This document shows positions 1-64,000 of a stretch of 64,000 bases of DNA, one piece after another. The translations under genes were made by a program, and so were the position numbers. The stretch lies in the NCBI RefSeq assembly GCF_003851885.1, contig NZ_BHZE01000012.1:1-64000 (forward strand). Direction: 5' to 3'. The notes below the pieces were generated by a model that was not told the DNA's origin, did not search any database, and worked only from the letters and a program-made list of their open reading frames with translations. Within the stretch, counting starts at the first letter, position 1. Each line of letters begins with the position of its first letter. The DNA is from Thermaurantimonas aggregans (lineage in GTDB: Bacteria > Bacteroidota > Bacteroidia > Flavobacteriales > Schleiferiaceae).

Positions 1-105
1 CAAATCGAAATCACTACACCCAAGACGAAAGAAACCATTAGCAAAGTAATCCTTTTAACAGAGGAGCAAAAAAAAGTAGCTTCAATCTTCAATTTTGGGT
101 GTTAA
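1..105 (+). CDS. C-terminal end of an unidentified protein (partial)
   Basis: Frame 1 is open from the window edge and ends with TAA after 34 residues, finishing in ...VASIFNFGC. A strong hairpin terminator begins about 20 bases after the stop, which supports a real gene end. Nothing in the fragment identifies the family. A 34-codon open stretch can occur by chance, so only the terminator makes this more than a guess. Confidence 0.4.
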   Translation, partial: QIEITTPKTKETISKVILLTEEQKKVASIFNFGC

Positions 106-125
106 AATGCGGAAGTCAGGAAAAA

Positions 126-156
126 GGCGTCCGAGAATTTTAGGACGCCTTTTTTT
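126..156. terminator. Bidirectional intrinsic terminator
   Basis: A 7-bp perfect stem (GGCGTCC / GGACGCC) with a 10-base loop is preceded by five A and followed by seven or more T. It can therefore stop the plus-strand gene that ends at 105 and the minus-strand gene that ends at 178. Confidence 0.85.
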
Positions 157-177
157 ATGCATTTAAATCTTCACGAT

Positions 178-2502
178 TTATTTAAAAACCGATATCGTTC
201 CGTTTCGTGTTTCTACCTCATTTGTAATCATATTCAGGTACTGTAGCACATAGAAATACACACCGTCTGCCACAGGCTGTCCTGTATTCCTATGATTGCC
301 ATTCCACGGGGTAGCGGTTTCATAGTTATCGCTTTCGAAAACAATGTCTCCCCATCTGTTCATGATGCGCAGTTTCGCATTCCTGTGCTGTTCGATGTTT
401 TTGATCACAAAATCATCGTTTAGACCATCGCCGTTTGGTGTCATTACATTAGGAATTTCAATGGGTTCATATACAGGTGGGGGTGGTACTGGCTTCTCTT
501 TGCACGAAAATTTTTCGTAGTTCGAAATACTCGTATATTTCCAATTTATGCCTGAAGTATCATCGGCTACTACTCGAAGCCAGTAATCCTGATTTTTAGT
601 GCCATCACAAGGCTTTTGAATCACCATCGTCGTATCGAAAGTCGGGTTGCCTGTCATCTCCACCTTTTGCCAGTTTATTTGTTGGGTTGCTGAATCTTCC
701 ACACCCATCTCCACGGTGTAGCGGGGATTAGGCCAACCATCGTAGTGATTCCATACAAGCGCAATTACTGAATCGGTTTGATACAAAGTATCGAGCAATA
801 TGCTCTTGATAGAGCGTGTTATGTAAAATGGCTGCGACATTACCAGTTGTACCTTGTAGTGATAAATACCAGAGTTCACCTCCGGTGTATTCAGCGTAAT
901 ATCTCTCCAGAAAAAGTCGGTAGGTACATTTTGGAAGGCTAAGAAATTAAAAGTCTGACCACTATCATCACTTCTATACACATTCCATCCATCGATGTAG
1001 GCGATATTGACGGTGGGAGAATCAATTTCCCATTCGATGTATGGGTGCATGTTGTTTTCGATAGTTACATTTTTTAAATCGTACAACGGATTCGGACAAT
1101 TATTTACACGAATAATAATCGCATAATACTCTGGCAGCGGGAATCCGCAGGAGTTCAGCATGGTATTGCCATCATTTCCCTGCTTTATGTACAGAATATA
1201 GTCGCCATTTACTGTAAAGGGTTTATGTAGTTTTAGTTGAATGTGTTTGGTTTCAAGAGCGACATTGCAATTTTTCTGCACCCCAATCACCGGTCTTAGG
1301 ATAGAGTCAGGTCCTACAATTCTAAATTCTGAACCTTCGTCGGTAACAGATTCGCATTGAATGTTGACATCAAATTTTAAATCTACAACACTGTCAAAAC
1401 AATTGTAAGGGACGATGGGAATAATTTTATCCCAACCGGTAGGCGAATTTGGGTTAGGCACTGAATCATTGCGCAGCGGATACCCGTAATTCGACATAAA
1501 CCCATGCACGTAACCGCCGGCAGGTTCAGAGGTATTGGTATACCCAGGTTGATTGATATCGATTTTAGGTCCGTTCTGCACTTCAGGTTTACAGTTGTTT
1601 ACAAAGTTTACCTGCATATCACGCTGTGAGGTTCCTACTAGCACCCACTGAAGGAAGATATTGTCATACTTGTATTCTTCAACTTCCACTTTCAGCACAA
1701 AGAGGCCTGTGGTCGATCCTGTGGTAAACTTAAAACTTCCGTTGTTTTCAATAACGATTTGAGTACCAGGAGCTATGGGAAAAGGTTGATTGACTGAGTA
1801 TCCAGGCTGCCAAGCCATATTAACGCCTGGACCACAGTTATTGCCCTCTTGCGGATTCGCCCAGCGGTAGCGTATAGAGTCGCCATTGGGCTCTATGGTA
1901 GCTTGCGACCACACAAAGTAGTTGTTTGTACAGAACGATTTTGCTGCAGGTGTAATGAATTGTGGTGAAGTGTTGTTACCAACCATACTGTTGAGTAGTG
2001 CTTCTACATAGAGAGTTGCAGAGTTAGCATTTACCAGGTTTTGGTTCGGATTACGACAGCAGACTACCGAGTGCGAGAAGCGCACATCAGAACAGTTTTG
2101 AGGTAGGGTAACAACACCCTGATACCAGTGTGTTTCGATGGCTTGAAAACCTGCACCGGGTGCTGTGGAAACACACTCGTCTTGCCCAGGGGTCATAAAT
2201 CCGCCTGCTCCAGGTCCGCTGGTGATGGGTGTATAGCCGAGCTGTGCAGGTGGAATTTTAGGTAAATTGATGTTAAGGGTGCTGAAACAGCTGGACCTCA
2301 CGCATAGGGCTACTGAGGTGGAAAGGGAAACAGGTGATGACTGCAATCTATATAGTTTGACAATTACGAGATATTGCCTTGGCACATTAGTACTATCGCC
2401 AATGTAGCGATACATAATTTCCGCCCCGGCTACGTGCGTAGCCTGCACACGATAGCCAAATGCAAAAACAAAGACTACGAGAATTTGTATTATTCTCTTC
2501 AT
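178..2502 (-). CDS. Secreted protein with gliding-motility-associated C-terminal domain (T9SS type B sorting)
   Basis: This 774-residue protein is predicted to be exported through Sec and then by the type IX secretion system to the cell surface or medium. The chosen start (ATG at 2502) gives a clean signal peptide, MKRIIQILVVFVFAFG, ending before QATHVAGAEIMYRYIG. That THxxGxEIxY block is typical of the N-terminus of this adhesin-like family. The last 80 residues or so (PNVMTPNGDGLNDDF, then MNRWGDIVFES, then DGVYFYVL) match the gliding motility C-terminal / type B sorting domain. The middle is beta-rich and contains a fibronectin-like stretch around residues 500-590, but I recognise no enzyme motif. 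The first 13 codons of the longer reading frame lack signal character and are probably untranslated. The gene stands alone, ending at a bidirectional terminator. Substrate or ligand unknown. Confidence 0.85.
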   Translation of the reverse strand: MKRIIQILVVFVFAFGYRVQATHVAGAEIMYRYIGDSTNVPRQYLVIVKLYRLQSSPVSLSTSVALCVRSSCFSTLNINLPKIPPAQLGYTPITSGPGAGGFMTPGQDECVSTAPGAGFQAIETHWYQGVVTLPQNCSDVRFSHSVVCCRNPNQNLVNANSATLYVEALLNSMVGNNTSPQFITPAAKSFCTNNYFVWSQATIEPNGDSIRYRWANPQEGNNCGPGVNMAWQPGYSVNQPFPIAPGTQIVIENNGSFKFTTGSTTGLFVLKVEVEEYKYDNIFLQWVLVGTSQRDMQVNFVNNCKPEVQNGPKIDINQPGYTNTSEPAGGYVHGFMSNYGYPLRNDSVPNPNSPTGWDKIIPIVPYNCFDSVVDLKFDVNIQCESVTDEGSEFRIVGPDSILRPVIGVQKNCNVALETKHIQLKLHKPFTVNGDYILYIKQGNDGNTMLNSCGFPLPEYYAIIIRVNNCPNPLYDLKNVTIENNMHPYIEWEIDSPTVNIAYIDGWNVYRSDDSGQTFNFLAFQNVPTDFFWRDITLNTPEVNSGIYHYKVQLVMSQPFYITRSIKSILLDTLYQTDSVIALVWNHYDGWPNPRYTVEMGVEDSATQQINWQKVEMTGNPTFDTTMVIQKPCDGTKNQDYWLRVVADDTSGINWKYTSISNYEKFSCKEKPVPPPPVYEPIEIPNVMTPNGDGLNDDFVIKNIEQHRNAKLRIMNRWGDIVFESDNYETATPWNGNHRNTGQPVADGVYFYVLQYLNMITNEVETRNGTISVFK

Positions 2503-3075
2503 TTTGAAAAAATGATTTTTAATATCACAAAATAAAGGCAATTAATTTAAATGTCCTAACATATGTTGAAATTAAGATTACCACAAACTGTGTCTTTGCT
2601 CGATTATCAAACTGAAATGCAGAGAAATTGCGTTAAAACAAAAATATTTTTCAGAATGTGTATATATTGAAATTTGAAACTAATTTCAAATACTTCATCT
2701 GAATACATCATTTTTCAGCAACAAATCTTTTCGTTATTCAAAACTTTACGTTTTATTTATAACTAAAACTTTAATTACAAAAAGTCACTTTTCGTGTATT
2801 CTTACAGGCAGTAAAAAAACGGATCAACTTTCATAGTCGAAATTCGAACATATGTATGGTGCTTAAAATAGCAAGTCGTCAACATGGTAAAAAGTACAAT
2901 AAAAGTGATGGATTTGTCGCGTGCTTAGTCATGAGCCTCCTTATCGGACGAACAGAGTAGTAGTTAGCCTAGAAGGCTAGGCAGCAAAATGTGCGTGGCT
3001 GGATGGCTTGATCCAAACATGGATTTGTCCAGAACAAATACAAAAAAAGCCGTAAATTCTTTAAAAGAATACCAA
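2503..3075. other. 573-bp intergenic region, AT-rich with a GC-richer core
   Basis: No convincing ORF was found on either strand. The first 350 bases are AT-rich and must hold the promoter of the minus-strand gene starting at 2502; a near-match to the -7 box (TTATTTTG read on the minus strand) lies just upstream. From about 2905 to 3040 the composition rises and there are short inverted repeats (TAGCCT-AGA-AGGCTA near 2961-2976; ATCCA-AACA-TGGAT near 3010-3023), plus an 11-bp direct repeat ATGGATTTGTC. This could be a structured RNA or leader, but it matches no RNA family I know. Confidence 0.4.
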
Positions 3076-5886
3076 TTAACGCACTTTGGCTTTGTTTTCG
3101 GCTTCTGAAAGGATTTGATTGGACTGATCGCGGGCTTGCTGTAGGATTTGCTCAGCCCGGCGGTTGGCTTCCTCTTCGAGCTTAAGGGCTTTATTTTCAG
3201 CCTCTTGCTCTACCCGACGAGCGGCTTCGGCGGCTGCGCGTTCTTTGATTATGTTTCCTTTGGCCTCATCGCGTATGCGCTGAGCCTGGGTGCGGCCTTC
3301 GGCTCGAAGGCGATCAGCAGCTGCTTTGGCTTCGGCACGCACGCGGTCAGCCTGCTGCTGGGCCTGAGCGAGAATCTGGTCGGCCTGAGCGCGGGCATTG
3401 GCCATGATGCGCTCGGCTTCGGCATTAACCTGCTGCTTGAGGTCTTCGACTTTCTGCTCTACTTTTTCGCGCACTTGCTCTTTTACCTGACTTACGAGGT
3501 CGCCAACGAGATTGCCCAGTGAAGTGCTGACCTTAGGATTGGTATAGGTGCCTGTAATTTTTACCTTGAGGTCAATGGTTTGTGGAGCGCGGCCTCCTAT
3601 TGATGCAAGTAGCTGTTCGGCGCGAATGGCTGTGCCGGGTATTTTGAGGTCGAGATCGTAATCTAAGGTCTGATCCAAGCCATTAGAGCCGGAGATGGTA
3701 CCAGTAAGGTTGCCGGTGCGCACCTGAAAAGGAGCTACATGTATGCGGCCGTTTTCGATTTTATAGGAAATGTTAGCATCGCGCAAGGCGAGAGTAGAAT
3801 AGTCTTGATTGCGCAGGTAGGTACCGATTTGCGCCAAAGCTTGCGAACGCAGAAGTACATCGAAGGTACGAAGGCTGCCGGTGCTGCTTATTCTGGTGAG
3901 GTCGGGCATCATGTCGCGGGTCAAGGGGCCACTGATGGTAAATGAGGTGTTGAAAGTGCCTTCTGAATTTTCGGCAATGGGCGCGAGCGATTGTATGGTG
4001 TTAAAAGTCTGGAAGCTTGGGCGCAAGCCGAAGTTTTCCAGGTTCATCGAGAAGTTGAAGGTCGGGACCTGCGGTTTCGAATCATAGAAGCCGTTGAGCA
4101 AGACACGGCCGCCGATGAGGGTCATACGCACATTCTCCATCAGGGCTTTTTGGTCAGTAAGTGCGATCGCGCCCGAAAAGTCGCTTATGTCGAAGTTACT
4201 AAAGAGTACGCGCTGTGCCTGAGCAGTAAGGCGGAAGTCAATCTTCTCCGGCAAGCGGATGTAGTTGCTTTCGACGGTGTCGGCTGTAGCTGTGGCAGCA
4301 GTATCGGCCGATAGGTCGGCCAGCTCATTGAGGTCAAAAAGGGTGCTCGATACGGTGAAGCGACCATAGAGGGTGGTGTCTTTAAAAACGTAAGAAAGTA
4401 AATTGTCGAAACGGCCGGTGGCACTGATATCGGTACGACCGATGGTCATGACCAGATTGTCGAGCTGGAAGTTTTCGGGCCGTATCTGCAGGGCAGCTGA
4501 AGCAATTTTGACCGGTAGGGTAAGGGTGGAGGGGTCACTGTACACAAAATTGGCGATGGTAGCGCGCCCTTCGGCGGTTACCTGGTCATACTTTTCGGAT
4601 TCGATGGCTGAGAGTTTGGTCTTCAGAGCGATGGCGGCATCGATGAGGCCAGCCAACTGCATCCCCGGGTCAAGCGGCACAAGGCGGGTGATTTCAGCCA
4701 GATCGAGCTTGCCGTTAAGCGTAAAATCGATATAGGGGTCGCTGATCGGGGTAGATACCGTAAGGGAGGCTGCAATCGGATTGTTAGCCAGCTTCATGGC
4801 AAAGCTTGGTACTGACAGAAGGGTATTATCGAGACTGCCACCGGTGTTGGAAACGCGAATGTCTGTATTCACCGCATCCACTGACGAAGGCAGGTCGGGA
4901 TACTTGAAGAAGCCATCACGAACGCTGAGGAGGATGTTGAATTTTGGATAGATTTCCTTGTCGCCGTTGTAGATACCTTGCACTTTACCCTCGAGCCGGG
5001 CGGTACCGCGGGCAGTGAGCTGATGGAAGTCTTGGTAATATATGGCCGGAATCAGAGAGATGATACTTTTAAAAGAAGTGTTGGGTGCGTCGAATTCGAG
5101 ATCGAGGTCGATATCGTCTTCGGGCATGCGGATAAGGCCTTTGAAGTTGAGCCGTAGGTCGTTGAGCGAAATGAAATTGTCGCCGAGGGCGATTTCCATG
5201 GTCTGTTGATTCACACGAACATCGAAGTCGGAGGCTACGCGCACCTTGTGCAGCATGGTCACACCACCGGTGCGAAAGTCGAAGGTATCAATGGTGGTTT
5301 TGGTCTTGAGATCCACAATGTCTTGGGTGAAGTCACCACGGCCTTCGTGGTTCAGATTGCGAATAGCGGTGTAAATCCCACCATAGCGGTCGTCGTAGGT
5401 TAAATTTACGTTGCGCAGGTAGTATTTTTTTAAAGCCAGACTAAAGGTAGTAGTGGTTGTATCTTCTTCCGCTTTTGTATCTCCTTCAGTGGTGGGAACA
5501 ATGAGGTAATTGGCCAGATTGGAGTCGAGGGCGATGAGGTGAAAGCTGGCATCTTCGATACCGATTTTGCGGATTTTAAACTGATCGCCCTTGAAGACTG
5601 AAAGAATGTCGAGCGACAGGTCGAATTCACCGATGCGGGCCAATTCCACTCCAGCGAAAGTGTCGCGCCCGGTTATGACAAAATCGTGCACGCCAAAGTG
5701 AAGATTGGGAAAATCGCGTATTAGGCTCAGCCGAAAGTCGCCAAAATCTACATCGGCTAAAAGCTGCTGGTTAACTTCTTCTTTAAAGCGTCGGACGATT
5801 TCATCTTTGAAAACAAATGGTGCCACAAGTACGATGACCACAATCAGAGCAAAGAGGATTAGAAAAATTTTTCCGGCGCGTTTCAT
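3076..5886 (-). CDS. AsmA family protein with a long C-terminal coiled coil
   Basis: A 936-residue protein anchored by one N-terminal membrane segment (residues about 7-25, FLILFALIVVIVLVAPFVF) with a large body in the envelope. The N-terminal block (FKDEIVRRFKEEVNQQL, then RDFPNLHFGVHDF) and the AsmA-like C-terminal region around residues 560-790 (beta-rich, TISGPLTRDMMPDLTRISSTG) are characteristic of AsmA-type bridge proteins, which are linked to outer-membrane lipid homeostasis in Proteobacteria. Residues about 793-936 are unusual: an Ala/Arg/Gln/Glu-rich heptad region resembling the stalk of ATP synthase subunit b. It is the last gene of a probable aroC-symporter-asmA operon, starting 16 bases after the symporter stop. 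The role in this organism is inferred from the family only. Confidence 0.85.
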   Translation of the reverse strand: MKRAGKIFLILFALIVVIVLVAPFVFKDEIVRRFKEEVNQQLLADVDFGDFRLSLIRDFPNLHFGVHDFVITGRDTFAGVELARIGEFDLSLDILSVFKGDQFKIRKIGIEDASFHLIALDSNLANYLIVPTTEGDTKAEEDTTTTTFSLALKKYYLRNVNLTYDDRYGGIYTAIRNLNHEGRGDFTQDIVDLKTKTTIDTFDFRTGGVTMLHKVRVASDFDVRVNQQTMEIALGDNFISLNDLRLNFKGLIRMPEDDIDLDLEFDAPNTSFKSIISLIPAIYYQDFHQLTARGTARLEGKVQGIYNGDKEIYPKFNILLSVRDGFFKYPDLPSSVDAVNTDIRVSNTGGSLDNTLLSVPSFAMKLANNPIAASLTVSTPISDPYIDFTLNGKLDLAEITRLVPLDPGMQLAGLIDAAIALKTKLSAIESEKYDQVTAEGRATIANFVYSDPSTLTLPVKIASAALQIRPENFQLDNLVMTIGRTDISATGRFDNLLSYVFKDTTLYGRFTVSSTLFDLNELADLSADTAATATADTVESNYIRLPEKIDFRLTAQAQRVLFSNFDISDFSGAIALTDQKALMENVRMTLIGGRVLLNGFYDSKPQVPTFNFSMNLENFGLRPSFQTFNTIQSLAPIAENSEGTFNTSFTISGPLTRDMMPDLTRISSTGSLRTFDVLLRSQALAQIGTYLRNQDYSTLALRDANISYKIENGRIHVAPFQVRTGNLTGTISGSNGLDQTLDYDLDLKIPGTAIRAEQLLASIGGRAPQTIDLKVKITGTYTNPKVSTSLGNLVGDLVSQVKEQVREKVEQKVEDLKQQVNAEAERIMANARAQADQILAQAQQQADRVRAEAKAAADRLRAEGRTQAQRIRDEAKGNIIKERAAAEAARRVEQEAENKALKLEEEANRRAEQILQQARDQSNQILSEAENKAKVR

Positions 5887-5902
5887 GGTTTTTTAAGATT
5901 TT

Positions 5903-7318
5903 TCAGGCAGTTTCAGTTTGAGATTCAGATTTGGCTACTAAGGTACACACCATTGCGTCACCTGTCACATTCACTACGGTACGACACATGTCGAGAATGC
6001 GGTCGATGGGGAGTATGATGGCAATCCAGGCGGGATTGAGATGGACCGATGTCAGCACGATGATGAGCATGATCAGTCCCGCACTTGGCACGGCGGCTGC
6101 CCCTATAGAAGCCAGTGTAGCCGTGAGTACTATAGTGAGTTGCTGCGCCAACGAAAGTTCCACTCCATGCATCTGGGCGAGAAATACCACCGCCACGGCC
6201 TGATAGAGGCTGGTGCCGTCCATATTTACGGTAGCACCTATGGGCAGTACGAAGGAAGTGTATTTTTTAGGCACTTTCATGTTTTCTTCCATACATTCGA
6301 TGGTCACGGGCAGGGTGGCCGCGCTGCTCGACGAGGAAAAGGCCAGCAACTGTGCCGGGCTGATGGCTTTTAAAAACTCTGAAAAGCGAATGCCCGGAGC
6401 AAAAAAGTGGATGATGGCCGGATAAATGACAAAAGCCATGATGACCAATCCTGCTACTACAGCCAATGTGTACGATCCTAAGCTTCTAAATACAGGCAAC
6501 ACTTTGGAAACATCATCCCCGGCTATCTGGCTGATCGTACCTGCCATCAGAGCAAACACAAAAAAAGGCGATACGCGCATGACGAAATCCACCATCTTCA
6601 GAAATACATCGGTAATAGCCTGAAAAAAGTCGATGAGCACCTGCTGCCGTTCACCGGGGATGTACAGCAGCGCAATGCCGAAAAAGATACCAAAGAAGAT
6701 AACCTGAATCATGAGTTTGCTGTCGTTCAGGCTAGTGAAGATGTTGTCGGGCACCATATCGACCAGAAAGGCCAATGGACCTTGATTCTGTGTTTGCTTG
6801 GCTTTTTCGATTTTGGAGGCGACCAGATCCTGGTTTTCCGTTCCATTCATTCGGCTGCTTACTTGTGCTGTCAGTTCAGCGTACTCGGGCTTGCAAGTCA
6901 GACAGATGTCGTCGAGGTCTTCGGCGCCCGATTGTTTTTTCCACAGCTCGTAGCGTATGCGGTTTTCGAGCATAAGGGCGCTATCGCGGCTCTCTCCCGG
7001 TTTTATAAGGTTTACAATCAGCAATCCCAAACTCACAGCCAGCACAGTGGTGCCTAAGTAAATGGCCAGGGTTTTTAGCCCCAAACGGCCTAAGGACTCA
7101 GGCGATCCAAGTCCGGCAATACCGCTAATGATGCTGAAGAGCACCAGGGGTACGGCAATGAGCTTGAGCAAGTTCATGAAAATGGTGCCAAATGGAGCAA
7201 TAAAATCGGCCGTAAATCTTTGCCAGCCGAGCATCACGGACACTACTGCATAGACAATGCCCAGCAGCATGCCGATTAAGATTTTCCAGTGTAGTGGGAG
7301 TCTTGTAAATGCTTTCAA
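5903..7318 (-). CDS. Dicarboxylate/amino acid:cation symporter (DAACS family)
   Basis: A 471-residue inner-membrane transporter of the GltP/DctA (SLC1) family, which moves acidic amino acids or C4-dicarboxylates with Na+ or H+. Diagnostic features are the serine-rich re-entrant hairpin SSSSAATLPVTIECM, the following NMDGT motif in TM7 (ATVNMDGTSLYQA), and the C-terminal block DRILDMCRTVVNVTGDA. About eight hydrophobic segments are visible. Between TM3 and TM4 there is a long polar insertion (residues about 108-185) containing a CLTC motif; this is longer than in E. coli GltP. The start codon overlaps the end of aroC by 4 bases, so the genes are probably translationally coupled. The substrate (glutamate, aspartate, succinate) cannot be decided from sequence. 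Confidence 0.92.
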   Translation of the reverse strand: MKAFTRLPLHWKILIGMLLGIVYAVVSVMLGWQRFTADFIAPFGTIFMNLLKLIAVPLVLFSIISGIAGLGSPESLGRLGLKTLAIYLGTTVLAVSLGLLIVNLIKPGESRDSALMLENRIRYELWKKQSGAEDLDDICLTCKPEYAELTAQVSSRMNGTENQDLVASKIEKAKQTQNQGPLAFLVDMVPDNIFTSLNDSKLMIQVIFFGIFFGIALLYIPGERQQVLIDFFQAITDVFLKMVDFVMRVSPFFVFALMAGTISQIAGDDVSKVLPVFRSLGSYTLAVVAGLVIMAFVIYPAIIHFFAPGIRFSEFLKAISPAQLLAFSSSSSAATLPVTIECMEENMKVPKKYTSFVLPIGATVNMDGTSLYQAVAVVFLAQMHGVELSLAQQLTIVLTATLASIGAAAVPSAGLIMLIIVLTSVHLNPAWIAIILPIDRILDMCRTVVNVTGDAMVCTLVAKSESQTETA

Positions 7319-8376
7319 TACAGCGTATGAATTCGGTTTAACAAATAAAAATCAGCCAACACAAGCCAGGTCAAGGCTTCTACTACAGGCACAGCCCGTG
7401 GCACCACACACGGATCATGACGGCCGGGGATAGCCAAATCTACAACATGCCCTTCTGTATCGAGTGCTTTCTGCTCTTTGGCGATAGAGGCTGTAGGTTT
7501 AAAGGTAACTTCAAAGGTTAGTTCGCGCCCCGTACTGATACCTCCGAGCACTCCCCCACTGTGGTTGGTCGCAAAGGTTTGGTTGTCATCTGGCATATCG
7601 TTGTGCTCGCTTCCGCGCATAGAAGCCGCCCGTGTACCGCTGCCGATTTCAAAAGCACGAGTGGCGTTAATGGTCATCATGGCATGCGCCAGTCGGGCGT
7701 GTAGTTTGTCAAATATGGGTTCTCCAAGGCCGGCAGGCAGTCCGGTGACGCGCACAGCCACCTTTCCACCGACGGATTCGCCCTGTTCCTTCAAGTCGGT
7801 AATGAGTTTTTCGGCCGATGTCGAAGCCGCTACATGAGGCATACGGGTAGAGTATTTGTCCACGTCTTCCGGCGAAAAGGCAGCATCCTCCGGCAGGCGA
7901 ACGTCACCGATTTGACTGGTGTAAGCTAGCACCTCAACTTGAGGCAGCAGATGCGCAGCCAATGCGCCGGCCAGTACCCAGTTGGCCGTTTCGCGGGCCG
8001 AAGAGCGCCCCCCTCCTCGGTGGTCGCGATGGCCATACTTGGCCGTGTAAGTTTCGTCTGCATGTCCGGGTCTGAATACCTGACGCAGACTTTCGTAGTC
8101 GGCTGAGCGTTTATCTGCATTGCGAATCAGAAAGGCAATAGGCGCACCAGTCGATTTACCTTCAAAGATGCCGGAGAGAAATTCCGGCTCATCCACTTCA
8201 TTCCGGGCTGTGGTCACTGCTGATTGGCCTGGTCGCCTGCGAGACAACTGGTATCGAATGCGATTAAAATCAATGAAAACGCCCGCCGGAAAACCGTCAA
8301 GCACCCCGCCAATAGCCGGGCCATGCGATTCGCCGAAGGTAGTCAGCCTCAATATTCTGCCAAACGTATTGCTCAT
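7315..8376 (-). CDS. aroC: Chorismate synthase
   Basis: A 353-residue enzyme converting 5-enolpyruvylshikimate 3-phosphate to chorismate, the last step of the shikimate pathway, using reduced FMN. Signature blocks are present in order: GESHGPAIGGVLDG (residues 14-27), SRRRPGQSAVTTAR, RPGHADETYTAKYGHRDHRGGGRSSARETA, and the C-terminal SGGVLGGISTGRELTFEV followed by GRHDPCVVPRAVPVVEA. Full length for the family. It is the first gene of a three-gene minus-strand operon. Its ATG lies only 7 bases after a perfect -7 box (TAAGTTTG), which implies a very short or absent leader. Confidence 0.97.
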   Translation of the reverse strand: MSNTFGRILRLTTFGESHGPAIGGVLDGFPAGVFIDFNRIRYQLSRRRPGQSAVTTARNEVDEPEFLSGIFEGKSTGAPIAFLIRNADKRSADYESLRQVFRPGHADETYTAKYGHRDHRGGGRSSARETANWVLAGALAAHLLPQVEVLAYTSQIGDVRLPEDAAFSPEDVDKYSTRMPHVAASTSAEKLITDLKEQGESVGGKVAVRVTGLPAGLGEPIFDKLHARLAHAMMTINATRAFEIGSGTRAASMRGSEHNDMPDDNQTFATNHSGGVLGGISTGRELTFEVTFKPTASIAKEQKALDTEGHVVDLAIPGRHDPCVVPRAVPVVEALTWLVLADFYLLNRIHTLY

Positions 8377-8383
8377 CGGAGTG

Positions 8384-8391
8384 CAAACTTA
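8384..8391 (-). promoter_or_regulatory. Putative -7 promoter element for aroC
   Basis: On the minus strand the sequence reads TAAGTTTG, an exact match to the Bacteroidota -7 consensus TAnnTTTG, 7 bases before the aroC ATG. No clear -33 TTG is seen at the usual distance, so the call rests on one element plus position. Confidence 0.45.
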
Positions 8392-8514
8392 CGGGATGCC
8401 GCACTTTTGAGGTTGTAGGTTCAATTTATTTTCTAGTTACATCAATTACATGAATAAAATATCCCCCTTCACCAATCAAACATCCCTTTTCACAAAAAAA
8501 AATCTGAAATTAAG

Positions 8515-8531
8515 AAAAAAAAAAAAAAAAA
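8515..8531. repeat. Homopolymer of 17 A
   Basis: Seventeen consecutive A, in an A-rich context, located 54 bases upstream of the ATG at 8586. Tracts this long are prone to slippage and to miscounting by sequencers; see findings. Confidence 0.9.
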
Positions 8532-8585
8532 TGTAACCGATTTTCTTTACACTTTTGTAGTGTATAACCAAAACCTTAAAAAGCC

Positions 8586-8954
8586 ATGAGAAAATTGAAA
8601 ATTTTACTACTTATTGCAGCTTTTGGAATTTTATTTAGTAGCCATGGAGGAACCCCCATAATTACAATTTCTATTTCTGGATGTGGTAAAAAAGGATGTA
8701 GAGATTTAAATGAAACTCATTCTAATGATGTACATACTTTAAAATGTGAGGGAAAAGGTTATACGAAGTGTGAATTTCAATACCTCCCAGGTTTTTTTAA
8801 TAAATCGATTATTAATTCCTTGATAGATCATGCTCAAATAAACATTGAAAATGGAGTCTACTCAGGATCATTTGGTCTAAACAACTACATAGTAGTCTGG
8901 AATCATGATTCTTCAATTCAAAATTCAATAATTGAAATATTCATAAATGAATAA
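8586..8954 (+). CDS. Small secreted Cys-containing protein, family unknown (paralog 1)
   Basis: A 122-residue protein with a clear N-terminal signal sequence (MRKLKILLLIAAFGILFSS). The mature part carries four cysteines (two in SGCGKKGCRD, two in KCEGKGYTKCEF), which suggests disulphides outside the cytoplasm. I do not recognise the family. The block CEGKG..C.F..L.PG followed by a basic/polar C-terminal half is shared with the frameshifted gene at 10400-10760, so the two are paralogs. Base composition is strongly AT-rich, unlike the surrounding housekeeping genes. Its stop overlaps the next start by 8 bases, so the two products are probably made together. Preceded by a 17-A tract and by a weak -7-like sequence ending TTTTG near 8554. 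Confidence 0.7.
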   Translation: MRKLKILLLIAAFGILFSSHGGTPIITISISGCGKKGCRDLNETHSNDVHTLKCEGKGYTKCEFQYLPGFFNKSIINSLIDHAQINIENGVYSGSFGLNNYIVVWNHDSSIQNSIIEIFINE

Positions 8955-10350
8955 TAATAGGTATTCAATTTTATTACTTATTTTATTAATAATGATAAAT
9001 TATAGTGCTTGCTATTCGCAAATATTGATTAATTTAAACGAAAAAAAGACATTAAATAAAAATTATATAGCCTATCATTACAATGATACTATTTTTTCCT
9101 TGATTATAGATAAAAATCCAAAAATAAATTCATTTAAAATAATAAAAATTTTTGATAATTTTAATGTTGAAAAAATATCATTTTATTTAATATCAGATTA
9201 TTTAAGTAGTAATAAATCTATATTTTTTAAAGGATTATTTCACTATTTTTCAATTGATGATTATGGAATATATTCATACAATTCACTTGATATTCGTAAA
9301 AAGAAAATATACAAAAAATTAAAAAATTTTGGCCCTTCTTATTACAGAATATCGAAAGGTGGTATTTTTTACTCTACTAATGAATATAATTTACATCCTA
9401 ACGAAAGTGATCCACCTGAACTGCTCTGGTCGGTCTATTTGCCCGACGAAGACCGCACCATCGCCTTTCCGGTTGATTCCTTCCTCATCTACACCCACTT
9501 CAACAGCGAAAAAATCCGCTTCCTCGGCGAGCGCTACATCGTAGCTGCCCGCAACATGGCCCTCTCCTTCCACGTGTACGACACCCACACCGGCACTCTC
9601 CACTACTACCGCGACCCCGACGAAGACCTCTACCTCAACGACAGCATCAAATCCTTCTTCTACCACCTCTCCCGCGACCCAAATATGGACGTCCGCACCA
9701 ACATGCGTATCGCTAAGCGCCAACAACCCATGTGGCGCATCAACAAGGTGCTGCCCTACGACGAAAAGGCCTTCGTCATGAGCACCATCCTCAATGATAC
9801 CCACCGCGTGTACTTCGTGCGCATCGAGCCAGACTCCATGTGGATGCAGCGCACCTTCCTCTACCAGGAGTACGGCGAACCCTCGGCCTATGCCGAAAAT
9901 CCCAACCGCTCCCACATGGCCTATACCCGCGGGGTGGAAGTATACAAAGACAACTTCCTGCGCTTTCAAACAGACTCGGCCGACAACCTCTACTTAGAAA
10001 TCATGCCTATCAATCGCATCATGGGCCTTACCCACGACGAACACTACGTCTTCATCGACCCTATGTACTGCCAGAAGTGCGAGTTCCCGCGAAAAGACAG
10101 CCGCTACTTCCTGCTCACCAACGGCAGTCGCCTGATGGAAGAGCGCTTTGTAAAGCAACTGGGCATCGACCCTGCAAAGGTGGTGTGGATTAAGGGTCAA
10201 TACCCTGAATGGATGTACAACGAACCCAAAGAGCAGGCACTCAAACACCTCTTCACCGGCACACCGGTGGTCATCCCCAGCGAAAAGCGCTGGCAACTGG
10301 GAGCTGAAGTGCTCGACCTGCTCAGACAATACGCTGGGGAAGAGTTGTGA
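8947..10350 (+). CDS. Secreted protein of unknown function with abrupt composition change
   Basis: A 467-residue protein starting with a hydrophobic export signal (NRYSILLLILLIMINYSACYSQ; the lone Cys might be a lipobox, but the signal-peptidase I site after CYSQ is equally plausible). No family recognised. A CQKC motif occurs near residue 374. The first 155 codons or so are extremely AT-rich (runs of Lys, Asn, Ile, Tyr); from about position 9410 the gene becomes GC-rich with C/G third positions (PDEDRTIAFPVDSF onwards). The protein reads through without a break. The simplest reading is a recombination joint between a divergent 5' part and a native 3' part. It overlaps the small Cys gene upstream by 8 bases and is followed after 49 bases by a broken paralog of that small gene. 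Confidence 0.7.
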   Translation: MNNNRYSILLLILLIMINYSACYSQILINLNEKKTLNKNYIAYHYNDTIFSLIIDKNPKINSFKIIKIFDNFNVEKISFYLISDYLSSNKSIFFKGLFHYFSIDDYGIYSYNSLDIRKKKIYKKLKNFGPSYYRISKGGIFYSTNEYNLHPNESDPPELLWSVYLPDEDRTIAFPVDSFLIYTHFNSEKIRFLGERYIVAARNMALSFHVYDTHTGTLHYYRDPDEDLYLNDSIKSFFYHLSRDPNMDVRTNMRIAKRQQPMWRINKVLPYDEKAFVMSTILNDTHRVYFVRIEPDSMWMQRTFLYQEYGEPSAYAENPNRSHMAYTRGVEVYKDNFLRFQTDSADNLYLEIMPINRIMGLTHDEHYVFIDPMYCQKCEFPRKDSRYFLLTNGSRLMEERFVKQLGIDPAKVVWIKGQYPEWMYNEPKEQALKHLFTGTPVVIPSEKRWQLGAEVLDLLRQYAGEEL

Positions 10351-10399
10351 CAATTGGATTAGAAAAACAGCATATTATTTTTAACAAAAACAAAATCAT

Positions 10400-10760
10400 A
10401 TGAAAAGAATAACTGCGATTCTGTTTTTTCTAATTGCTTTTGTTTCAAAAGCTACTGAGCCAAAGGTCGTCGTCTATCTTACCAAAGGTAGTCCGTTTGG
10501 CTACAAAGAAGTCCGCGAAAGCCACTCCGAGTGCTATTCGGATATTTCATGCGAAGGCAAAGGATTCGCCTTGTCGCTTTGAGCTGTTGGCACCCGGCTG
10601 TATGGATATTCACGATGTAAACAGCATCATAGCCCAGGTAGAAAAAGCCCTCAAAAAGCGCAAACGCAGCGGAAGCCTGAGCGTAAATGAAATTCAGGCT
10701 CGATGGGAATATGACCGAAAAACTAAATCTACTGTAATTATAATTACGTTCAAAGCCTAA
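10400..10760 (+). pseudogene. Frameshifted small secreted Cys-containing protein (paralog 2)
   Basis: Frame A starts at 10400 with signal peptide MKRITAILFFLIAFVSKA and runs to CEGKG, then hits TGA at 10580. The neighbouring frame continues without interruption from the same point as PCRFELLAPG...SGSLSVNEIQARWEYD to a stop at 10760. Spliced at about 10563, the two parts align end to end with the 122-residue protein at 8586 (CEGKG..C.F..L.PG, then an I-rich segment, SGS, a W..D pair and a final I.I.F). One extra base or two missing bases near 10563 explain the break. Either the gene is decayed or this is a sequencing error. Base composition is closer to the genome average than that of paralog 1. 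Confidence 0.7.
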
Positions 10761-10878
10761 TCGCCTTAAAATTAAATTTTTACAAAAATTAAAATCACAA
10801 AATACTTATTGTGGTTAACGTCATGTAAAATTTACATGGTTAACCTCGCTGACTCAATACGGTCGAAAACACGTTTAA

Positions 10879-10886
10879 TATCTTTG
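10879..10886 (+). promoter_or_regulatory. Putative -7 promoter element for the 10899 gene
   Basis: TATCTTTG, an exact match to TAnnTTTG, ends 12 bases before the ATG at 10899. No good -33 element is visible. Confidence 0.45.
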
Positions 10887-10898
10887 TAAAAAATCGAT

Positions 10899-11102
10899 AT
10901 GATGAAAGTGTTCTTGTTAGCATTTGTATTAATAGGAATTGGATTTGCTGGTATTGCAATAAAAATTTGGGCTAAAAAAGATGGTAAATTTGCTGGTACA
11001 TGCGCATCCAACTCCCCATATCTCAACAAAGAAGGCGAGCCGTGTGGCTTTTGTGGTGCTATGCCCGACCAGCAATGCAAAAAGCCAGAAACAGCTTCTT
11101 AA
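10899..11102 (+). CDS. Small conserved membrane or secreted protein
   Basis: A 67-residue protein with one N-terminal hydrophobic segment (VFLLAFVLIGIGFAGIAIKIW) followed by a Cys-rich tail: GTCASNSPYLNKEGEPCGFCGAMP and a later QQC. Small proteins with this layout, FAGIAIKIWAKKDG then GTCAS then a CGxC pair, are common in Bacteroidota but have no known function as far as I know. The CGFC motif could bind a metal or form a disulphide. A second in-frame ATG directly follows the first, so the start is uncertain by one codon. The end overlaps the GWxTD gene start by 28 bases, suggesting one operon through rlmB. Confidence 0.8.
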   Translation: MMKVFLLAFVLIGIGFAGIAIKIWAKKDGKFAGTCASNSPYLNKEGEPCGFCGAMPDQQCKKPETAS

Positions 11103-12445
11103 ATCTAGTTATATTTAAAATCGTCCTTGTAAATCTTTTATTTACAAGCTGCGGTAGTAAAAAATCGACTTTATCAAACATCAATTTTGCCTATTTATAT
11201 CAACCAGCTGAAGTATTAATACAGCCAAATTTTTATGTTCAGCTCGTAAATGAAGATTCATCGCTGGTACACTACCAACTAAAAAAAGATGATTTTTTAT
11301 ATGTGCGTAATTCAGAAACTCAGCAATTTGAATCGCACATATTGCTTAAGTATGTAGTGGTACCCAATTATGAACTGCCTCACATTGTAATGGACAGTGG
11401 TAGTGTTCGTATTCGACAAGTAAAATCGGAGAATTCAGGTTTTCTTGCGGGAAAAATTCCACTTAAATTAAATACAAGACCTGAGTTTTCTGAGTTTTTA
11501 GTCGTCTTAACTATACGCGATGAACATCGAAACTTGGAATATCCATATTTTTTAATTAGCGATAGAAAGTCAATAAATTCATCTCATTACTACTTGCCAA
11601 TTGATTCGTTCGGTAATATTTATTTAAAAAAAACCGCCTTTTTGGGCGATAAAATATGTGTTCATTACGGATTAGATTCTTCCAGAAAAGTCTTTGTGAA
11701 AATTTATGATGGATCCTATTCCGTTGCTTTGCCACCATTTTCAACGGATCATGAGTTGATCTATGCCGATGAATTTAAATTTATAGGCACAACTGATAGT
11801 ATTTCAAAGTGTTATCGCTTTAAAAAACCAGGATTTTACCTTTTTCAGTCCGATACATCTTCTATGGAAGGCTACTATATAATGGTTCGCGATGATGACT
11901 ATCCGCTCATAAACAAAAGACACCAACTGGTAGAACCGCTCAGATATCTTACTACGCAAAAAGAATTTTCTGAACTCCAGGCCGCACAGCCTGATTCCAT
12001 TAAATTTATGGCAGATCAATTCTGGCTATCAAGAGCAGGAAGCATAGAGCGAGCTAAAAATCTGGTTAAAGCCTATTATGGAAGAGTTCAAAGAGCCAAT
12101 GAACTTTTTACATCTTTCAAAGAAGGTTGGAAAACAGATCGGGGAATGATCTACATCGTTTTTGGGCCTCCAAATGTGGTTTATCGCTATGCCGACAGAG
12201 AAGTGTGGATATACGGCGACGATTCCAGTGCCTTGCAATACCGATTTACTTTTATGCTTACAAAGTTGCCTTTTTCAGGCTTTTATTACGTTCTCGAACG
12301 CAATGAAAACTACCGCTTCATCTGGGGACAGGCAGTCGATGCCTGGCGCAACGGACGGGTATATTCTATAAAAGACATCAAGCGTGAACAAGATGAAAGA
12401 GACCAACAGCTCCGGTACCAGCGATACCCTTATTTTTGGTTCTAG
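11075..12445 (+). CDS. GWxTD domain-containing lipoprotein
   Basis: A 456-residue protein. The selected ATG at 11075 gives a lipoprotein signal (VIFKIVLVNLLFTSCGSKKS; lipobox Cys at about residue 25), placing it in the envelope. The signature GWKTDRGMIYIVFGPP sits at residues 351-366, followed by a conserved EVWIYG block, which defines the GWxTD domain. The family is widespread in Bacteroidota and some other phyla and its function is unknown. The longer in-frame start at 11000 lies inside the previous gene and has no signal character. Its 3' end overlaps rlmB by 53 bases, so the two are likely translationally coupled. Confidence 0.85.
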   Translation: MQKARNSFLNLVIFKIVLVNLLFTSCGSKKSTLSNINFAYLYQPAEVLIQPNFYVQLVNEDSSLVHYQLKKDDFLYVRNSETQQFESHILLKYVVVPNYELPHIVMDSGSVRIRQVKSENSGFLAGKIPLKLNTRPEFSEFLVVLTIRDEHRNLEYPYFLISDRKSINSSHYYLPIDSFGNIYLKKTAFLGDKICVHYGLDSSRKVFVKIYDGSYSVALPPFSTDHELIYADEFKFIGTTDSISKCYRFKKPGFYLFQSDTSSMEGYYIMVRDDDYPLINKRHQLVEPLRYLTTQKEFSELQAAQPDSIKFMADQFWLSRAGSIERAKNLVKAYYGRVQRANELFTSFKEGWKTDRGMIYIVFGPPNVVYRYADREVWIYGDDSSALQYRFTFMLTKLPFSGFYYVLERNENYRFIWGQAVDAWRNGRVYSIKDIKREQDERDQQLRYQRYPYFWF

Positions 12446-13151
12446 GCCAGTACTAGAAGCCTTATTGGCAGGTAAAAGCATTGATAAAATCATTGTAAAA
12501 AAACAGCACGAGCTACCCATTGTAAAAGAAATAAAACAACAGGCAAAAGCCCGTGGGGTTTATGTGCAAGAGGTACCAGCTGAAAAATTTCATTTTATAA
12601 AAAACAAAAACCATCAATACGTAGCAGCATGGCTTGCCGAGGTTGAGTTTACCAACGTTGAAACACTTGTACCTCAACTTTTATCTGAAGGAATATTACC
12701 TGTATTGGTAATACTTGATCGCGTGACAGATGTACGAAATTTCGGCTCAATCGTTCGCACGGCAGAGTGCCTGGGTGCACATGCAGTAGTCATTCCCAAA
12801 AAAGGAAGTGCTTCTGTAAACAGCGATGCCATGAAGGCTTCCGCTGGTGCTTTGTCGCGCTTACCCATCTGCAGAGAAAACAACCTGCGCGATACCTTGC
12901 GCTTTTTGAACGAAAGCGGCTTTACGACGATTGCTTGCACCGAAAAAGCCAATCAATCCATTTACAGAACAGAAGTGAAATTGCCTTTTGCCCTCTTGAT
13001 GGGAAATGAAGAAAATGGAATTGCTACCGATCTGCGCAAGCTCTGCTCTGTAGAAGTAAAAATTCCTATGCAAGGGGTTACTGCTTCGCTAAATGTGGCT
13101 GTAGCGACTGGTATTGCTTTATCTGCTCTTTTGCAGCCTCATCAGCATTAA
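12393..13151 (+). CDS. rlmB: 23S rRNA (guanosine-2'-O)-methyltransferase RlmB / TrmH-family SPOUT methyltransferase
   Basis: A 252-residue SpoU/TrmH family enzyme, expected to methylate the ribose of a 23S rRNA guanosine (G2251 in E. coli) with SAM. An N-terminal L30e-like substrate-binding domain (IFGSRPVLEALLAGKSIDK) precedes the knotted SPOUT domain with its three motifs: LDRVTDVRNFGSIVRTAECLG, LLMGNEENGI, and IPMQGVTASLNVAVATGIAL. The ATG at 12393 is preferred over an upstream GTG at 12384 because family members begin just before the IFGxRPV block. It overlaps the GWxTD gene by 53 bases and is convergent with the cysteine desulfurase by 4 bases. Confidence 0.92.
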   Translation: MKETNSSGTSDTLIFGSRPVLEALLAGKSIDKIIVKKQHELPIVKEIKQQAKARGVYVQEVPAEKFHFIKNKNHQYVAAWLAEVEFTNVETLVPQLLSEGILPVLVILDRVTDVRNFGSIVRTAECLGAHAVVIPKKGSASVNSDAMKASAGALSRLPICRENNLRDTLRFLNESGFTTIACTEKANQSIYRTEVKLPFALLMGNEENGIATDLRKLCSVEVKIPMQGVTASLNVAVATGIALSALLQPHQH

Positions 13152-14287
13152 TTCTGTAGACAGGTGGTAAGAATTTGTACAAAACGCGCAATCTCATTTT
13201 CAGTAGTGCCCATACCTAACGAAATGCGCAGATTAGCCAGTGAAATGAGCTCTGGATACAAATGAGAGATGACATGTGAAGGCTTAAGACTTCCGCTATT
13301 GCAGGCGCTGCCGGCTGAAACTGCCACACCTGCCAGGTCAAGAGCAAAGAGCAGGCGGCCAGTGTCTGTCTCCTGAGGTACACTAATATTTAGAATGCCA
13401 GGGTAATGAGCCTCTGTGAGTGGTTTTGGGCCATTAAAAATGGGTTGAAGTGGTTCAAGCATTTTGATTAAATGGGAAGTGAGTTCCGCAAATCGAGTGA
13501 GCATCTCTTGGGCAGCAGAGAAAGTATATTCGAGTGCGGCAGCCATTGCTGGAATTAAAAGAGCAGCCTCTGTACCACCACGCAAGCTGCGTTCCTGACT
13601 TCCACCGGCAATTAGGGGCGATTTTTTCTGAACTGATTTGTGGATAAACAAAAAGCCCGTGCCTTTAGGCCCATAAAACTTGTGAGCAGAGCCTGAAAGG
13701 AAATCAGCCTGATGAAAATCGACTAAATATTTTCCGATCGCTTGTACACCGTCGATATACAGTAGAGCTTTGTGCTTCCGACAGATGTTTGAAACCTCCT
13801 CAATGGGTGTGATGTTACCCAGCTCATTGTGCACCCAAAGCAATGCAACCAAAGCCTGCCCTTTTACCCCTGTAAGCACTTCATCGAGATGGTTCAAGTC
13901 GTATTCACCTTCAGGTGTTAAACGAAGGTGATGAACGGTGGCACCCAGCTGCACCCATTGTGTAGCAGCTTCAAGTGTGGCTTTGTGCTCAATTGGTGAG
14001 GTGATGAAAGTACGCACCCCCGCTTTAAAAGCCATGGAAAATACCCAATTAGCTGATTCAGTTGCTCCGGAAGTAAAGTACAATTCGGAGGGTAAAACAT
14101 TGAGCAGATTAGCCATTTGTCGGCGTGCGAGCTCGATTTGTGCCTTGGCTTTACGCCCAAAACCGTGCAAGCTGGAAGGATTCCCCCAAATTTCGGTAGC
14201 TTGTACTATCGCCTGCCTGGCAGGAGTACAAAGGGGCGTGGTAGATGCGTAATCGAGATAAATCAAGTCTGCTTTATTTTCCATCAT
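13148..14287 (-). CDS. Cysteine desulfurase (IscS/NifS-like)
   Basis: A 379-residue class V PLP enzyme that takes sulfur from cysteine for Fe-S clusters or thio-modifications. Visible features: YLDYASTTP at the N-terminus, TSGATESAN (cofactor phosphate binding), IEHKA with the His stacking on PLP (residue 101), SAHKFYGPKG with the Schiff-base Lys (203), RGGTE, and the active-site Cys (329) in the loop SAGSACNSGS. Full length. Its ATG shares a base with the stop of the upstream class V gene (TAATG), so translation is likely coupled. A second ATG directly follows the first. Whether it serves Fe-S assembly or tRNA thiolation cannot be told; no isc/suf scaffold genes are adjacent. Confidence 0.92.
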   Translation of the reverse strand: MMENKADLIYLDYASTTPLCTPARQAIVQATEIWGNPSSLHGFGRKAKAQIELARRQMANLLNVLPSELYFTSGATESANWVFSMAFKAGVRTFITSPIEHKATLEAATQWVQLGATVHHLRLTPEGEYDLNHLDEVLTGVKGQALVALLWVHNELGNITPIEEVSNICRKHKALLYIDGVQAIGKYLVDFHQADFLSGSAHKFYGPKGTGFLFIHKSVQKKSPLIAGGSQERSLRGGTEAALLIPAMAAALEYTFSAAQEMLTRFAELTSHLIKMLEPLQPIFNGPKPLTEAHYPGILNISVPQETDTGRLLFALDLAGVAVSAGSACNSGSLKPSHVISHLYPELISLANLRISLGMGTTENEIARFVQILTTCLQN

Positions 14288-15804
14288 TACTCAAACCAAC
14301 TGGCAGCCAGATGGTGTTCAGGGCTTTGCTGTTCACTTGTATGAGTAAAAGTATTTGATGAGGGGTGATACGTGTATGCCTGTTGATAGGTTCGAAAATT
14401 AAGTGCTACATCTTCGATAGCATCGACTATGTAGCGGAGCTCATCAGCCGTCATTACCGGGTGTAGAGACAAGCGTATCCAACCGGGTTTTAAGGTAAGA
14501 TCACCGCGATCAATTAAATCAGTGATCATCTTTGACTTTTCTTCGTCCACACCGAGCAGGTAGTGCCCGTAAGTACCAGCACAACTGCAACCACCGCGCA
14601 CCTGAATGCCATACAGATCGTTGAGCAACTTTACGCCGAGATTGTAGTGTAATCCATCGATGTAAAAGGATATTGCTCCGAGCCGCACGCGATTGTTGCC
14701 AGCCAGGATGTGTAAGCCTGGAATGCGCTCCAGGCGATCGAAGATATATTCGACCATTGCATGCTCACGCTCTCGAATTTTGGCTGGCTGAAGCTGTTCC
14801 TTTAGTTGAAAAGCTTTGGCAGCCTTTAGCAGTTGTAAAAATCCAGGCGTTCCACCGTCTTCGCGCACTTCTATGTCGTCGTAGTAACTGTGTCCGCCCC
14901 AGGGGTTTGTCCATGTGACAGTACCACCTCCGGGAATATCTGGTGACTTAAGTCGGTAGTACTTTTTGTTGAAAATTAAAATACCTGGAGTCCCAGGTCC
15001 TCCAAGGAATTTGTGAGGGCTTAAAAAGATGGCATCCAGCCAGGCTAAGGGTCTATCGGCTGGGTGCATGTCAATTTCGACATATGGACCTGAGCAGGCA
15101 AAGTCCACAAAACAGCATCCTCCGGCTTTATGCATGCGCTCGGCTATATCGTAGTAGGGTGTTTCGATGCCAGTCACATTGCTACAGCCGGTTACGGATG
15201 CGTATTTGTATTTTCTGTGTTTGTGTTTGTGGAGCAATTCGTCGAGGTGATTGAGGTCAACCAACCCATCGGCATTGGCTTTTATCAGTTCCACATGAGC
15301 GATGGTTTCGAGCCAGGAGGTCTGGTTGCTGTGGTGTTCCATATGGGTGATGAACACGACCGGACGCTCCTCGTCGGGTATTGTGAAGTAATCTTTGAGA
15401 CAATCCGGATACTTCATCCCCAGGATGCGCTGAAATTTGTTGACTGCTGCTGTCATACCTGTACCTACAGCTATAAGCACATCGTCGGGTCCGGCATTTA
15501 CGCTGCGTTTTATTAGCTCACGTGCCATATGGTAGGCATGGGTCATTACAGCGCCGGTATAGCTGGTCTCGGTATGTGTATTGGCCACCATTGGTCCCAC
15601 TTGATTCAGCAGCCACTCTTCAATAGGTCGGTACAATCGCCCGCTGGCGATCCAGTCGGCATAAACCAGGGGCTTTTCGCCATAAGGAGTTTTTAAGGTT
15701 GCATTATGCCCCAGAATATGATGCCTGAAGGCTGAAAAATGTTGCTCATGCGGAAGTTCCAGGTGCGATTCGGTGCCTTTATTTACTGCTGTGGTGGTGT
15801 GCAT
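14287..15804 (-). CDS. Class V aminotransferase-fold PLP enzyme (SufS/Csd-like, large form)
   Basis: A 505-residue protein from the ATG at 15804, about 100 residues longer than SufS. It has the class V architecture: YADWIASGRLYRPIE near the N-terminus, GTGMTAAVN, MEHHSN (PLP-stacking His region, residues about 155-160), FVDFACSGPYVEIDMHP (PLP-binding Asp), LSPHKFLGGPGTPG with the Schiff-base Lys (about 265), and RGGCSCAGTYGHYLLG with two Cys (about 406 and 408) where cysteine desulfurases carry the catalytic Cys. A desulfurase or lyase activity is therefore possible but not proven. It is first in a two-gene operon with an authentic-looking cysteine desulfurase. The longer frame to 15858 is rejected because the -7 box TACCTTTG falls inside it. 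Confidence 0.85.
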   Translation of the reverse strand: MHTTTAVNKGTESHLELPHEQHFSAFRHHILGHNATLKTPYGEKPLVYADWIASGRLYRPIEEWLLNQVGPMVANTHTETSYTGAVMTHAYHMARELIKRSVNAGPDDVLIAVGTGMTAAVNKFQRILGMKYPDCLKDYFTIPDEERPVVFITHMEHHSNQTSWLETIAHVELIKANADGLVDLNHLDELLHKHKHRKYKYASVTGCSNVTGIETPYYDIAERMHKAGGCCFVDFACSGPYVEIDMHPADRPLAWLDAIFLSPHKFLGGPGTPGILIFNKKYYRLKSPDIPGGGTVTWTNPWGGHSYYDDIEVREDGGTPGFLQLLKAAKAFQLKEQLQPAKIREREHAMVEYIFDRLERIPGLHILAGNNRVRLGAISFYIDGLHYNLGVKLLNDLYGIQVRGGCSCAGTYGHYLLGVDEEKSKMITDLIDRGDLTLKPGWIRLSLHPVMTADELRYIVDAIEDVALNFRTYQQAYTYHPSSNTFTHTSEQQSPEHHLAASWFE

Positions 15805-15824
15805 AGTAAAACATGTGGTACCTA

Positions 15825-15832
15825 CAAAGGTA
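15825..15832 (-). promoter_or_regulatory. Putative -7 promoter element for the class V PLP operon
   Basis: The minus strand reads TACCTTTG, exact TAnnTTTG, 20 bases before the ATG at 15804. A TTG lies about 23 bases further upstream, near the expected -33 position. This also argues against translation from the more upstream ATG at 15858. Confidence 0.55.
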
Positions 15833-16037
15833 CGGGCATTGCAGATAGTTTGTTTCAAGAAAAATTTTGAAGTACAGTTCCATGTTAAATGTTTGATTTT
15901 AAAAAGTTTGAATCTGCGAAACCAGAATCATGCAGACTAAAAAATGAGTGCTCTACACCCGACTTAACCAACCGTTTAATAGCCTCACAAGCGATTATAA
16001 ACTACTTTCGCACGGTTAATTTTTTAATTTAAGAAAA

Positions 16038-17429
16038 ATGAACTTTGACCTCATCGTATTAGGCACAGGGCCCGGCGGCTATGTGGCTGCCATCAGAGCA
16101 TCGCAGTTGGGCATGAAGGTAGCCGTAGTAGAGAAAGAATCGCTCGGCGGCATTTGTCTCAACTGGGGTTGTATTCCTACCAAAGCCTTGCTAAAAAGTG
16201 CCAACGTTTTCGAATACATAAAGCACGCAAAAGACTACGGCATCGAAATTCATGGCGAAGCGGTACCAAATTTCGAATCGGTGATCAAGCGCAGCCGTCA
16301 GGTAGCCGCTGGTATGAGCAATGGGGTGAACTTCCTGATGAAGAAAAACAAGATTACCGTGATCTCGGGCTACGGCAAAGTGAAGCCGGGCAATAAGCTG
16401 GAAGTAACTGATGCTGAAGGTAAAAAGACCGAGTATTCGGCCAAGCACATCATCATAGCTACCGGCGGACGCAGCCGCGAGTTGCCCAATCTGCCCCAAG
16501 ACGGCAAAAAGATCATAGGGTATCGCGAAGCTATGAATTTACCCAAACAGCCCAAAAAGATGGTCGTAGTAGGTTCAGGTGCTATCGGGGTGGAGTTTGC
16601 TTACTTCTACGCTTCAATGGGAACAGATGTGACAATCGTAGAATACATGCCCAACATCGTACCTCTGGAAGATGAAGAGATTTCAAAAGCCCTAGAGCGC
16701 TCATTCAAAAAAATGGGTATCAAAATTCTTACTTCCTCAGAGGTAACCCAAGCTGATACTTCTGGCGATGGCGTGCGCGTAACCGTAAAAACGCCAAAAA
16801 ACGAAGAAGTTATTGAATGCGACGTGGTGCTATCGGCCGTAGGCATTGTGGCCAATATCGAAAACATCGGTCTCGAAGAGGTGGGAATCAAAACCGAGAA
16901 GGGCAAAATCGTCGTTGATCAATATTATCGCACCAATGTTCCCGGATACTATGCTATTGGCGATTGCGTGCCAGGACAAGCATTGGCTCACGTCGCCTCA
17001 GCTGAGGGCATCATCTGTGTTGAAAAAATTGCTGGTCACAATCCGGAACCGCTTAATTACAACAACATTCCGGGCTGCACCTACTGCTCACCGGAGATTG
17101 CCAGTGTTGGATACACCGAAAAGGCTGCTCGCGAAGCCGGTTATGAAATCCGCGTGGGTAAATTCCCATTTTCTGCCAGCGGAAAAGCATCAGCTGCAGG
17201 GCATAAAGATGGGTTTGTGAAAGTGATCTTCGATGCCAAGTACGGCGAATTTCTCGGATGCCACATGATTGGTGCCAATGTAACGGAAATGATTGCCGAG
17301 GCTGTAGTCGCGCGCAAGCTTGAAACTACAGGTCACGAAATCATAAAGTCTGTACATCCTCATCCCACTATGAGCGAGGCCATTATGGAAGCCACTGCTG
17401 ATGCTTATGGGGAAGTAATCCATTTGTGA
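16038..17429 (+). CDS. lpdA: Dihydrolipoyl dehydrogenase
   Basis: A 463-residue FAD- and NAD-dependent E3 component of 2-oxoacid dehydrogenase complexes or the glycine cleavage system; it reoxidises dihydrolipoamide. N-terminal FAD fold GTGPGGYVAAIRA, redox-active disulphide in GGICLNWGCIPTKALL (Cys40 and Cys45), NAD-binding GSGAIGVEFAYFYASMG, second FAD block YAIGDC, and the C-terminal catalytic His in HPHPTMSEA (about residue 442). Full length. It is monocistronic, transcribed away from the class V PLP operon and ended by a strong terminator. Which complex it serves is not shown by the neighbours. Confidence 0.97.
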   Translation: MNFDLIVLGTGPGGYVAAIRASQLGMKVAVVEKESLGGICLNWGCIPTKALLKSANVFEYIKHAKDYGIEIHGEAVPNFESVIKRSRQVAAGMSNGVNFLMKKNKITVISGYGKVKPGNKLEVTDAEGKKTEYSAKHIIIATGGRSRELPNLPQDGKKIIGYREAMNLPKQPKKMVVVGSGAIGVEFAYFYASMGTDVTIVEYMPNIVPLEDEEISKALERSFKKMGIKILTSSEVTQADTSGDGVRVTVKTPKNEEVIECDVVLSAVGIVANIENIGLEEVGIKTEKGKIVVDQYYRTNVPGYYAIGDCVPGQALAHVASAEGIICVEKIAGHNPEPLNYNNIPGCTYCSPEIASVGYTEKAAREAGYEIRVGKFPFSASGKASAAGHKDGFVKVIFDAKYGEFLGCHMIGANVTEMIAEAVVARKLETTGHEIIKSVHPHPTMSEAIMEATADAYGEVIHL

Positions 17430-17457
17430 TAAGTACAGCACATAAGTTAACGAAAAA

Positions 17458-17482
17458 CCCCGGTTTCTGCCGGGGTTTTTTT
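17458..17482 (+). terminator. Intrinsic terminator of lpdA
   Basis: Six-bp GC stem CCCCGG / CCGGGG with a 6-base loop, followed by seven T, 29 bases after the lpdA stop. Confidence 0.85.
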
Positions 17483-17500
17483 AAAGCTACAAAATAAAAA

Positions 17501-17526
17501 ACCCACTCTTAAGAGAGCGGGTTTTT
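17501..17526 (-). terminator. Intrinsic terminator downstream of tRNA-Gln
   Basis: Hairpin with arms ACCCACTCT / AGAGCGGGT (one mismatch), with an A-run on the low-coordinate side that becomes a T-run on the minus strand. It lies directly after the 3' end of the minus-strand tRNA; the T5 on the other side makes weak plus-strand function possible. Confidence 0.7.
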
Positions 17527-17529
17527 ACA

Positions 17530-17603
17530 TGGTTGCCCGAGCTGGATTCGAACCAACACAGACGGAACCAAAATCCGTAGTCCTGCCATTAGACGATCGG
17601 GCA
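17530..17603 (-). tRNA. tRNA-Gln (anticodon TTG)
   Basis: On the minus strand the acceptor arms TGCCCGA / TCGGGCA pair perfectly, the anticodon stem ACGGA / TCCGT encloses loop TTTTGGT with anticodon TTG, and the T arm contains GGTTCGAATCC. The CCA end is encoded. Total 74 bases with CCA. No tRNA neighbours are present. Confidence 0.95.
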
Positions 17604-17669
17604 ATTCCCTGAAATCGGGCTGCAAATATACGAACGAAACTTTTTTGCACAAGTCAAAAGTAATAAATT

Positions 17670-19100
17670 TTAAACGTTCTCAGCCGGAGCCTCAACTTCC
17701 TTATAACCAAAAAGATGCTTCGAACGAATAATCTCTTCTACGCCTTCAGGCAGCATATCGCCCCATCCAGGTTCACCTTTTTTAATCATCCTTAACACTC
17801 TGGGTGAAAAGATGTGTAAAATATTGGGATCATACGTCTCAATGTCTTTGATGCGTCCATTGAAGGTGAGATATTCAAAAAGAGGTCGTAGCCTTGGGTG
17901 TACCCACATGTTTTGAGTGGTTTCCAGCGGACTGTCTTCTGTTGGTTTTGAGGGATATACGTAAATTTTTAAATCACGAGAAAACATAATGCCCATGGCT
18001 TCCAAAATGCCGCCAGGCAATGAGCGATAGTACTTTTCGTTAAAAACGTCCTTTAAGCTTGACACTCCCAAAATGATGCCCATCCGTGCTTTGGTGAACT
18101 CAGAGAAATAGTGCACGAGCTTGTAATACTCTTGAAAGTTGGAAATCAGAACTTTATAGCCAAGCGAACACAATATTTCAGCTCTGTCGAGGAAGTCTTG
18201 CTCATCGATTTCGCCTTCGGCGCGCAGGTTGTTTAGGGTGATTTCAAAGAGTACTTCTACATTGTCTTTTTTCACTCTTGGATCGCGTAAAAAGTATTCA
18301 TAGCCCTTTTTCATCATATCCATGTTTACCTTGGTCACAGGGCGGAAACTTCCGCGAAGGGCAAGAATATTTTTCTTGTACAATAAGCCGGCAGGCAAGA
18401 GGTTGTTGCCATCAGGTCCAAAAATCACAGCATCTGTAAAGCCGTTTTTGATTAGCTGCAAGGAGAGCAAGCGATTGTCCACACCTTCGAAATCAGGACC
18501 CGAAACATTGATCATATCGATCTCAACCTTATCGCGCGACAAGTTGTCGTAGAGTGATTTGAGCAGCTCATTCGGGTCATTGATGATGTGAAAGCAGGCG
18601 TAAATCAAGTTTACCCCCATTATGCCGATGGTCTCTTGCTGCAGAACAGCCTCATTTTCTTTAAGCCTTACGTGAAAAATTACCTCATTGGGCGGACTGT
18701 CAGGTGTCAGCTGAAATTTACAGCCCATCCACCCATGGCCCTTGTAGCGCTTGGCGAAGTCAATGGTCGCTACTGTATTGGCATAAGTAAAGAAGCACTT
18801 ATCCGGATTTTTCGACCGATCGATGCGCTCTTCTACAAGTCTGTATTCTTGCGCAAGCATTTTGCGAAGGCGACTCTCGGTCACATATCGGCCGTCGGGC
18901 TCACGACCATAGATGGCGTCACTAAAGTCCTTGTCGTACGCGCTCATAGCCTTTGCGACCGTTCCTGAAGCACCACCCGCTCTGAAGAAGTGGCGTACTA
19001 CCTCCTGACCAGCACCTATTTCAGCAAAAGTGCCATAAATCTGACTATTGAGGTTAATTTTTAGCGCTTTTTGCTGGGTGGTAAGTATGTAGCGTTCCAT
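17670..19100 (-). CDS. Conserved protein of unknown function (about 476 residues)
   Basis: A soluble-looking 476-residue protein beginning MERYILTTQQKALKINL. No signal peptide or membrane segment. Notable blocks: IYGTFAEIGAGQEVVRHFF, AKAMSAYDKDFSDAIYG, HGWMGCKFQL, and VIFGPDGNNLLPAGLLYKKNILALRG. I remember close relatives in many Bacteroidota with the same opening but know of no experimental function; nucleotide-transferase style names seen for such proteins are not supported by any motif I can find here. The start at 19100 is chosen because a perfect -7 box lies 15 bases upstream, overlapping the alternative ATG at 19118. It is a single gene between tRNA-Gln and the DUF2461 gene. Confidence 0.75.
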   Translation of the reverse strand: MERYILTTQQKALKINLNSQIYGTFAEIGAGQEVVRHFFRAGGASGTVAKAMSAYDKDFSDAIYGREPDGRYVTESRLRKMLAQEYRLVEERIDRSKNPDKCFFTYANTVATIDFAKRYKGHGWMGCKFQLTPDSPPNEVIFHVRLKENEAVLQQETIGIMGVNLIYACFHIINDPNELLKSLYDNLSRDKVEIDMINVSGPDFEGVDNRLLSLQLIKNGFTDAVIFGPDGNNLLPAGLLYKKNILALRGSFRPVTKVNMDMMKKGYEYFLRDPRVKKDNVEVLFEITLNNLRAEGEIDEQDFLDRAEILCSLGYKVLISNFQEYYKLVHYFSEFTKARMGIILGVSSLKDVFNEKYYRSLPGGILEAMGIMFSRDLKIYVYPSKPTEDSPLETTQNMWVHPRLRPLFEYLTFNGRIKDIETYDPNILHIFSPRVLRMIKKGEPGWGDMLPEGVEEIIRSKHLFGYKEVEAPAENV

Positions 19101-19115
19101 ACCGAATGGTTTTAA

Positions 19116-19123
19116 CAAATGTA
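19116..19123 (-). promoter_or_regulatory. Putative -7 promoter element for the 17670-19100 gene
   Basis: Minus strand reads TACATTTG, exact TAnnTTTG, 15 bases before the ATG at 19100. Confidence 0.5.
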
Positions 19124-19149
19124 CGATGTGACCTAGGTAACGTATTGTG

Positions 19150-19860
19150 TTAGATTTTATAAAAAGGCTTTAAAATCACATCAGGCTCGTCGTCAGATTG
19201 TATGGCTCGATTGAGAAATTGGATAAAATGCTTCAGCGGCAAAAGGTGCTCTACAAGCATGGGAAGCGTATCAGGATCTGATAGCTGGCTGTAGTTCAAA
19301 GAGTGTGTAGCCGTAAAAGACTTTAGCTTCAGGTATTTGATGGCCGGATTGCTTTCGTCATATCCTTTAGGGGGTCGAGTCAGCGTCCAGAGCTCTTCGA
19401 AATCCAGATCAGGATAAATCGCTTTAAATTTTTCATCGTTTAAAATTTCAGAAAATTCTTCCCAATAAAGGTCAATGTCGTTTCGGATTTTTTTCAGCAC
19501 ATCAGCAGGAGGCATGTAAACGCCACCACCTACAAAGCTCTCTTCGAGGTCGAAGTGCACGTAGTAGCCGGCTAAGTCGCCCTTGCGACCATCAGGGGCA
19601 AAGCCGAGTGAAACATGGGTTTTATAAGGCCTTTTGTCAGCTGAAAAGCGTATATCGCGGTTTATTCTGAATAGGCATTGAACAGGCTTGGTATTGGCAA
19701 GTTCAGGGTCGTTTGATTTTAACGAGTTTAAAATATACTCAGCCGCTGAGAGCAATTCACGTCGGTACTGCTCATAGGCATCGCGATGTTGCGCAAACCA
19801 TTCTTTGTGATTGTTCTGACGCAATTTTTCTAAAAAAATCAAACTTTCTTCGGAAAGCAT
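19150..19860 (-). CDS. DUF2461 domain-containing protein
   Basis: A 236-residue protein of the DUF2461 family, function unknown. Family hallmarks: LIFLEKLRQNNHKEWFAQHRDAYE at the N-terminus, then RINRDIRFSADKRPYKTHVS, then GYYVHFDLEESFVGGGVYMP. Full length for the family. The ATG at 19860 is chosen because the 31 codons above it lack similarity to the family start. A small basic ORF runs in the opposite direction from 19945. No operon partner. Confidence 0.88.
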   Translation of the reverse strand: MLSEESLIFLEKLRQNNHKEWFAQHRDAYEQYRRELLSAAEYILNSLKSNDPELANTKPVQCLFRINRDIRFSADKRPYKTHVSLGFAPDGRKGDLAGYYVHFDLEESFVGGGVYMPPADVLKKIRNDIDLYWEEFSEILNDEKFKAIYPDLDFEELWTLTRPPKGYDESNPAIKYLKLKSFTATHSLNYSQLSDPDTLPMLVEHLLPLKHFIQFLNRAIQSDDEPDVILKPFYKI

Positions 19861-19944
19861 AAAAATGTATTTAATAATTCGCAATTGAAATAATAGACCA
19901 ATATCAGCCGTTATACAACAAGCAAACAAATTAAATGTGTGCCT

Positions 19945-20094
19945 ATGCAACAAACTGCTACCCCCTCACAAAAAAAATCGCCTAAAAATTCTATAAAGCC
20001 TAAAAAGTCCACCATTGACAGGATTCTTAATTATTCGAAGTCTGTCGTAGTGATTAAATCCGATTTGGGCAAATGGCTTGTTAATCTGAATTAA
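19945..20094 (+). CDS. Small basic protein, 49 residues, hypothetical
   Basis: ATG to TAA gives a 49-residue product with a Lys/Pro/Ser-rich N-terminal half (QKKSPKNSIKPKKS) and a more structured C-terminus (TIDRILNYSKSVVVIKSDLG). The pattern of a basic linker followed by IDxILNYSKS resembles small proteins I have seen next to core genes in Bacteroidota, but I cannot name a family. No SD or promoter decides the start. It may be real or chance. Confidence 0.45.
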   Translation: MQQTATPSQKKSPKNSIKPKKSTIDRILNYSKSVVVIKSDLGKWLVNLN

Positions 20095-20151
20095 CGAATA
20101 ATTAGAACACTTGTAGTGCGTTGAACCTGCCTCTTCAGATGTAGGCTAAGA

Positions 20152-20159
20152 TACTTTTG
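20152..20159 (+). promoter_or_regulatory. Putative -7 promoter element for the TerC gene
   Basis: TACTTTTG, exact TAnnTTTG, 14 bases before the ATG at 20174. Confidence 0.5.
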
Positions 20160-20173
20160 CCTCAAGATACTGT

Positions 20174-21253
20174 ATGAGCGAACAAATTTTTTTTGCTGTA
20201 TTTATTGGGGTTATTTTCCTGATTCTTGCTTTTGATTTAGGCGTTTTCCAGCGAGAAAAACATGAGGTGTCCTTTCGTGAAGCGCTTGTCTGGACATCTG
20301 TTTGGTTTGGGTTATCCATTGGATTTTACTTTTTTTTGAAATTTTACGGTCATTGGATACACAATCCGAAGTCAATTGACGAGATTTTATACATCACAGA
20401 AAAATACCGACAAAAACTGGACATTACAGGTTTGAGCTTCGACCAGGCCCTGCAGAGATATCGGAATCTCATCGCTTTGGAGTATCTGACAGGTTATTTT
20501 ATCGAGTACAGCCTTTCGGCCGACAATCTGTTTGTGATTTTATTGATATTCAGAAATTTTGGGGTGCGAAAAAGGGATTACAAGACCATTTTGATCTGGG
20601 GCATCCTAGGGGCTGTCATCTTTCGATTCACCTTTATTTTTCTTGGGGCGGAGTTGATTCAGCGGTTTCACTTTTTGCTGTACCTATTTGGTGCATTTCT
20701 GATGTATTCGGGATTTAAGGTGCTGACCAGCAAGAAGGGAGACGAAGACATCACCCCCGAAGGTCATCCACTGGTGAGGCTCACCAGCAAGTATCTCAAC
20801 GTATTTCCACGCAATGTGAAGTCGCTGCTCATGTTTCGCCACCCCGACGACCGAAAGACGTACGTCACTCCACTTTTTATTGTACTTCTGTTGGTGGAAT
20901 TCAGCGATATCATCTTTGCTGTGGACAGCGTTCCGGCCATTTTTTCCATCACGTTAGACCCGTATATCGTCTTTTTTTCCAATATTTTTGCTATTTTGGG
21001 ACTTAGGAGTTTGTTTTTTCTGTTGGCCAAGGTGGTCGATTTATTTCACTACTTGACGTATGGGCTTGGTATATTATTGATTTTCATTGGCCTTAAATTA
21101 GTATTTGAGCACTACTTCGACCTGTGGGGCATCCAGGCCTTTGAGTCGTTGATGGTAGTGGTATTGATACTCGCTCTTTCAATTGCTGCCAGTCTGATTC
21201 GCAGCAGGGTGTTGATTTGGAAGGATAAAAAATCCCGGCCTTCTCTAAAGTAA
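20174..21253 (+). CDS. TerC/Alx family integral membrane protein
   Basis: A 359-residue polytopic membrane protein of the TerC/Alx family; characterised members are linked to Mn2+ export and metal homeostasis, and others to tellurite resistance. About eight hydrophobic helices. Signature segments: SLSADNLFVILLIFRNFGV (residues about 113-131) and VEFSDIIFAVDSVPAIFSIT, each with the acidic residues conserved in the family. It is likely monocistronic and faces the minus-strand gene at 21298. Its final codons overlap a minus-strand terminator hairpin, and its last 90 bases are duplicated 1860 bases downstream. No alx-type pH-responsive leader is visible. Substrate inferred only from family. Confidence 0.9.
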   Translation: MSEQIFFAVFIGVIFLILAFDLGVFQREKHEVSFREALVWTSVWFGLSIGFYFFLKFYGHWIHNPKSIDEILYITEKYRQKLDITGLSFDQALQRYRNLIALEYLTGYFIEYSLSADNLFVILLIFRNFGVRKRDYKTILIWGILGAVIFRFTFIFLGAELIQRFHFLLYLFGAFLMYSGFKVLTSKKGDEDITPEGHPLVRLTSKYLNVFPRNVKSLLMFRHPDDRKTYVTPLFIVLLLVEFSDIIFAVDSVPAIFSITLDPYIVFFSNIFAILGLRSLFFLLAKVVDLFHYLTYGLGILLIFIGLKLVFEHYFDLWGIQAFESLMVVVLILALSIAASLIRSRVLIWKDKKSRPSLK

Positions 21254-21585
21254 AGAAAACCGGGATTCTGTAGAAATTTGCCTTTGGCTCGGCTACATTA
21301 AAACGTCAGCATAAAGCCTATGTAGTTATTCCACCTTTCACTACCGGAGCCCAAATCGAGATGAAATCGAACGCCAATTTCCCGCATTTTATTTTCTGAA
21401 GTAAGCGTCCCTAAAGAGAAGCCCGGAATGAAGAAAAAGCGCGGACGGATATTCTCTTGAAGAATGGTTGCCGAGCCCAATCCGGAAAACAGATTTATAA
21501 AGAATTTTTCTGTAATTCTGTAGGAGTAGCGCAAGTTTACGTTGTATTGGACAAATAGGTTTACATCCGACGAAGTTTGTTGGAA
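21162..21585. repeat. Segmental duplication, copy A (3' end of terC plus 3' half of the 21298 gene)
   Basis: This stretch recurs at 23022-23445 with a constant offset of 1860 bases. Positions 21241-21478 are base-for-base identical in the two copies; the first 80 bases differ at three sites, and beyond 21478 identity falls markedly, with no indel visible. Confidence 0.9.
21227..21267 (-). terminator. Terminator for the 21298 gene, inside the terC 3' end
   Basis: Outer stem AATCCCGG / CCGGGATT with an inner TTCT / AGAA pairing; on the minus strand it is followed by six T. It lies 30 bases after the minus-strand stop at 21298 and overlaps the last codons of terC. The same hairpin is present in the duplicated copy at 23087-23127. 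Confidence 0.7.
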
Positions 21586-21846
21586 AGCGCCAAATTGCAT
21601 GGTATTTTGTACAGATAGGAGATTTCGATTTCTGTCGTCCAAATACGTAGCTGAAATAAAATCATTAAAAAAACCGTAGTAAAAGCCAGCGTACCCTACA
21701 TTGTCGATGTTCAGCTGTATAAAGGCAAATTCCGGTGTTGCCTTTGGAATCGTTTCAGATAAAGTTTTTTGGGCATTTAATTGTTGAACAAGAAACAATG
21801 CTGGGATTAAAATTCCAATATTTTTACAGAAATTCGAATTTTTCAT
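21298..21846 (-). CDS. Secreted or outer-membrane beta-barrel-like protein, family unknown
   Basis: A 182-residue protein with signal peptide (NIGILIPALFLVQQLNAQ, cleavage after LNAQ). The mature part alternates hydrophobic and polar residues, is rich in aromatic residues (GYAGFYYGFFNDF, LRYSYRITEKFF) and ends in a terminal Phe (YIGFMLTF), as outer-membrane beta-barrels do. Specific family not recognised. It is preceded by a predicted lipoprotein gene ending 16 bases upstream on the same strand, so the two probably form an operon. Its 3' half is duplicated at 23158-23445 as a pseudogene with an in-frame stop. Confidence 0.7.
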   Translation of the reverse strand: MKNSNFCKNIGILIPALFLVQQLNAQKTLSETIPKATPEFAFIQLNIDNVGYAGFYYGFFNDFISATYLDDRNRNLLSVQNTMQFGAFQQTSSDVNLFVQYNVNLRYSYRITEKFFINLFSGLGSATILQENIRPRFFFIPGFSLGTLTSENKMREIGVRFHLDLGSGSERWNNYIGFMLTF

Positions 21847-21862
21847 ACCTTCAATTTTTTAT

Positions 21863-22672
21863 TTATAAATTTTCTCTTACAAGAGCTGAACCATAAGTTG
21901 AAATTTGTCCACCTGTGTATGCACCAACTGCATAGCCTAAAATGCCTCCTCCAAGGTAGCCGCCTATTAAATAATCGCATGCGTAACCAGCTACATCTGC
22001 TGTAACTACGGCAAAGCCTTTTAATATTTTACCCCAAGGAATTCTTGCGTTTGAAATTAAGTTGTCTGAATTTATATAATTTAATACATAAGGATAAAAA
22101 GGATTGGATATATCACCTTTCATTATTTCTGTCCAATAAAATAATGAATGTCTAAATACTGATGTCATCCCCAATATTAATTTCAATTCGTAATCAATTA
22201 GATTATTACTACTAATAATAGTATTTTCTAAATATTTAATTTCGTTTATTATATCTTCTAAATTTTCTAAATCGTACTCACGATTTAAAATGTTGAGAAT
22301 TTCATCATAGTATGATTTAAAATTTAGACTTAAATCATATTGCTCAATTAGCAAATTAATTAAACCATCAAAATTTGAAGAAGAGGAATAATACCATGAT
22401 AATGATGCTAATGAATCAATGATATTGCCATCTAGATGATAATCAATATCTTTATTATAATAACTATCATAGAAATTCTTAATGTTCATGCCTAAATCTA
22501 TTGTATCAAATCCTTCAAGTGTGGTTAAGTAATCAAGACATAAATTATGTAAAATTCCTATGGAGTCATAAATATTATTTTGATTTTCAACAAAAGATGG
22601 ACTTGAGTAAGATTTATCTTTTAAATTAACTAAATTTATTTCATTTTTTTTACAACCTAATAAAAAAAGCAC
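21863..22672 (-). CDS. Predicted lipoprotein with glycine-zipper C-terminus; no normal start codon
   Basis: About 269 residues from the only usable in-frame initiator, a GTG. That start leaves just MLFLLGC before the lipobox Cys, too short for a signal peptide. Extending the frame upstream gives an ideal lipoprotein signal (KKSSKYIKFFILGNILFVLFLLGC) but contains no ATG, GTG or TTG back to a TGA beyond the 13-bp repeats; ATT would be the only nearby alternative. The body is very AT-rich (Asn/Asp/Ile/Leu/Tyr). The C-terminus has a glycine-rich hydrophobic segment (GGYLGGGILGYAVGAYTGG). Operon with the 21298 gene. Either the start was lost, or expression needs a change in the repeat. Family not recognised. 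Confidence 0.6.
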   Translation of the reverse strand: MLFLLGCKKNEINLVNLKDKSYSSPSFVENQNNIYDSIGILHNLCLDYLTTLEGFDTIDLGMNIKNFYDSYYNKDIDYHLDGNIIDSLASLSWYYSSSSNFDGLINLLIEQYDLSLNFKSYYDEILNILNREYDLENLEDIINEIKYLENTIISSNNLIDYELKLILGMTSVFRHSLFYWTEIMKGDISNPFYPYVLNYINSDNLISNARIPWGKILKGFAVVTADVAGYACDYLIGGYLGGGILGYAVGAYTGGQISTYGSALVRENL

Positions 22673-22750
22673 AAAAAGTATATTACCTAGTATAAAGAAT
22701 TTAATATATTTTGAACTTTTTTTAATTAAATATCTGTCGAATAAAATAAT

Positions 22751-22835
22751 TTGAAGTTTCCGGTTGAAGTTTCCGGTTGAAGTTTCCGGTTGAAGTTTCC
22801 GGTTGAAGTTTCCGGTTGAAGTTTCCGGTTGAAGT
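22751..22835. repeat. 13-bp tandem repeat, six full copies plus 7 bases
   Basis: The unit TTGAAGTTTCCGG is repeated perfectly six times, followed by TTGAAGT. No spacer is present, so this is not a CRISPR. The array is about 80 bases upstream of the GTG of the predicted lipoprotein gene and is free of stop codons in all three minus-strand frames. The unit length is not a multiple of three, so loss or gain of a copy shifts the frame. Confidence 0.97.
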
Positions 22836-23021
22836 CTAAATTTGCTTTCAAAATTTATAAATTTTGATTTTCAAAAATATAAAGATATTATTTATTAAAA
22901 AATAAAAAAAATTTAACAGATTTAAATTTAATACATAATTAACATTTTTTGTCAACCAATCAGTTATTAATTGAAGATTCTAAGCTTTTTTTAACTCTCT
23001 TACAATCCTTGTTTGAGTTAA

Positions 23022-23113
23022 TATTGATACTCGCTCTTTCAATTGCTGCCAGTCTGATTCGCAGCAGAGTACTGATTTGGAAGGATAAAAAATCCCGGCC
23101 TTCTCTAAAGTAA
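23022..23113 (+). pseudogene. Detached 3' end of terC (second copy)
   Basis: These 92 bases repeat the last codons of terC, reading LILALSIAASLIRSRVLIWK up to the same stop, with three substitutions in the codons for RVL. There is no start codon or upstream terC sequence, so this is a remnant left by a duplication. Confidence 0.85.
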
Positions 23114-23157
23114 AGAAAACCGGGATTCTGTAGAAATTTGCCTTTGGCTCGGCTACA

Positions 23158-23445
23158 TTAAAACGTCAGCATAAAGCCTATGTAGTTATTCCACCTTTCA
23201 CTACCGGAGCCCAAATCGAGATGAAATCGAACGCCAATTTCCCGCATTTTATTTTCTGAAGTAAGCGTCCCTAAAGAGAAGCCCGGAATGAAGAAAAAGC
23301 GCGGACGGATATTCTCTTGAAGAATGGTTGCCGAGCCCGATCCGAAAAAAAGATTTAGAATGAATTTTTCGTCAATTCTGTAGGATTAGCGCACATTTAT
23401 ACTGTATTGAGCAAACAGGTTTATATCCGAAGAAGTTAAGTTAGT
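23158..23445 (-). pseudogene. Truncated copy of the 21298 outer-membrane-like gene
   Basis: The C-terminal 60 residues (ending SERWNNYIGFMLTF) are identical to the intact gene. Further upstream the copy has diverged, and a TAA replaces the Tyr codon of the LRYSYRI segment. No signal peptide or start remains. Because the diverged part looks like an older paralog and the identical part like a recent copy, gene conversion is plausible. Confidence 0.8.
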
Positions 23446-23556
23446 ATGTGTCAAATTGACAATTTATAATAGGTTTTAGTGAAAATTACAGCCATTTTGT
23501 CGTGTTTTTCACAATGGATAAATCCTTGTTAATAGCTTGTGGAAAACTTTTTAAAT

Positions 23557-26166
23557 ATGAATCTCAACAATCTAACCATAAAATCGCAGGAAGTGCTGCA
23601 AGAGGCCCGCACCATAGCTTCTGAGCGCTCCCATCAGGCAATTGACAACATCCACTTGCTGCAGGCAATGCTGGAAGAAGAAAGCGGCTTTACCAAATCG
23701 CTGCTTGGCAAGATGAGTGTGCCTGTAGCCACCGTAGAACAGGCTGTACGTCGTACTCTCGATAGCATACCTAAGGTTCAGGGTGGGGAGGCGTACTTCA
23801 GCCGCTCCATTTCTGATGCCCTGAATTATGCCACTAAGGCGGCTAAAGAAATGGGAGATGAATACGTCACCCTCGAACACTTGCTTCTCGGCATTGTAAA
23901 GAGCAACGACACAGCCTCGCGCATCCTGAAAGACGCCGGTGTGACTGAAAAAGACCTGCTTCGCACCATTCAGACTGTGCGTGGGGGTAGCAAGGCTACA
24001 TCAGCCAGTGTAGAAGACACCCATAATGCCCTGAGCAAATACGCCAAAAACCTCAACGCTCTGGCGCGAGAAAACAAACTCGACCCAGTCATCGGCCGAG
24101 ATGAAGAAATCAGACGTGTGCTACAAATCCTCTCACGTCGTACCAAAAACAACCCAATCCTGATCGGTGAGCCGGGTGTGGGTAAGACGGCCATCGTAGA
24201 AGGCATGGCACACCGCATCATCAATGGCGATGTGCCCGAAAACCTCAAAGACAAAGTGATTTACGCCCTCGATATGGGTGCCCTCATAGCCGGAGCGAAG
24301 TACAAAGGCGAATTTGAAGAGCGCCTGAAAGCCGTAGTAAAGGAAGTAACCCAGAGCGACGGCCAGATCGTACTCTTCATCGATGAAATTCACACCCTCG
24401 TGGGAGCCGGAGGTGGAGAGGGCGCCATGGATGCCGCAAACATCCTGAAACCCGCTCTAGCCCGTGGTGAGCTGCGCGCCATAGGTGCTACCACCTTGGG
24501 CGAATACCAGAAGTATTTCGAGAAAGACAAAGCTCTGGAACGCCGATTCCAGAAAGTGCTGGTCGATGAACCTCAGCCCGAAGATGCCATCGCCATCCTG
24601 CGCGGTATAAAAGACCGCTACGAAATGCACCACAAAGTGCGCATCAAGGACGAAGCCATCGTAGCTGCTGTGGAACTTTCAACCCGATACATCACTGACC
24701 GATTCTTGCCCGACAAGGCCATCGACCTGATGGACGAGGCCGCTTCGCGCCTGCGCATGCAGATCAACAGTAAACCCGAGGAAATCGACGACCTCGACCG
24801 CAAAATTCGTCAGCTCGAAATCGAGCTAGAGGCTATGAAGCGCGAAAACGACGAGCGCAGAATCGCCCTCATCCGCGAAGAGCTGGCCGAACTCAACGAA
24901 AAACGCTCTGCCCTGAATGCCGCCTGGATGCGTGAAAAAGAGGCTATCGAACATCTGCAAGGCCTGAAAAAGCAACTCGAAGACCTGCGTATTCAAGCCG
25001 AAGCTGCCGAGCGCGCCGGCGATTACGGCCGTGTGGCTGAGATTCGCTACGGCAGAATCAAAGATGTCGAAAATCAACTCAAAGCCGCAGAGCGTCAGCT
25101 GAACGAACAAGGCAACCGCTTCATAAAAGAAGAAGTCGATGCCCAGGAAATTGCCGAAGTCGTTTCGCGCTGGACTGGCATACCGGTTTCAAAAATGCTG
25201 GAAAGCGAACGCGAGAAGCTGCTGCGACTGGAGGATGAGCTCCACAAGCGCGTCGTGGGACAAGATGAGGCCATTGCTGCCGTAGCCGATGCCATTCGCC
25301 GAAGCCGAGCTGGACTGCAAGACCCGCGCCGGCCGATTGGTTCCTTCATCTTCCTCGGTACTACTGGTGTAGGTAAGACTGAGCTGGCCCGAGCTCTGGC
25401 TGAAATTCTCTTCAACGACGAAAAGGCCATGGTACGGCTCGATATGAGCGAATACCAGGAGCGCCATACCGTGAGCCGGCTGATCGGTGCGCCTCCGGGC
25501 TATGTGGGCTACGACGAAGGGGGGCAACTCACCGAAGCCGTGCGCCACAGACCTTACAGCATTGTGCTGCTCGACGAGATCGAAAAGGCGCACCCCGATG
25601 TGTTTAACATTCTGCTTCAGGTACTCGACGATGGTCGCCTCACCGACTCAAAAGGCCGCACCGTAAACTTCAAGAACACCATCATTATCATGACCTCCAA
25701 CATGGGCTCACACCTCATACAAGAGCGTATGGAAGAGATGGCTACCGGCAACCGCGAATTCATTCTCGAGCGCCTGCGCGACGAAGTCTTTGAACTGCTC
25801 AAGCGCAACATACGGCCAGAATTCCTGAACCGAATCGACGAAGTCATCATGTTTGCCCCGCTGAGCCGTGAACAAATGACCGACATCGTACGCCTGCGCC
25901 TCAACGAGGTGAAAAAGGTGCTCGAGCAGCAGCATATTACTCTGGAATACACCGATGCAGCCGTCAGCTATCTGGCCGAAGTAGGCTACGATCCGCAGTT
26001 TGGTGCCCGGCCGGTGAAGCGCGTCATTCAGAAGCGCGTGCTCAATCAGCTGAGCAAAGAGATCTTAGCCGGTCGCGTCACTCCTGAGAGCGTCATCTTA
26101 CTCGACCACGACGGTACCGACTTTGTGTTTACCAACATCGAAGTGCCTGAAATCACGGAAGAATAA
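23557..26166 (+). CDS. clpB: ATP-dependent chaperone ClpB
   Basis: An 869-residue Hsp100 disaggregase that works with DnaK to resolubilise aggregated proteins. Order of domains: double Clp-N repeat (residues 1-150), AAA+ domain 1 with Walker A GEPGVGKT (204-211) and Walker B VLFIDEIH, the ClpB-specific coiled-coil middle domain (about 400-530), AAA+ domain 2 with Walker A GTTGVGKT (601-608) and [11 protein letters not shown], and a C-terminal D2-small domain. Length is normal. The ATG at 23557 is preferred to an upstream GTG at 23539 because the family begins with the N-domain helix ([14 protein letters not shown]). Monocistronic, with a strong terminator. I see no CIRCE or other heat-shock operator in the 110 bases upstream. 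Confidence 0.97.
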
Positions 26167-26190
26167 TTCTTATAACCCTACTCAAAAAAA

Positions 26191-26219
26191 CCTGCCGCTT
26201 GCAAGCGGCAGGTTTTTTT
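26191..26219. terminator. Bidirectional terminator between clpB and the 26218 gene
   Basis: Ten-bp perfect stem CCTGCCGCTT / AAGCGGCAGG with GC loop, seven A on one side and seven T on the other. The TAA of the minus-strand gene lies inside the final T-run. Confidence 0.9.
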
Positions 26220-26729
26220 ATTGCGTCATACATGCTTCCCTGTGGAAGAAGTCTTTAATGCGTTTAAGGGCTTCAAAAGCAGCTTTACCAGCCTTTACAT
26301 CGCCGTAAAACATCACGGTTTGGCAATCGGTTGATTTTTTTAACAGTTCATCGACTGATTCTACCGAACCATAAAATATTGATTCCATCCATGGGTCTCG
26401 TATGCAGGCAGATCTACGACACTGAATGTGAAAGATTACTCGCTCATCACATATATCCGCACAACCCGGCTCTTGAGGTCGTAATTCGATGTCGAAATGG
26501 ACATCTGTGATTCTAAAAAGACAATGTCCGTCACCAGCTGAGCCTCCCCCTAAATATACGTTGCCGTAATCGTCAAGCGAAGCATTAGAATCTCTGAAAA
26601 ATTGATTGAAAATCCTTTTAGCTTGTGCCAAATTGGTTATCGCTTCAGTCTTTGAAGCCATTGATTGGCCGAATGCAAAATGTGAAAACGCTATAAAAAA
26701 AGCAGTATCAAGCTTTTTGCAGCTTTCAT
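26218..26729 (-). CDS. Secreted protein of unknown function with a homopolymer frameshift in its signal peptide
   Basis: The uninterrupted frame 26218-26661 encodes 147 residues starting MASKTEAITNLAQAKRIF, with seven Cys and no obvious export signal. A second ATG at 26729 opens a classic signal peptide (MKAAKSLILLF) in another frame that hits a stop right after a run of seven T (26695-26701). Adding one T restores a single frame, reading MKAAKSLILLFFIAFSHFAFG followed by QSMASK, an excellent signal peptide ending in the FxQ/S pattern common in Bacteroidota. So the real gene most likely starts at 26729. Either the assembly lacks one base or the tract length varies in nature. The mature protein (GGGSAGDGHCLFRITDVHFD, CADICDERVIFHIQC) is not recognised. 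Convergent with clpB. Confidence 0.65.
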
Positions 26730-26741
26730 GTTACATCTCTT

Positions 26742-27380
26742 TTACAGCTTTTTTGCGAAAATATTCTGTAATACCTCAAATTCAAATCCTCTTTCATGCA
26801 GCACTTTGAGCACTTCGGGCAATGATTTTTTCAGATTACCATAAGCTTTTTCGGAGTCGTGAAACACAATGATGGAGCCGTTTTCAGCATTGAGCGACAC
26901 GTGCTCCACAATGCTTTTTGGGGTCACTGCCTTGTCGAAGTCGTAGGTTACCAGATGCCAGAGTACAATCTGATATCTTTTTGCCAAGTGTAGGTATTGC
27001 GAGGGTTTCATCTTGCCATAGGGCGGTCTGAAGAGGTCGGAGCCGACCATTCGGGCGCATTTTTCCACATTTTCGTAATACACAGCGCTTGAAGTCTTTA
27101 AACCATTGAGGTGATTGTAGGTATGATGGCCTACAGCATGTCCATGTGAGCGGTACCAATCGACCGAAAGATCAGGATATTTATCCATATTTTGCCCTAT
27201 AAGGAAAAAGGTTGCCCTGGCATGGTGCTGAGCTAACTGTTCTATTACCCAGGGAGTTATTTCGGGATGTGGCCCATCGTCAAAAGTCAGATAAACTGCC
27301 TTTTTCTCTGGGTGAGGCAGTTTGGTAAGGGCGCTGCTCAGGAGTTGGGTAACCAACGGAGGCATTCGTCTCAGGCGCAT
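26742..27380 (-). CDS. Polysaccharide deacetylase family protein (NodB domain)
   Basis: About 212 residues from the ATG at 27380. The NodB catalytic core is complete: TFDDGPHPE (catalytic Asp and metal Asp), GHHTYNH (metal His pair), RPPYGKMK, and a late FHDSEK His. Members remove N-acetyl groups from peptidoglycan, chitin-like or capsule sugars; the substrate here is unknown. No export signal remains with this start, although the frame continues 29 codons upstream. The start was chosen by position of the -7-like box GATATTTG 15 bases upstream and by family length. It is divergent from the YdcF gene. Confidence 0.88.
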   Translation of the reverse strand: MRLRRMPPLVTQLLSSALTKLPHPEKKAVYLTFDDGPHPEITPWVIEQLAQHHARATFFLIGQNMDKYPDLSVDWYRSHGHAVGHHTYNHLNGLKTSSAVYYENVEKCARMVGSDLFRPPYGKMKPSQYLHLAKRYQIVLWHLVTYDFDKAVTPKSIVEHVSLNAENGSIIVFHDSEKAYGNLKKSLPEVLKVLHERGFEFEVLQNIFAKKL

Positions 27381-27395
27381 GTGACTAGTTTTGTT

Positions 27396-27403
27396 CAAAT
27401 ATC
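27396..27403 (-). promoter_or_regulatory. Possible -7 element for the polysaccharide deacetylase
   Basis: Minus strand reads GATATTTG, one mismatch to TAnnTTTG, 15 bases before the ATG at 27380. Confidence 0.3.
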
Positions 27404-27437
27404 CGAAGTACCTTACGTTTAGCATTAAAAAATCGCA

Positions 27438-27445
27438 TACGTTTG
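27438..27445 (+). promoter_or_regulatory. Putative -7 promoter element for the YdcF/M20 operon
   Basis: TACGTTTG, exact TAnnTTTG, 24 bases before the ATG at 27470. Confidence 0.5.
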
Positions 27446-27469
27446 TAGTAGGCAAAAGCGCATTCACAC

Positions 27470-28204
27470 ATGTTCGTCAAAAAGTTTATTAAAGCCTTTC
27501 TGATGCTGACTCCCCTGCTGGGCATACTGCTTTTGGTTTTTTCCATTTTCAGCCTTCGAAATTTTAGGGGGGCGCGCAAATGGGTATTTTGGCTGGTCGT
27601 ACTGTTTTGGCTGGTTAGTACCCGACCGGGAGCATGGCTGCTGATGAAGCCTTTGGAAAACCAGTACGAAACCTTCCAGGCTCTGCCCGAAGACAAGCAT
27701 GATGCCTACGTGCTGGTGCTCGGTGGCGGCTGCAATACCTCAGGCCACAGCGAATACGAACGACTCGACGAAAGCGCCTTGCGACGGGTGTTTGAAGGCA
27801 TTCGCATCGCTCAGATGTATCCTAATACAACCATCGTACTCAGCGGTACTAGCTGGAGGGGAACTTGTGATGTGGCAGATTACGGATTGGCCATTGTGAA
27901 AGATTACTTCCCGAAAGACCGCATAAAAATTCAATACGAATCAAGGGATACTAAACAAGAAGCGGAGGTCTTTAAGCTTCAATTCGGTACAAAGAAGCCC
28001 CTAGTGCTGGTAACCAGTGCATGGCATATGCCCCGAGCGGTGCGCAACTTCAGAAAGCTGGGCATCGACGTGATCCCTGCACCCACCGATTTTCGAATCA
28101 AATCCGGGAAATTCTGGATTTCGGACATACTGCCTTCAGCCAACAATCTGCGCATTTCTGAAACAGCTTTACACGAATATCTCGGAATCCTCTACAGCCT
28201 GTAA
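27470..28204 (+). CDS. YdcF/ElyC family (DUF218) membrane protein
   Basis: A 244-residue protein with two N-terminal membrane helices (about residues 6-24 and 38-57) and a DUF218 domain (about 80-235). Motifs: AYVLVLGGG, TTIVLSGTSWRG, SRDTKQEAEVF, VTSAWHMPRAVRNF. E. coli relatives (ElyC, SanA) are tied to envelope and peptidoglycan integrity; no reaction is established for most members. It starts the operon with the M20 peptidase, which begins 3 bases after this stop, and is divergent from the deacetylase, so the cluster may concern cell-wall material. Confidence 0.88.
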   Translation: MFVKKFIKAFLMLTPLLGILLLVFSIFSLRNFRGARKWVFWLVVLFWLVSTRPGAWLLMKPLENQYETFQALPEDKHDAYVLVLGGGCNTSGHSEYERLDESALRRVFEGIRIAQMYPNTTIVLSGTSWRGTCDVADYGLAIVKDYFPKDRIKIQYESRDTKQEAEVFKLQFGTKKPLVLVTSAWHMPRAVRNFRKLGIDVIPAPTDFRIKSGKFWISDILPSANNLRISETALHEYLGILYSL

Positions 28205-28207
28205 AAA

Positions 28208-29719
28208 ATGAAAAAGCTGCTTTTGGTTCTTCTGGTTGCTCTTGTATTGCTCATAAGTGTGGTGATATGGCGCACGTTGCGCTTTCACTCGCCTTTAGAC
28301 GACATAACACCATCCACCCTACCAGTGGAGTGGATAATAGACGAAGAGGCAGCCATCAATAAGCTCAGAGAAGCCCTCACCTACCCCACCATCAGCCATC
28401 GCAGAGAAATGATGGACCTTGAGGCGTTTCAGGGATTTCTCGCCTTTCTTGGCAAGAGTTTTCCAAAGGTTTTTGCAGAGCTGAGGGTCGATACTGTCAA
28501 CGATTTCACTTTGCTCTTCACTTGGCAGGGAACCGATCCCAGCCTTGACCCCATTGTGTTGATGGGTCATTACGATGTCGTCCCCGTAGAGGCCACAACG
28601 CTCAACCGATGGGATGCAGGGCCTTTTTCAGGCGATACGGTAAATGGCTACGTATACGGTCGTGGAGCGATTGACAACAAGACACCCTGTATTGCAATAC
28701 TCGAAACGGTAGAAAACCTCCTATCCTACGGAATGCGCCCAAAGCGCTCACTCCTCATATCTCTCGGCCACGACGAAGAGATCGGTGGTGACGATGGTGC
28801 GGTGCAAGTAGTAAAACTGTTTGAGAAGCGCAACATTCGGCCAGCACTAGTTCTTGACGAAGGAGGCACCCTGGGACAAGGACTGGTGCCGGGTGTAGAT
28901 GATGTCACCGCTCTCATCGGCACTGCCGAAAAAGGCTACCTAAGCGTCGAACTGCTGGTAAAAGGTGCCGGTGGACACTCCTCTATGCCCGAGCGGAACA
29001 ATACGCTATCGGTTTTAACAGAAGCCATGCATCGAATCAACGAACATCCGATGCCATTTGAGATTTCAGATCCGGTCAGGGGTTTTATCGAATGCATGGG
29101 TCCGCACATGCAATTTCCGGCCAACATGGCTTTTGCCAATACCTGGCTGTTTAAACCTTTGATTTTTAAAACCTTTTCAAAATCAGCGCAGGGGGCAGCT
29201 ATGCTGCGTACCACACAAGTGCCAACCATTGTAAGCGGTGGCGTAAAAGACAACGTCATTCCCAACTTGGCGCGTGCGGTTTACAATTTCAGGCTCTTAC
29301 CCGGCCATACCGACAGCATGATCATCGACCGCTTGCGTGCACTCATAAGCGATAGTTCGATTGTCATACGCCCAATTCAGGATGCTCCCTATACACCTGG
29401 CAGCAAGGCATCGCCTTACGACGATCAGGTGTTTCGTCAATTGGCAGGGGTAGTGAAAACGACCTTTCCAAAGGCGATTGTATCGCCGTATTTGGTGCTT
29501 GGGGCAACCGATGCGCGTCATTTCACCGGAATCAGTACACATGTATATCGGTTCAATCCCATCTTGCTTCTGGCTGAGGATTTGCCGCGCATACACGGCA
29601 TCAACGAGCGCGTGGGCATTGACGATTACTTGGCCGCTATTCAGTTCTACGCTCAGTTTATCCAACACTTTTGTATCGACGACGGTCTCTCGAAGGATCT
29701 GGTAAAAGGTAAGATTTGA
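28208..29719 (+). CDS. M20 family metallopeptidase (carboxypeptidase S / PM20D1-like)
   Basis: A 503-residue zinc exopeptidase with an N-terminal membrane anchor (LLLVLLVALVLLISVVIW), so the catalytic part faces the periplasm. Metal and catalytic residues are visible: GHYDVVPV (His121, Asp123), RGAIDNK (Asp156), HDEEIGG (Glu190/191), LVLDEGG, and a C-terminal ATDARHFTG His. Residues 235-345 form the dimerisation (lid) domain. The closest known group is the carboxypeptidase S / N-acyl amino acid hydrolase type. Substrate unknown. Second gene in the YdcF operon. No terminator was seen; a 460-base repeat-rich intergenic region follows. Confidence 0.9.
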   Translation: MKKLLLVLLVALVLLISVVIWRTLRFHSPLDDITPSTLPVEWIIDEEAAINKLREALTYPTISHRREMMDLEAFQGFLAFLGKSFPKVFAELRVDTVNDFTLLFTWQGTDPSLDPIVLMGHYDVVPVEATTLNRWDAGPFSGDTVNGYVYGRGAIDNKTPCIAILETVENLLSYGMRPKRSLLISLGHDEEIGGDDGAVQVVKLFEKRNIRPALVLDEGGTLGQGLVPGVDDVTALIGTAEKGYLSVELLVKGAGGHSSMPERNNTLSVLTEAMHRINEHPMPFEISDPVRGFIECMGPHMQFPANMAFANTWLFKPLIFKTFSKSAQGAAMLRTTQVPTIVSGGVKDNVIPNLARAVYNFRLLPGHTDSMIIDRLRALISDSSIVIRPIQDAPYTPGSKASPYDDQVFRQLAGVVKTTFPKAIVSPYLVLGATDARHFTGISTHVYRFNPILLLAEDLPRIHGINERVGIDDYLAAIQFYAQFIQHFCIDDGLSKDLVKGKI

Positions 29720-29831
29720 TATATCTCTTTCACGCTGATCTCGCAGCGTGGCAAAGAAAGTTTTAGTTTTAGTAAAACTTAAAGTCAACGTTATTTAGGC
29801 TTTGACAAAGCCTTAAGCTAATAAACACACA

Positions 29832-29990
29832 CCCCCCAAACCCCTACCAACGAAAGCTCTGAAGAGCTTTATCGGCACCTGCGGCTCTCCAGGTCCATCG
29901 GACGCAAAGAGGGAGGTGTCCCCCACAGAACTCTCAGAGAAGCACTAAAAAAAGATTTAGTTTTAGTCAAAGTGAACATTTAAGCTCAAA
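29832..29990. repeat. Dispersed intergenic repeat, member 1
   Basis: Starts with C-runs (CCCCCC..CCCC), then a hairpin CGAAAGCTC/GAGCTTT, then GCGGCTCTC, a G-rich segment and finally GATTTAGTTTTAGTCAAAGT. The same order of elements recurs at 39684-39838 and, with a different middle, at 39868-39972. Confidence 0.75.
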
Positions 29991-30028
29991 AGCCCTAAAA
30001 AAGCATTACTCAGAGAACATATCTGCGT

Positions 30029-30111
30029 ATATCTGCATAAAAATCCGCGTATGATATCCGAGGCTTATATCCGCGCTCATCCGCAAAGAACAAATCCACG
30101 CTCATCCGCGG
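30029..30111. repeat. Cluster of degenerate ATCCGC-type short repeats
   Basis: The motif ATCCGCG(C)TCATCCGC appears twice almost exactly (near 30070 and 30094), with four more degenerate ATCTGC/ATCCG units before it. Spacing is irregular and there are no unique spacers, so it is not a CRISPR. Confidence 0.6.
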
Positions 30112-30115
30112 CAAT

Positions 30116-30152
30116 AAAAAATCCCACCCTCAGCCAAAGCCTAAGGTGGGAT
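30116..30152 (-). terminator. Terminator of the T9SS / PID-CTERM operon
   Basis: Stem ATCCCACC / GGTGGGAT around a 16-base loop; on the minus strand it is followed by six T. It lies 31 bases after the minus-strand stop at 30184. Confidence 0.8.
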
Positions 30153-30183
30153 GATGAAACAAACTTATGCCTATGAAGTGTGC

Positions 30184-30354
30184 TTAGTCTCGATTGCGAC
30201 GACGGCGGGAGTACTCGCTGATGCCAAACGTGACGCCAGCAGCTGCTAACAAGCCGATGAGGCCATCGATGGGTGTCGGATTGTTGGGCATACCCGGCTG
30301 AGCCATCAGAAAGACAGGCATCAGGGCTATCAGGGCGAATGCTAACTTTTTCAT
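30184..30354 (-). CDS. Small PID-CTERM-like protein
   Basis: A 56-residue protein: signal peptide MKKLAFALIALMPVFLMAQ, short Pro/Asn linker (PGMPNNPTPIDG), one hydrophobic helix (LIGLLAAAGVTFGI) and a basic tail (SRRRRNRD). Pro-Ile-Asp, helix, Arg-rich end is the layout of the PID-CTERM putative protein-sorting motif of Bacteroidota, in the manner of PEP-CTERM and LPXTG tails. The product is nearly all sorting signal. It lies 19 bases downstream of the giant T9SS gene in the same operon. Start at 30354 is set by the signal peptide; the ten codons above it overlap the previous gene's stop. Confidence 0.8.
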   Translation of the reverse strand: MKKLAFALIALMPVFLMAQPGMPNNPTPIDGLIGLLAAAGVTFGISEYSRRRRNRD

Positions 30355-30373
30355 ATCCTTGAATATTTTAAGA

Positions 30374-33300
30374 TTAGTACACAAACTTCACAATGGTTTG
30401 ACCTTCGCGGGTGATGAGCTGTACCATGTACACGCCCGGTTTCAGGCTTGGTACATTCCAGCGGGTGAGCTCGCCGGTGCTGATGGTCACTACTTCCTCG
30501 GCAATGCGCTTGCCGCTTACGTCCACCAAGCGGGCAGTTACCGGGCCGTGAAAGCCAAGTGACTTCAGATTGATGCGGCCGTCGAAGTACCAGGCCTGTA
30601 AGCCCTTGATGCCACCGCGAGCGGTGTATTCGTCCTGGCCGATGTTCACTTTGTTGTAGTGCAGTATGAAGCGATCCTTGCCCATCTGTGGGGTGTGGGT
30701 GAAGGTATAGACGCTCTGGCTGCTCTGGAAGGTGAAAGTCGCATTGGTCTGCTTGTCTTCTAAGGTGATTTCGATGCTCGGATCGATGTCGTCGCGGTTG
30801 ATGGCGAAGGTGTAGGTGCCCTGCTGGTCGTTTTCAAACCACACCGGTACGCTGGCTGTGCCACTGAAGGCCGGCAGGTAGTTCAGTGCTAACGACAGAT
30901 TTTGGCTGCGGCTATATACATTGTGCATACCGGCATCGTTGCGCAGCTTGTAGCCATCGAGCAGACGGTCGAAGCCGGCTGACCCATCGTTGTGGAAACT
31001 GATGACGGCGCGGTCGTCATGACCGGTGGCGGTATTGGTCACCTTTATGCGGGTGAGTACTTCCTGAGCCGATGGCTTTTCGATGACTTGAGTGCTGTTG
31101 GTACTTCTTTGAGCGATGTCAAAGGTCAGATTTTCCGATAGGGTCGTTCTGATCCAGAAGCCCTGCATGGGAGGTATGTACCGGCGGTTGGTGGTCTCTG
31201 AGGTATTCCAAGTCACCCAGCCGGTGTTTGCCGCATTGCGAACGTAGATGGCCCCGCCGGTATTGGGACCGAGGGTCTGACCATTCCAGTCGTAAGAACT
31301 CAGATAAGGGTTGGCCAGCAGGTTCCATCCATCTGTAGGGCCGTCGATGGTCGGGAAGGTCGGTGATGACGTGTAGCCCAGCAATCTGGTCACGTTGGCT
31401 GCGTTGCCGTAGTTGCCGGTTACAGTGATGTTGCCGGGTACCGGACGGATGAAGGTGCTGCCTACAAATTCGCCAAAGAAGGCTACATAACCGCGACCGC
31501 GCTCAAAGGGCATGGTCGAGCCGGTAGGCAGTTCATAGTCGCCGGTACCGGCATTCCATATTCTGAAGGGCGACTCCGTGGCATTGGTTACATCAAACTC
31601 GCTGGTGCCGTCGTGCAGCTGATTGATGGGCACGGCAAAGGGCGATCCGATGGTGTACCAGCGGCCGTTGTTGGGTGGTGTGGAAGCGTTCAGATACATA
31701 CGGCGGCTGATGGTACCTGTGCCGGTCACTACACTTTCTATCAGCGAACCATAGCCCGAGGCTGATGCGTCGAGCGTAATATTTCCAAACAAACGCAACG
31801 AATCAGTTGTCAGAGCACCTCCATTGGAAACAGTGAGTGTGCAGCCGGAAGCAATTCCCATGAAATTGGTGTTTGTTACAGCGGTGGTGATCTCAGGCTG
31901 AGTAACGGTAGAATTGATTACAGCCACCATCGTAGAGGCACCCGGCACACTGCCATCGCTCCAGTTAGCTGTATTGGTCCAGGCAGATGTGCTGCCCAGC
32001 CATACGCCTGGTACAGTGCCCTCGAAGGCACCTTTGGCCGGTGCAGCAGTACTGCGCGTACTACCGTTGATATCTGTAGTGATACCGCTGATGGGCTGTG
32101 CAAAGTAGCCGTTGAAGTCCGTAGGCAGCAGATTGGTAGATGACGTAAAGTTGGGATCACGGACTATCGACATACCATCCTGGTTGGTAGCGGTTTGCCA
32201 ATCGGAGAGGGAGGTCCGGTTTGAAGTTAAATAACCTAAATGCTGGGTAGAGAAATAGTTGTTGAAATTAATCTGTGAGTAGGCGGTATTTGCCACAGAT
32301 GAAAAGATTGCATATCTGGTACCGGTGGTTTGAGTATTTACAAACACATTGTTTCGAATATCGAGGTTGCTTCCAGATGAAATCAATATAGCCGAAGACT
32401 GTCCGGCTATAGTTTGATTGGTAGCTAGATTTACACTATTGTAGGCTATGGTATAGCCTCCACCTGCCGTAATTCGAATCCCATGACCGTTGTCAGTAAT
32501 ATTACTAGCCCAACCATATCCTCTTACATTATAAATGACGTTGTTGGTTATGCGGGTATTGCTTGCTGTGGAAGTAGAGGAAAGTCGTATTCCGGAAGTT
32601 CCCCATCCACTCGTGTTTGAATTTACGATATCGTTTAATATGTTGGCATTTACTACTGTGTTGGTGGTGTTGCCCGCGATGGTAATTCCCGATGAGTTGT
32701 TGTCATTATTAGGACTGGAAATTCCTGATACTGTATTGCCTTGTATCAGGGCACCGTTTTGATTGGAGATAAACATGCCCTGAAAACTGATTTTATCAGC
32801 AGCCACAGTAGAACCAACGGTATTACCCTCTACCACCAGATTTGTTTGACCTGATGTTGGCCCGACAACAGCAATACCATATTGAGCGCGTTCAGTCACT
32901 GTTTCACGGATTTGAATATTGGTATTATCCGTCTCAGCAACCCCACCTAATGTGGAACCTGAAACAACAATAGCCGCTAAAGTAGATGCACCTCCTCCCT
33001 TTGCTGTAATATTTCGAATGGTAATATCTGTAGCAGGATTTGATGCATTGACCGAATTCACCCAAATAGTAGCCGCACTAGCCGTGTTGTTGTTGTTGAT
33101 AAAGGAAAAGTAATTACCACTTCCACTAAATCGCCCGTCAATAATAACGCGATCAGCGCCATTGAGGCGGATAAGACCATTGGCGATATTTCCAGTAATA
33201 TTTCGCAGTGTAGCCGCATCGGGACGGATGGTCAGCGTATATCCACCCGGGGAAACTTCTGCTATTTCATTTAAAGCTATCGTACCTGGCTCTGTGATGT

Positions 33301-36300
33301 CTGAAATTACTTCCGCAATCAAATTGCCACCTAATAAAGCATTATTAATAGCATCAAAAAGACCACTAGTACCTGTTAATGTTGAGTACGTACCTCCGGT
33401 ACCTACGGTCACCGTTCCTGATAATGGAATAGCGATATTAAATTGATTGATTGTACCCGTAATCGGAAAGTTAGCCGCTGTAAGAGAAACTGATGATGGT
33501 GTAGATGCAAATGTTCCAGAATTAATACCCACATTAGGAGTGGTCGCTAAATCCTGCGCTACTACAAAATATTGAATAACATCGCCTACAGAAACACTTC
33601 CACCGTTGAGGATTGTATAATCAATGGTAAAATTAAAGGGTGAAGAAGTATTTGAGGCCTCCACAAATTTCCAGCCATTGTCAGCAGATGTATTACCGGC
33701 AAAAGTGTTGGCATCCGTAGATTTTTTGTAATAAACTCTTGGTTTGGTTCCACTGGCTGTATTTACCCCACTTGGATCGGTAATTGTAACATTATTAAAC
33801 GTTCTAGTAGCAGCCACAATTCCATTCCCTAATACTGTATAAGAGATACTTGGCGGAGTTAAATCTAGAATTGTAAATGCACCTTCATGTGCCCCCACAT
33901 CAGGCGAAGTGGCATTTCGGGTAGTGCTGAAGTAGTCGGTAGTAATAGCAACCGGCACTGTAATCGGTACCCCTCCGCTCTCGATTTGTGTAGGAACAGT
34001 CGTCTGAATTTGTAAATCGTATGGTGGGGTAGTGACATTGACAAAGGGTGGATCCTCCGTAAATGAATTCCCATCTCGTGGTGCAACTCTTGTCTTATAT
34101 TCTGCGATTGTCTGGTCTGAATTTGTACCATCATAGAATATTAAATTTGTTGTAGATACTGTTCCAGCATAAAAGAGGTTATTATTAGACGCGCTATTAT
34201 AATTCGCTAAATTTGTAGATGAGCACTGATAAGCAACGGTCCTTCCTGTACCATTTGGAGTGGAATTATTAACAAAAATGTTATTTCTCATCGTCAGATT
34301 TGAAGTAGTAGCTGTTGCATTCGCTGTATGAAAAATTGCAGCAGAGCCAAAATTTGTTCCTGAGGAACTTGCATTTAAATAAACTGTATTATAGTAAAGA
34401 TGAACATTTGTTGATGTTGAAGTACTAGTGATGTTAATACCTCTGACTGCTGGGCTTGTAACTGTGTTTGTGCTTGCATTAGGTGCTTTTATTTCACTTA
34501 TAAAATTATTATAAAATATTGCATTTCCGCTCGAAACAGAAGTTAATAAAATACCGGAAACCGTTGGACTAGTATTATTTGTGCTTTGAATGTTATATAT
34601 ACGATTATTAAATACTGTTGGAGAGCTGGCTGCATTTACAATACCTGCTATGGTAGTTCCTGCACCAGTTATATTATATACAGTATTTCCTGACATTGTA
34701 CGAGTACCAGTAGTTGTAAAATGGTAAATACCATAAACTATACCTGTTCCATTATGCGTTAAATCGTAAACAGTATTGTTGTTTACTGTTTCATTGGTCG
34801 GAGATGCTATATTGAAAATACCATATAATGCGCCTGTGCCAGATGTTTTGGTACATTGCAGATTATAAACATTATTGTTATTAACGGTAATAGTTCCTGT
34901 AGCTGTTTGTATTCCATACATTATGCTTGAGCTACCCGTTCCACTAATACTCATATTGGAAACAGTATTGTTGTTTACATTATATGTCATACCACTCGTG
35001 CCTGTAGACGCAAAGATCCCTATGGTAGTTCCACCTGTAGTTCCGGTTCGGGTGATATTATTTACTGTATTTCCTGTAATATTAAAAGTAGAAGCAGAAT
35101 TAGTTCCAGTTGTATAAATAGGATAAACCGCTCCTGATCCAGCCAGGCTACCAGAGCTGTAATTTAAATTTTGAACAGTATTGTTCTGAATATTCAAAGT
35201 CGCAGGTGCTACTCCATTATTAAAAATACCATAAAACACACCAGTAGTAGCTGTAAGATATTCGCCGGTAATTGTATTATTGCTGATGGAAACCGTGTTG
35301 CCTGCAGGGGTGCCACCTATTCCACTTTCAATAGCAGCAACCTGCTGCGTAGTTCCACCGCCTTTAATAGTAACGTTATTATAATTAATAGTGGCGTTAG
35401 CACTAGTTCCTGCTTGAGCAAAAATTCCTCTTAAAGTAGAAACGTGGTTAACACCACTGCCATCGTTGTTGTTAACCGTGTTATAGGAAATATTTATACT
35501 CCATTGGTTATTAGCTCTAATACCAGCAGCGGGGTTAGTGGCACTTGGAGCACCGCCGTAGTTTAGTATTGTGTTTCCTGTAGACGAAGAAGTTCCACCA
35601 ATATCATTGTTCATATCACCCAAAAATGTGGCTGGATTAGGCGAAGGACCCACTCCAGAGGTAGCAGCAAAACCACTAAGAGCAATTCCATAATTACAAT
35701 TTTGGATTGTGTTAGCATAAAATGAATTAAATGAATTCGAGCCTAACGAAGCAGTAGGAGTTAAAGCTGTAGTGGCAGCTGTCCTTGTTGAATTTATAAC
35801 AAGAATACCCACCGAACCTTCTACCATCGGTCCTGAACCGCTGGCATTGTTAACTTTGTTTAAAGTGATTGTACAATTTTTAATTGTAACATATTGGCAT
35901 CCATCAATTGCAGAAGCTTTGAATAAACCATAGCCAAATTCCATTGTAGCAGGATTGGTCGTATTTGGGTCTACCAGATCAATTCCATCAATAGTAACAT
36001 AATCAGACCCAGATAATGCCCAAATTCCATCTGGAGTAGCTGAACCTGGTGTACCTGTTCCTCCTGAATATGCTGTAATAAGTGGATTAGCACCGGTACC
36101 TGATTTTTGAAAAACAATTGGATTAGCTGCTGTACCAGTTGCAGTTAAAACAATTGTTGCAGAGATTGTTTCCGTATGTCCTGCAGCAACATTAAAAGTT
36201 ACACCACCAGAGCCAACGCCTTGTGTGTTGAGGTCAGTGACGGCTGCTGCTATGGACGCATAATCCCCGGGTATGGTTTTAATGCCCGTGAGGGGTTGTG

Positions 36301-36355
36301 CTTGTGTAAGCCATGAAAAGATGGCCAAGAAGGCCAAGAGATAGACTTTTTTCAT
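30374..36355 (-). CDS. Giant T9SS type A secreted protein with parallel beta-helix repeats
   Basis: 1993 residues. Signal peptide MKKVYLLAFLAIFSWLTQAQ; two long Asn/Gly/Thr-rich regions (about 20-830 and 970-1450) with recurring NNTVxN and TIxxNxI units typical of right-handed parallel beta-helices; between them (about 830-960) a beta-sandwich-like block opening TPPSISYTVLGNG; then a region with WTNTANWSDGSVPG near 1465; and a C-terminal type A T9SS sorting domain (about 1920-1993: VDVSGKRIAEE, SLKPGVYMVQL, TIVKFVY). It is predicted to be exported by T9SS and attached to or released from the surface; an adhesin or polysaccharide-binding role is only an inference. The 5' two-thirds is visibly more AT-rich than the 3' third. 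First gene of an operon with the PID-CTERM-like gene. Confidence 0.88.
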   Translation of the reverse strand: MKKVYLLAFLAIFSWLTQAQPLTGIKTIPGDYASIAAAVTDLNTQGVGSGGVTFNVAAGHTETISATIVLTATGTAANPIVFQKSGTGANPLITAYSGGTGTPGSATPDGIWALSGSDYVTIDGIDLVDPNTTNPATMEFGYGLFKASAIDGCQYVTIKNCTITLNKVNNASGSGPMVEGSVGILVINSTRTAATTALTPTASLGSNSFNSFYANTIQNCNYGIALSGFAATSGVGPSPNPATFLGDMNNDIGGTSSSTGNTILNYGGAPSATNPAAGIRANNQWSINISYNTVNNNDGSGVNHVSTLRGIFAQAGTSANATINYNNVTIKGGGTTQQVAAIESGIGGTPAGNTVSISNNTITGEYLTATTGVFYGIFNNGVAPATLNIQNNTVQNLNYSSGSLAGSGAVYPIYTTGTNSASTFNITGNTVNNITRTGTTGGTTIGIFASTGTSGMTYNVNNNTVSNMSISGTGSSSIMYGIQTATGTITVNNNNVYNLQCTKTSGTGALYGIFNIASPTNETVNNNTVYDLTHNGTGIVYGIYHFTTTGTRTMSGNTVYNITGAGTTIAGIVNAASSPTVFNNRIYNIQSTNNTSPTVSGILLTSVSSGNAIFYNNFISEIKAPNASTNTVTSPAVRGINITSTSTSTNVHLYYNTVYLNASSSGTNFGSAAIFHTANATATTSNLTMRNNIFVNNSTPNGTGRTVAYQCSSTNLANYNSASNNNLFYAGTVSTTNLIFYDGTNSDQTIAEYKTRVAPRDGNSFTEDPPFVNVTTPPYDLQIQTTVPTQIESGGVPITVPVAITTDYFSTTRNATSPDVGAHEGAFTILDLTPPSISYTVLGNGIVAATRTFNNVTITDPSGVNTASGTKPRVYYKKSTDANTFAGNTSADNGWKFVEASNTSSPFNFTIDYTILNGGSVSVGDVIQYFVVAQDLATTPNVGINSGTFASTPSSVSLTAANFPITGTINQFNIAIPLSGTVTVGTGGTYSTLTGTSGLFDAINNALLGGNLIAEVISDITEPGTIALNEIAEVSPGGYTLTIRPDAATLRNITGNIANGLIRLNGADRVIIDGRFSGSGNYFSFINNNNTASAATIWVNSVNASNPATDITIRNITAKGGGASTLAAIVVSGSTLGGVAETDNTNIQIRETVTERAQYGIAVVGPTSGQTNLVVEGNTVGSTVAADKISFQGMFISNQNGALIQGNTVSGISSPNNDNNSSGITIAGNTTNTVVNANILNDIVNSNTSGWGTSGIRLSSTSTASNTRITNNVIYNVRGYGWASNITDNGHGIRITAGGGYTIAYNSVNLATNQTIAGQSSAILISSGSNLDIRNNVFVNTQTTGTRYAIFSSVANTAYSQINFNNYFSTQHLGYLTSNRTSLSDWQTATNQDGMSIVRDPNFTSSTNLLPTDFNGYFAQPISGITTDINGSTRSTAAPAKGAFEGTVPGVWLGSTSAWTNTANWSDGSVPGASTMVAVINSTVTQPEITTAVTNTNFMGIASGCTLTVSNGGALTTDSLRLFGNITLDASASGYGSLIESVVTGTGTISRRMYLNASTPPNNGRWYTIGSPFAVPINQLHDGTSEFDVTNATESPFRIWNAGTGDYELPTGSTMPFERGRGYVAFFGEFVGSTFIRPVPGNITVTGNYGNAANVTRLLGYTSSPTFPTIDGPTDGWNLLANPYLSSYDWNGQTLGPNTGGAIYVRNAANTGWVTWNTSETTNRRYIPPMQGFWIRTTLSENLTFDIAQRSTNSTQVIEKPSAQEVLTRIKVTNTATGHDDRAVISFHNDGSAGFDRLLDGYKLRNDAGMHNVYSRSQNLSLALNYLPAFSGTASVPVWFENDQQGTYTFAINRDDIDPSIEITLEDKQTNATFTFQSSQSVYTFTHTPQMGKDRFILHYNKVNIGQDEYTARGGIKGLQAWYFDGRINLKSLGFHGPVTARLVDVSGKRIAEEVVTISTGELTRWNVPSLKPGVYMVQLITREGQTIVKFVY

Positions 36356-36929
36356 GTGGGTAAAATTTGAGCAAGGTTACGAATCAATTAATATATGCTT
36401 AATGTCAAACTTGTTAAAATACCTCAATTTTTTTACGAAATTTTTTTCGAGTGAAATTTTTTTGTTTTTTTAATATGCTTGAATAACAATTTTTTACAAA
36501 ATAAACTTTTTTAAAAAATGAAATTTTAGTTCATATTTTTCTTATTAATTTTTGTAAACATTCCGTATATTATCTGAACATTATTTTTTTGTATTTACTT
36601 GTTATGTAGCGATTTAGCTGTGATTACACTGCACTTATACTACATAGATCTTTTTGTGTAGGCTGATAAAAATTTTTCTTCTAAGCACCTGATTTTCCCA
36701 GATTTTCCAGTCCCAAAGGTCATATTTCACGTAGTGTAGTCTCTTTGCTTTACAAAAATGTTTTTTATCTGTGCTTTTCGCATGTACTGTTTTCCACCTT
36801 GCGCAAAATGATCAATGAAAGAACAGAGTCTAAACGATCTTAATATTTTGTTTTTCAATTAGTTAAAAAACTAAAATGAAATAGGCAAAGATCAGACCTA
36901 GAGGTCAGAGTGGAATGGCGGACTTTTTA
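36356..36929. other. AT-rich intergenic region between divergent genes
   Basis: 574 bases, no ORF of note. It holds the promoters of the T9SS operon (minus) and accA (plus). T- and A-runs dominate up to about 36600. I see no RNA gene, repeat or clear operator. Confidence 0.5.
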
Positions 36930-36937
36930 TACCTTTC
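36930..36937 (+). promoter_or_regulatory. Possible -7 element for accA
   Basis: TACCTTTC, one mismatch (last base) to TAnnTTTG, 28 bases before the accA ATG. Confidence 0.35.
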
Positions 36938-36965
36938 GCCACTTTTTTAAACGACTCGAATCCCT

Positions 36966-37922
36966 ATGGATTACCTAGACTTCGAACTACCTGTAAAAGA
37001 AATAGAAGAGCAAATCGCCAAAGCCTTGCAACTGCAAGAAGAGACTAAGGTGGATATGACAGCCACTATAGACGAACTCAAGCGACGACTGATCGAAACA
37101 CGCAAACACATACACGAAAACCTGACGGCCTGGCAGCGGGTGCAGCTGAGCCGGCATCCCAATAGACCCTACACTCTGGCCTACATCAACTATCTGACCG
37201 GAGGAAAGTTTCTGGAACTACATGGCGACCGCGGGGTAAAAGACGACAAAGCCATGGTGGGTGGCTGGGGACTGCTCGATGGCAAGGGAGTCATGTTTAT
37301 CGGCCAGCAAAAAGGCATCAACACAAAGATGCGCCAATACCGTAACTTCGGTATGGCTAATCCAGAAGGCTACCGCAAAGCTCTGCGCCTAATGAAAATG
37401 GCCGAAAAATTTGGCAAGCCGGTGGTGACCATCATCGACACGCCGGGAGCCTATCCTGGCCTGGAAGCCGAAGAACGCGGACAGGGGGAAGCAATTGCGC
37501 GTAATCTATTGGAAATGAGTATGCTGAAAGTTCCCATCATCTGCATCATCATCGGTGAAGGGGCTTCAGGTGGAGCCTTAGGCATAGGGGTGGGCGATCG
37601 CGTGTACATGCTTGAAAATACGTGGTATTCGGTGATTTCGCCCGAAAGCTGTTCGTCTATCCTGTGGCGCAGTTGGAATTTTAAGGAAAAAGCGGCTGAA
37701 GCACTGAAACTCACGGCCAAAGACATGCTCGAACACAAGCTGATCGACGGCATCATTCCGGAGCCTCTCGGCGGGGCACATACCGACCAGGAAACGACCT
37801 TCGAAACGGTAAAACGCTACATAAAGGCGGCCATAGAAGAGCTGGAAAAACTCTCGCCGGAAGAGCGCATTAACCAGCGCATCGAAAAGTTTACCTCCAT
37901 GGGCGTGTACGCCGAAGATTGA
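36966..37922 (+). CDS. accA: Acetyl-CoA carboxylase carboxyltransferase subunit alpha
   Basis: A 318-residue subunit of the carboxyltransferase that moves CO2 from biotin to acetyl-CoA, the committed step of fatty-acid synthesis. N-terminal helix [16 protein letters not shown], the core [52 protein letters not shown], and [11 protein letters not shown]. Full length. It is transcribed alone; accB and accC are 11 kb away and accD is not in the window. Convergent with the SSS symporter, with 27 bases between the stops. Confidence 0.97.
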
Positions 37923-37949
37923 TCGAAGAGCTCCCTCTCTAATGTGGAG

Positions 37950-39617
37950 TTAATTGCCTTTCGCTACTAAGACAGCATAAGCAGCATTAGTCAAATAAAT
38001 AAAGACTGCAGCAAACAGGTTGTACCACAAATATTCGACCTGTAGTGTGGGTAAAGCATCTTTGAAAAAGTGCAATACCAGGATGCCAACTTGTGCAAGA
38101 ATGGCTGTGGCAAGCAGAAAGCGCGAAGTGGTTTTTCTGACAAAAAAAGCAACCAGGAATACGCCCAAGATGGTGCCGTAAAAAAGCGAGCCTATGATGT
38201 TGACCATCTCAATGAGATTGTCGAACAGGGAGGCAGCGATGGAGAAGGCAATGGCCAGCAGGCCCCAGAGCAAGGTGATGAGGCGCGTAAGGGGTAACTT
38301 CCACCGGCTGTCAGGCGCACTGATGCCCAAGCGCTCGATGTAATCGACCATAGTGGTGGTAGCCAGGGCATTGAGCTCGCCGGCGGTGCTGCTCATGGCA
38401 GCAGAGAGCACCATTACGATGACGAGCCCGATGAGTCCGTGCGGCAGATAGTGCACCACGAAGTGCAAAAAGATGAAGTTGGTGTCTTTGGGAGGCTCCT
38501 TGCCGGTGGATTTTTTAAACTCTTGCAAATATTGATTCCTACACGATTGCAGCTCATGTGCTTTGTAACTCACTTCGGCGGCAGAAATGGCTGACTTTTG
38601 TTTTAAAGAGCTTTTTAAATCGTTTTGAAGGTATTCGAAACGCCCTTGCAACTCTTGAAGCACCGGAGCGTCTATCGTTGCCACTTCTTGTCGAAGGAGA
38701 GGATTAAATACCAGGGGCTGCCCTTCGACCAAAAAGAACATCCAGACAATTACCCCGATGAGTAAAATGAAGAGCTGCATGGGAATTTTTAAAACGGCAT
38801 TGAAGTACAGACCTCTGCGTGCCACCCTTACATCGGTGCCGGCTAAGTAGCGCTGCACTTGGCTCTGATCGGTGCCAAAGTAGCTGAGCGACAAGAAGAA
38901 GCCACCCAAAAGACCGCTCCACACAGTGTAGCGCGTACTGAGGTCGAAGCGCCAATCGAGCACATCGAGCCTGCCACTGCCCCGCGCTGCTTGCCATAAG
39001 AGAGTGATATCAGTCAGTTGAGAAAGGCGAACGATCAAAATGCCAAAGACAATAAAAAGCGACAGGAAGATGATGCCCATTTGCCAGCGATGGGTGACAG
39101 ACACAGCTTTGGTACCGCCCGAAACAGTATAAGCGATCACCACCAAGCCGATAACAATACAGGTTGTGGCCAAATCCCATCCGAAGAGGACGCAGAGCAC
39201 AATAGCTGGTGCATAAACGGTGATGCCTGCAGCCATGCCGCGCTGAAGCAAGAAGAGAAAGGCGGTAAACAATCGAACTCTCAAATCGAATCGGTGCTCG
39301 AGAAATTCGTAGGCAGTAATGACGCGACTGCGGTAATAGGGGTCGATAAAAAATCTGCTGATGAACCAAACGGCCAGCGGCAAACCGAAGTAAAATTGAG
39401 CGAACCGCAATCCGCTTTCGAAACCGAGACCAGGGGCTGAAAGGAAAGTAATGGCGCTGGCCTGCGTAGCCATTACAGAGAGGCCTACACTCCACCAGCG
39501 ATCGTCGCCACCTTTGAGGAATTCAACTGTAGAAGCTACCCGACGAGTATGCCAGATGCCATAGCCGGCTATGAAACCGATGCTTGCGATGACGACGAGC
39601 CAGTCAATCCAATTCAT
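37950..39617 (-). CDS. Sodium:solute symporter (SSS family)
   Basis: A 555-residue membrane transporter of the SSS/LeuT-fold family (SGLT, PutP, PanF type) with 13 or more hydrophobic segments. Typical features: GGDDRWWSVGLSVMATQASAITFLSAPG in TM1-2, AYEFLEHRF, YTVSGGTKAVSVTH, SLSYFGTDQSQVQRYLAG. Around residues 300-380 there is a polar, partly coiled-coil insertion containing two Cys (ELQSCRNQYLQEF). The ATG at 39617 directly precedes the first helix and is preferred over 39650. Substrate unknown: the subgroup includes sugar, sialic acid and other transporters. Monocistronic. Confidence 0.9.
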   Translation of the reverse strand: MNWIDWLVVIASIGFIAGYGIWHTRRVASTVEFLKGGDDRWWSVGLSVMATQASAITFLSAPGLGFESGLRFAQFYFGLPLAVWFISRFFIDPYYRSRVITAYEFLEHRFDLRVRLFTAFLFLLQRGMAAGITVYAPAIVLCVLFGWDLATTCIVIGLVVIAYTVSGGTKAVSVTHRWQMGIIFLSLFIVFGILIVRLSQLTDITLLWQAARGSGRLDVLDWRFDLSTRYTVWSGLLGGFFLSLSYFGTDQSQVQRYLAGTDVRVARRGLYFNAVLKIPMQLFILLIGVIVWMFFLVEGQPLVFNPLLRQEVATIDAPVLQELQGRFEYLQNDLKSSLKQKSAISAAEVSYKAHELQSCRNQYLQEFKKSTGKEPPKDTNFIFLHFVVHYLPHGLIGLVIVMVLSAAMSSTAGELNALATTTMVDYIERLGISAPDSRWKLPLTRLITLLWGLLAIAFSIAASLFDNLIEMVNIIGSLFYGTILGVFLVAFFVRKTTSRFLLATAILAQVGILVLHFFKDALPTLQVEYLWYNLFAAVFIYLTNAAYAVLVAKGN

Positions 39618-39683
39618 TGATTGAAAATATGGAAGTAGATGTGTGTACAAACATAGGTATTTTCATTGCGAAGGAAGTTTTTT

Positions 39684-39838
39684 ACTACCCCTCCCATCCC
39701 CTACCGACGAAAGTTCAGGAGAGCTTTGTCGGCATCTGCGGCTCTCTACGTCTTTCGTACGCAAAAAGGGGGGTATTTCCCTCAGAACTCGCAAATGGGT
39801 GCAAAAAAGGTTTTCGTTTTAGTAAGAGTTAAAGTTGA
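39684..39838. repeat. Dispersed intergenic repeat, member 2
   Basis: Aligns with 29832-29990 across C-runs, CCGACGAAAG ... CTTTGTCGG hairpin, TGCGGCTCTC, a G-run and the tail GGTTTTCGTTTTAGTAAGAG. The rest of the 380-base SSS-hemB intergenic region is nearly filled by this and member 3. Confidence 0.75.
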
Positions 39839-39867
39839 AGTATAAAGCCTTAGCCCAAAAAAATACT

Positions 39868-39972
39868 CACCCCCCTGCCCCTTCTCTAAATCCGTTGGAT
39901 TTAAAAATGGGGATTTTGACAAATTCATTGAAAAGCGCTGAAAAGGTTATCGTTTTAGTAAAAGTTAAAGTA
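39868..39972. repeat. Dispersed intergenic repeat, member 3 (different core)
   Basis: Same C-run start and same tail (GGTTATCGTTTTAGTAAAAG TTAAAG) as members 1 and 2, but the centre is a different hairpin, TAAATCC-GTT-GGATTTA, flanked by CCCC and GGGG that could pair. Confidence 0.65.
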
Positions 39973-39998
39973 CAAATCTTTAACCCTTAACCCTACCC

Positions 39999-41024
<1,026 letters not shown>

Positions 41025-41208
41025 CTAATAAATCGAAATAAAACAAGAGTAAAGAGTGTCGATTTAGTCTATTCTTTAACATTTTCTGAATCAAAAAGTT
41101 AATACAAAATAAAAAAATGTAAGACTATTCGTTGTATTTATTTTTCCTTTATTTTTAAAAACCAAAATTCGCTTCTTTCACAATTCAACTTTCAAAATCC
41201 TCAAAGTT

Positions 41209-42348
41209 GTGGTTAAATGGTTGATTGTTTTTGTTCTAACACTATTATTTCGCCAGACCGGCCTTGCACAGCAAGGCTGGTTTGTAGGCATAGGAGCTGA
41301 GCCAAGACATACCTGGCTCTACAACAAACATGACTACATGTATAACGTCACAAAGGAAGATATTATCGATATAATTTATAATCTATATTCTAATCATGAA
41401 AACTACAGTACAGGTTTTTACTTTCATTACATAAGACCCGTAAATAAAGATTTTTTAATACCCGAAGGATTCCAGTTTAATCTCCACGGGGGATATGCCT
41501 TTAATGACTACTTCCGTATATCTCTTGGAGTAGGGTATGAATCCTTTTACATGCATTATGAAAGAAGTGGTTATACAGTACTTGCTGATTCAGAAGGCGA
41601 TGATTCAATCAAATTTTTATTTTATAAAATTGGTTGGCCACAAAGTAGAGCTGAAACCCTGCGCGAACGATTGCATTACCTTTCTGTTCCCCTTCAGTTT
41701 CAGTATCAATTTGGCACTTCCAATGTTAAACCCTTTGTCGAAGTAGGAGCAATATTTCGATGGTTGGCCAACTATTCTTTAAGATATTCAAAAGATAATA
41801 TTGACCCATATTTATTGTCAAGTCTTTATATAAATTTAGATGTTGGAGATGTATATATTGATAAATTGGAAGTTACTAAAAGCAGATTTGATCTAGAAGG
41901 TACTTTTTATCAAAATTATACTGGCAATTTAGTTGGCCCAGTTCGTTCAAAAGGTCGCTATGAAAACATTTTTTACAATGTGCTAAATGTAGCACTCAAC
42001 CTTGGTCTGGGAGTAAACATCGCAATAAACAATCAATGGCAGGCCAGCGTGGGTTTATTTGGCTCGTATTCTCCTCTATCCGTAGAAAAGAAATACAGAG
42101 AAGATGTTCGACCTCCGTCTAAGATATTGACCAGCGAACTTTTTCCTGACGGAACTTTTCTTGTGGAATATCCCTTTTGGTTTATTTATCCCGGAATTAA
42201 TCAACGGCAGAAACTTTATGGGTCAGCTGATTTTTATCCCGACTTATTGAATCGAAATGGCTATACTCCTTACGAGGAGCGGGGTCGTACTGTGCCCATA
42301 TCCCTTGGTTTTCAGATTGGACTGAGGTGGTTTTTTGAAGAGTGGTAA
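41209..42348 (+). CDS. Predicted outer-membrane beta-barrel protein
   Basis: A 379-residue protein with signal peptide (KWLIVFVLTLLFRQTGLAQ). The mature region has alternating beta strands typical of porin-like barrels (YFRISLGVGYESFYMHYE, LSVPLQFQYQFGTSNVKPFVEVGAIF, VALNLGLGVNIAINNQWQASVGLFG) and ends in an aromatic-rich strand (LGFQIGLRWFFEEW). These segments resemble PorT-like or OmpA N-terminal-type barrels of Bacteroidota, but I cannot assign a specific family. The only in-frame initiator before the signal peptide is a GTG. AT-rich relative to neighbours. It probably forms an operon with the lipoprotein gene 32 bases downstream. Confidence 0.75.
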   Translation: MVKWLIVFVLTLLFRQTGLAQQGWFVGIGAEPRHTWLYNKHDYMYNVTKEDIIDIIYNLYSNHENYSTGFYFHYIRPVNKDFLIPEGFQFNLHGGYAFNDYFRISLGVGYESFYMHYERSGYTVLADSEGDDSIKFLFYKIGWPQSRAETLRERLHYLSVPLQFQYQFGTSNVKPFVEVGAIFRWLANYSLRYSKDNIDPYLLSSLYINLDVGDVYIDKLEVTKSRFDLEGTFYQNYTGNLVGPVRSKGRYENIFYNVLNVALNLGLGVNIAINNQWQASVGLFGSYSPLSVEKKYREDVRPPSKILTSELFPDGTFLVEYPFWFIYPGINQRQKLYGSADFYPDLLNRNGYTPYEERGRTVPISLGFQIGLRWFFEEW

Positions 42349-42380
42349 ATTTTTATGTCTAACAATTAAAATTCTAAAAC

Positions 42381-43025
42381 ATGAAAAAGTTTATTTTTCT
42401 TTTCACAGCAGCAATCCTCACCCTCTCTTGCAGTCAAGAGCGTGAGACGACCATTACCGGTCAAGTACGTATAGCAGGCACCGAAAAGGCCATCGAGCAT
42501 ACCCCTGTCACCATGGTAATCTATGAACGAATACCAGGGTCAGGGCCTCAATCGGTCTTTAACGTTAGGGCAATCGCGGAAGCTACCTCTGATGCTAATG
42601 CCAATTTTACCATTACCGCAAGACTACGTCGCGACGGAGAATACTTTCTTGGATTGGACCCGGAGCGGTCAGCTGAACTCGTCGATTTAATTGCACCCAC
42701 ATTAGGCGATGCCACATTGCCCGAGCGTCGTATTACTAAAATTGGAGGTACCGTACGCATGAATTATTACCTTTATGGACATGGTTGGGCAAGAATACGA
42801 TTTATTAATGACAACTTTAGACCCGGAGATTGGATCTGGTTGATATTTCAAGGTCAGCATGCCGCAGTTGGGTCGGAAGACCAAACTCATCTCTTTAAAG
42901 GAATTGGGAATCATTACAATTCAATTGGAATGCAGATAAATCTTCAGGGAACTTATACCATTCGAACTGAGAGGGTGTTTGTGCCCTACAACGATACAGT
43001 ATATCATGAAATACGATGGCCTTGA
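42381..43025 (+). CDS. Predicted lipoprotein of unknown function
   Basis: A 214-residue protein with a lipoprotein signal (KKFIFLFTAAILTLSCSQE; lipobox Cys17). The mature N-terminal half (ITGQVRIAGTEKAIEHTPV... ANFTITARLRRDGEYFLGL) looks like a carboxypeptidase-regulatory-like or CNA-B beta domain, common in surface proteins; the rest is not recognised. It follows the outer-membrane gene by 32 bases and ends 2 bases from the convergent glycosyltransferase stop. Confidence 0.7.
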   Translation: MKKFIFLFTAAILTLSCSQERETTITGQVRIAGTEKAIEHTPVTMVIYERIPGSGPQSVFNVRAIAEATSDANANFTITARLRRDGEYFLGLDPERSAELVDLIAPTLGDATLPERRITKIGGTVRMNYYLYGHGWARIRFINDNFRPGDWIWLIFQGQHAAVGSEDQTHLFKGIGNHYNSIGMQINLQGTYTIRTERVFVPYNDTVYHEIRWP

Positions 43026-43027
43026 TT

Positions 43028-44077
43028 TCAATTCCGTAAAATCTCCTCAAACCTCCGATAAACCTCAGCCCACCGATGCTCGGACAGAAGTGAGACGACA
43101 GACTCGGTAGGTGGAGACTCTGTAAGTAAGTTGGCCAGCGTCAGGCTACTGTCAAAAGTTTTTAAACCATAGCACTCCGCTACATACAGATTGTACGGAT
43201 TGGCATGCACCAATATGCGCCGGTGATGGGTCAGGGCTTGAATAAGCGAAGGATTGGTGCCCCCGGCCTTGTGACCGTGCAGGTAATACCGGCAGTGCCT
43301 GCGCAACCATAGAGCTTTTGGCTTGTCAAAGATTCCTCCCAAAAACACGATACCTTCGGTTTTTCCATATTTCCGGAAAATTCTCCGCCCATACCGCGTG
43401 CTAAGGCTACCGGCTAAGGCGAGATGATGAGGCAGTCGTGCCCCCAGCCAGCCTTCGATGAGCATTTCGATCTGATTCTCAGGCTCCATGCGGGCCATTA
43501 TCAGGTCAAATGTCTTGCCATTCAGAGGCTCTACAGGCTCCTCAGGCAACAGGTCGTCTTCGCCATAGGCGATGTAGGCGATGGATTTTGTCGGGTATTG
43601 CCGGCTCAGATAGTCGCCAATGACGGGATGATCGGCGATCAACACATCCGCATGTCGCACAGCGATGTGTTCGCTCCGGCGCAAAAAGGCCTTTACTGCT
43701 CGGCTGTACTTGTCGCGCTGCCATTCCATGCCGTCCATGTGCTGAAGGATGCGGGCTGACGTTGGCAGCAGAAACGACCAGACGGCCGAACTCGTATAGC
43801 CCAGCAGCAGCACCACATCGGCCTTCCACCGGCGCACCTGAAGTATTGACAGAAGGTCATACACGAATTGACCAGCAGTGCCAATGGGCGGGTCATAAGC
43901 TCTGAGCAGCTCGACCTTACCCCACTTCCTGGCTTTGTACGGATGCCGTGAAGATTGGCAAACCGCCACCTGATGGCCAGCTACTGCCAGGTGCGCAGAC
44001 AGCTTTTCGGCCAACCACTCAAAGCCGCCGTAAGCATTTGGGATGCCTCTGCTGCCGACGATGGCGATGCGCGCCAT
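43028..44077 (-). CDS. Glycosyltransferase with DUF1972 N-terminal domain (GT4-like)
   Basis: A 349-residue GT-B glycosyltransferase. The N-terminus IAIVGSRGIPNAYGGFEWLAEKL is the DUF1972 signature found in rhamnosyl- and other sugar transferases. A C-terminal GT4-type donor-binding part follows, including HGHKAGGTNPSLIQAL (the E/G-rich UDP-sugar loop equivalent). It probably builds a cell-surface glycan; donor and acceptor unknown. It starts 3 bases after the DPP III stop, so the two are cotranscribed, though no functional link is evident. Confidence 0.88.
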   Translation of the reverse strand: MARIAIVGSRGIPNAYGGFEWLAEKLSAHLAVAGHQVAVCQSSRHPYKARKWGKVELLRAYDPPIGTAGQFVYDLLSILQVRRWKADVVLLLGYTSSAVWSFLLPTSARILQHMDGMEWQRDKYSRAVKAFLRRSEHIAVRHADVLIADHPVIGDYLSRQYPTKSIAYIAYGEDDLLPEEPVEPLNGKTFDLIMARMEPENQIEMLIEGWLGARLPHHLALAGSLSTRYGRRIFRKYGKTEGIVFLGGIFDKPKALWLRRHCRYYLHGHKAGGTNPSLIQALTHHRRILVHANPYNLYVAECYGLKTFDSSLTLANLLTESPPTESVVSLLSEHRWAEVYRRFEEILRN

Positions 44078-44080
44078 GCT

Positions 44081-46102
44081 TTAGTTGATCAGGGGCAAAA
44101 AGCTGTACCGACGGCCATAGTCGAGCATCTGCTGCTTGAAGGAGGTCGGATACTCCACCCGTATATCGATGATCTGCCCGTCTTTTTCCACCGGCACCAA
44201 TTCCGGATTTACAAAGCCGGCATAGGGCGGGATTTTAAGAGCTTCCGTCCTGCGCAGCACCTCTGCATGGATGTCAGCATCCACCTTTACCCCGTATCCT
44301 TCCACGAGCTTGCGCGCAGCCTCATAATCGGCTTCGCTTTTGATGCGCTGTACCTCGCGCAGCAGTTGGCCGAAGAGCGTACGGAGCTTGTCGTAGTCGT
44401 TTATGATGAAATAGGTCTTGCCGTTCACCACTTTTTTCTCAATCACGTTATCGGGCTTACCCCTTTCATATACCCACTGAGCCACAAGCTGGCGGTTGCG
44501 CATGTGGTCTTCCTCGAGTTGTTCGCCCGGTTTCAGCCGGCGCAGCTGCAGCATCAGCCCATTGCGGATGTAGCTGTCGTACTCGGCTTTACCCACTTCG
44601 TCGCTCTCTACAAGGCCGAGCTTTTGCAAATGAGGATCAGCGATGTAGTAGAGCGCCACCAAGTCGGCTCGGGCTTCTTCTATGGTAGAGTAGTATTTCG
44701 ACAGCCGCTCTTTGGCATTGGTCACGCCCTCTTTGAGCTTGCCTGAGGCATGGCCGATTACTTCGTGCAGGGCCGTGTGCAATTTCGAGGCTACTCCACC
44801 GTATTTCAAAGCGCGCTCCAGCTCAGCGGTGGTGAAGCAAAATTCTTCCAATATCGGGCGTGAACCGGCCTTGTCGTACGCATCTTCGATATTTCCTAAG
44901 CTCACTGACTTCGAACCGTAGCGCACTCGTATCCAGTCGGCATTCGGCAGATTTACGCCGATGGGCGTCGCCGGCGAGGCATCACCGGCTTCTCCGGCCA
45001 CATTCACCACTCGGTACGAAATGCCCACCACATTTTCCTTTTTGTACTCAGGCTGTATGGGTGAGTTCTTCTCAAACCAGCCGGCATTTTCAGCCAGCAC
45101 ACGCATGCGCCGGCTCGCTTCGAAGTCGTCGATCTGCACAATGGTTTCGTAGTTGGCCTTGTAGCCGATGGGGTCATTATACACCTCGATAAAGGAATTG
45201 ATGTAGTCGATCACCCCTTCGGTAGCCTGCACCCAGGCAATGTTGTAGGCATCCCACGTGCGCAGGTCGCCGGTTTTATAGTATTCTATTAGCAGCTTCA
45301 ATGCATCAGCTTGTTTCTGATTTTCTGCTACTTCCACTGCTTTCTCCAGCCAATACACGATACGCTCAATGGCCGGGCCGTACATGCCGCCCACTTTCCA
45401 CACTTTTTCGGCCAACGTTCCATCCGACAGGCGCACCAGCTTGCTGTTCAGGCCGTAAGAAATCGGCGTAGAGTCGTCCGGCTTGCGCATGGCATTGTAA
45501 AAAGCTTCTGCCTCAGCCGTCGTAATGCCGGGGTCATAGAAGTTCACTGCACTCTCCAGCACCGGGTCGCTGCCCTCGTCGCGCACCACCTTGCGGGCCT
45601 CGATGGTCGGATTAAACACAAACTCCATCACTTCCGCCGGCAGCGACTGCCCGGTCTTCTTCAGAAGTACTTCAAAGTACTCCCGACTGAAGCGCGGCTC
45701 AAACTTTTGGTGTGAATAGTGGTGATGCGCCCCGTTGGCAAACCAGAAGCGCTTCACATATTCCTCGAAGGCCTCCCATTCCGGGCCCGACTCTCGCCCA
45801 TCCAGCTCCGTCATAATCTTGTCGAAGCAGTTGCGCAGCGTGAGGTTGTAGCGGTGATTTTGGTCGTAGATGATGTCGCGCCCCGAGAGACCCGTCTGCA
45901 CCAGATAATACACAAGTAGCTTTAGCTTCAGCGTAAGGCTATCAAAATCAGGTATCTGATAGCGCAATATGCGAATGTCGGCAAAGCGCTCCAGCTCCCA
46001 CTGAAAGTCGTCAGTCATCGTATCAGCAGATTTGTCAGATTTACATTGCATCAGTTGTACGGCAATGGCCACAGCCATCGCCCGTTGCAAAAATCGCTTC
46101 AT
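44081..46102 (-). CDS. Dipeptidyl peptidase III family zinc peptidase (M49), lipoprotein
   Basis: A 673-residue metallopeptidase removing N-terminal dipeptides. Zinc ligands are visible in HEVIGH (446-451) and EEARAD (475-480), with the close spacing seen in the Bacteroides-type DPP III and much shorter than in the eukaryotic enzyme. The N-terminus (AMAVAIAVQLMQCKSDKS, Cys20) is a lipoprotein signal, so the enzyme sits in the envelope. Full length. Upstream, a TACCTTCG sequence (one mismatch to TAnnTTTG) precedes the ATG by a few bases. First gene of an operon with the DUF1972 glycosyltransferase. Confidence 0.93.
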   Translation of the reverse strand: MKRFLQRAMAVAIAVQLMQCKSDKSADTMTDDFQWELERFADIRILRYQIPDFDSLTLKLKLLVYYLVQTGLSGRDIIYDQNHRYNLTLRNCFDKIMTELDGRESGPEWEAFEEYVKRFWFANGAHHHYSHQKFEPRFSREYFEVLLKKTGQSLPAEVMEFVFNPTIEARKVVRDEGSDPVLESAVNFYDPGITTAEAEAFYNAMRKPDDSTPISYGLNSKLVRLSDGTLAEKVWKVGGMYGPAIERIVYWLEKAVEVAENQKQADALKLLIEYYKTGDLRTWDAYNIAWVQATEGVIDYINSFIEVYNDPIGYKANYETIVQIDDFEASRRMRVLAENAGWFEKNSPIQPEYKKENVVGISYRVVNVAGEAGDASPATPIGVNLPNADWIRVRYGSKSVSLGNIEDAYDKAGSRPILEEFCFTTAELERALKYGGVASKLHTALHEVIGHASGKLKEGVTNAKERLSKYYSTIEEARADLVALYYIADPHLQKLGLVESDEVGKAEYDSYIRNGLMLQLRRLKPGEQLEEDHMRNRQLVAQWVYERGKPDNVIEKKVVNGKTYFIINDYDKLRTLFGQLLREVQRIKSEADYEAARKLVEGYGVKVDADIHAEVLRRTEALKIPPYAGFVNPELVPVEKDGQIIDIRVEYPTSFKQQMLDYGRRYSFLPLIN

Positions 46103-46406
46103 GGCCCATTGGTTTTACATGCGAAGGTAACCCCGCCTGTCGAGTTGCTTTTGAAAAATCAAACTTTAAATAAAAACTAAAACTTAAACTTCTTTTTATG
46201 TCTCACTGTGAGTTTGGAGGGATATTAGTTCATAAGGGTTTCAATAACTTGATTGAAATTGATAATTTTAATCTGACTAATCCTTTTAAATTTTTCAAAA
46301 AACTCCTTTCGGGGAATTTCGGGAAAGCATATAAAAATCCAAAAACACCATTAAAATCTTCCGATCCTTCGGTTCATTATTAACAAAATCGACTACCTCA
46401 CAGTTA
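46103..46406. other. Intergenic region between divergent DPP III and polyprenyl synthetase genes
   Basis: 304 bases, AT-rich. A 61-codon ORF (46198-46383) is present but lacks homology-like features. Part of 46150-46185 resembles the tail of the dispersed repeat in reverse orientation, weakly. No RNA or operator recognised. Confidence 0.35.
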
Positions 46407-47435
46407 TTGCTTTACATCAGTAATATTGCAACCTATACATTGAGTGATTCTGTACGTGTGAAAATAGCTCTCGACGACATCAAAAGACCCGTGGCCAAAG
46501 AATTGGAACTGTTTGAAGAAAAGTTTCGACAGGCCATGAAGTCAAGGGTACCCTTGCTCGACAGAATCACCTATTATATCATACGTCGTAAAGGCAAACA
46601 ACTTCGCCCGATTCTTGTCTTTCTGAGCTCAGAATATTTTGGCGGTATTACAGAACAGACCTACAGAGGGGCTGCCTTGATTGAACTGATGCACACGGCC
46701 ACGCTCGTTCACGACGACGTGGTGGACGATGCCTACTACCGTCGCGGATTTTTTTCCATCAATGCCCTTTGGAAAAACAAAATTGCCGTACTCATTGGCG
46801 ACTATCTCTTATCTAAGGTCTTGCTTCTGGCCGTTGAGCATAGCGATTTTGAGATGCTTCGACTTGTATCTACGGCCGTAAAAGAAATGAGCGAAGGCGA
46901 ACTTCTCCAGATCGAAAAAGCCCGCCGGCTCGACATTGACGAATCCGTCTATTACGAAATAATCCGCCAAAAGACGGCCTCTTTGATAGCCGCCTGCTGC
47001 GCCATAGGCGCCTATGCCGGCGGGGCCAACAACACGCAAATAGAGCACTTTACCCGCTTCGGCGAATACCTCGGCATGGCCTTTCAGATCAAAGACGACC
47101 TCTTTGACCTCGACCCCGAAAGCAATACTGGTAAGCCTTCAGGCATCGACATCAAAGAGCGCAAAATGACCCTTCCCCTCATTTATGCACTCAGCAACGC
47201 CGGCTGGCTCGAAAAGCGCGAAATCACTTACCTCGTTAAAAACAAAAACAACGATCCTAAGGCCGTAAAAAAGGTCATTGACTTCATTCTCAACAGCGGA
47301 GGTGTAGAATACGCTAAACAAAAGATGAACGAATACCACGACAAAGCCCTGAAAGTGCTCGAAGAAGTAAAAACGGAACACTCCGACCAATTTCTCCGCA
47401 ACCTCGCATTGTACGTGCTCCAACGCTCACATTGA
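46407..47435 (+). CDS. Polyprenyl synthetase family protein (trans-isoprenyl diphosphate synthase)
   Basis: About 325-342 residues, elongating allylic diphosphates with isopentenyl diphosphate, probably for the menaquinone side chain. Motifs: GKQLRPILVFLSSEYFGG, first Asp-rich LVHDDVVDDA with RRG, and second Asp-rich FQIKDDLFD. Full length. The start is uncertain: the longest frame uses TTG at 46407, but family members usually begin close to the KIALDDIKRPVAKELELFE segment, so the GTG at 46458 is equally likely; no ATG is available. It is followed by ribE after 18 bases, so they are likely cotranscribed. Confidence 0.9.
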   Translation: MLYISNIATYTLSDSVRVKIALDDIKRPVAKELELFEEKFRQAMKSRVPLLDRITYYIIRRKGKQLRPILVFLSSEYFGGITEQTYRGAALIELMHTATLVHDDVVDDAYYRRGFFSINALWKNKIAVLIGDYLLSKVLLLAVEHSDFEMLRLVSTAVKEMSEGELLQIEKARRLDIDESVYYEIIRQKTASLIAACCAIGAYAGGANNTQIEHFTRFGEYLGMAFQIKDDLFDLDPESNTGKPSGIDIKERKMTLPLIYALSNAGWLEKREITYLVKNKNNDPKAVKKVIDFILNSGGVEYAKQKMNEYHDKALKVLEEVKTEHSDQFLRNLALYVLQRSH

Positions 47436-47453
47436 TCAAACTTAACGCACAAT

Positions 47454-48056
47454 ATGTTTACCGGAATCGTTGAAACACTCGGCACCATCACACACATTGA
47501 GCACCAAGGCACCAACATCCACTTCACCGTACAGTCTAACATCAGTTCTTTCCTCAAAATAGATCAAAGCGTAGCTCACGATGGGGTGTGCCTTACAGTT
47601 ACGGAGTTACCAGAACCCGGTTTGCACAAAGTCACTGCCATAGACGAAACACTGCGAAAAACCGCTCTAAAAAACTGGAAAATAGGCACCAAGGTCAATC
47701 TGGAGCGAGCTATGGCAGCCGGGGCGCGCCTCGACGGTCACTTGGTACAAGGACATGTGGATACTACTGCCATACTTGAACACTTCGAAGACGTTCAAGG
47801 CTCGTGGAATCTACACTTTCGTCATCCGGTAGCACCCGAATTTATCACTGTACCCAAGGGCTCTATTTGCGTAAATGGCATCAGCCTCACCGTTGTAAAC
47901 GCACAAGACGACGGCTTCTCCGTATCTATCATCCCCTACACCTGGGAACACACCAATCTGCAATATCTCCGCCCTGGAGACCCAGTAAACCTGGAATTCG
48001 ACATCTTAGGTAAGTACATTGCCAAGCTCTTTGAGCGCTACAAATCAATGAAATAA
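47454..48056 (+). CDS. ribE: Riboflavin synthase (alpha subunit)
   Basis: A 200-residue enzyme dismutating 6,7-dimethyl-8-ribityllumazine to riboflavin. Two lumazine-binding repeats are visible: MFTGIVETLGTI...AHDGVCLTV and LVQGHVDTTAIL...VNGISLTV, with the conserved MFTGIVE start. Full length. No FMN riboswitch is visible upstream; transcription probably continues from the polyprenyl synthetase gene. Ends at a terminator shared with accC. Confidence 0.96.
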   Translation: MFTGIVETLGTITHIEHQGTNIHFTVQSNISSFLKIDQSVAHDGVCLTVTELPEPGLHKVTAIDETLRKTALKNWKIGTKVNLERAMAAGARLDGHLVQGHVDTTAILEHFEDVQGSWNLHFRHPVAPEFITVPKGSICVNGISLTVVNAQDDGFSVSIIPYTWEHTNLQYLRPGDPVNLEFDILGKYIAKLFERYKSMK

Positions 48057-48060
48057 AAAA

Positions 48061-48085
48061 ACCGGCCAAATAAGCCGGTTTTTTT
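48061..48085. terminator. Bidirectional terminator between ribE and accC
   Basis: Stem ACCGGC / GCCGGT with a 7-base loop, A-run before and seven T after. It serves convergent ribE (plus) and accC (minus). Confidence 0.85.
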
Positions 48086-48091
48086 ATGCTT

Positions 48092-49429
48092 CTATTTCAG
48101 TTTAAAGTTCTCGAGAAACTTCGTTGTGTAATTACCACTCACGTAGTCAGGATGCTCCATGAGTTGGCGATGGAAGGGGATTGTCGTTTGAATGCCCTCG
48201 ATCACGAATTCATCTAAAGCGCGCTTCATTTTATCGATGGCTTCTTCCCGTGTTTGGGCAGTAGTGATGAGTTTGGCAATCATACTGTCGTAGTGCGGAG
48301 GTATCACATAGCCTGCATACACATGAGTATCGAGGCGCACGCCATGCCCGCCCGGGGCATGAAAGGTAGTAATGCGTCCGGGACTTGGTCTGAAGTCGTT
48401 GTATGGATCTTCGGCATTTATACGGCACTCGATCGAGTGCAGTTTCGGATAGTAGTTTTTCCCTGAAATGGGGATTCCGTAGGCTACTTTTATTTGTTCG
48501 CGTATTAAGTCGTAATCGATTACCTGTTCGGTAATGGGGTGCTCTACCTGAATACGAGTGTTCATTTCCATGAAGTAGAAATTTCTGTGCTTATCTACCA
48601 GAAATTCTACAGTACCAGCACCCTCGTATTTGATGTATTCAGCAGCGCGTACAGCAGCTGCACCCATGGCTTCGCGAAGCTCAGGGGTCATAAAAGGCGA
48701 AGGCGTCTCTTCGGTAAGCTTTTGGTGACGACGCTGAATAGAGCAGTCGCGCTCCGAAAGGTGGCACGCCTTACCGGTGGAGTCGCCCACGATTTGAATT
48801 TCGATGTGGCGCGGCTCTTCGATGAGCTTTTCCATGTACATGCCATCGTTGCCGAAGGCAGCTAAGGCCTCTTGACGTGCAGTTTCCCAGGCTTTTTTGA
48901 GTTCCTCTTCGCTGTACACGGCGCGCATGCCACGGCCTCCACCGCCGGCTGTAGCTTTCATCATCACTGGGTAACCAATTTCGCGCGCCACAGCTATAGC
49001 GTGGTCGAGCGATTCGAGCAATCCGTCGCTGCCGGGTATGGTAGGTACACCGGCTGCTTTCATGGTGGCTTTTGCAGTGGCTTTGTCGCCCATTTTTTCA
49101 ATCATCTCGGGCGAAGCACCGATAAACTTGATTCCGTGCTCGGCGCAGATTTTTGAAAACTTAGCGTTTTCGCTCAAAAATCCATATCCAGGGTGAATGG
49201 CGTCCGCATTGGTAATTTCTGCTGCAGCGATGATTCGCGGGATATTCAAATACGATTCTTTACTGGGTGGGGGGCCAATACACACGGCTTCATCGGCAAA
49301 GCGCACGTGCAGGCTATCCTTATCAGCTGTGGAATAAACTGCTACAGTCTTGATGCCCATCTCTTTACACGTGCGGATGATGCGCATAGCTATCTCACCC
49401 CTATTGGCGATCAGTATTTTTTTAAACAT
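48092..49429 (-). CDS. accC: Biotin carboxylase subunit of acetyl-CoA carboxylase
   Basis: A 445-residue ATP-grasp enzyme that carboxylates biotin on AccB. N-terminal [27 protein letters not shown]-grasp loop [12 protein letters not shown], catalytic [18 protein letters not shown], and C-terminal [16 protein letters not shown]. Full length. Last in the operon fabH-accB-accC, 41 bases after accB, and closed by the terminator at 48061-48085. Confidence 0.97.
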
Positions 49430-49470
49430 AGGAAGATGTTTAATTACAGTCCGTTAGACGAAAAAACCAC

Positions 49471-49965
49471 TTAGAGTGGCTCTACCAAAAACAGCGGCTG
49501 ATCGTATTCTACCGGTTTTTGGTCATCGACGAGCACTTTTACAATTCGCCCATTTACCTCTGACTCTATTTCGTTAAAGAGCTTCATGGCCTCGATGATG
49601 CACACAACCTGTCCTTTTTTGATCTCGCTACCTACTTCTACAAAGGGGGGTTTATCAGGTGCCGGACGTCGATAGAAGGTACCGATCATGGGCGATTTGA
49701 TGGTAATGTATTTCGACTCATCTACGGCTGGAGCTGCAGGTTTAGCAGGCTCAGCAGCAGCAGCAGGGGCCGAAGGCACTGCGGGTACCTCTACCACTTG
49801 ATGTACTGGAGCTGTATGTGCTACCACAGGCACTGATTCTACCGGATAGGGAACGCCCGAATGGGTTTTTATTGTAATCTTAAAGTCTTCCGTTTCCAGG
49901 CTTACTTCTGAAGCACCTGATCTGGCTACAAACTTTATCAGGTTTTGAATTTCCTTCAAATCCAT
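49471..49965 (-). CDS. accB: Biotin carboxyl carrier protein of acetyl-CoA carboxylase
   Basis: A 164-residue carrier. An N-terminal helical region (MDLKEIQNLIKFVARSG), an Ala/Pro linker (about 60-82) and the biotinyl domain with AMKLFNE; the biotinylated Lys is residue 128. The 'thumb' region around GTFYRRPAPDKPPFVEVG is typical of bacterial BCCP. Second gene of the fabH-accB-accC operon. Confidence 0.97.
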   Translation of the reverse strand: MDLKEIQNLIKFVARSGASEVSLETEDFKITIKTHSGVPYPVESVPVVAHTAPVHQVVEVPAVPSAPAAAAEPAKPAAPAVDESKYITIKSPMIGTFYRRPAPDKPPFVEVGSEIKKGQVVCIIEAMKLFNEIESEVNGRIVKVLVDDQKPVEYDQPLFLVEPL

Positions 49966-50007
49966 AGGACGCGTTGTTTAAGAGTTAGGTATGTGATTTC
50001 TGATTTG

Positions 50008-51033
50008 TTATTCTTCAAAAGGTTTACCTTTCAAACTGCCATCGTAGGCCCATTTTACGTACACAGCTCCCCAAGTGAATCCACCGCCAAAGGCTGCCAT
50101 AATTAGGTTATCGCCTTTCTTGAGCTTGCTTTCATAGTCCCACAGCAGCAGGGGAATTGTTCCATTGGTAGTGTTTCCATAGCGGTGAATGTTGAGCATC
50201 ACTTTCGAATCGTCGAGATTCATTCGGCGAGCGGTGGCATCGATGATCCGTTTATTGGCTTGATGCGGTACGAGCCAAGCTACATCGTCAGGCGATAGGT
50301 TGTTGCGCTCCATGATTTGAGCTGCTACCTCGGCCATATTGGTAACGGCAAATTTGAAAACTGCTTGGCCTTCTTGGTGCACATAGTGTTCGCGATTTTC
50401 TACCGTGCTTTTGGTAGGCGGGTACAAACTTCCGCCAGCTTTAATGTAAAGAAATTCGCGCCCTACCCCATCGCTGCGCAGTATGTGATCCAGCACCCCA
50501 TATCTCTCTGTGTCGGGCTCCAGTAATACAGCACCGCAACCATCGCCAAAAATTACACACGTAGTGCGGTCGGTGTAATCGATGATCGACGACATTTTAT
50601 CGCCACCTACAAGCAGTACTTTCTTATAGCGACCGGTTTCGATAAATTGAGCAGCGGTGGCCAAGCCGTACAAAAATCCGGAACAAGCCGCTTGAAGGTC
50701 AAAACCAAAGGCATTTGTTGCTCCGATTTCGCTGCACAGATAGGCCGCAGTAGAAGCCACCGGCATATCAGGTGTAGTAGTGCTTACGATCACTAAGTCG
50801 ATTTCCTTGCCTTCAATACCTCTTTTATCGAGGCATTCTTTAATGGCTTTTTTGGCCATGTACGATACTCCGAGCCCTTCACCCTGCAGTATTCTGCGTT
50901 CTTTAATACCGGTTCGGGTAGTGATCCACTCATCAGAGGTATCTACCATGGTTTCCAGTATTTCATTGGTTAGCCTGAATTCAGGCACATATCCACCTAC
51001 GGAAGTGATGGCCGCTGTGATGTGGCGATCCAT
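50008..51033 (-). CDS. fabH: 3-oxoacyl-ACP synthase III
   Basis: A 341-residue condensing enzyme that starts fatty-acid synthesis from acyl-CoA and malonyl-ACP. Catalytic triad: Cys117 in [12 protein letters not shown], His257 in VPHQANKRI and Asn287 in [11 protein letters not shown]-terminal TRTGIKERR is typical. Full length. First gene of the minus-strand operon with accB and accC, a common arrangement in Bacteroidota. Confidence 0.97.
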
Positions 51034-51138
51034 AATACGATGTAGTCAAATAAATTTTGAAGGTGCAAATGAACGAAATTCGATTTACACGGATACAATA
51101 ATTTATTTGCATGCATAATATTTCTGCAATTTGAAAAC

Positions 51139-51168
51139 AAAAAAAGGCAGCCGACTAACATGGCTGCC
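51139..51168 (-). terminator. Terminator of the fasciclin gene
   Basis: Seven-bp stem GGCAGCC / GGCTGCC with a 9-base loop; on the minus strand seven T follow. It lies 26 bases after the stop at 51195. Confidence 0.85.
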
Positions 51169-51194
51169 TTTGTGCGTTTAAGCAAAATTTTCTT

Positions 51195-51731
51195 TTAAAG
51201 TGGTGGTAAAATAACCTTATCAATCACGTGAATTACCCCATTTGAGGCCACAATGTCAGCTTGAACCACATTTGCTACGCGGTTGTTTGCATCAGTAATG
51301 CTCACACCTCCTTCAGTATTTACAGTAAATGTGGCAGTATTAAGAGTTGTAACGACCTGTCCGTTCGAAAGTGCATTGCTCCGGATTGATCCGGCTACTA
51401 CGTGATAGGTCAATACAGCCTCGAGCACAGGAGCTGGAATGTCATTCAGCGAATTGATATTCAGTTCAGTAAGCAACTCTTGAAAGGCTGCATTGGTAGG
51501 GGCAAATACGGTAAACGGACCTTCTCCGCTCAAAACGTCTGCGTAATTCACACTTAAATCAGCGCGTGTAAGTGCCTGAACCAGAACGCTAAAATCCGGA
51601 TTTGACTGGGCAATCTGCACAATGTTTGGAGTAGGTTCTTCATTTTGCGGATTGTCGTCTTTTTTACAACTTACTGCCATTAACGAAATGGCCATAACCC
51701 ATGTAAACACATGCATTATTCCTCTTTTCAT
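51195..51731 (-). CDS. Fasciclin domain-containing lipoprotein
   Basis: A 178-residue lipoprotein (signal MHVFTWVMAISLMAVSCKKDD, Cys22) with a single fasciclin domain: VLVQALTRADL, then GPFTVFAPTNAAFQELL (FAS1 H1), then LTYHVVAGSI, ending NGVIHVIDKVILPP (H2). Such proteins mediate adhesion or surface interactions; the ligand is unknown. It is monocistronic with its own terminator and is transcribed away from the TetR gene. Confidence 0.93.
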   Translation of the reverse strand: MKRGIMHVFTWVMAISLMAVSCKKDDNPQNEEPTPNIVQIAQSNPDFSVLVQALTRADLSVNYADVLSGEGPFTVFAPTNAAFQELLTELNINSLNDIPAPVLEAVLTYHVVAGSIRSNALSNGQVVTTLNTATFTVNTEGGVSITDANNRVANVVQADIVASNGVIHVIDKVILPPL

Positions 51732-51895
51732 AGCTCTTAGATTTAGAATTTCAACTTATTAAGACATTTTAAATACGAGATAGTTTACAATCATCCGGGT
51801 TTTAAGAATTTGTTATGAATTAATGACTTGTATTAAATTTTGGTTAATAATGGAAACGAAATAAAACAAAAATGTTTCCAAGGGATTAATGCATG

Positions 51896-51904
51896 TAAAC
51901 TTTG
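51896..51904 (+). promoter_or_regulatory. Possible -7 element for the TetR/efflux operon
   Basis: TAAACTTTG, TAnnTTTG with one extra base, ends 17 bases before the ATG at 51922. It would put transcription start between the two candidate ATG codons of the regulator. Confidence 0.3.
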
Positions 51905-51921
51905 CCCCCGCAAAGCACAAA

Positions 51922-52587
51922 ATGATTTCACAAGACTTTTACGGATTTTTTCCCTCAGTAGCTTTAGTCGAAAAGCTATCGCCCGAGCAGCAGATTCTGG
52001 CTGGTGCTGTAGTACTGTTTAGTCGTTTAGGGCTTCGCAGCGTGACGATGGACGATATCGCCCGCGAACTCGGCATTTCAAAAAAAACTTTGTACAAATA
52101 CTATAAAAACAAGGCTGAGATTGTAGAAAAAGGGGCTGATCTGGTGATCGATCACATCCGCGAGTTTTGCGGTTCCATTTGTCCCAGAGTGGAAAACCCC
52201 ATCGACGAACTTTTCATACTCGATGAGGGTATGCGCAACTTCAACAAAATGCAGCACCAGGGCATTCAGTTTCAGCTGCGCAAATACTATCCGGAAACTT
52301 TTTTTAAAATTAAAGAAGCCCAGCGCAAAAATTTTATTGAAGTCACTACTCAGAACCTGGAAAAAGGCATACGCTTAGGATGGTACAGAGATGACTTCGA
52401 CGTACAAATCATCGCAAATCTCTACTACAGCCGGGTTCTGATGATCATGGACGAACAATACTTCCCCGTCAACGAATTCGATTGGGAAAAACTCACACGC
52501 GAAGCCATGCTTTACCACATACGCGGCATCGCTTCAAAAAAAGGCCTTGAATACCTCGAAACCAAATACGCTAGCACCACAAAATGA
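51922..52587 (+). CDS. TetR/AcrR family transcriptional regulator
   Basis: A 221-residue DNA-binding repressor. The N-terminal HTH is clear: AVVLFSRLGLRSVTMDDIARELGISKKTLYKYYKNKAEIVEKG. The C-terminal ligand domain is variable. Its stop overlaps the TolC start by 4 bases (ATGA), so regulator and efflux genes form one transcript and it probably autoregulates this operon; no palindromic operator stands out. The ATG at 51922 is preferred to 51889 because a -7-like box lies between them. Confidence 0.9.
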   Translation: MISQDFYGFFPSVALVEKLSPEQQILAGAVVLFSRLGLRSVTMDDIARELGISKKTLYKYYKNKAEIVEKGADLVIDHIREFCGSICPRVENPIDELFILDEGMRNFNKMQHQGIQFQLRKYYPETFFKIKEAQRKNFIEVTTQNLEKGIRLGWYRDDFDVQIIANLYYSRVLMIMDEQYFPVNEFDWEKLTREAMLYHIRGIASKKGLEYLETKYASTTK

Positions 52588-53939
52588 AGATCCCTAATAC
52601 CTTTTCCATCTATTGGCTAGGCTTGCTAACGCTGTCCTATCCTCTGGCTGCTCAAAAGACCTTTTCGCTCAAACAAGCTCGCGAATATGCCGTAGAGCAT
52701 GCTTATTCAGTTAAAGATAAGCAACTTGAGCTAGAAAAAGCAAGAAAAACCATTACTGAAACAGCGGCCATCGGTCTTCCGCAGATCAAAGCGGAAGCCC
52801 GCCACCAGTACAATTCACAAATACCTCAAACACCACTGCCAGCCATCCTGCTCCCGAATCCGCCCGAAGGAGTAGACTTTGTGCTCGTACAGTTCGGTGT
52901 ACCGCATCAGAGTTCGTATGGAATTCAGGCTTCCCAGCTCATTTTCGATGGCTCTTACATCATCGCCTTGATGGCCACCCGAGTTTTCAAAGAAATTGCC
53001 AGAAACGATGTTCAGGTTTCAAAAGTAGATATCATTGATAATGTGACCAAGTCGTACGGAGCTGTGGTAATGACCAAAGAGCTGATCCGAATCTTAGAAG
53101 AAAATCTGTCGGTTTTGCGCAAAATCTACAATGACAACCGCAAGCTGTATGAAGAGGGCTTTATCGAAGAACAGGACGTGGATCAGCTCGACATTCTGGT
53201 AAATACTGTGTCTAATCAGCTCGACAATACCCGCCGTCAATATGACATAGCCCTTATGCTGCTCAAACTGCAAATGGGCATACCTATCGAGGAAAGTATT
53301 GCCCTGACTGACGGTATAGAAATTTTTGAATCCATTGACGACGAAGCCTTTCAGTTGCTTTCCAAACCTTTTGACCTGATGCAAGATTACCAATACAAAG
53401 GCATCCTGCTGCAGGAGCAGGCAGCCGGCTTACAATTGAAGCGCTACAAAATGTCCTATTTGCCTTCACTGGCCGCCTTTGCTTCGCATCAACAGAATTC
53501 GTTTGGCCAAACATTTAAAATGTTTGACTTTAATCAATACTGGGTGCCGGTTACCATCGTAGGAGCAAGTCTTAGCTGGAACATCTTCACCGGTTTGGAC
53601 CGCTACGCAAAAACATCAAAAGCGCGTCTCGATCTACTGCGCGTTCAAAATGCCAAAAAGCAAATCGAAGACGGCAAAATGGTAGAATACAACCGCGCTC
53701 GCAGCGATTTTGAATTTGCCCTCAACAACCTGCGCGTGCGTCGCAAAAACCTCGGAACAGCTGCCCGTGTGCGCGAAAAAACCTTAATCAAATACCGCGA
53801 AGGATTGGCCGGCAGTTTTGACCTGACTCAAGCGGAAAATCAGCTCATCGAGGCTCAAAGCCAGTACGTACAAGCCATGCTTCAATTAGTAAACGCTCAT
53901 TCATCACTCAATAAACTCCTTGGAAATTATAACAACTGA
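52584..53939 (+). CDS. TolC family outer-membrane efflux protein
   Basis: A 451-residue outer-membrane channel. Signal peptide MKIPNTFSIYWLGLLTLSYPLAAQ, then two TolC/OEP repeats rich in long helices (SLKQAREYAVEHAYSVKDKQ ... and the second near residues 250-450, ending LTQAENQLIEAQSQYVQAML). It forms the exit duct for the RND pump encoded downstream. Confidence 0.93.
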   Translation: MKIPNTFSIYWLGLLTLSYPLAAQKTFSLKQAREYAVEHAYSVKDKQLELEKARKTITETAAIGLPQIKAEARHQYNSQIPQTPLPAILLPNPPEGVDFVLVQFGVPHQSSYGIQASQLIFDGSYIIALMATRVFKEIARNDVQVSKVDIIDNVTKSYGAVVMTKELIRILEENLSVLRKIYNDNRKLYEEGFIEEQDVDQLDILVNTVSNQLDNTRRQYDIALMLLKLQMGIPIEESIALTDGIEIFESIDDEAFQLLSKPFDLMQDYQYKGILLQEQAAGLQLKRYKMSYLPSLAAFASHQQNSFGQTFKMFDFNQYWVPVTIVGASLSWNIFTGLDRYAKTSKARLDLLRVQNAKKQIEDGKMVEYNRARSDFEFALNNLRVRRKNLGTAARVREKTLIKYREGLAGSFDLTQAENQLIEAQSQYVQAMLQLVNAHSSLNKLLGNYNN

Positions 53940-53944
53940 TTACA

Positions 53945-55111
53945 ATGAAAAAGACTCTCCTTTTAGCTTTAATAGCAGTAATTGCCGGTGCCTGCAGCAG
54001 CCGAAACCGATCAACAGCCGCAGAAACTCCCTTATCTGAACTCTACAGACAGCGCGACTCTCTGCTCAAACACATCGAAAAAAGCAATCTGCTCCTCACT
54101 GAAATCAACGAGCGCATCAACGAACTCGACAGCACAGCGCGCTTTTATACCGTTACAACTTTTGAAGTAAAACCGGCGCTCTTCGAACACTTTGTAGAAG
54201 TGTACGGTACCGTAGGGTCAGAGAAAAATACCTTGATTTTTCCAGAGACAGGTGGGGTAATCACCTCCATCGCCGTGAAGCCCGGCCAAAAAGTAACCCG
54301 CGGTCAAACCCTCCTTCAGCTCGATGCCTCCATCATACTCAGCAGCATCAACGAAGTAAAGACCCAACTCGACCTAGCCACTTCCGTTTTCGAAAAGCAA
54401 AAAAGGCTCTGGGAGCAGAAGGTGGGCTCTGAAATTCAATACTTACAGGCAAAAAACAACAAAGAATCGCTTGAAAATCGCCTCAAAACCCTGCAGGCTC
54501 AATACAGTCAGACCATCGTAAGAGCTCCCTTTGACGGTGTAGTGGACGATATTTTTCCAAAGGTAGGTCAGCTCGTCGGCCCGCAAACTCAACTGCTGCG
54601 CCTTGTCAATCTCGACAACATCTACATCGAAGGTGAAATCTCAGAAAACTACGCCGGACTGATAAAGCCCGGTTACATAGCTAAGGTGCGCGTGCCCGGC
54701 ACTGATTCAGTGTACGAAGCAAGGGTTACCTCTACAGCTCGCTTCATCAATCCAACCAATAGAACCTTTAAAATCCGCCTTGAACTCGTCGATAAATCTG
54801 TGCGGCTGTTGCCCAACTCACTGGTTTCTATAATGGTAAAGGACTACGAAAATCCGGCAGCCCTTACCGTGCCAGTGCGCGTAGTTCAACAAGACCCCGC
54901 TGGTAACGACTTTGTACTAATCCTGGAAAAAACCTCCTCAACCCTAGGCATTGCCCGCAAGGTGTACGTTAAGACAGGAAAATCCTATCACAACCACGTC
55001 GAAGTAATCGAAGGCATTGGCCCGAATACCTTGATCATCGACAAGGGATCGCGCAACGTAAAAGACGGACAAAAAGTAAAACTGGTGAGCGAAACCGACC
55101 TAAATGCCTAA
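53945..55111 (+). CDS. Efflux RND transporter periplasmic adaptor subunit
   Basis: A 388-residue membrane fusion lipoprotein (KKTLLLALIAVIAGACSSRN, Cys17). An N-terminal coiled coil (residues 28-60), biotinyl-lipoyl half-motifs (GGVITSIAVKPGQKVTRGQTLLQLD and IVRAPFDGVVDDIFPKVGQLV), then a beta-barrel and membrane-proximal domain. It links the RND pump and TolC. It starts 5 bases after the TolC stop. Confidence 0.93.
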   Translation: MKKTLLLALIAVIAGACSSRNRSTAAETPLSELYRQRDSLLKHIEKSNLLLTEINERINELDSTARFYTVTTFEVKPALFEHFVEVYGTVGSEKNTLIFPETGGVITSIAVKPGQKVTRGQTLLQLDASIILSSINEVKTQLDLATSVFEKQKRLWEQKVGSEIQYLQAKNNKESLENRLKTLQAQYSQTIVRAPFDGVVDDIFPKVGQLVGPQTQLLRLVNLDNIYIEGEISENYAGLIKPGYIAKVRVPGTDSVYEARVTSTARFINPTNRTFKIRLELVDKSVRLLPNSLVSIMVKDYENPAALTVPVRVVQQDPAGNDFVLILEKTSSTLGIARKVYVKTGKSYHNHVEVIEGIGPNTLIIDKGSRNVKDGQKVKLVSETDLNA

Positions 55112-55116
55112 AGAAG

Positions 55117-58100
55117 ATGGAGACCAAAGCAACCATTAAAAAAGAGTTTAAACTCAGCTCCTTTTCGGTGGACAACAAGACCACCGTATTTGTGCTGACG
55201 TTTATTCTCTTCATAGCCGGTCTGGTAGCCTACAAAGGCATGCCTACCGAAACCTTCCCAGAAATCGTAAGCCCAGAAATCTACGTAGGTACCGCCTATC
55301 CGGGTTACTCTCCTATCGACATCGAAAAGCTCATCACCCGGCCACTCGAAAAAGAAATCAACGGCATCTCGGGCATTGAAGAAATCAATTCAACCTCCGT
55401 ACAAGGCTATTCGACCATTCAAGTAAAGTTTGACTTCAAAGTAAAACCTGACGAAGCCCTGCGAAAGGTAAAGGACAAAGTGGACCAGGCGCGCAGCAGC
55501 AAGGACTTTCCCAAAGACCTGCCGGCGGAACCCAACGTGTTTGAGCTCAGTTTTGCTGAACTAATTCCTGTATTGAACATCAACTTAAGCGGTGACTTCT
55601 CTTCAGACCAACTCAAGCAGTACGCCGAATATCTCGAAGATAAAATCGAAGCCCTGCCAGAGGTTTCGAAGGTGGAAATACGCGGCATGGACGACAAGGA
55701 GCTGCGCATCAGCCTCGACCAGCAAAAGCTCGAACTGCTCAATCTCTCATTTGACGACATCGCAAATGCCATCCGCAGCGAAAACATCTCAGTGGCTGCT
55801 GGCGATTTCCTAGTGGATGGATACCGTCGAAACATTCGCGTAATCGGCGAGTTCAAAGACCCCTCTGAGGTGGGACGAATCATCGTCAAGAATGAAAACG
55901 CTGAAGTCGTTTATCTCGAAGACATTGCCGATATATCTTTTGGAGAGGTCGAGAAAGAGTCCTTCGCGCGCGAATTTGGAAAGCCCGTGGTAATGCTCGA
56001 CGTAATGAAGCGTAGCGGTGAAAACCTCATCATCGTTTCTGACAAAATCAATAAAATCATTAAAGAGGCCCGCGCCAGCTACTTTCCTGAGAATCTGAAT
56101 CTCTCCATTACCAACGACCAGAGCGACCGCACGCGCAATCAGGTAGCTGAGTTGGAAAATTCCATCATCTTCGGCGTAATACTGGTGGTAGCAGTACTTA
56201 TGTTTTTTATGGGCTTGCGCAACGCCCTCTTCGTGGGCATCGCTATTCCCCTCAGCATGCTCATCAGCTTTATGGTTCTCAATTCATTGGGGGTAACCCT
56301 CAATACCATCGTGCTCTTTTCGCTCGTATTAGCCCTTGGTATGCTGGTGGACAACGGTATCGTAGTTGTCGAAAACATCTATCGCCTCCTCTCTGAAGGC
56401 AAGCCGCTCATCCGCGCAGCTAAGGAGGGTGTGGGCGAAGTAGCTGTAGCCATTATTGCCTCTACGGCCACTACTGTGGCAGCATTTATTCCACTGGCTT
56501 TTTGGCCGGGCATCTTTGGCGAGTTTATGAAATACCTCCCCGTCACACTCATGATTGTATTAGGCTCATCGCTCTTCGTGGCCTTAGTCATTAATCCCGT
56601 GCTTACCTCTGTGTATATGAAGCTCAAAGAAGATGAGCCCAACATGAAGCGCGTTTGGCGCATCACCGCCATTCTCATATTTGTCGGAACGCTCTTTTTA
56701 GTAGCCGGAGTCTATTGGTTCGGAAATCTCTTGATTTTCTTCGGACTCATTGGGCCTTTCAACTACAAAGTATTGATGCCGCTCTCCGATTCCTTCCAAA
56801 ATCACTTCCTCCCTCGACTTGAAGAAAATTACGAAGCCCTGTTAAAGTTTGCCCTACGGGGCAAAAATCCCACTTACTTTTTCATCGGTACCATAGCTCT
56901 GTTGGTTCTCAGTTTTATACTTATTGCCATCTTCCCGCCAAAGGTTCAGTTTTTCCCCGTCAATGAACCAAATAGAGCTGAAATCTACATCGAGCTGCCG
57001 ATGGGTACTGATGTTAATACTACAAATCAATTTACTCTTCAGATCGAAGAGCGCCTCAAGTCCATCTACGATCGCTATCTCGTAACCGAAAAAACTCCCG
57101 ACGGACGAGACACTACGTATAACTTCCTCATTTCGAGCATCATCTCTCAGGTAGGTAAGGGAGCCTCTGACCCCAATCAGGGCCCCTCTCAGGCCGCTAC
57201 CCCCCACAAAGCCAAAGTCACCATCGCATTTGTAGAGGCAAAGCAGCGCAGAGGCGTAAAAACTTCAGAAGTGCTCGAAGACATTCGCGAAGAGCTTCGG
57301 ATGTTTCCGGGCGCTCAAATCACCGTGAGCAAAGACCGCCAAGGTCCACCTGCCGGAGCACCCATTAGCATCGAACTCTCTGGTGACAATTACGAGCAGC
57401 TCATTGCTGAAGCCGAAGCCATCAAAGTTTTCATCGACAATGCCAACATTTACGGCATCGAAGAACTCAAGCTCGACGTGGACCGCGCTAAGCCCGAGTT
57501 GCCCATCATCATTGACCGTACGAAGGCAAAAACTCTTGGCATCAGCACGTATCAGATCGGCGATGCCCTGCGCACAGCCCTCTTCGGCCGCGAAGTTTCC
57601 ACCTTCAAAGATGGCAACGACGACTACCCCATCAACATTCGCTTCAAAGACCAATACCGCTACGAGCTCGACAAGCTCATGGATACGCGCATCACCTTCC
57701 GCGACCAGGCCACAGGCAAAATCAAACAAGTTCCTATTTCTGCATTGGCCCATCCAGTTAAATCCTCTACCTTCTCTTCTGTAAAACGCCACAACCTGAA
57801 GCGTACCATCACCATAACCTCAAACGTGCTTGAAGGTGTTAATGCCACCGCCACCGTGAATAAGATAAAGCGCCTGCTGACAAGCTACGAGCTACCGGAA
57901 GGAATTACACTCCGATTCACTGGCGAACAGGAAAAACAATCCAAAGAACTCGGATTCCTGTCTAAAGCCCTTATGATCGCAGTATTTCTCATCTTCCTCA
58001 TCCTCGTAGCTCAGTTCAATTCAGCATCTACACCACTCATCATCATGATCAGCGTAGTGTTTTCCCTCATTGGCGTATTTCTAGGGCTGGTCATCTTCCG

Positions 58101-58578
58101 GCAAGACTTTGTCATCATCCTAACTATGATAGGCATCATTTCCCTGGCAGGAGTAGTAGTAAACAACGCCATTGTACTCATCGACTACACCAATTTGCTT
58201 ATGGCACGCCGTAAAAAAGCGCTTGGCATCAACCCCAACGACCGGCTACCTATGACTGAAATTTACAATTCCATCGTCGAGGCCGGCAAGAAACGCCTTC
58301 GCCCGGTGCTGCTCACTGCCATCACCACCATACTGGGCCTTATACCCCTTGCTACCGGAATGAACATCGACTTCATAAAGCTCTTTACCGAATACAACCC
58401 CGACATCTACTTTGGCGGTGACAACGTAGCCTTCTGGGGTCCTATGAGCTGGACGGTGATTTACGGCCTCACCTTTGCCACCTTCCTCACCCTGATCATT
58501 GTGCCAGTAATGGTGTATTTGCTCAACGGTCTGAAGTATCGACTTGGATTGAAAATAGTCAAATCCAAACCCGTATAA
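55117..58578 (+). CDS. Efflux RND transporter permease subunit (HAE1/AcrB type)
   Basis: A 1153-residue proton-driven pump with 12 predicted helices and two large periplasmic loops. Motif checks: FVLTFILFIAGLVAYKGMPTETFPEI at the N-terminus, LALGMLVDNGIVVVENIYRL with the proton-relay Asp region, GEFMKYLPVTLMIVLGSSLFVAL, and NNAIVLIDYTN in the second half. It is 100 or so residues longer than AcrB, due to an insertion in the region before the second half (about 505-560). Last gene of tetR-tolC-adaptor-pump. Substrates (drugs, dyes, metals) cannot be assigned. Confidence 0.95.
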   Translation: METKATIKKEFKLSSFSVDNKTTVFVLTFILFIAGLVAYKGMPTETFPEIVSPEIYVGTAYPGYSPIDIEKLITRPLEKEINGISGIEEINSTSVQGYSTIQVKFDFKVKPDEALRKVKDKVDQARSSKDFPKDLPAEPNVFELSFAELIPVLNINLSGDFSSDQLKQYAEYLEDKIEALPEVSKVEIRGMDDKELRISLDQQKLELLNLSFDDIANAIRSENISVAAGDFLVDGYRRNIRVIGEFKDPSEVGRIIVKNENAEVVYLEDIADISFGEVEKESFAREFGKPVVMLDVMKRSGENLIIVSDKINKIIKEARASYFPENLNLSITNDQSDRTRNQVAELENSIIFGVILVVAVLMFFMGLRNALFVGIAIPLSMLISFMVLNSLGVTLNTIVLFSLVLALGMLVDNGIVVVENIYRLLSEGKPLIRAAKEGVGEVAVAIIASTATTVAAFIPLAFWPGIFGEFMKYLPVTLMIVLGSSLFVALVINPVLTSVYMKLKEDEPNMKRVWRITAILIFVGTLFLVAGVYWFGNLLIFFGLIGPFNYKVLMPLSDSFQNHFLPRLEENYEALLKFALRGKNPTYFFIGTIALLVLSFILIAIFPPKVQFFPVNEPNRAEIYIELPMGTDVNTTNQFTLQIEERLKSIYDRYLVTEKTPDGRDTTYNFLISSIISQVGKGASDPNQGPSQAATPHKAKVTIAFVEAKQRRGVKTSEVLEDIREELRMFPGAQITVSKDRQGPPAGAPISIELSGDNYEQLIAEAEAIKVFIDNANIYGIEELKLDVDRAKPELPIIIDRTKAKTLGISTYQIGDALRTALFGREVSTFKDGNDDYPINIRFKDQYRYELDKLMDTRITFRDQATGKIKQVPISALAHPVKSSTFSSVKRHNLKRTITITSNVLEGVNATATVNKIKRLLTSYELPEGITLRFTGEQEKQSKELGFLSKALMIAVFLIFLILVAQFNSASTPLIIMISVVFSLIGVFLGLVIFRQDFVIILTMIGIISLAGVVVNNAIVLIDYTNLLMARRKKALGINPNDRLPMTEIYNSIVEAGKKRLRPVLLTAITTILGLIPLATGMNIDFIKLFTEYNPDIYFGGDNVAFWGPMSWTVIYGLTFATFLTLIIVPVMVYLLNGLKYRLGLKIVKSKPV

Positions 58579-58608
58579 ACTCTACTTCCCACAACCGCTC
58601 CCTAAATG

Positions 58609-58637
58609 CCCGCTCACTCACCTGGGCGGGTTTTTTT
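58609..58637 (+). terminator. Terminator of the efflux operon
   Basis: Stem CCCGC / GCGGG with a 12-base loop and seven T, 30 bases after the pump stop. Confidence 0.75.
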
Positions 58638-58757
58638 ATTTTATCACTCTGTGACGAATTACCTCAATCCCTCTCGCATGTGCAGCTTTCACTTTTGCTC
58701 TTTATGAACAAGTCTGCCTGTGATGCGCATCTACAAATACCAGACGTTTAATATGCT

Positions 58758-58765
58758 TAATTTTG
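58758..58765 (+). promoter_or_regulatory. Putative -7 promoter element for the NamZ operon
   Basis: TAATTTTG, exact TAnnTTTG, 62 bases before the ATG at 58828, which would leave a leader of about 55 bases. Confidence 0.4.
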
Positions 58766-58827
58766 GTACAATCTGTGGTAAACTTGCCCGGAATTTCGAC
58801 GTTTCAATCACTTTCACGCTTTCAGCC

Positions 58828-59991
58828 ATGTCGATAGCCCGAATCCGAAATATTTTCTTGTTCTTCTTTGCCTTCACATTGAGCACATCAAGTGCACAGC
58901 CCTATTCAGGCATCTATCAGACAGGCCAATGGCTGCCCCTTTTGCACGGCAAGCGATTCGCTCTGGCAGTGCATCACGCCTCCGTGCGAGATTCTGTACA
59001 TCTTATTGACTTTGTCTTGTCTCAAGGTCTTAAACCAACCGTCATTTTCACTCCCGAGCACGGCCTCTCAGGAATGGCCTCCGCCGGTGAAAAAGTTGGT
59101 CATTCGCAGTACAAAGGAATACCCGTAATCTCTCTGTACGGCGATCGCAAAAAGCCCACACCCGCTGATCTTCAAGGGGTAGATCTCGTCGTATTCGATA
59201 TGCAAGACATGGGCGTGCGCTTTTTTACCTACATCTCTACTTTGAGCTACATTATGGAAGCCTGTGCAGAACAAGGCAAAAAAATCATTGTACTCGACCG
59301 GCCCAATCCACACGCCCACTACATCGATGGCCCTGTGCTTCGCAAGGGCTTCGAATCCTTTGTAGGCTTGCATCCCGTGCCCATCGTGTACGGAATGACC
59401 ATAGGTGAATACGCCCAAATGGTTAATGGCGAAGGCTGGCTGAAAAATGGAGTAAAAGCTGACCTCATGGTCATAAAAATCAAAGACTACATCCGAAAAA
59501 AGCGCTATTTTCCGACGGTACCACCATCGCCTAATCTGCGCACGCGCGCAGCCATGCTGCTCTATCCATCGCTTTGCCTTTTTGAAGGAACTCCTATAAG
59601 CGTCGGCAGAGGTACCGATAGGCCCTTCGAAATCATTGGTTCACCCACCTTTGCTGATGGCGATTTTTATTTCACTCCAGAGTCTCGACCCGGCGCTTCT
59701 AATCCGCCATATGCCGGCCAAAAGTGTAGGGGATTCGACCTTCGCCACTTTGCAGAAAACTTTATGGCCGATGCTGCGTTCCTATATCTCGATTGGCTGA
59801 TTGGTGCTGTGGAGCTCGAACCAAACCCTTCAAAATTCTTTGCCCCATTCTTCGACAAACTGGCCGGTACAGACCAGTTGCGCAGGCAAATCTTAGCTGG
59901 GATGAAGGCAGAAGACATTCGCAACAGTTGGGCTGAAGAGCTGGCTGGCTTTCAGCGCATTCGCTCCAAATATTTGCTATACCCTGATTGA
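58828..59991 (+). CDS. Exo-beta-N-acetylmuramidase NamZ family protein (DUF1343)
   Basis: A 387-residue secreted protein, signal peptide RNIFLFFFAFTLSTSSAQ. DUF1343 hallmarks: FTPEHGLSGMASAGE, DLVVFDMQDMGVRFFTYISTL, RPNPHAHYIDGPVL, and the late LFEGTPISVGRGTDRPFEIIG. NamZ enzymes release N-acetylmuramic acid from the non-reducing end of peptidoglycan fragments, so it probably acts in the periplasm on wall turnover products. The start at 58828 is set by the signal peptide; the 36 upstream codons overlap the -7 box. It leads an operon with three more genes. Confidence 0.9.
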   Translation: MSIARIRNIFLFFFAFTLSTSSAQPYSGIYQTGQWLPLLHGKRFALAVHHASVRDSVHLIDFVLSQGLKPTVIFTPEHGLSGMASAGEKVGHSQYKGIPVISLYGDRKKPTPADLQGVDLVVFDMQDMGVRFFTYISTLSYIMEACAEQGKKIIVLDRPNPHAHYIDGPVLRKGFESFVGLHPVPIVYGMTIGEYAQMVNGEGWLKNGVKADLMVIKIKDYIRKKRYFPTVPPSPNLRTRAAMLLYPSLCLFEGTPISVGRGTDRPFEIIGSPTFADGDFYFTPESRPGASNPPYAGQKCRGFDLRHFAENFMADAAFLYLDWLIGAVELEPNPSKFFAPFFDKLAGTDQLRRQILAGMKAEDIRNSWAEELAGFQRIRSKYLLYPD

Positions 59992-60002
59992 ATCCATTTA
60001 AA

Positions 60003-60866
60003 ATGATCTTTAATTACAACGGAAATATCAACGACGCCGACACCCTGCCCGTCTCACTTAGCAATCGTGCGCTGCTCTACGGCGATGGCGTGTTTGAAAC
60101 CATTAAGTATGCCCACGGCAAATTGCTCTTTTGGGAAGACCACTACTTTCGGCTGATGGCCTCCATGCGCATTCTGCGCATTCGCATCCCTGAGCATTGG
60201 ACACCTGAATTTTTACAAAGCGAAATTTTAGAGCTCATTTCTGCACACCACTGGGAGAAGCAAGCCGTTCGCGTGCGCCTCACTGTATGGCGCTCTGGTG
60301 GTGGATTGTATACACCTGAGCTGCACGCCCCCGAATACCTCATCACCTGTACTCAGCTAGAGGCACATGAATATTCCTTTCCTTCGCAAACCATCCGCGT
60401 CGATGTTTACAAAGACGTCCCTAAACCGACTAATTTACTCTCAGGCCTTAAGCTTATCGGCAGCCAGCTGTATGTATTGGCCTCCATTTTTGCAGCTGAA
60501 AACGAACTCTACGACGCGCTTTTGATCAACGACGCTAAAAACATTGTGGAAGCCGCCCGTTCAAACATCTTTGCCCTCTTTGGCCGGCAACTCATCACCC
60601 CACCACTCCGTTCGGGGGCACTGCGCGGCATTATGCGCCAGCGCATACTCAAAGCTGCCAATAAAGCAGACCTTTCGGTCGAAGAGAAAGACCTAACACC
60701 ATTCGACCTACTAAAGGCTGACGAGCTTTGGCTCACCAATGTAATCCAAGGAATTACACCCGTTACAAACTATCGCACCAAAACGTACACCTCTGAGCAA
60801 GCCCAAATAATGATTGGAGTACTCAACGAAATAGCCCATCAAGATACCTTTGACCTCGCATTTTAA
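60003..60866 (+). CDS. Class IV PLP-dependent aminotransferase-fold enzyme (PabC/IlvE type)
   Basis: A 287-residue enzyme of the class IV fold. Visible motifs: SLSNRALLYGDGVFETI near residue 20, the PLP Lys (about 150) in SGLKLIGSQLYVLA, NIVEAARSNIFAL and LRSGALRGIMRQRIL. These could make it an aminodeoxychorismate lyase, a branched-chain aminotransferase or a D-amino-acid transaminase; none is decided by sequence alone, and the operon context (NamZ, carboxypeptidase) does not settle it. It begins 11 bases after NamZ. Confidence 0.88.
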   Translation: MIFNYNGNINDADTLPVSLSNRALLYGDGVFETIKYAHGKLLFWEDHYFRLMASMRILRIRIPEHWTPEFLQSEILELISAHHWEKQAVRVRLTVWRSGGGLYTPELHAPEYLITCTQLEAHEYSFPSQTIRVDVYKDVPKPTNLLSGLKLIGSQLYVLASIFAAENELYDALLINDAKNIVEAARSNIFALFGRQLITPPLRSGALRGIMRQRILKAANKADLSVEEKDLTPFDLLKADELWLTNVIQGITPVTNYRTKTYTSEQAQIMIGVLNEIAHQDTFDLAF

Positions 60867-60874
60867 ACGACTTG

Positions 60875-61978
60875 ATGGACAGGTTACAGTCACACATTCA
60901 CTTACAGCCCGAGCGCTTACATGCTTGGATTCTAGATTTTTTAAAACACACTACCCGTTGGCGAAGCGAAATCGCTTTTTCGGTAGAAGGCAGACCTATC
61001 TACACCTTACACGCCGGCAATGAATCCGAAAGAATAGTCATCTGGTCGCAAATGCATGGCAACGAAGCCACTGGCACATATGCGCTTACCGATTTACTAC
61101 TTACCCTTGAGGAAGATGCTAACCTTCTCAACAACCTGTTGAACCGCTACTCGCTGGTGGTAGTTCCTATGCTCAATCCCGATGGAGCGGCTCGATTCAG
61201 CCGGTACAATGCCATTGGATCCGACCTCAACAGAGAAGGTCTTCGCGCCCTTTCGCCAGAGGCTGCCTTACTGAAATCGCTGCTCGGGAAAAATGCTGCT
61301 TGGGCCTTCAATCTCCACGATCAGCGCACCTTATTCAGTGTCGGCAGTACCTCGGTGCCTGCTACACTATCGCTACTCGCACCCTCCACCATCACACAGC
61401 GTGGCGAACAGGCACGACTCAATGCCATAAAACTGATTTCTAATACGCTAGAGACCTTTGAAGTCAATGATCGCAAATACATCGCCCGGTTTAGCGATGA
61501 GTATTACCCGCAAGCTATGGGCGAGTGGTGTACCGACCGAGGGATCTCTACCGTTTTGGTCGAGTGCGGTGGTCATTACCACGATCCACATCGCACTATA
61601 GCCCGGCAGATGTGCTTTCACTTTTTAAAAAATGCTTTACAACACCTATCTGATCCCGTAGCAACCTCATCTATTGCCTACTTTTCATTGCCCATCAACG
61701 GACAGAATCTGCGCGATGTGTTGCTTCGCAATGCAAAGTTGCGCACCCCTGCCGGCACTGTTTGCGCCGACCTAAGCTTTACGGCTATATATTACCCGGC
61801 CGAAAAAATGTGGAAATGGCAACTGGAAGAAGTCGGCGACCTTCAGCTCAAATTCGGATACATCGAAATCGACCTCTCTGACGCCGATCCCGTAGAGCAT
61901 TACCAATGGAAACCTTTAACCCTTTACACACTCGAAGATATACCAAAAACATGGCATCCATGGTTTACCACGACCTAA
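60875..61978 (+). CDS. M14 family zinc carboxypeptidase-like protein
   Basis: A 367-residue M14 metallopeptidase. Zinc ligands: HGNEATG (His61, Glu64) and NLHDQRT (His148); the catalytic Glu is in VECGGHYHD (about 230). NPDGAARFSR matches the family. No signal peptide, so a cytoplasmic enzyme is likely. It may act on a peptide of murein or another substrate; the operon leader NamZ hints at peptidoglycan recycling. It starts 8 bases after the class IV gene. The upstream TTG would be an alternative start. Confidence 0.87.
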   Translation: MDRLQSHIHLQPERLHAWILDFLKHTTRWRSEIAFSVEGRPIYTLHAGNESERIVIWSQMHGNEATGTYALTDLLLTLEEDANLLNNLLNRYSLVVVPMLNPDGAARFSRYNAIGSDLNREGLRALSPEAALLKSLLGKNAAWAFNLHDQRTLFSVGSTSVPATLSLLAPSTITQRGEQARLNAIKLISNTLETFEVNDRKYIARFSDEYYPQAMGEWCTDRGISTVLVECGGHYHDPHRTIARQMCFHFLKNALQHLSDPVATSSIAYFSLPINGQNLRDVLLRNAKLRTPAGTVCADLSFTAIYYPAEKMWKWQLEEVGDLQLKFGYIEIDLSDADPVEHYQWKPLTLYTLEDIPKTWHPWFTTT

Positions 61979-63345
61979 ATTCTTTTGAAAGCATCAATCC
62001 TTACACAGGCGAAAAATTTGCCCGATTTGAACTGCTTACCGATTCAGAACTGGATAAAGCCTTACAAAAGTCGCAAGAAGCCTTTTTAAAATGGCGCAAA
62101 ACAAGCCTTAAAGAACGCTTGGCACTCATCGATGCGCTGGGCAATCTGCTGAACAGCGAAGCACCAACCTACGGCCAAACCATATCCCTTGAAATGGGGA
62201 AACCACTGCGCGAAGCCATAGCCGAAGTAAAAAAGTGTGCTGTAGCATGTAAATATTATGTGGAACACGCTCCCAGTCAGCTAAAATCTCGAAAAGTGCC
62301 CCTTGAAACCGGTCGCATCGGCGAGGTGCGCTACGAACCTCTCGGCGTAATTCTGGGCATCATGCCGTGGAACTTTCCCTTTTGGCAAGTGATACGCTTT
62401 GCCATTCCTGCTCTGGCGGCTGGCAATGTGGTGATGGTGAAACACGCTCCCAACACACCGCGATCTGCGCTTATGTTGCAGCAGCTCTTTGCCCGTGCAG
62501 GTTTCCCTGTTGGGGTTTATACCAATTTATTTATTTCTGTTCAACAAGTCAGTGGTCTCATTTCTCGAAGAGAGATTGCAGGTGTTTCACTTACGGGCAG
62601 CACTCGAGCCGGTCGAGCTGTGGCAGCCTTGGCAGGTCAGCATCTGAAGCCTTCGGTTCTGGAACTCGGCGGCAGCAATTCGCTCATAGCACTTCCTGAT
62701 GCACCGGTTCAAAAAGTCGTTGAGCAAGCTGTGAATGCGCGCTTTATGAACGCCGGACAGAGTTGCATTTCTGCCAAGCGCATTTTCGTACCTAAGGATA
62801 AATACGATACTTATATCAAAGAGCTCACTATTCGTATCAAGCGTTTAAAAGTGGGAAATCCTCTCATGGACGATACGCATATTGGCCCGGTAGCACGCCT
62901 CGACCTGGCCGAACAACTCGAGAAGCAGGTAGCTGCCAGCGTCGATATGGGGGCAAGAGTACATCTGGGCGCTCAGCGCAGCGGCACAATTTTCACACCG
63001 ACGCTACTCACTCATGTAAAGCCCGGTATGCCTGCCTTTGACCAAGAGCTCTTTGGGCCTGTGGCTGTATTAATTGTTTATTCTTCTGAAAAAGAAGTCA
63101 TACAATTGGCCAACAGCACTCCTTACGGTCTCGGTACGGCCCTTTTTACCGAAGATGTGGAGCGTGCTAAAAAGCTTGTCCCAAAATTTCAGGACGGGGC
63201 CGTGTATATCAACGAATGGATCCACAGCGATCCGCGCTTGCCTTTTGGGGGTGTAAAAGACAGTGGCTACGGCCGCGAACTTTCGGAGGAAGGCATCCGT
63301 GCCTTTGTAAACGTTAAATCGGTCGTGGTGAATTCGGCTTTGTGA
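61951..63345 (+). CDS. NAD(P)-dependent aldehyde dehydrogenase (succinate-semialdehyde dehydrogenase-like)
   Basis: A 464-residue ALDH. PWNFPFWQVIRFAIPALAAGN, general-base Glu (238) in VLELGGSN and catalytic Cys (272) in NAGQSCISAKR. The family alignment is closest to succinate-semialdehyde dehydrogenase (GabD/Sad type), but substrate is unproven. Its start lies inside the end of the M14 gene (28 bases overlap), so translation is coupled. A start three codons on (61960) is equally possible. Confidence 0.9.
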   Translation: MASMVYHDLNSFESINPYTGEKFARFELLTDSELDKALQKSQEAFLKWRKTSLKERLALIDALGNLLNSEAPTYGQTISLEMGKPLREAIAEVKKCAVACKYYVEHAPSQLKSRKVPLETGRIGEVRYEPLGVILGIMPWNFPFWQVIRFAIPALAAGNVVMVKHAPNTPRSALMLQQLFARAGFPVGVYTNLFISVQQVSGLISRREIAGVSLTGSTRAGRAVAALAGQHLKPSVLELGGSNSLIALPDAPVQKVVEQAVNARFMNAGQSCISAKRIFVPKDKYDTYIKELTIRIKRLKVGNPLMDDTHIGPVARLDLAEQLEKQVAASVDMGARVHLGAQRSGTIFTPTLLTHVKPGMPAFDQELFGPVAVLIVYSSEKEVIQLANSTPYGLGTALFTEDVERAKKLVPKFQDGAVYINEWIHSDPRLPFGGVKDSGYGRELSEEGIRAFVNVKSVVVNSAL

Positions 63346-63354
63346 GCAGAGCGC

Positions 63355-63726
63355 TTAACCGCCAAAACCCGTTTTCGAAATATAAATGTACGATAGGAGC
63401 ATAGCCATCAGCGTAAGGTAGATCGCTATGTTCCATCGCTTTATGGTTTGCTTGATGTGGAGTACTTCTCCTTTGTCTCTTTCATCAATCTCCACCGGAA
63501 AGAGCAGCGGATACATCCACAGGGCTTCCAGCCTCAGCTTGCGCTCTTCAGCATTCTTCCAATCGAAAATCAAAAGATCCATCGCCTGAAGCTCTTTAGG
63601 TGTTTTACCCTTTTTATTCTGTAAAACCAGCAGCTTCAAATGCCAAAACACCTTGATATAATAAAAAATAAACAGAGCAAAGGTGGTAATGATAAAAATG
63701 AAAAATCCGAGAAACTGAGCAATCAT
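63355..63726 (-). CDS. Hypothetical membrane protein
   Basis: A 123-residue protein with two hydrophobic segments (FLGFFIFIITTFALFIFYYIKVF near the start and IAIYLTLMAMLLSYIYIS near the end), separated by a basic/acidic cytoplasmic-type loop (KKGKTPKELQAMDLLIFDWKNAEERKLRLEALW). No family recognised. The start directly follows the stop of the truncated glycosyltransferase gene on the same strand (TAAATG), so they are likely cotranscribed. Confidence 0.65.
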   Translation of the reverse strand: MIAQFLGFFIFIITTFALFIFYYIKVFWHLKLLVLQNKKGKTPKELQAMDLLIFDWKNAEERKLRLEALWMYPLLFPVEIDERDKGEVLHIKQTIKRWNIAIYLTLMAMLLSYIYISKTGFGG

Positions 63727-64000
63727 TTATTTTGCGTTTTTTCTATGTAATTCAGCTAATTTAATATAGCGTTCAAACACACCCCATGCCTGAATTGCGC
63801 TGATGGCCAGACCCGGTATCCCATCTCTGAATCCCTGCTGAAGGAAATAGTGCTTCACAAAGCGAAAAAGGGGTTTAATCACAAAATGTACAAATCCAGG
63901 CTTTTTACCTTTTTCAAACAGTTCCTCACTTTGCCAAGTGGCATATCGATGTATTTTCTGCAGATAGTGATCGAGACCTCGGTAGGTATAGTGCAGCAGT
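63727..64000 (-). CDS. Glycosyltransferase family 2 protein, C-terminal part (partial)
   Basis: The open frame runs off the window edge; 90 residues are visible. The end (LLHYTYRGLDHYLQKIHRYA, then FEKGKKPGFVHFVIKPLFRF, then YFLQQGFRDGIPGLAISAIQA) matches the C-terminal region of GT2 LPS-core-type glycosyltransferases (KdtX/WaaE-like), which bear the H-x-YxSLDxYLxKxxRY pattern. The catalytic DxD domain lies outside the window. Followed without a gap by the 63355 gene. Confidence 0.8.
   Translation of the reverse strand, partial: LLHYTYRGLDHYLQKIHRYATWQSEELFEKGKKPGFVHFVIKPLFRFVKHYFLQQGFRDGIPGLAISAIQAWGVFERYIKLAELHRKNAK

Follow-up and report, generated by a model that had tools for sequence, protein, structure and literature searches.

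Introduction

Among the described systems that come close to the locus presented here are exported-protein genes preceded by short tandem repeats and genes started at an AUU codon. The nadA gene of Neisseria meningitidis is a simple-sequence contingency locus with its repeats upstream of the open reading frame, and infC is a gene started at AUU. AGAT repeats upstream of uspA2 tune its expression in Moraxella catarrhalis (PMC7302503). The pcnB gene of Escherichia coli starts at ATT, as cited in PMC13009471, and cvfC1 of Staphylococcus aureus at AUU (PMC13009471). Non-canonical initiation in S. aureus accompanies extended Shine-Dalgarno motifs (PMC13009471); Shine-Dalgarno sequences, as stated in PMC9976891, are not recognised by the ribosomes of Bacteroidia. 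In Flavobacterium, an A at position -3 is favourable for the start (PMC6847099).

The window, that is, the whole stretch of DNA that was analysed, comprises 64,000 nucleotides of Thermaurantimonas aggregans (contig NZ_BHZE01000012.1, positions 1 to 64,000). As in uspA2 (AGAT) and nadA, a perfect tandem repeat lies here close upstream of an exported-protein gene. Unlike in those systems, the unit measures 13 bp, the gene has no standard start and the array occupies a single locus in the Schleiferiaceae, a free-living and moderately thermophilic lineage. With bacterial minisatellites (VNTRs) the array shares, as far as one assembly allows the likeness to be drawn, a unit longer than 9 bp, perfect adjacent copies, a position outside any open reading frame with a standard start, and a partial last copy. 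The gene also resembles infC and pcnB in that an ATT stands where a start codon would be expected, but no Shine-Dalgarno mechanism is expected in Bacteroidia and the ATT is here a candidate start.

The reading preferred in this work, with a probability of about 0.6, is that the leader of a rearranged, probably decaying cassette carries a minisatellite formed by slippage, and that the lipoprotein gene of this cassette has lost its start or keeps a very weak one. A contingency locus with 13-bp units in the Schleiferiaceae that would either tune a surface lipoprotein-barrel pair, by way of leader or promoter length, or gate it by way of a TTG at 22851, the pair being otherwise devoid of a usable start, is unlikely; the contingency reading of the locus is possible but unsupported. 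If the array did switch the gene, repeat-driven phase variation would be extended to a free-living Bacteroidota lineage, with a unit size rarely met in such switches. As things stand, the locus is chiefly a marker of an uncharacterised family of lipoproteins, which often come with an exported partner and are prone to duplication and decay.

The 13-bp Array

The array (22751-22835) consists of 6.54 perfect copies of TTGAAGTTTCCGG, which reads CCGGAAACTTCAA on the strand of the gene; six units are complete and the last stops after seven bases (TTGAAGT). In the TRF output it is one array of period 13 with 6.5 copies, 100% matches and a score of 170, which is far beyond chance and has no equal within the window. 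This agrees with the preliminary description, which had placed six perfect copies and a partial one ahead of a minus-strand gene at 21863-22672. In the whole 2,671,880-base assembly, an exact pair of units is found at one locus only and, when three mismatches are allowed, matches elsewhere in the genome are no commoner than those of a reversed control. Across the 88-genome family set, a search for degenerate versions likewise gave this locus alone, and the exact array was not found in the genome and viral collections (genome_contigs, viral_contigs), plasmids or phages. A dispersed or mobile repeat was rejected on account of this single genomic locus and of the lack of matches in those collections. 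Being made of head-to-tail copies of a unit in the range of about 10-100 bp at one locus, the array corresponds to a bacterial minisatellite; as a perfect tandem repeat in a promoter, leader or 5' coding region, it also has the form of a contingency locus.

At the ends of the array, a unit is flanked on either side by TTGAAGT, which suggests an origin by slippage between short direct repeats. A 20-bp stretch, TTGAAGTTTCCGGTTGAAGT (the 13-mer between two TTGAAGT 7-mers), may have been expanded by this process into the present array. The identity of the units fits a recent expansion and, with it, real instability, although a contingency locus would show the same. An error of assembly or consensus, leaving a wrong start codon or a wrong number of units in the draft, is highly improbable: the assembly is a draft of 57 contigs and short tandem arrays can collapse, but 85 bp fit inside a normal short read, completeness is 99.93% with 0.07% contamination, and the surrounding frames are clean.

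Contingency through transcription or the length of the leader, with unit changes between promoter and gene tuning the lipoprotein-barrel operon, is not very likely. In its favour, the array is perfect, has many copies and is placed close ahead of an exported-protein operon, and upstream repeats do tune expression elsewhere, in uspA2 (PMC7302503). A possible promoter also lies upstream of the array, since in a pattern scan TATTTTTG (22872-22879, minus strand) matched TAnnTTTG, the -7 box of Bacteroidota. The match is weak and possibly due to chance (about 0.2 are expected, by estimate, in a stretch of such length and composition), and no -33 element was seen with it; if it is real, the array sits in the leader. 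Against such tuning, TRF detected no other perfect short-unit array with at least three copies in the baseline of 883 kb of stretches, about one third of this genome, which argues that switches of this kind are not in general use in that third. The absence of a similar array from the 88-genome family set counts in the same direction, as do the four relatives whose upstream DNA was read, none of which has an array at the corresponding position, and the fact that the gene behind the array would still have no standard start.

Folding of the leader RNA is unremarkable (z -0.87), and no Rfam element was found in the window stretch. Plasmid iterons next to an A+T-rich origin were rejected because the adjacent gene encodes a member of the lipoprotein family and not a replication protein. 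Long tandem repeats (418-424 bp) and 41-bp G+C-rich arrays occur elsewhere in the genome (L144 3467-4768, L137 15988-16779, L128 2967-3302, L115 5183-5367).

The Lipoprotein Family

Judged by its sequence, the gene downstream of the array is a member of an undescribed Bacteroidota lipoprotein family. Pfam and NCBIfam assign no family to the protein. As a single sequence it has weak relatives in four genomes of its taxonomic family, and a profile built from five members matches in 28 of 395 sampled Bacteroidota genomes. An alignment of 16 members (the window protein and 15 relatives) shows what they have in common: the lipobox Cys, GxxHN, the Ser of RHSL and a glycine-rich hydrophobic C-terminus, with a Trp nearly always present after RHSL. 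The window protein carries the lipobox Cys, GxxHN, the RHSL Ser and the Trp (in an RHSLxYW-like motif), as well as the C-terminal glycine-rich tail, and, as often in the family, an exported partner is encoded downstream. Unlike the other members, it has no ATG, GTG or TTG ahead of the signal, and its gene is very A+T-rich. In all 15 aligned relatives the N-terminal signal follows straight after the start codon; in the window copy, only ATT codons stand directly before a signal of at least 16 residues.

A DUF6861 match in one relative is limited to its glycine-rich tail. The AlphaFold2 model of the lipoprotein has a helical core of moderate confidence (mean pLDDT 59), for which there is no PDB match at E <= 0.001. 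In two genera, sequences directly 5' of lipoprotein family genes give sub-threshold matches to the Rfam cis-regulatory RNA DUF805b (L027 2312-2344, minus strand, 28.3 bits; L025 1350-1382, plus strand, 16.9 bits; gathering threshold 35.6). Another locus, L098 2030-4341, holds two family members in tandem, with nearly identical signals and diverged mature parts; by their sequences, the pair would be another sign of duplication in the family.

Reading Frames and Candidate Starts

Followed upstream on the minus strand, the lipoprotein frame meets its first stop, a TGA, at 22873. Its first conventional start codon, the GTG at 22670-22672, falls inside the signal sequence and would leave the lipobox Cys at residue 7. 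The frame translates as IKKSSKYIKFFILGNILFVLFLLGC, a textbook lipoprotein signal. The preliminary description had noticed this signal, the openness of the frame through the array, and the lack of any ATG, GTG or TTG above the GTG; the frame listing bears out all three. It had also reported that every frame is open across the array, which is true and yet uninformative: whichever of the three frames is read, the 13-mer lacks a stop codon, so that open passage through the array is automatic and is not evidence of coding. In this sense, the locus illustrates that a repeat may leave a frame open, and thereby mimic coding, for trivial reasons.

Read from the ATT at 22726, the gene spans 21863-22726 on the minus strand according to the family alignments and the frame listing, with the lipobox Cys at residue 25 and the motifs GxxHN and RHSLFYW followed by the C-terminal glycine-rich tail. 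A second candidate start, the ATT at 22703-22705 (minus strand), would place the Cys at residue 18. A signal of the length usual in the relatives and in other lipoprotein-like open reading frames is obtained only from these two codons; in about 0.86 Mb of this genome, 18 such open reading frames have their Cys at residues 16-41, as found with a pattern that is blind to very short signals. The best candidate for a lost start is ATT AAA AAA AGT at 22726, which is one base away from ATG.

A functional gene started at ATT 22726 or 22705, weakly and possibly under autoregulation, with the array as a fixed element of the 5' untranslated region or operator, is quite unlikely. In its favour, the 269-codon frame is intact with its family motifs, a Cys at residue 25 or 18 gives a normal signal length, and ATT is known as a rare initiator (PMC13009471). 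Nevertheless, AUU initiation in S. aureus is tied to extended Shine-Dalgarno motifs (PMC13009471), to which the ribosomes of Bacteroidia are blind as far as PMC9976891 describes them, and both candidate codons have a T at -3 in place of the favourable A (PMC6847099). These features make initiation at ATT less likely, although still possible. The broken state of both paralogues in the genome also speaks against a functional gene.

The preliminary description had further proposed that each gain or loss of a unit changes the frame or the promoter spacing. In simulations of copy number, one start does enter the lipoprotein frame, the TTG at 22849-22851 (minus strand), which belongs to another frame running through the array and joins that of the lipoprotein only after the gain of one unit or the loss of two; none of the copy numbers tried brought in an ATG. 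The fusion would read LKANLDFNRKLQPETS...IILFDRYLIKKSSKYIKFFILG...LLGC. A translational switch of this kind, initiating at TTG 22851 and continuing through the array, could yield a fused frame of 333 aa (+1 unit) or 320 aa (-2 units), but it is very improbable. The signal would be preceded by 46 (+1) or 33 (-2) mostly polar residues, unlike in any of the 15 relatives compared, the initiator would be a TTG and not an ATG, and the present copy number would correspond to the 'off' state. Phase variation of a surface lipoprotein and its partner barrel gene, as first suggested, has found no positive support, its sole translational switch producing such an atypical N-terminus.

Neighbourhood, Paralogues and Probable Decay

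The partner gene (21298-21846, minus strand) begins 16 bases after the end of the lipoprotein gene and encodes a predicted exported, beta-strand-rich (barrel-like) protein, whose AlphaFold2 model is of low confidence (pLDDT 34) and gives nothing usable beyond strand content. Comparable exported strand-rich partners are found in the relatives L025 and L027, while that of L026 is exported but different. Lipoprotein gene and array lie in an A+T-rich segment (21846-23020) of 22-26% G+C, against about 42% in a sample of the genome; the lipoprotein gene itself has 26% G+C and a GC3 of 16%. A resemblance between this segment and A+T-rich DNA of contig C37 was dismissed as low complexity.

The segment is bracketed by a 435-bp direct repeat. 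The left copy (21162-21597) contains the 3' end of terC, a terminator and the portion of the barrel gene that encodes the C-terminus, and the right copy (23022-23458) a barrel fragment with two in-frame TAA codons. The copies share 266 identical bases (21213-21478), followed by 22 mismatches in 112 bases. This combination of an identical core and a diverged end suggests an old duplication whose core may have been recently converted between the copies. In the two nearest genomes, the MAG CALFUW01 of the same genus (TerC 87%) and Schleiferia thermophila DSM 21410 (TerC 81%), neither the lipoprotein, nor the barrel, nor the array is present beside terC.

The profile search found only two further family members in this genome, both on contig C3 (L091 4241-4960 and 5423-6144), with 701 of 718 aligned bases identical and an exported 163-aa partner gene between them. 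In each, the frame is broken by a TAA that stands in place of the tyrosine codon of a conserved NPYD motif and is common to the two. Neither these paralogues nor the direct repeat, the two ATT codons and the TTG at 22851 had figured in the preliminary description. Given these broken paralogues and the missing start in the window, none of the three genomic copies has a normal 5' end. Antigenic variation from silent cassettes was rejected, as the profile finds only three copies, the two on C3 are broken, and none of the three is an intact expression copy.

Decay is favoured by the missing start, the paralogues with their common stop, and the rearranged, partly pseudogenised flank. This part of an earlier alternative, in which a repeat had invaded a gene in decay, is thus backed by the data, but 'invaded' is probably wrong, local slippage being likelier. 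The loss of the start is, on its own, modest evidence. Against decay stand the intact 269-codon frame in a gene of 26% G+C and its conserved residues, which indicate selection until recently or still; the start is missing, yet frame and family motifs are intact. The ATT starts of pcnB and cvfC1 are a further point against it. According to the preferred reading of a minisatellite in a decaying cassette, an A+T-rich lipoprotein-barrel cassette would have been acquired, or have strongly diverged, and been rearranged later. The minisatellite in its 5' leader would probably be neutral or nearly so, a change in unit number altering the length of an untranslated leader and nothing more. The lipoprotein gene has probably lost its ATG, the ATT at 22726 being the best candidate for the former start, and may now be untranslated, as an incipient pseudogene, or weakly read from an ATT. 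We infer the slippage origin of the array, the loss of the ATG and the lack of a switching function.

On contig C3 of this genome (G000), the paralogue pair (L091 4241-6144) adjoins a gene for a Dam-like methylase and a likely restriction gene, both functions being predicted from the sequence. At about 4055-4185 of L091, a palindromic element extends from GCCCAACACGGG to CCGTTAGC and appears to resemble an integron attC-like site.
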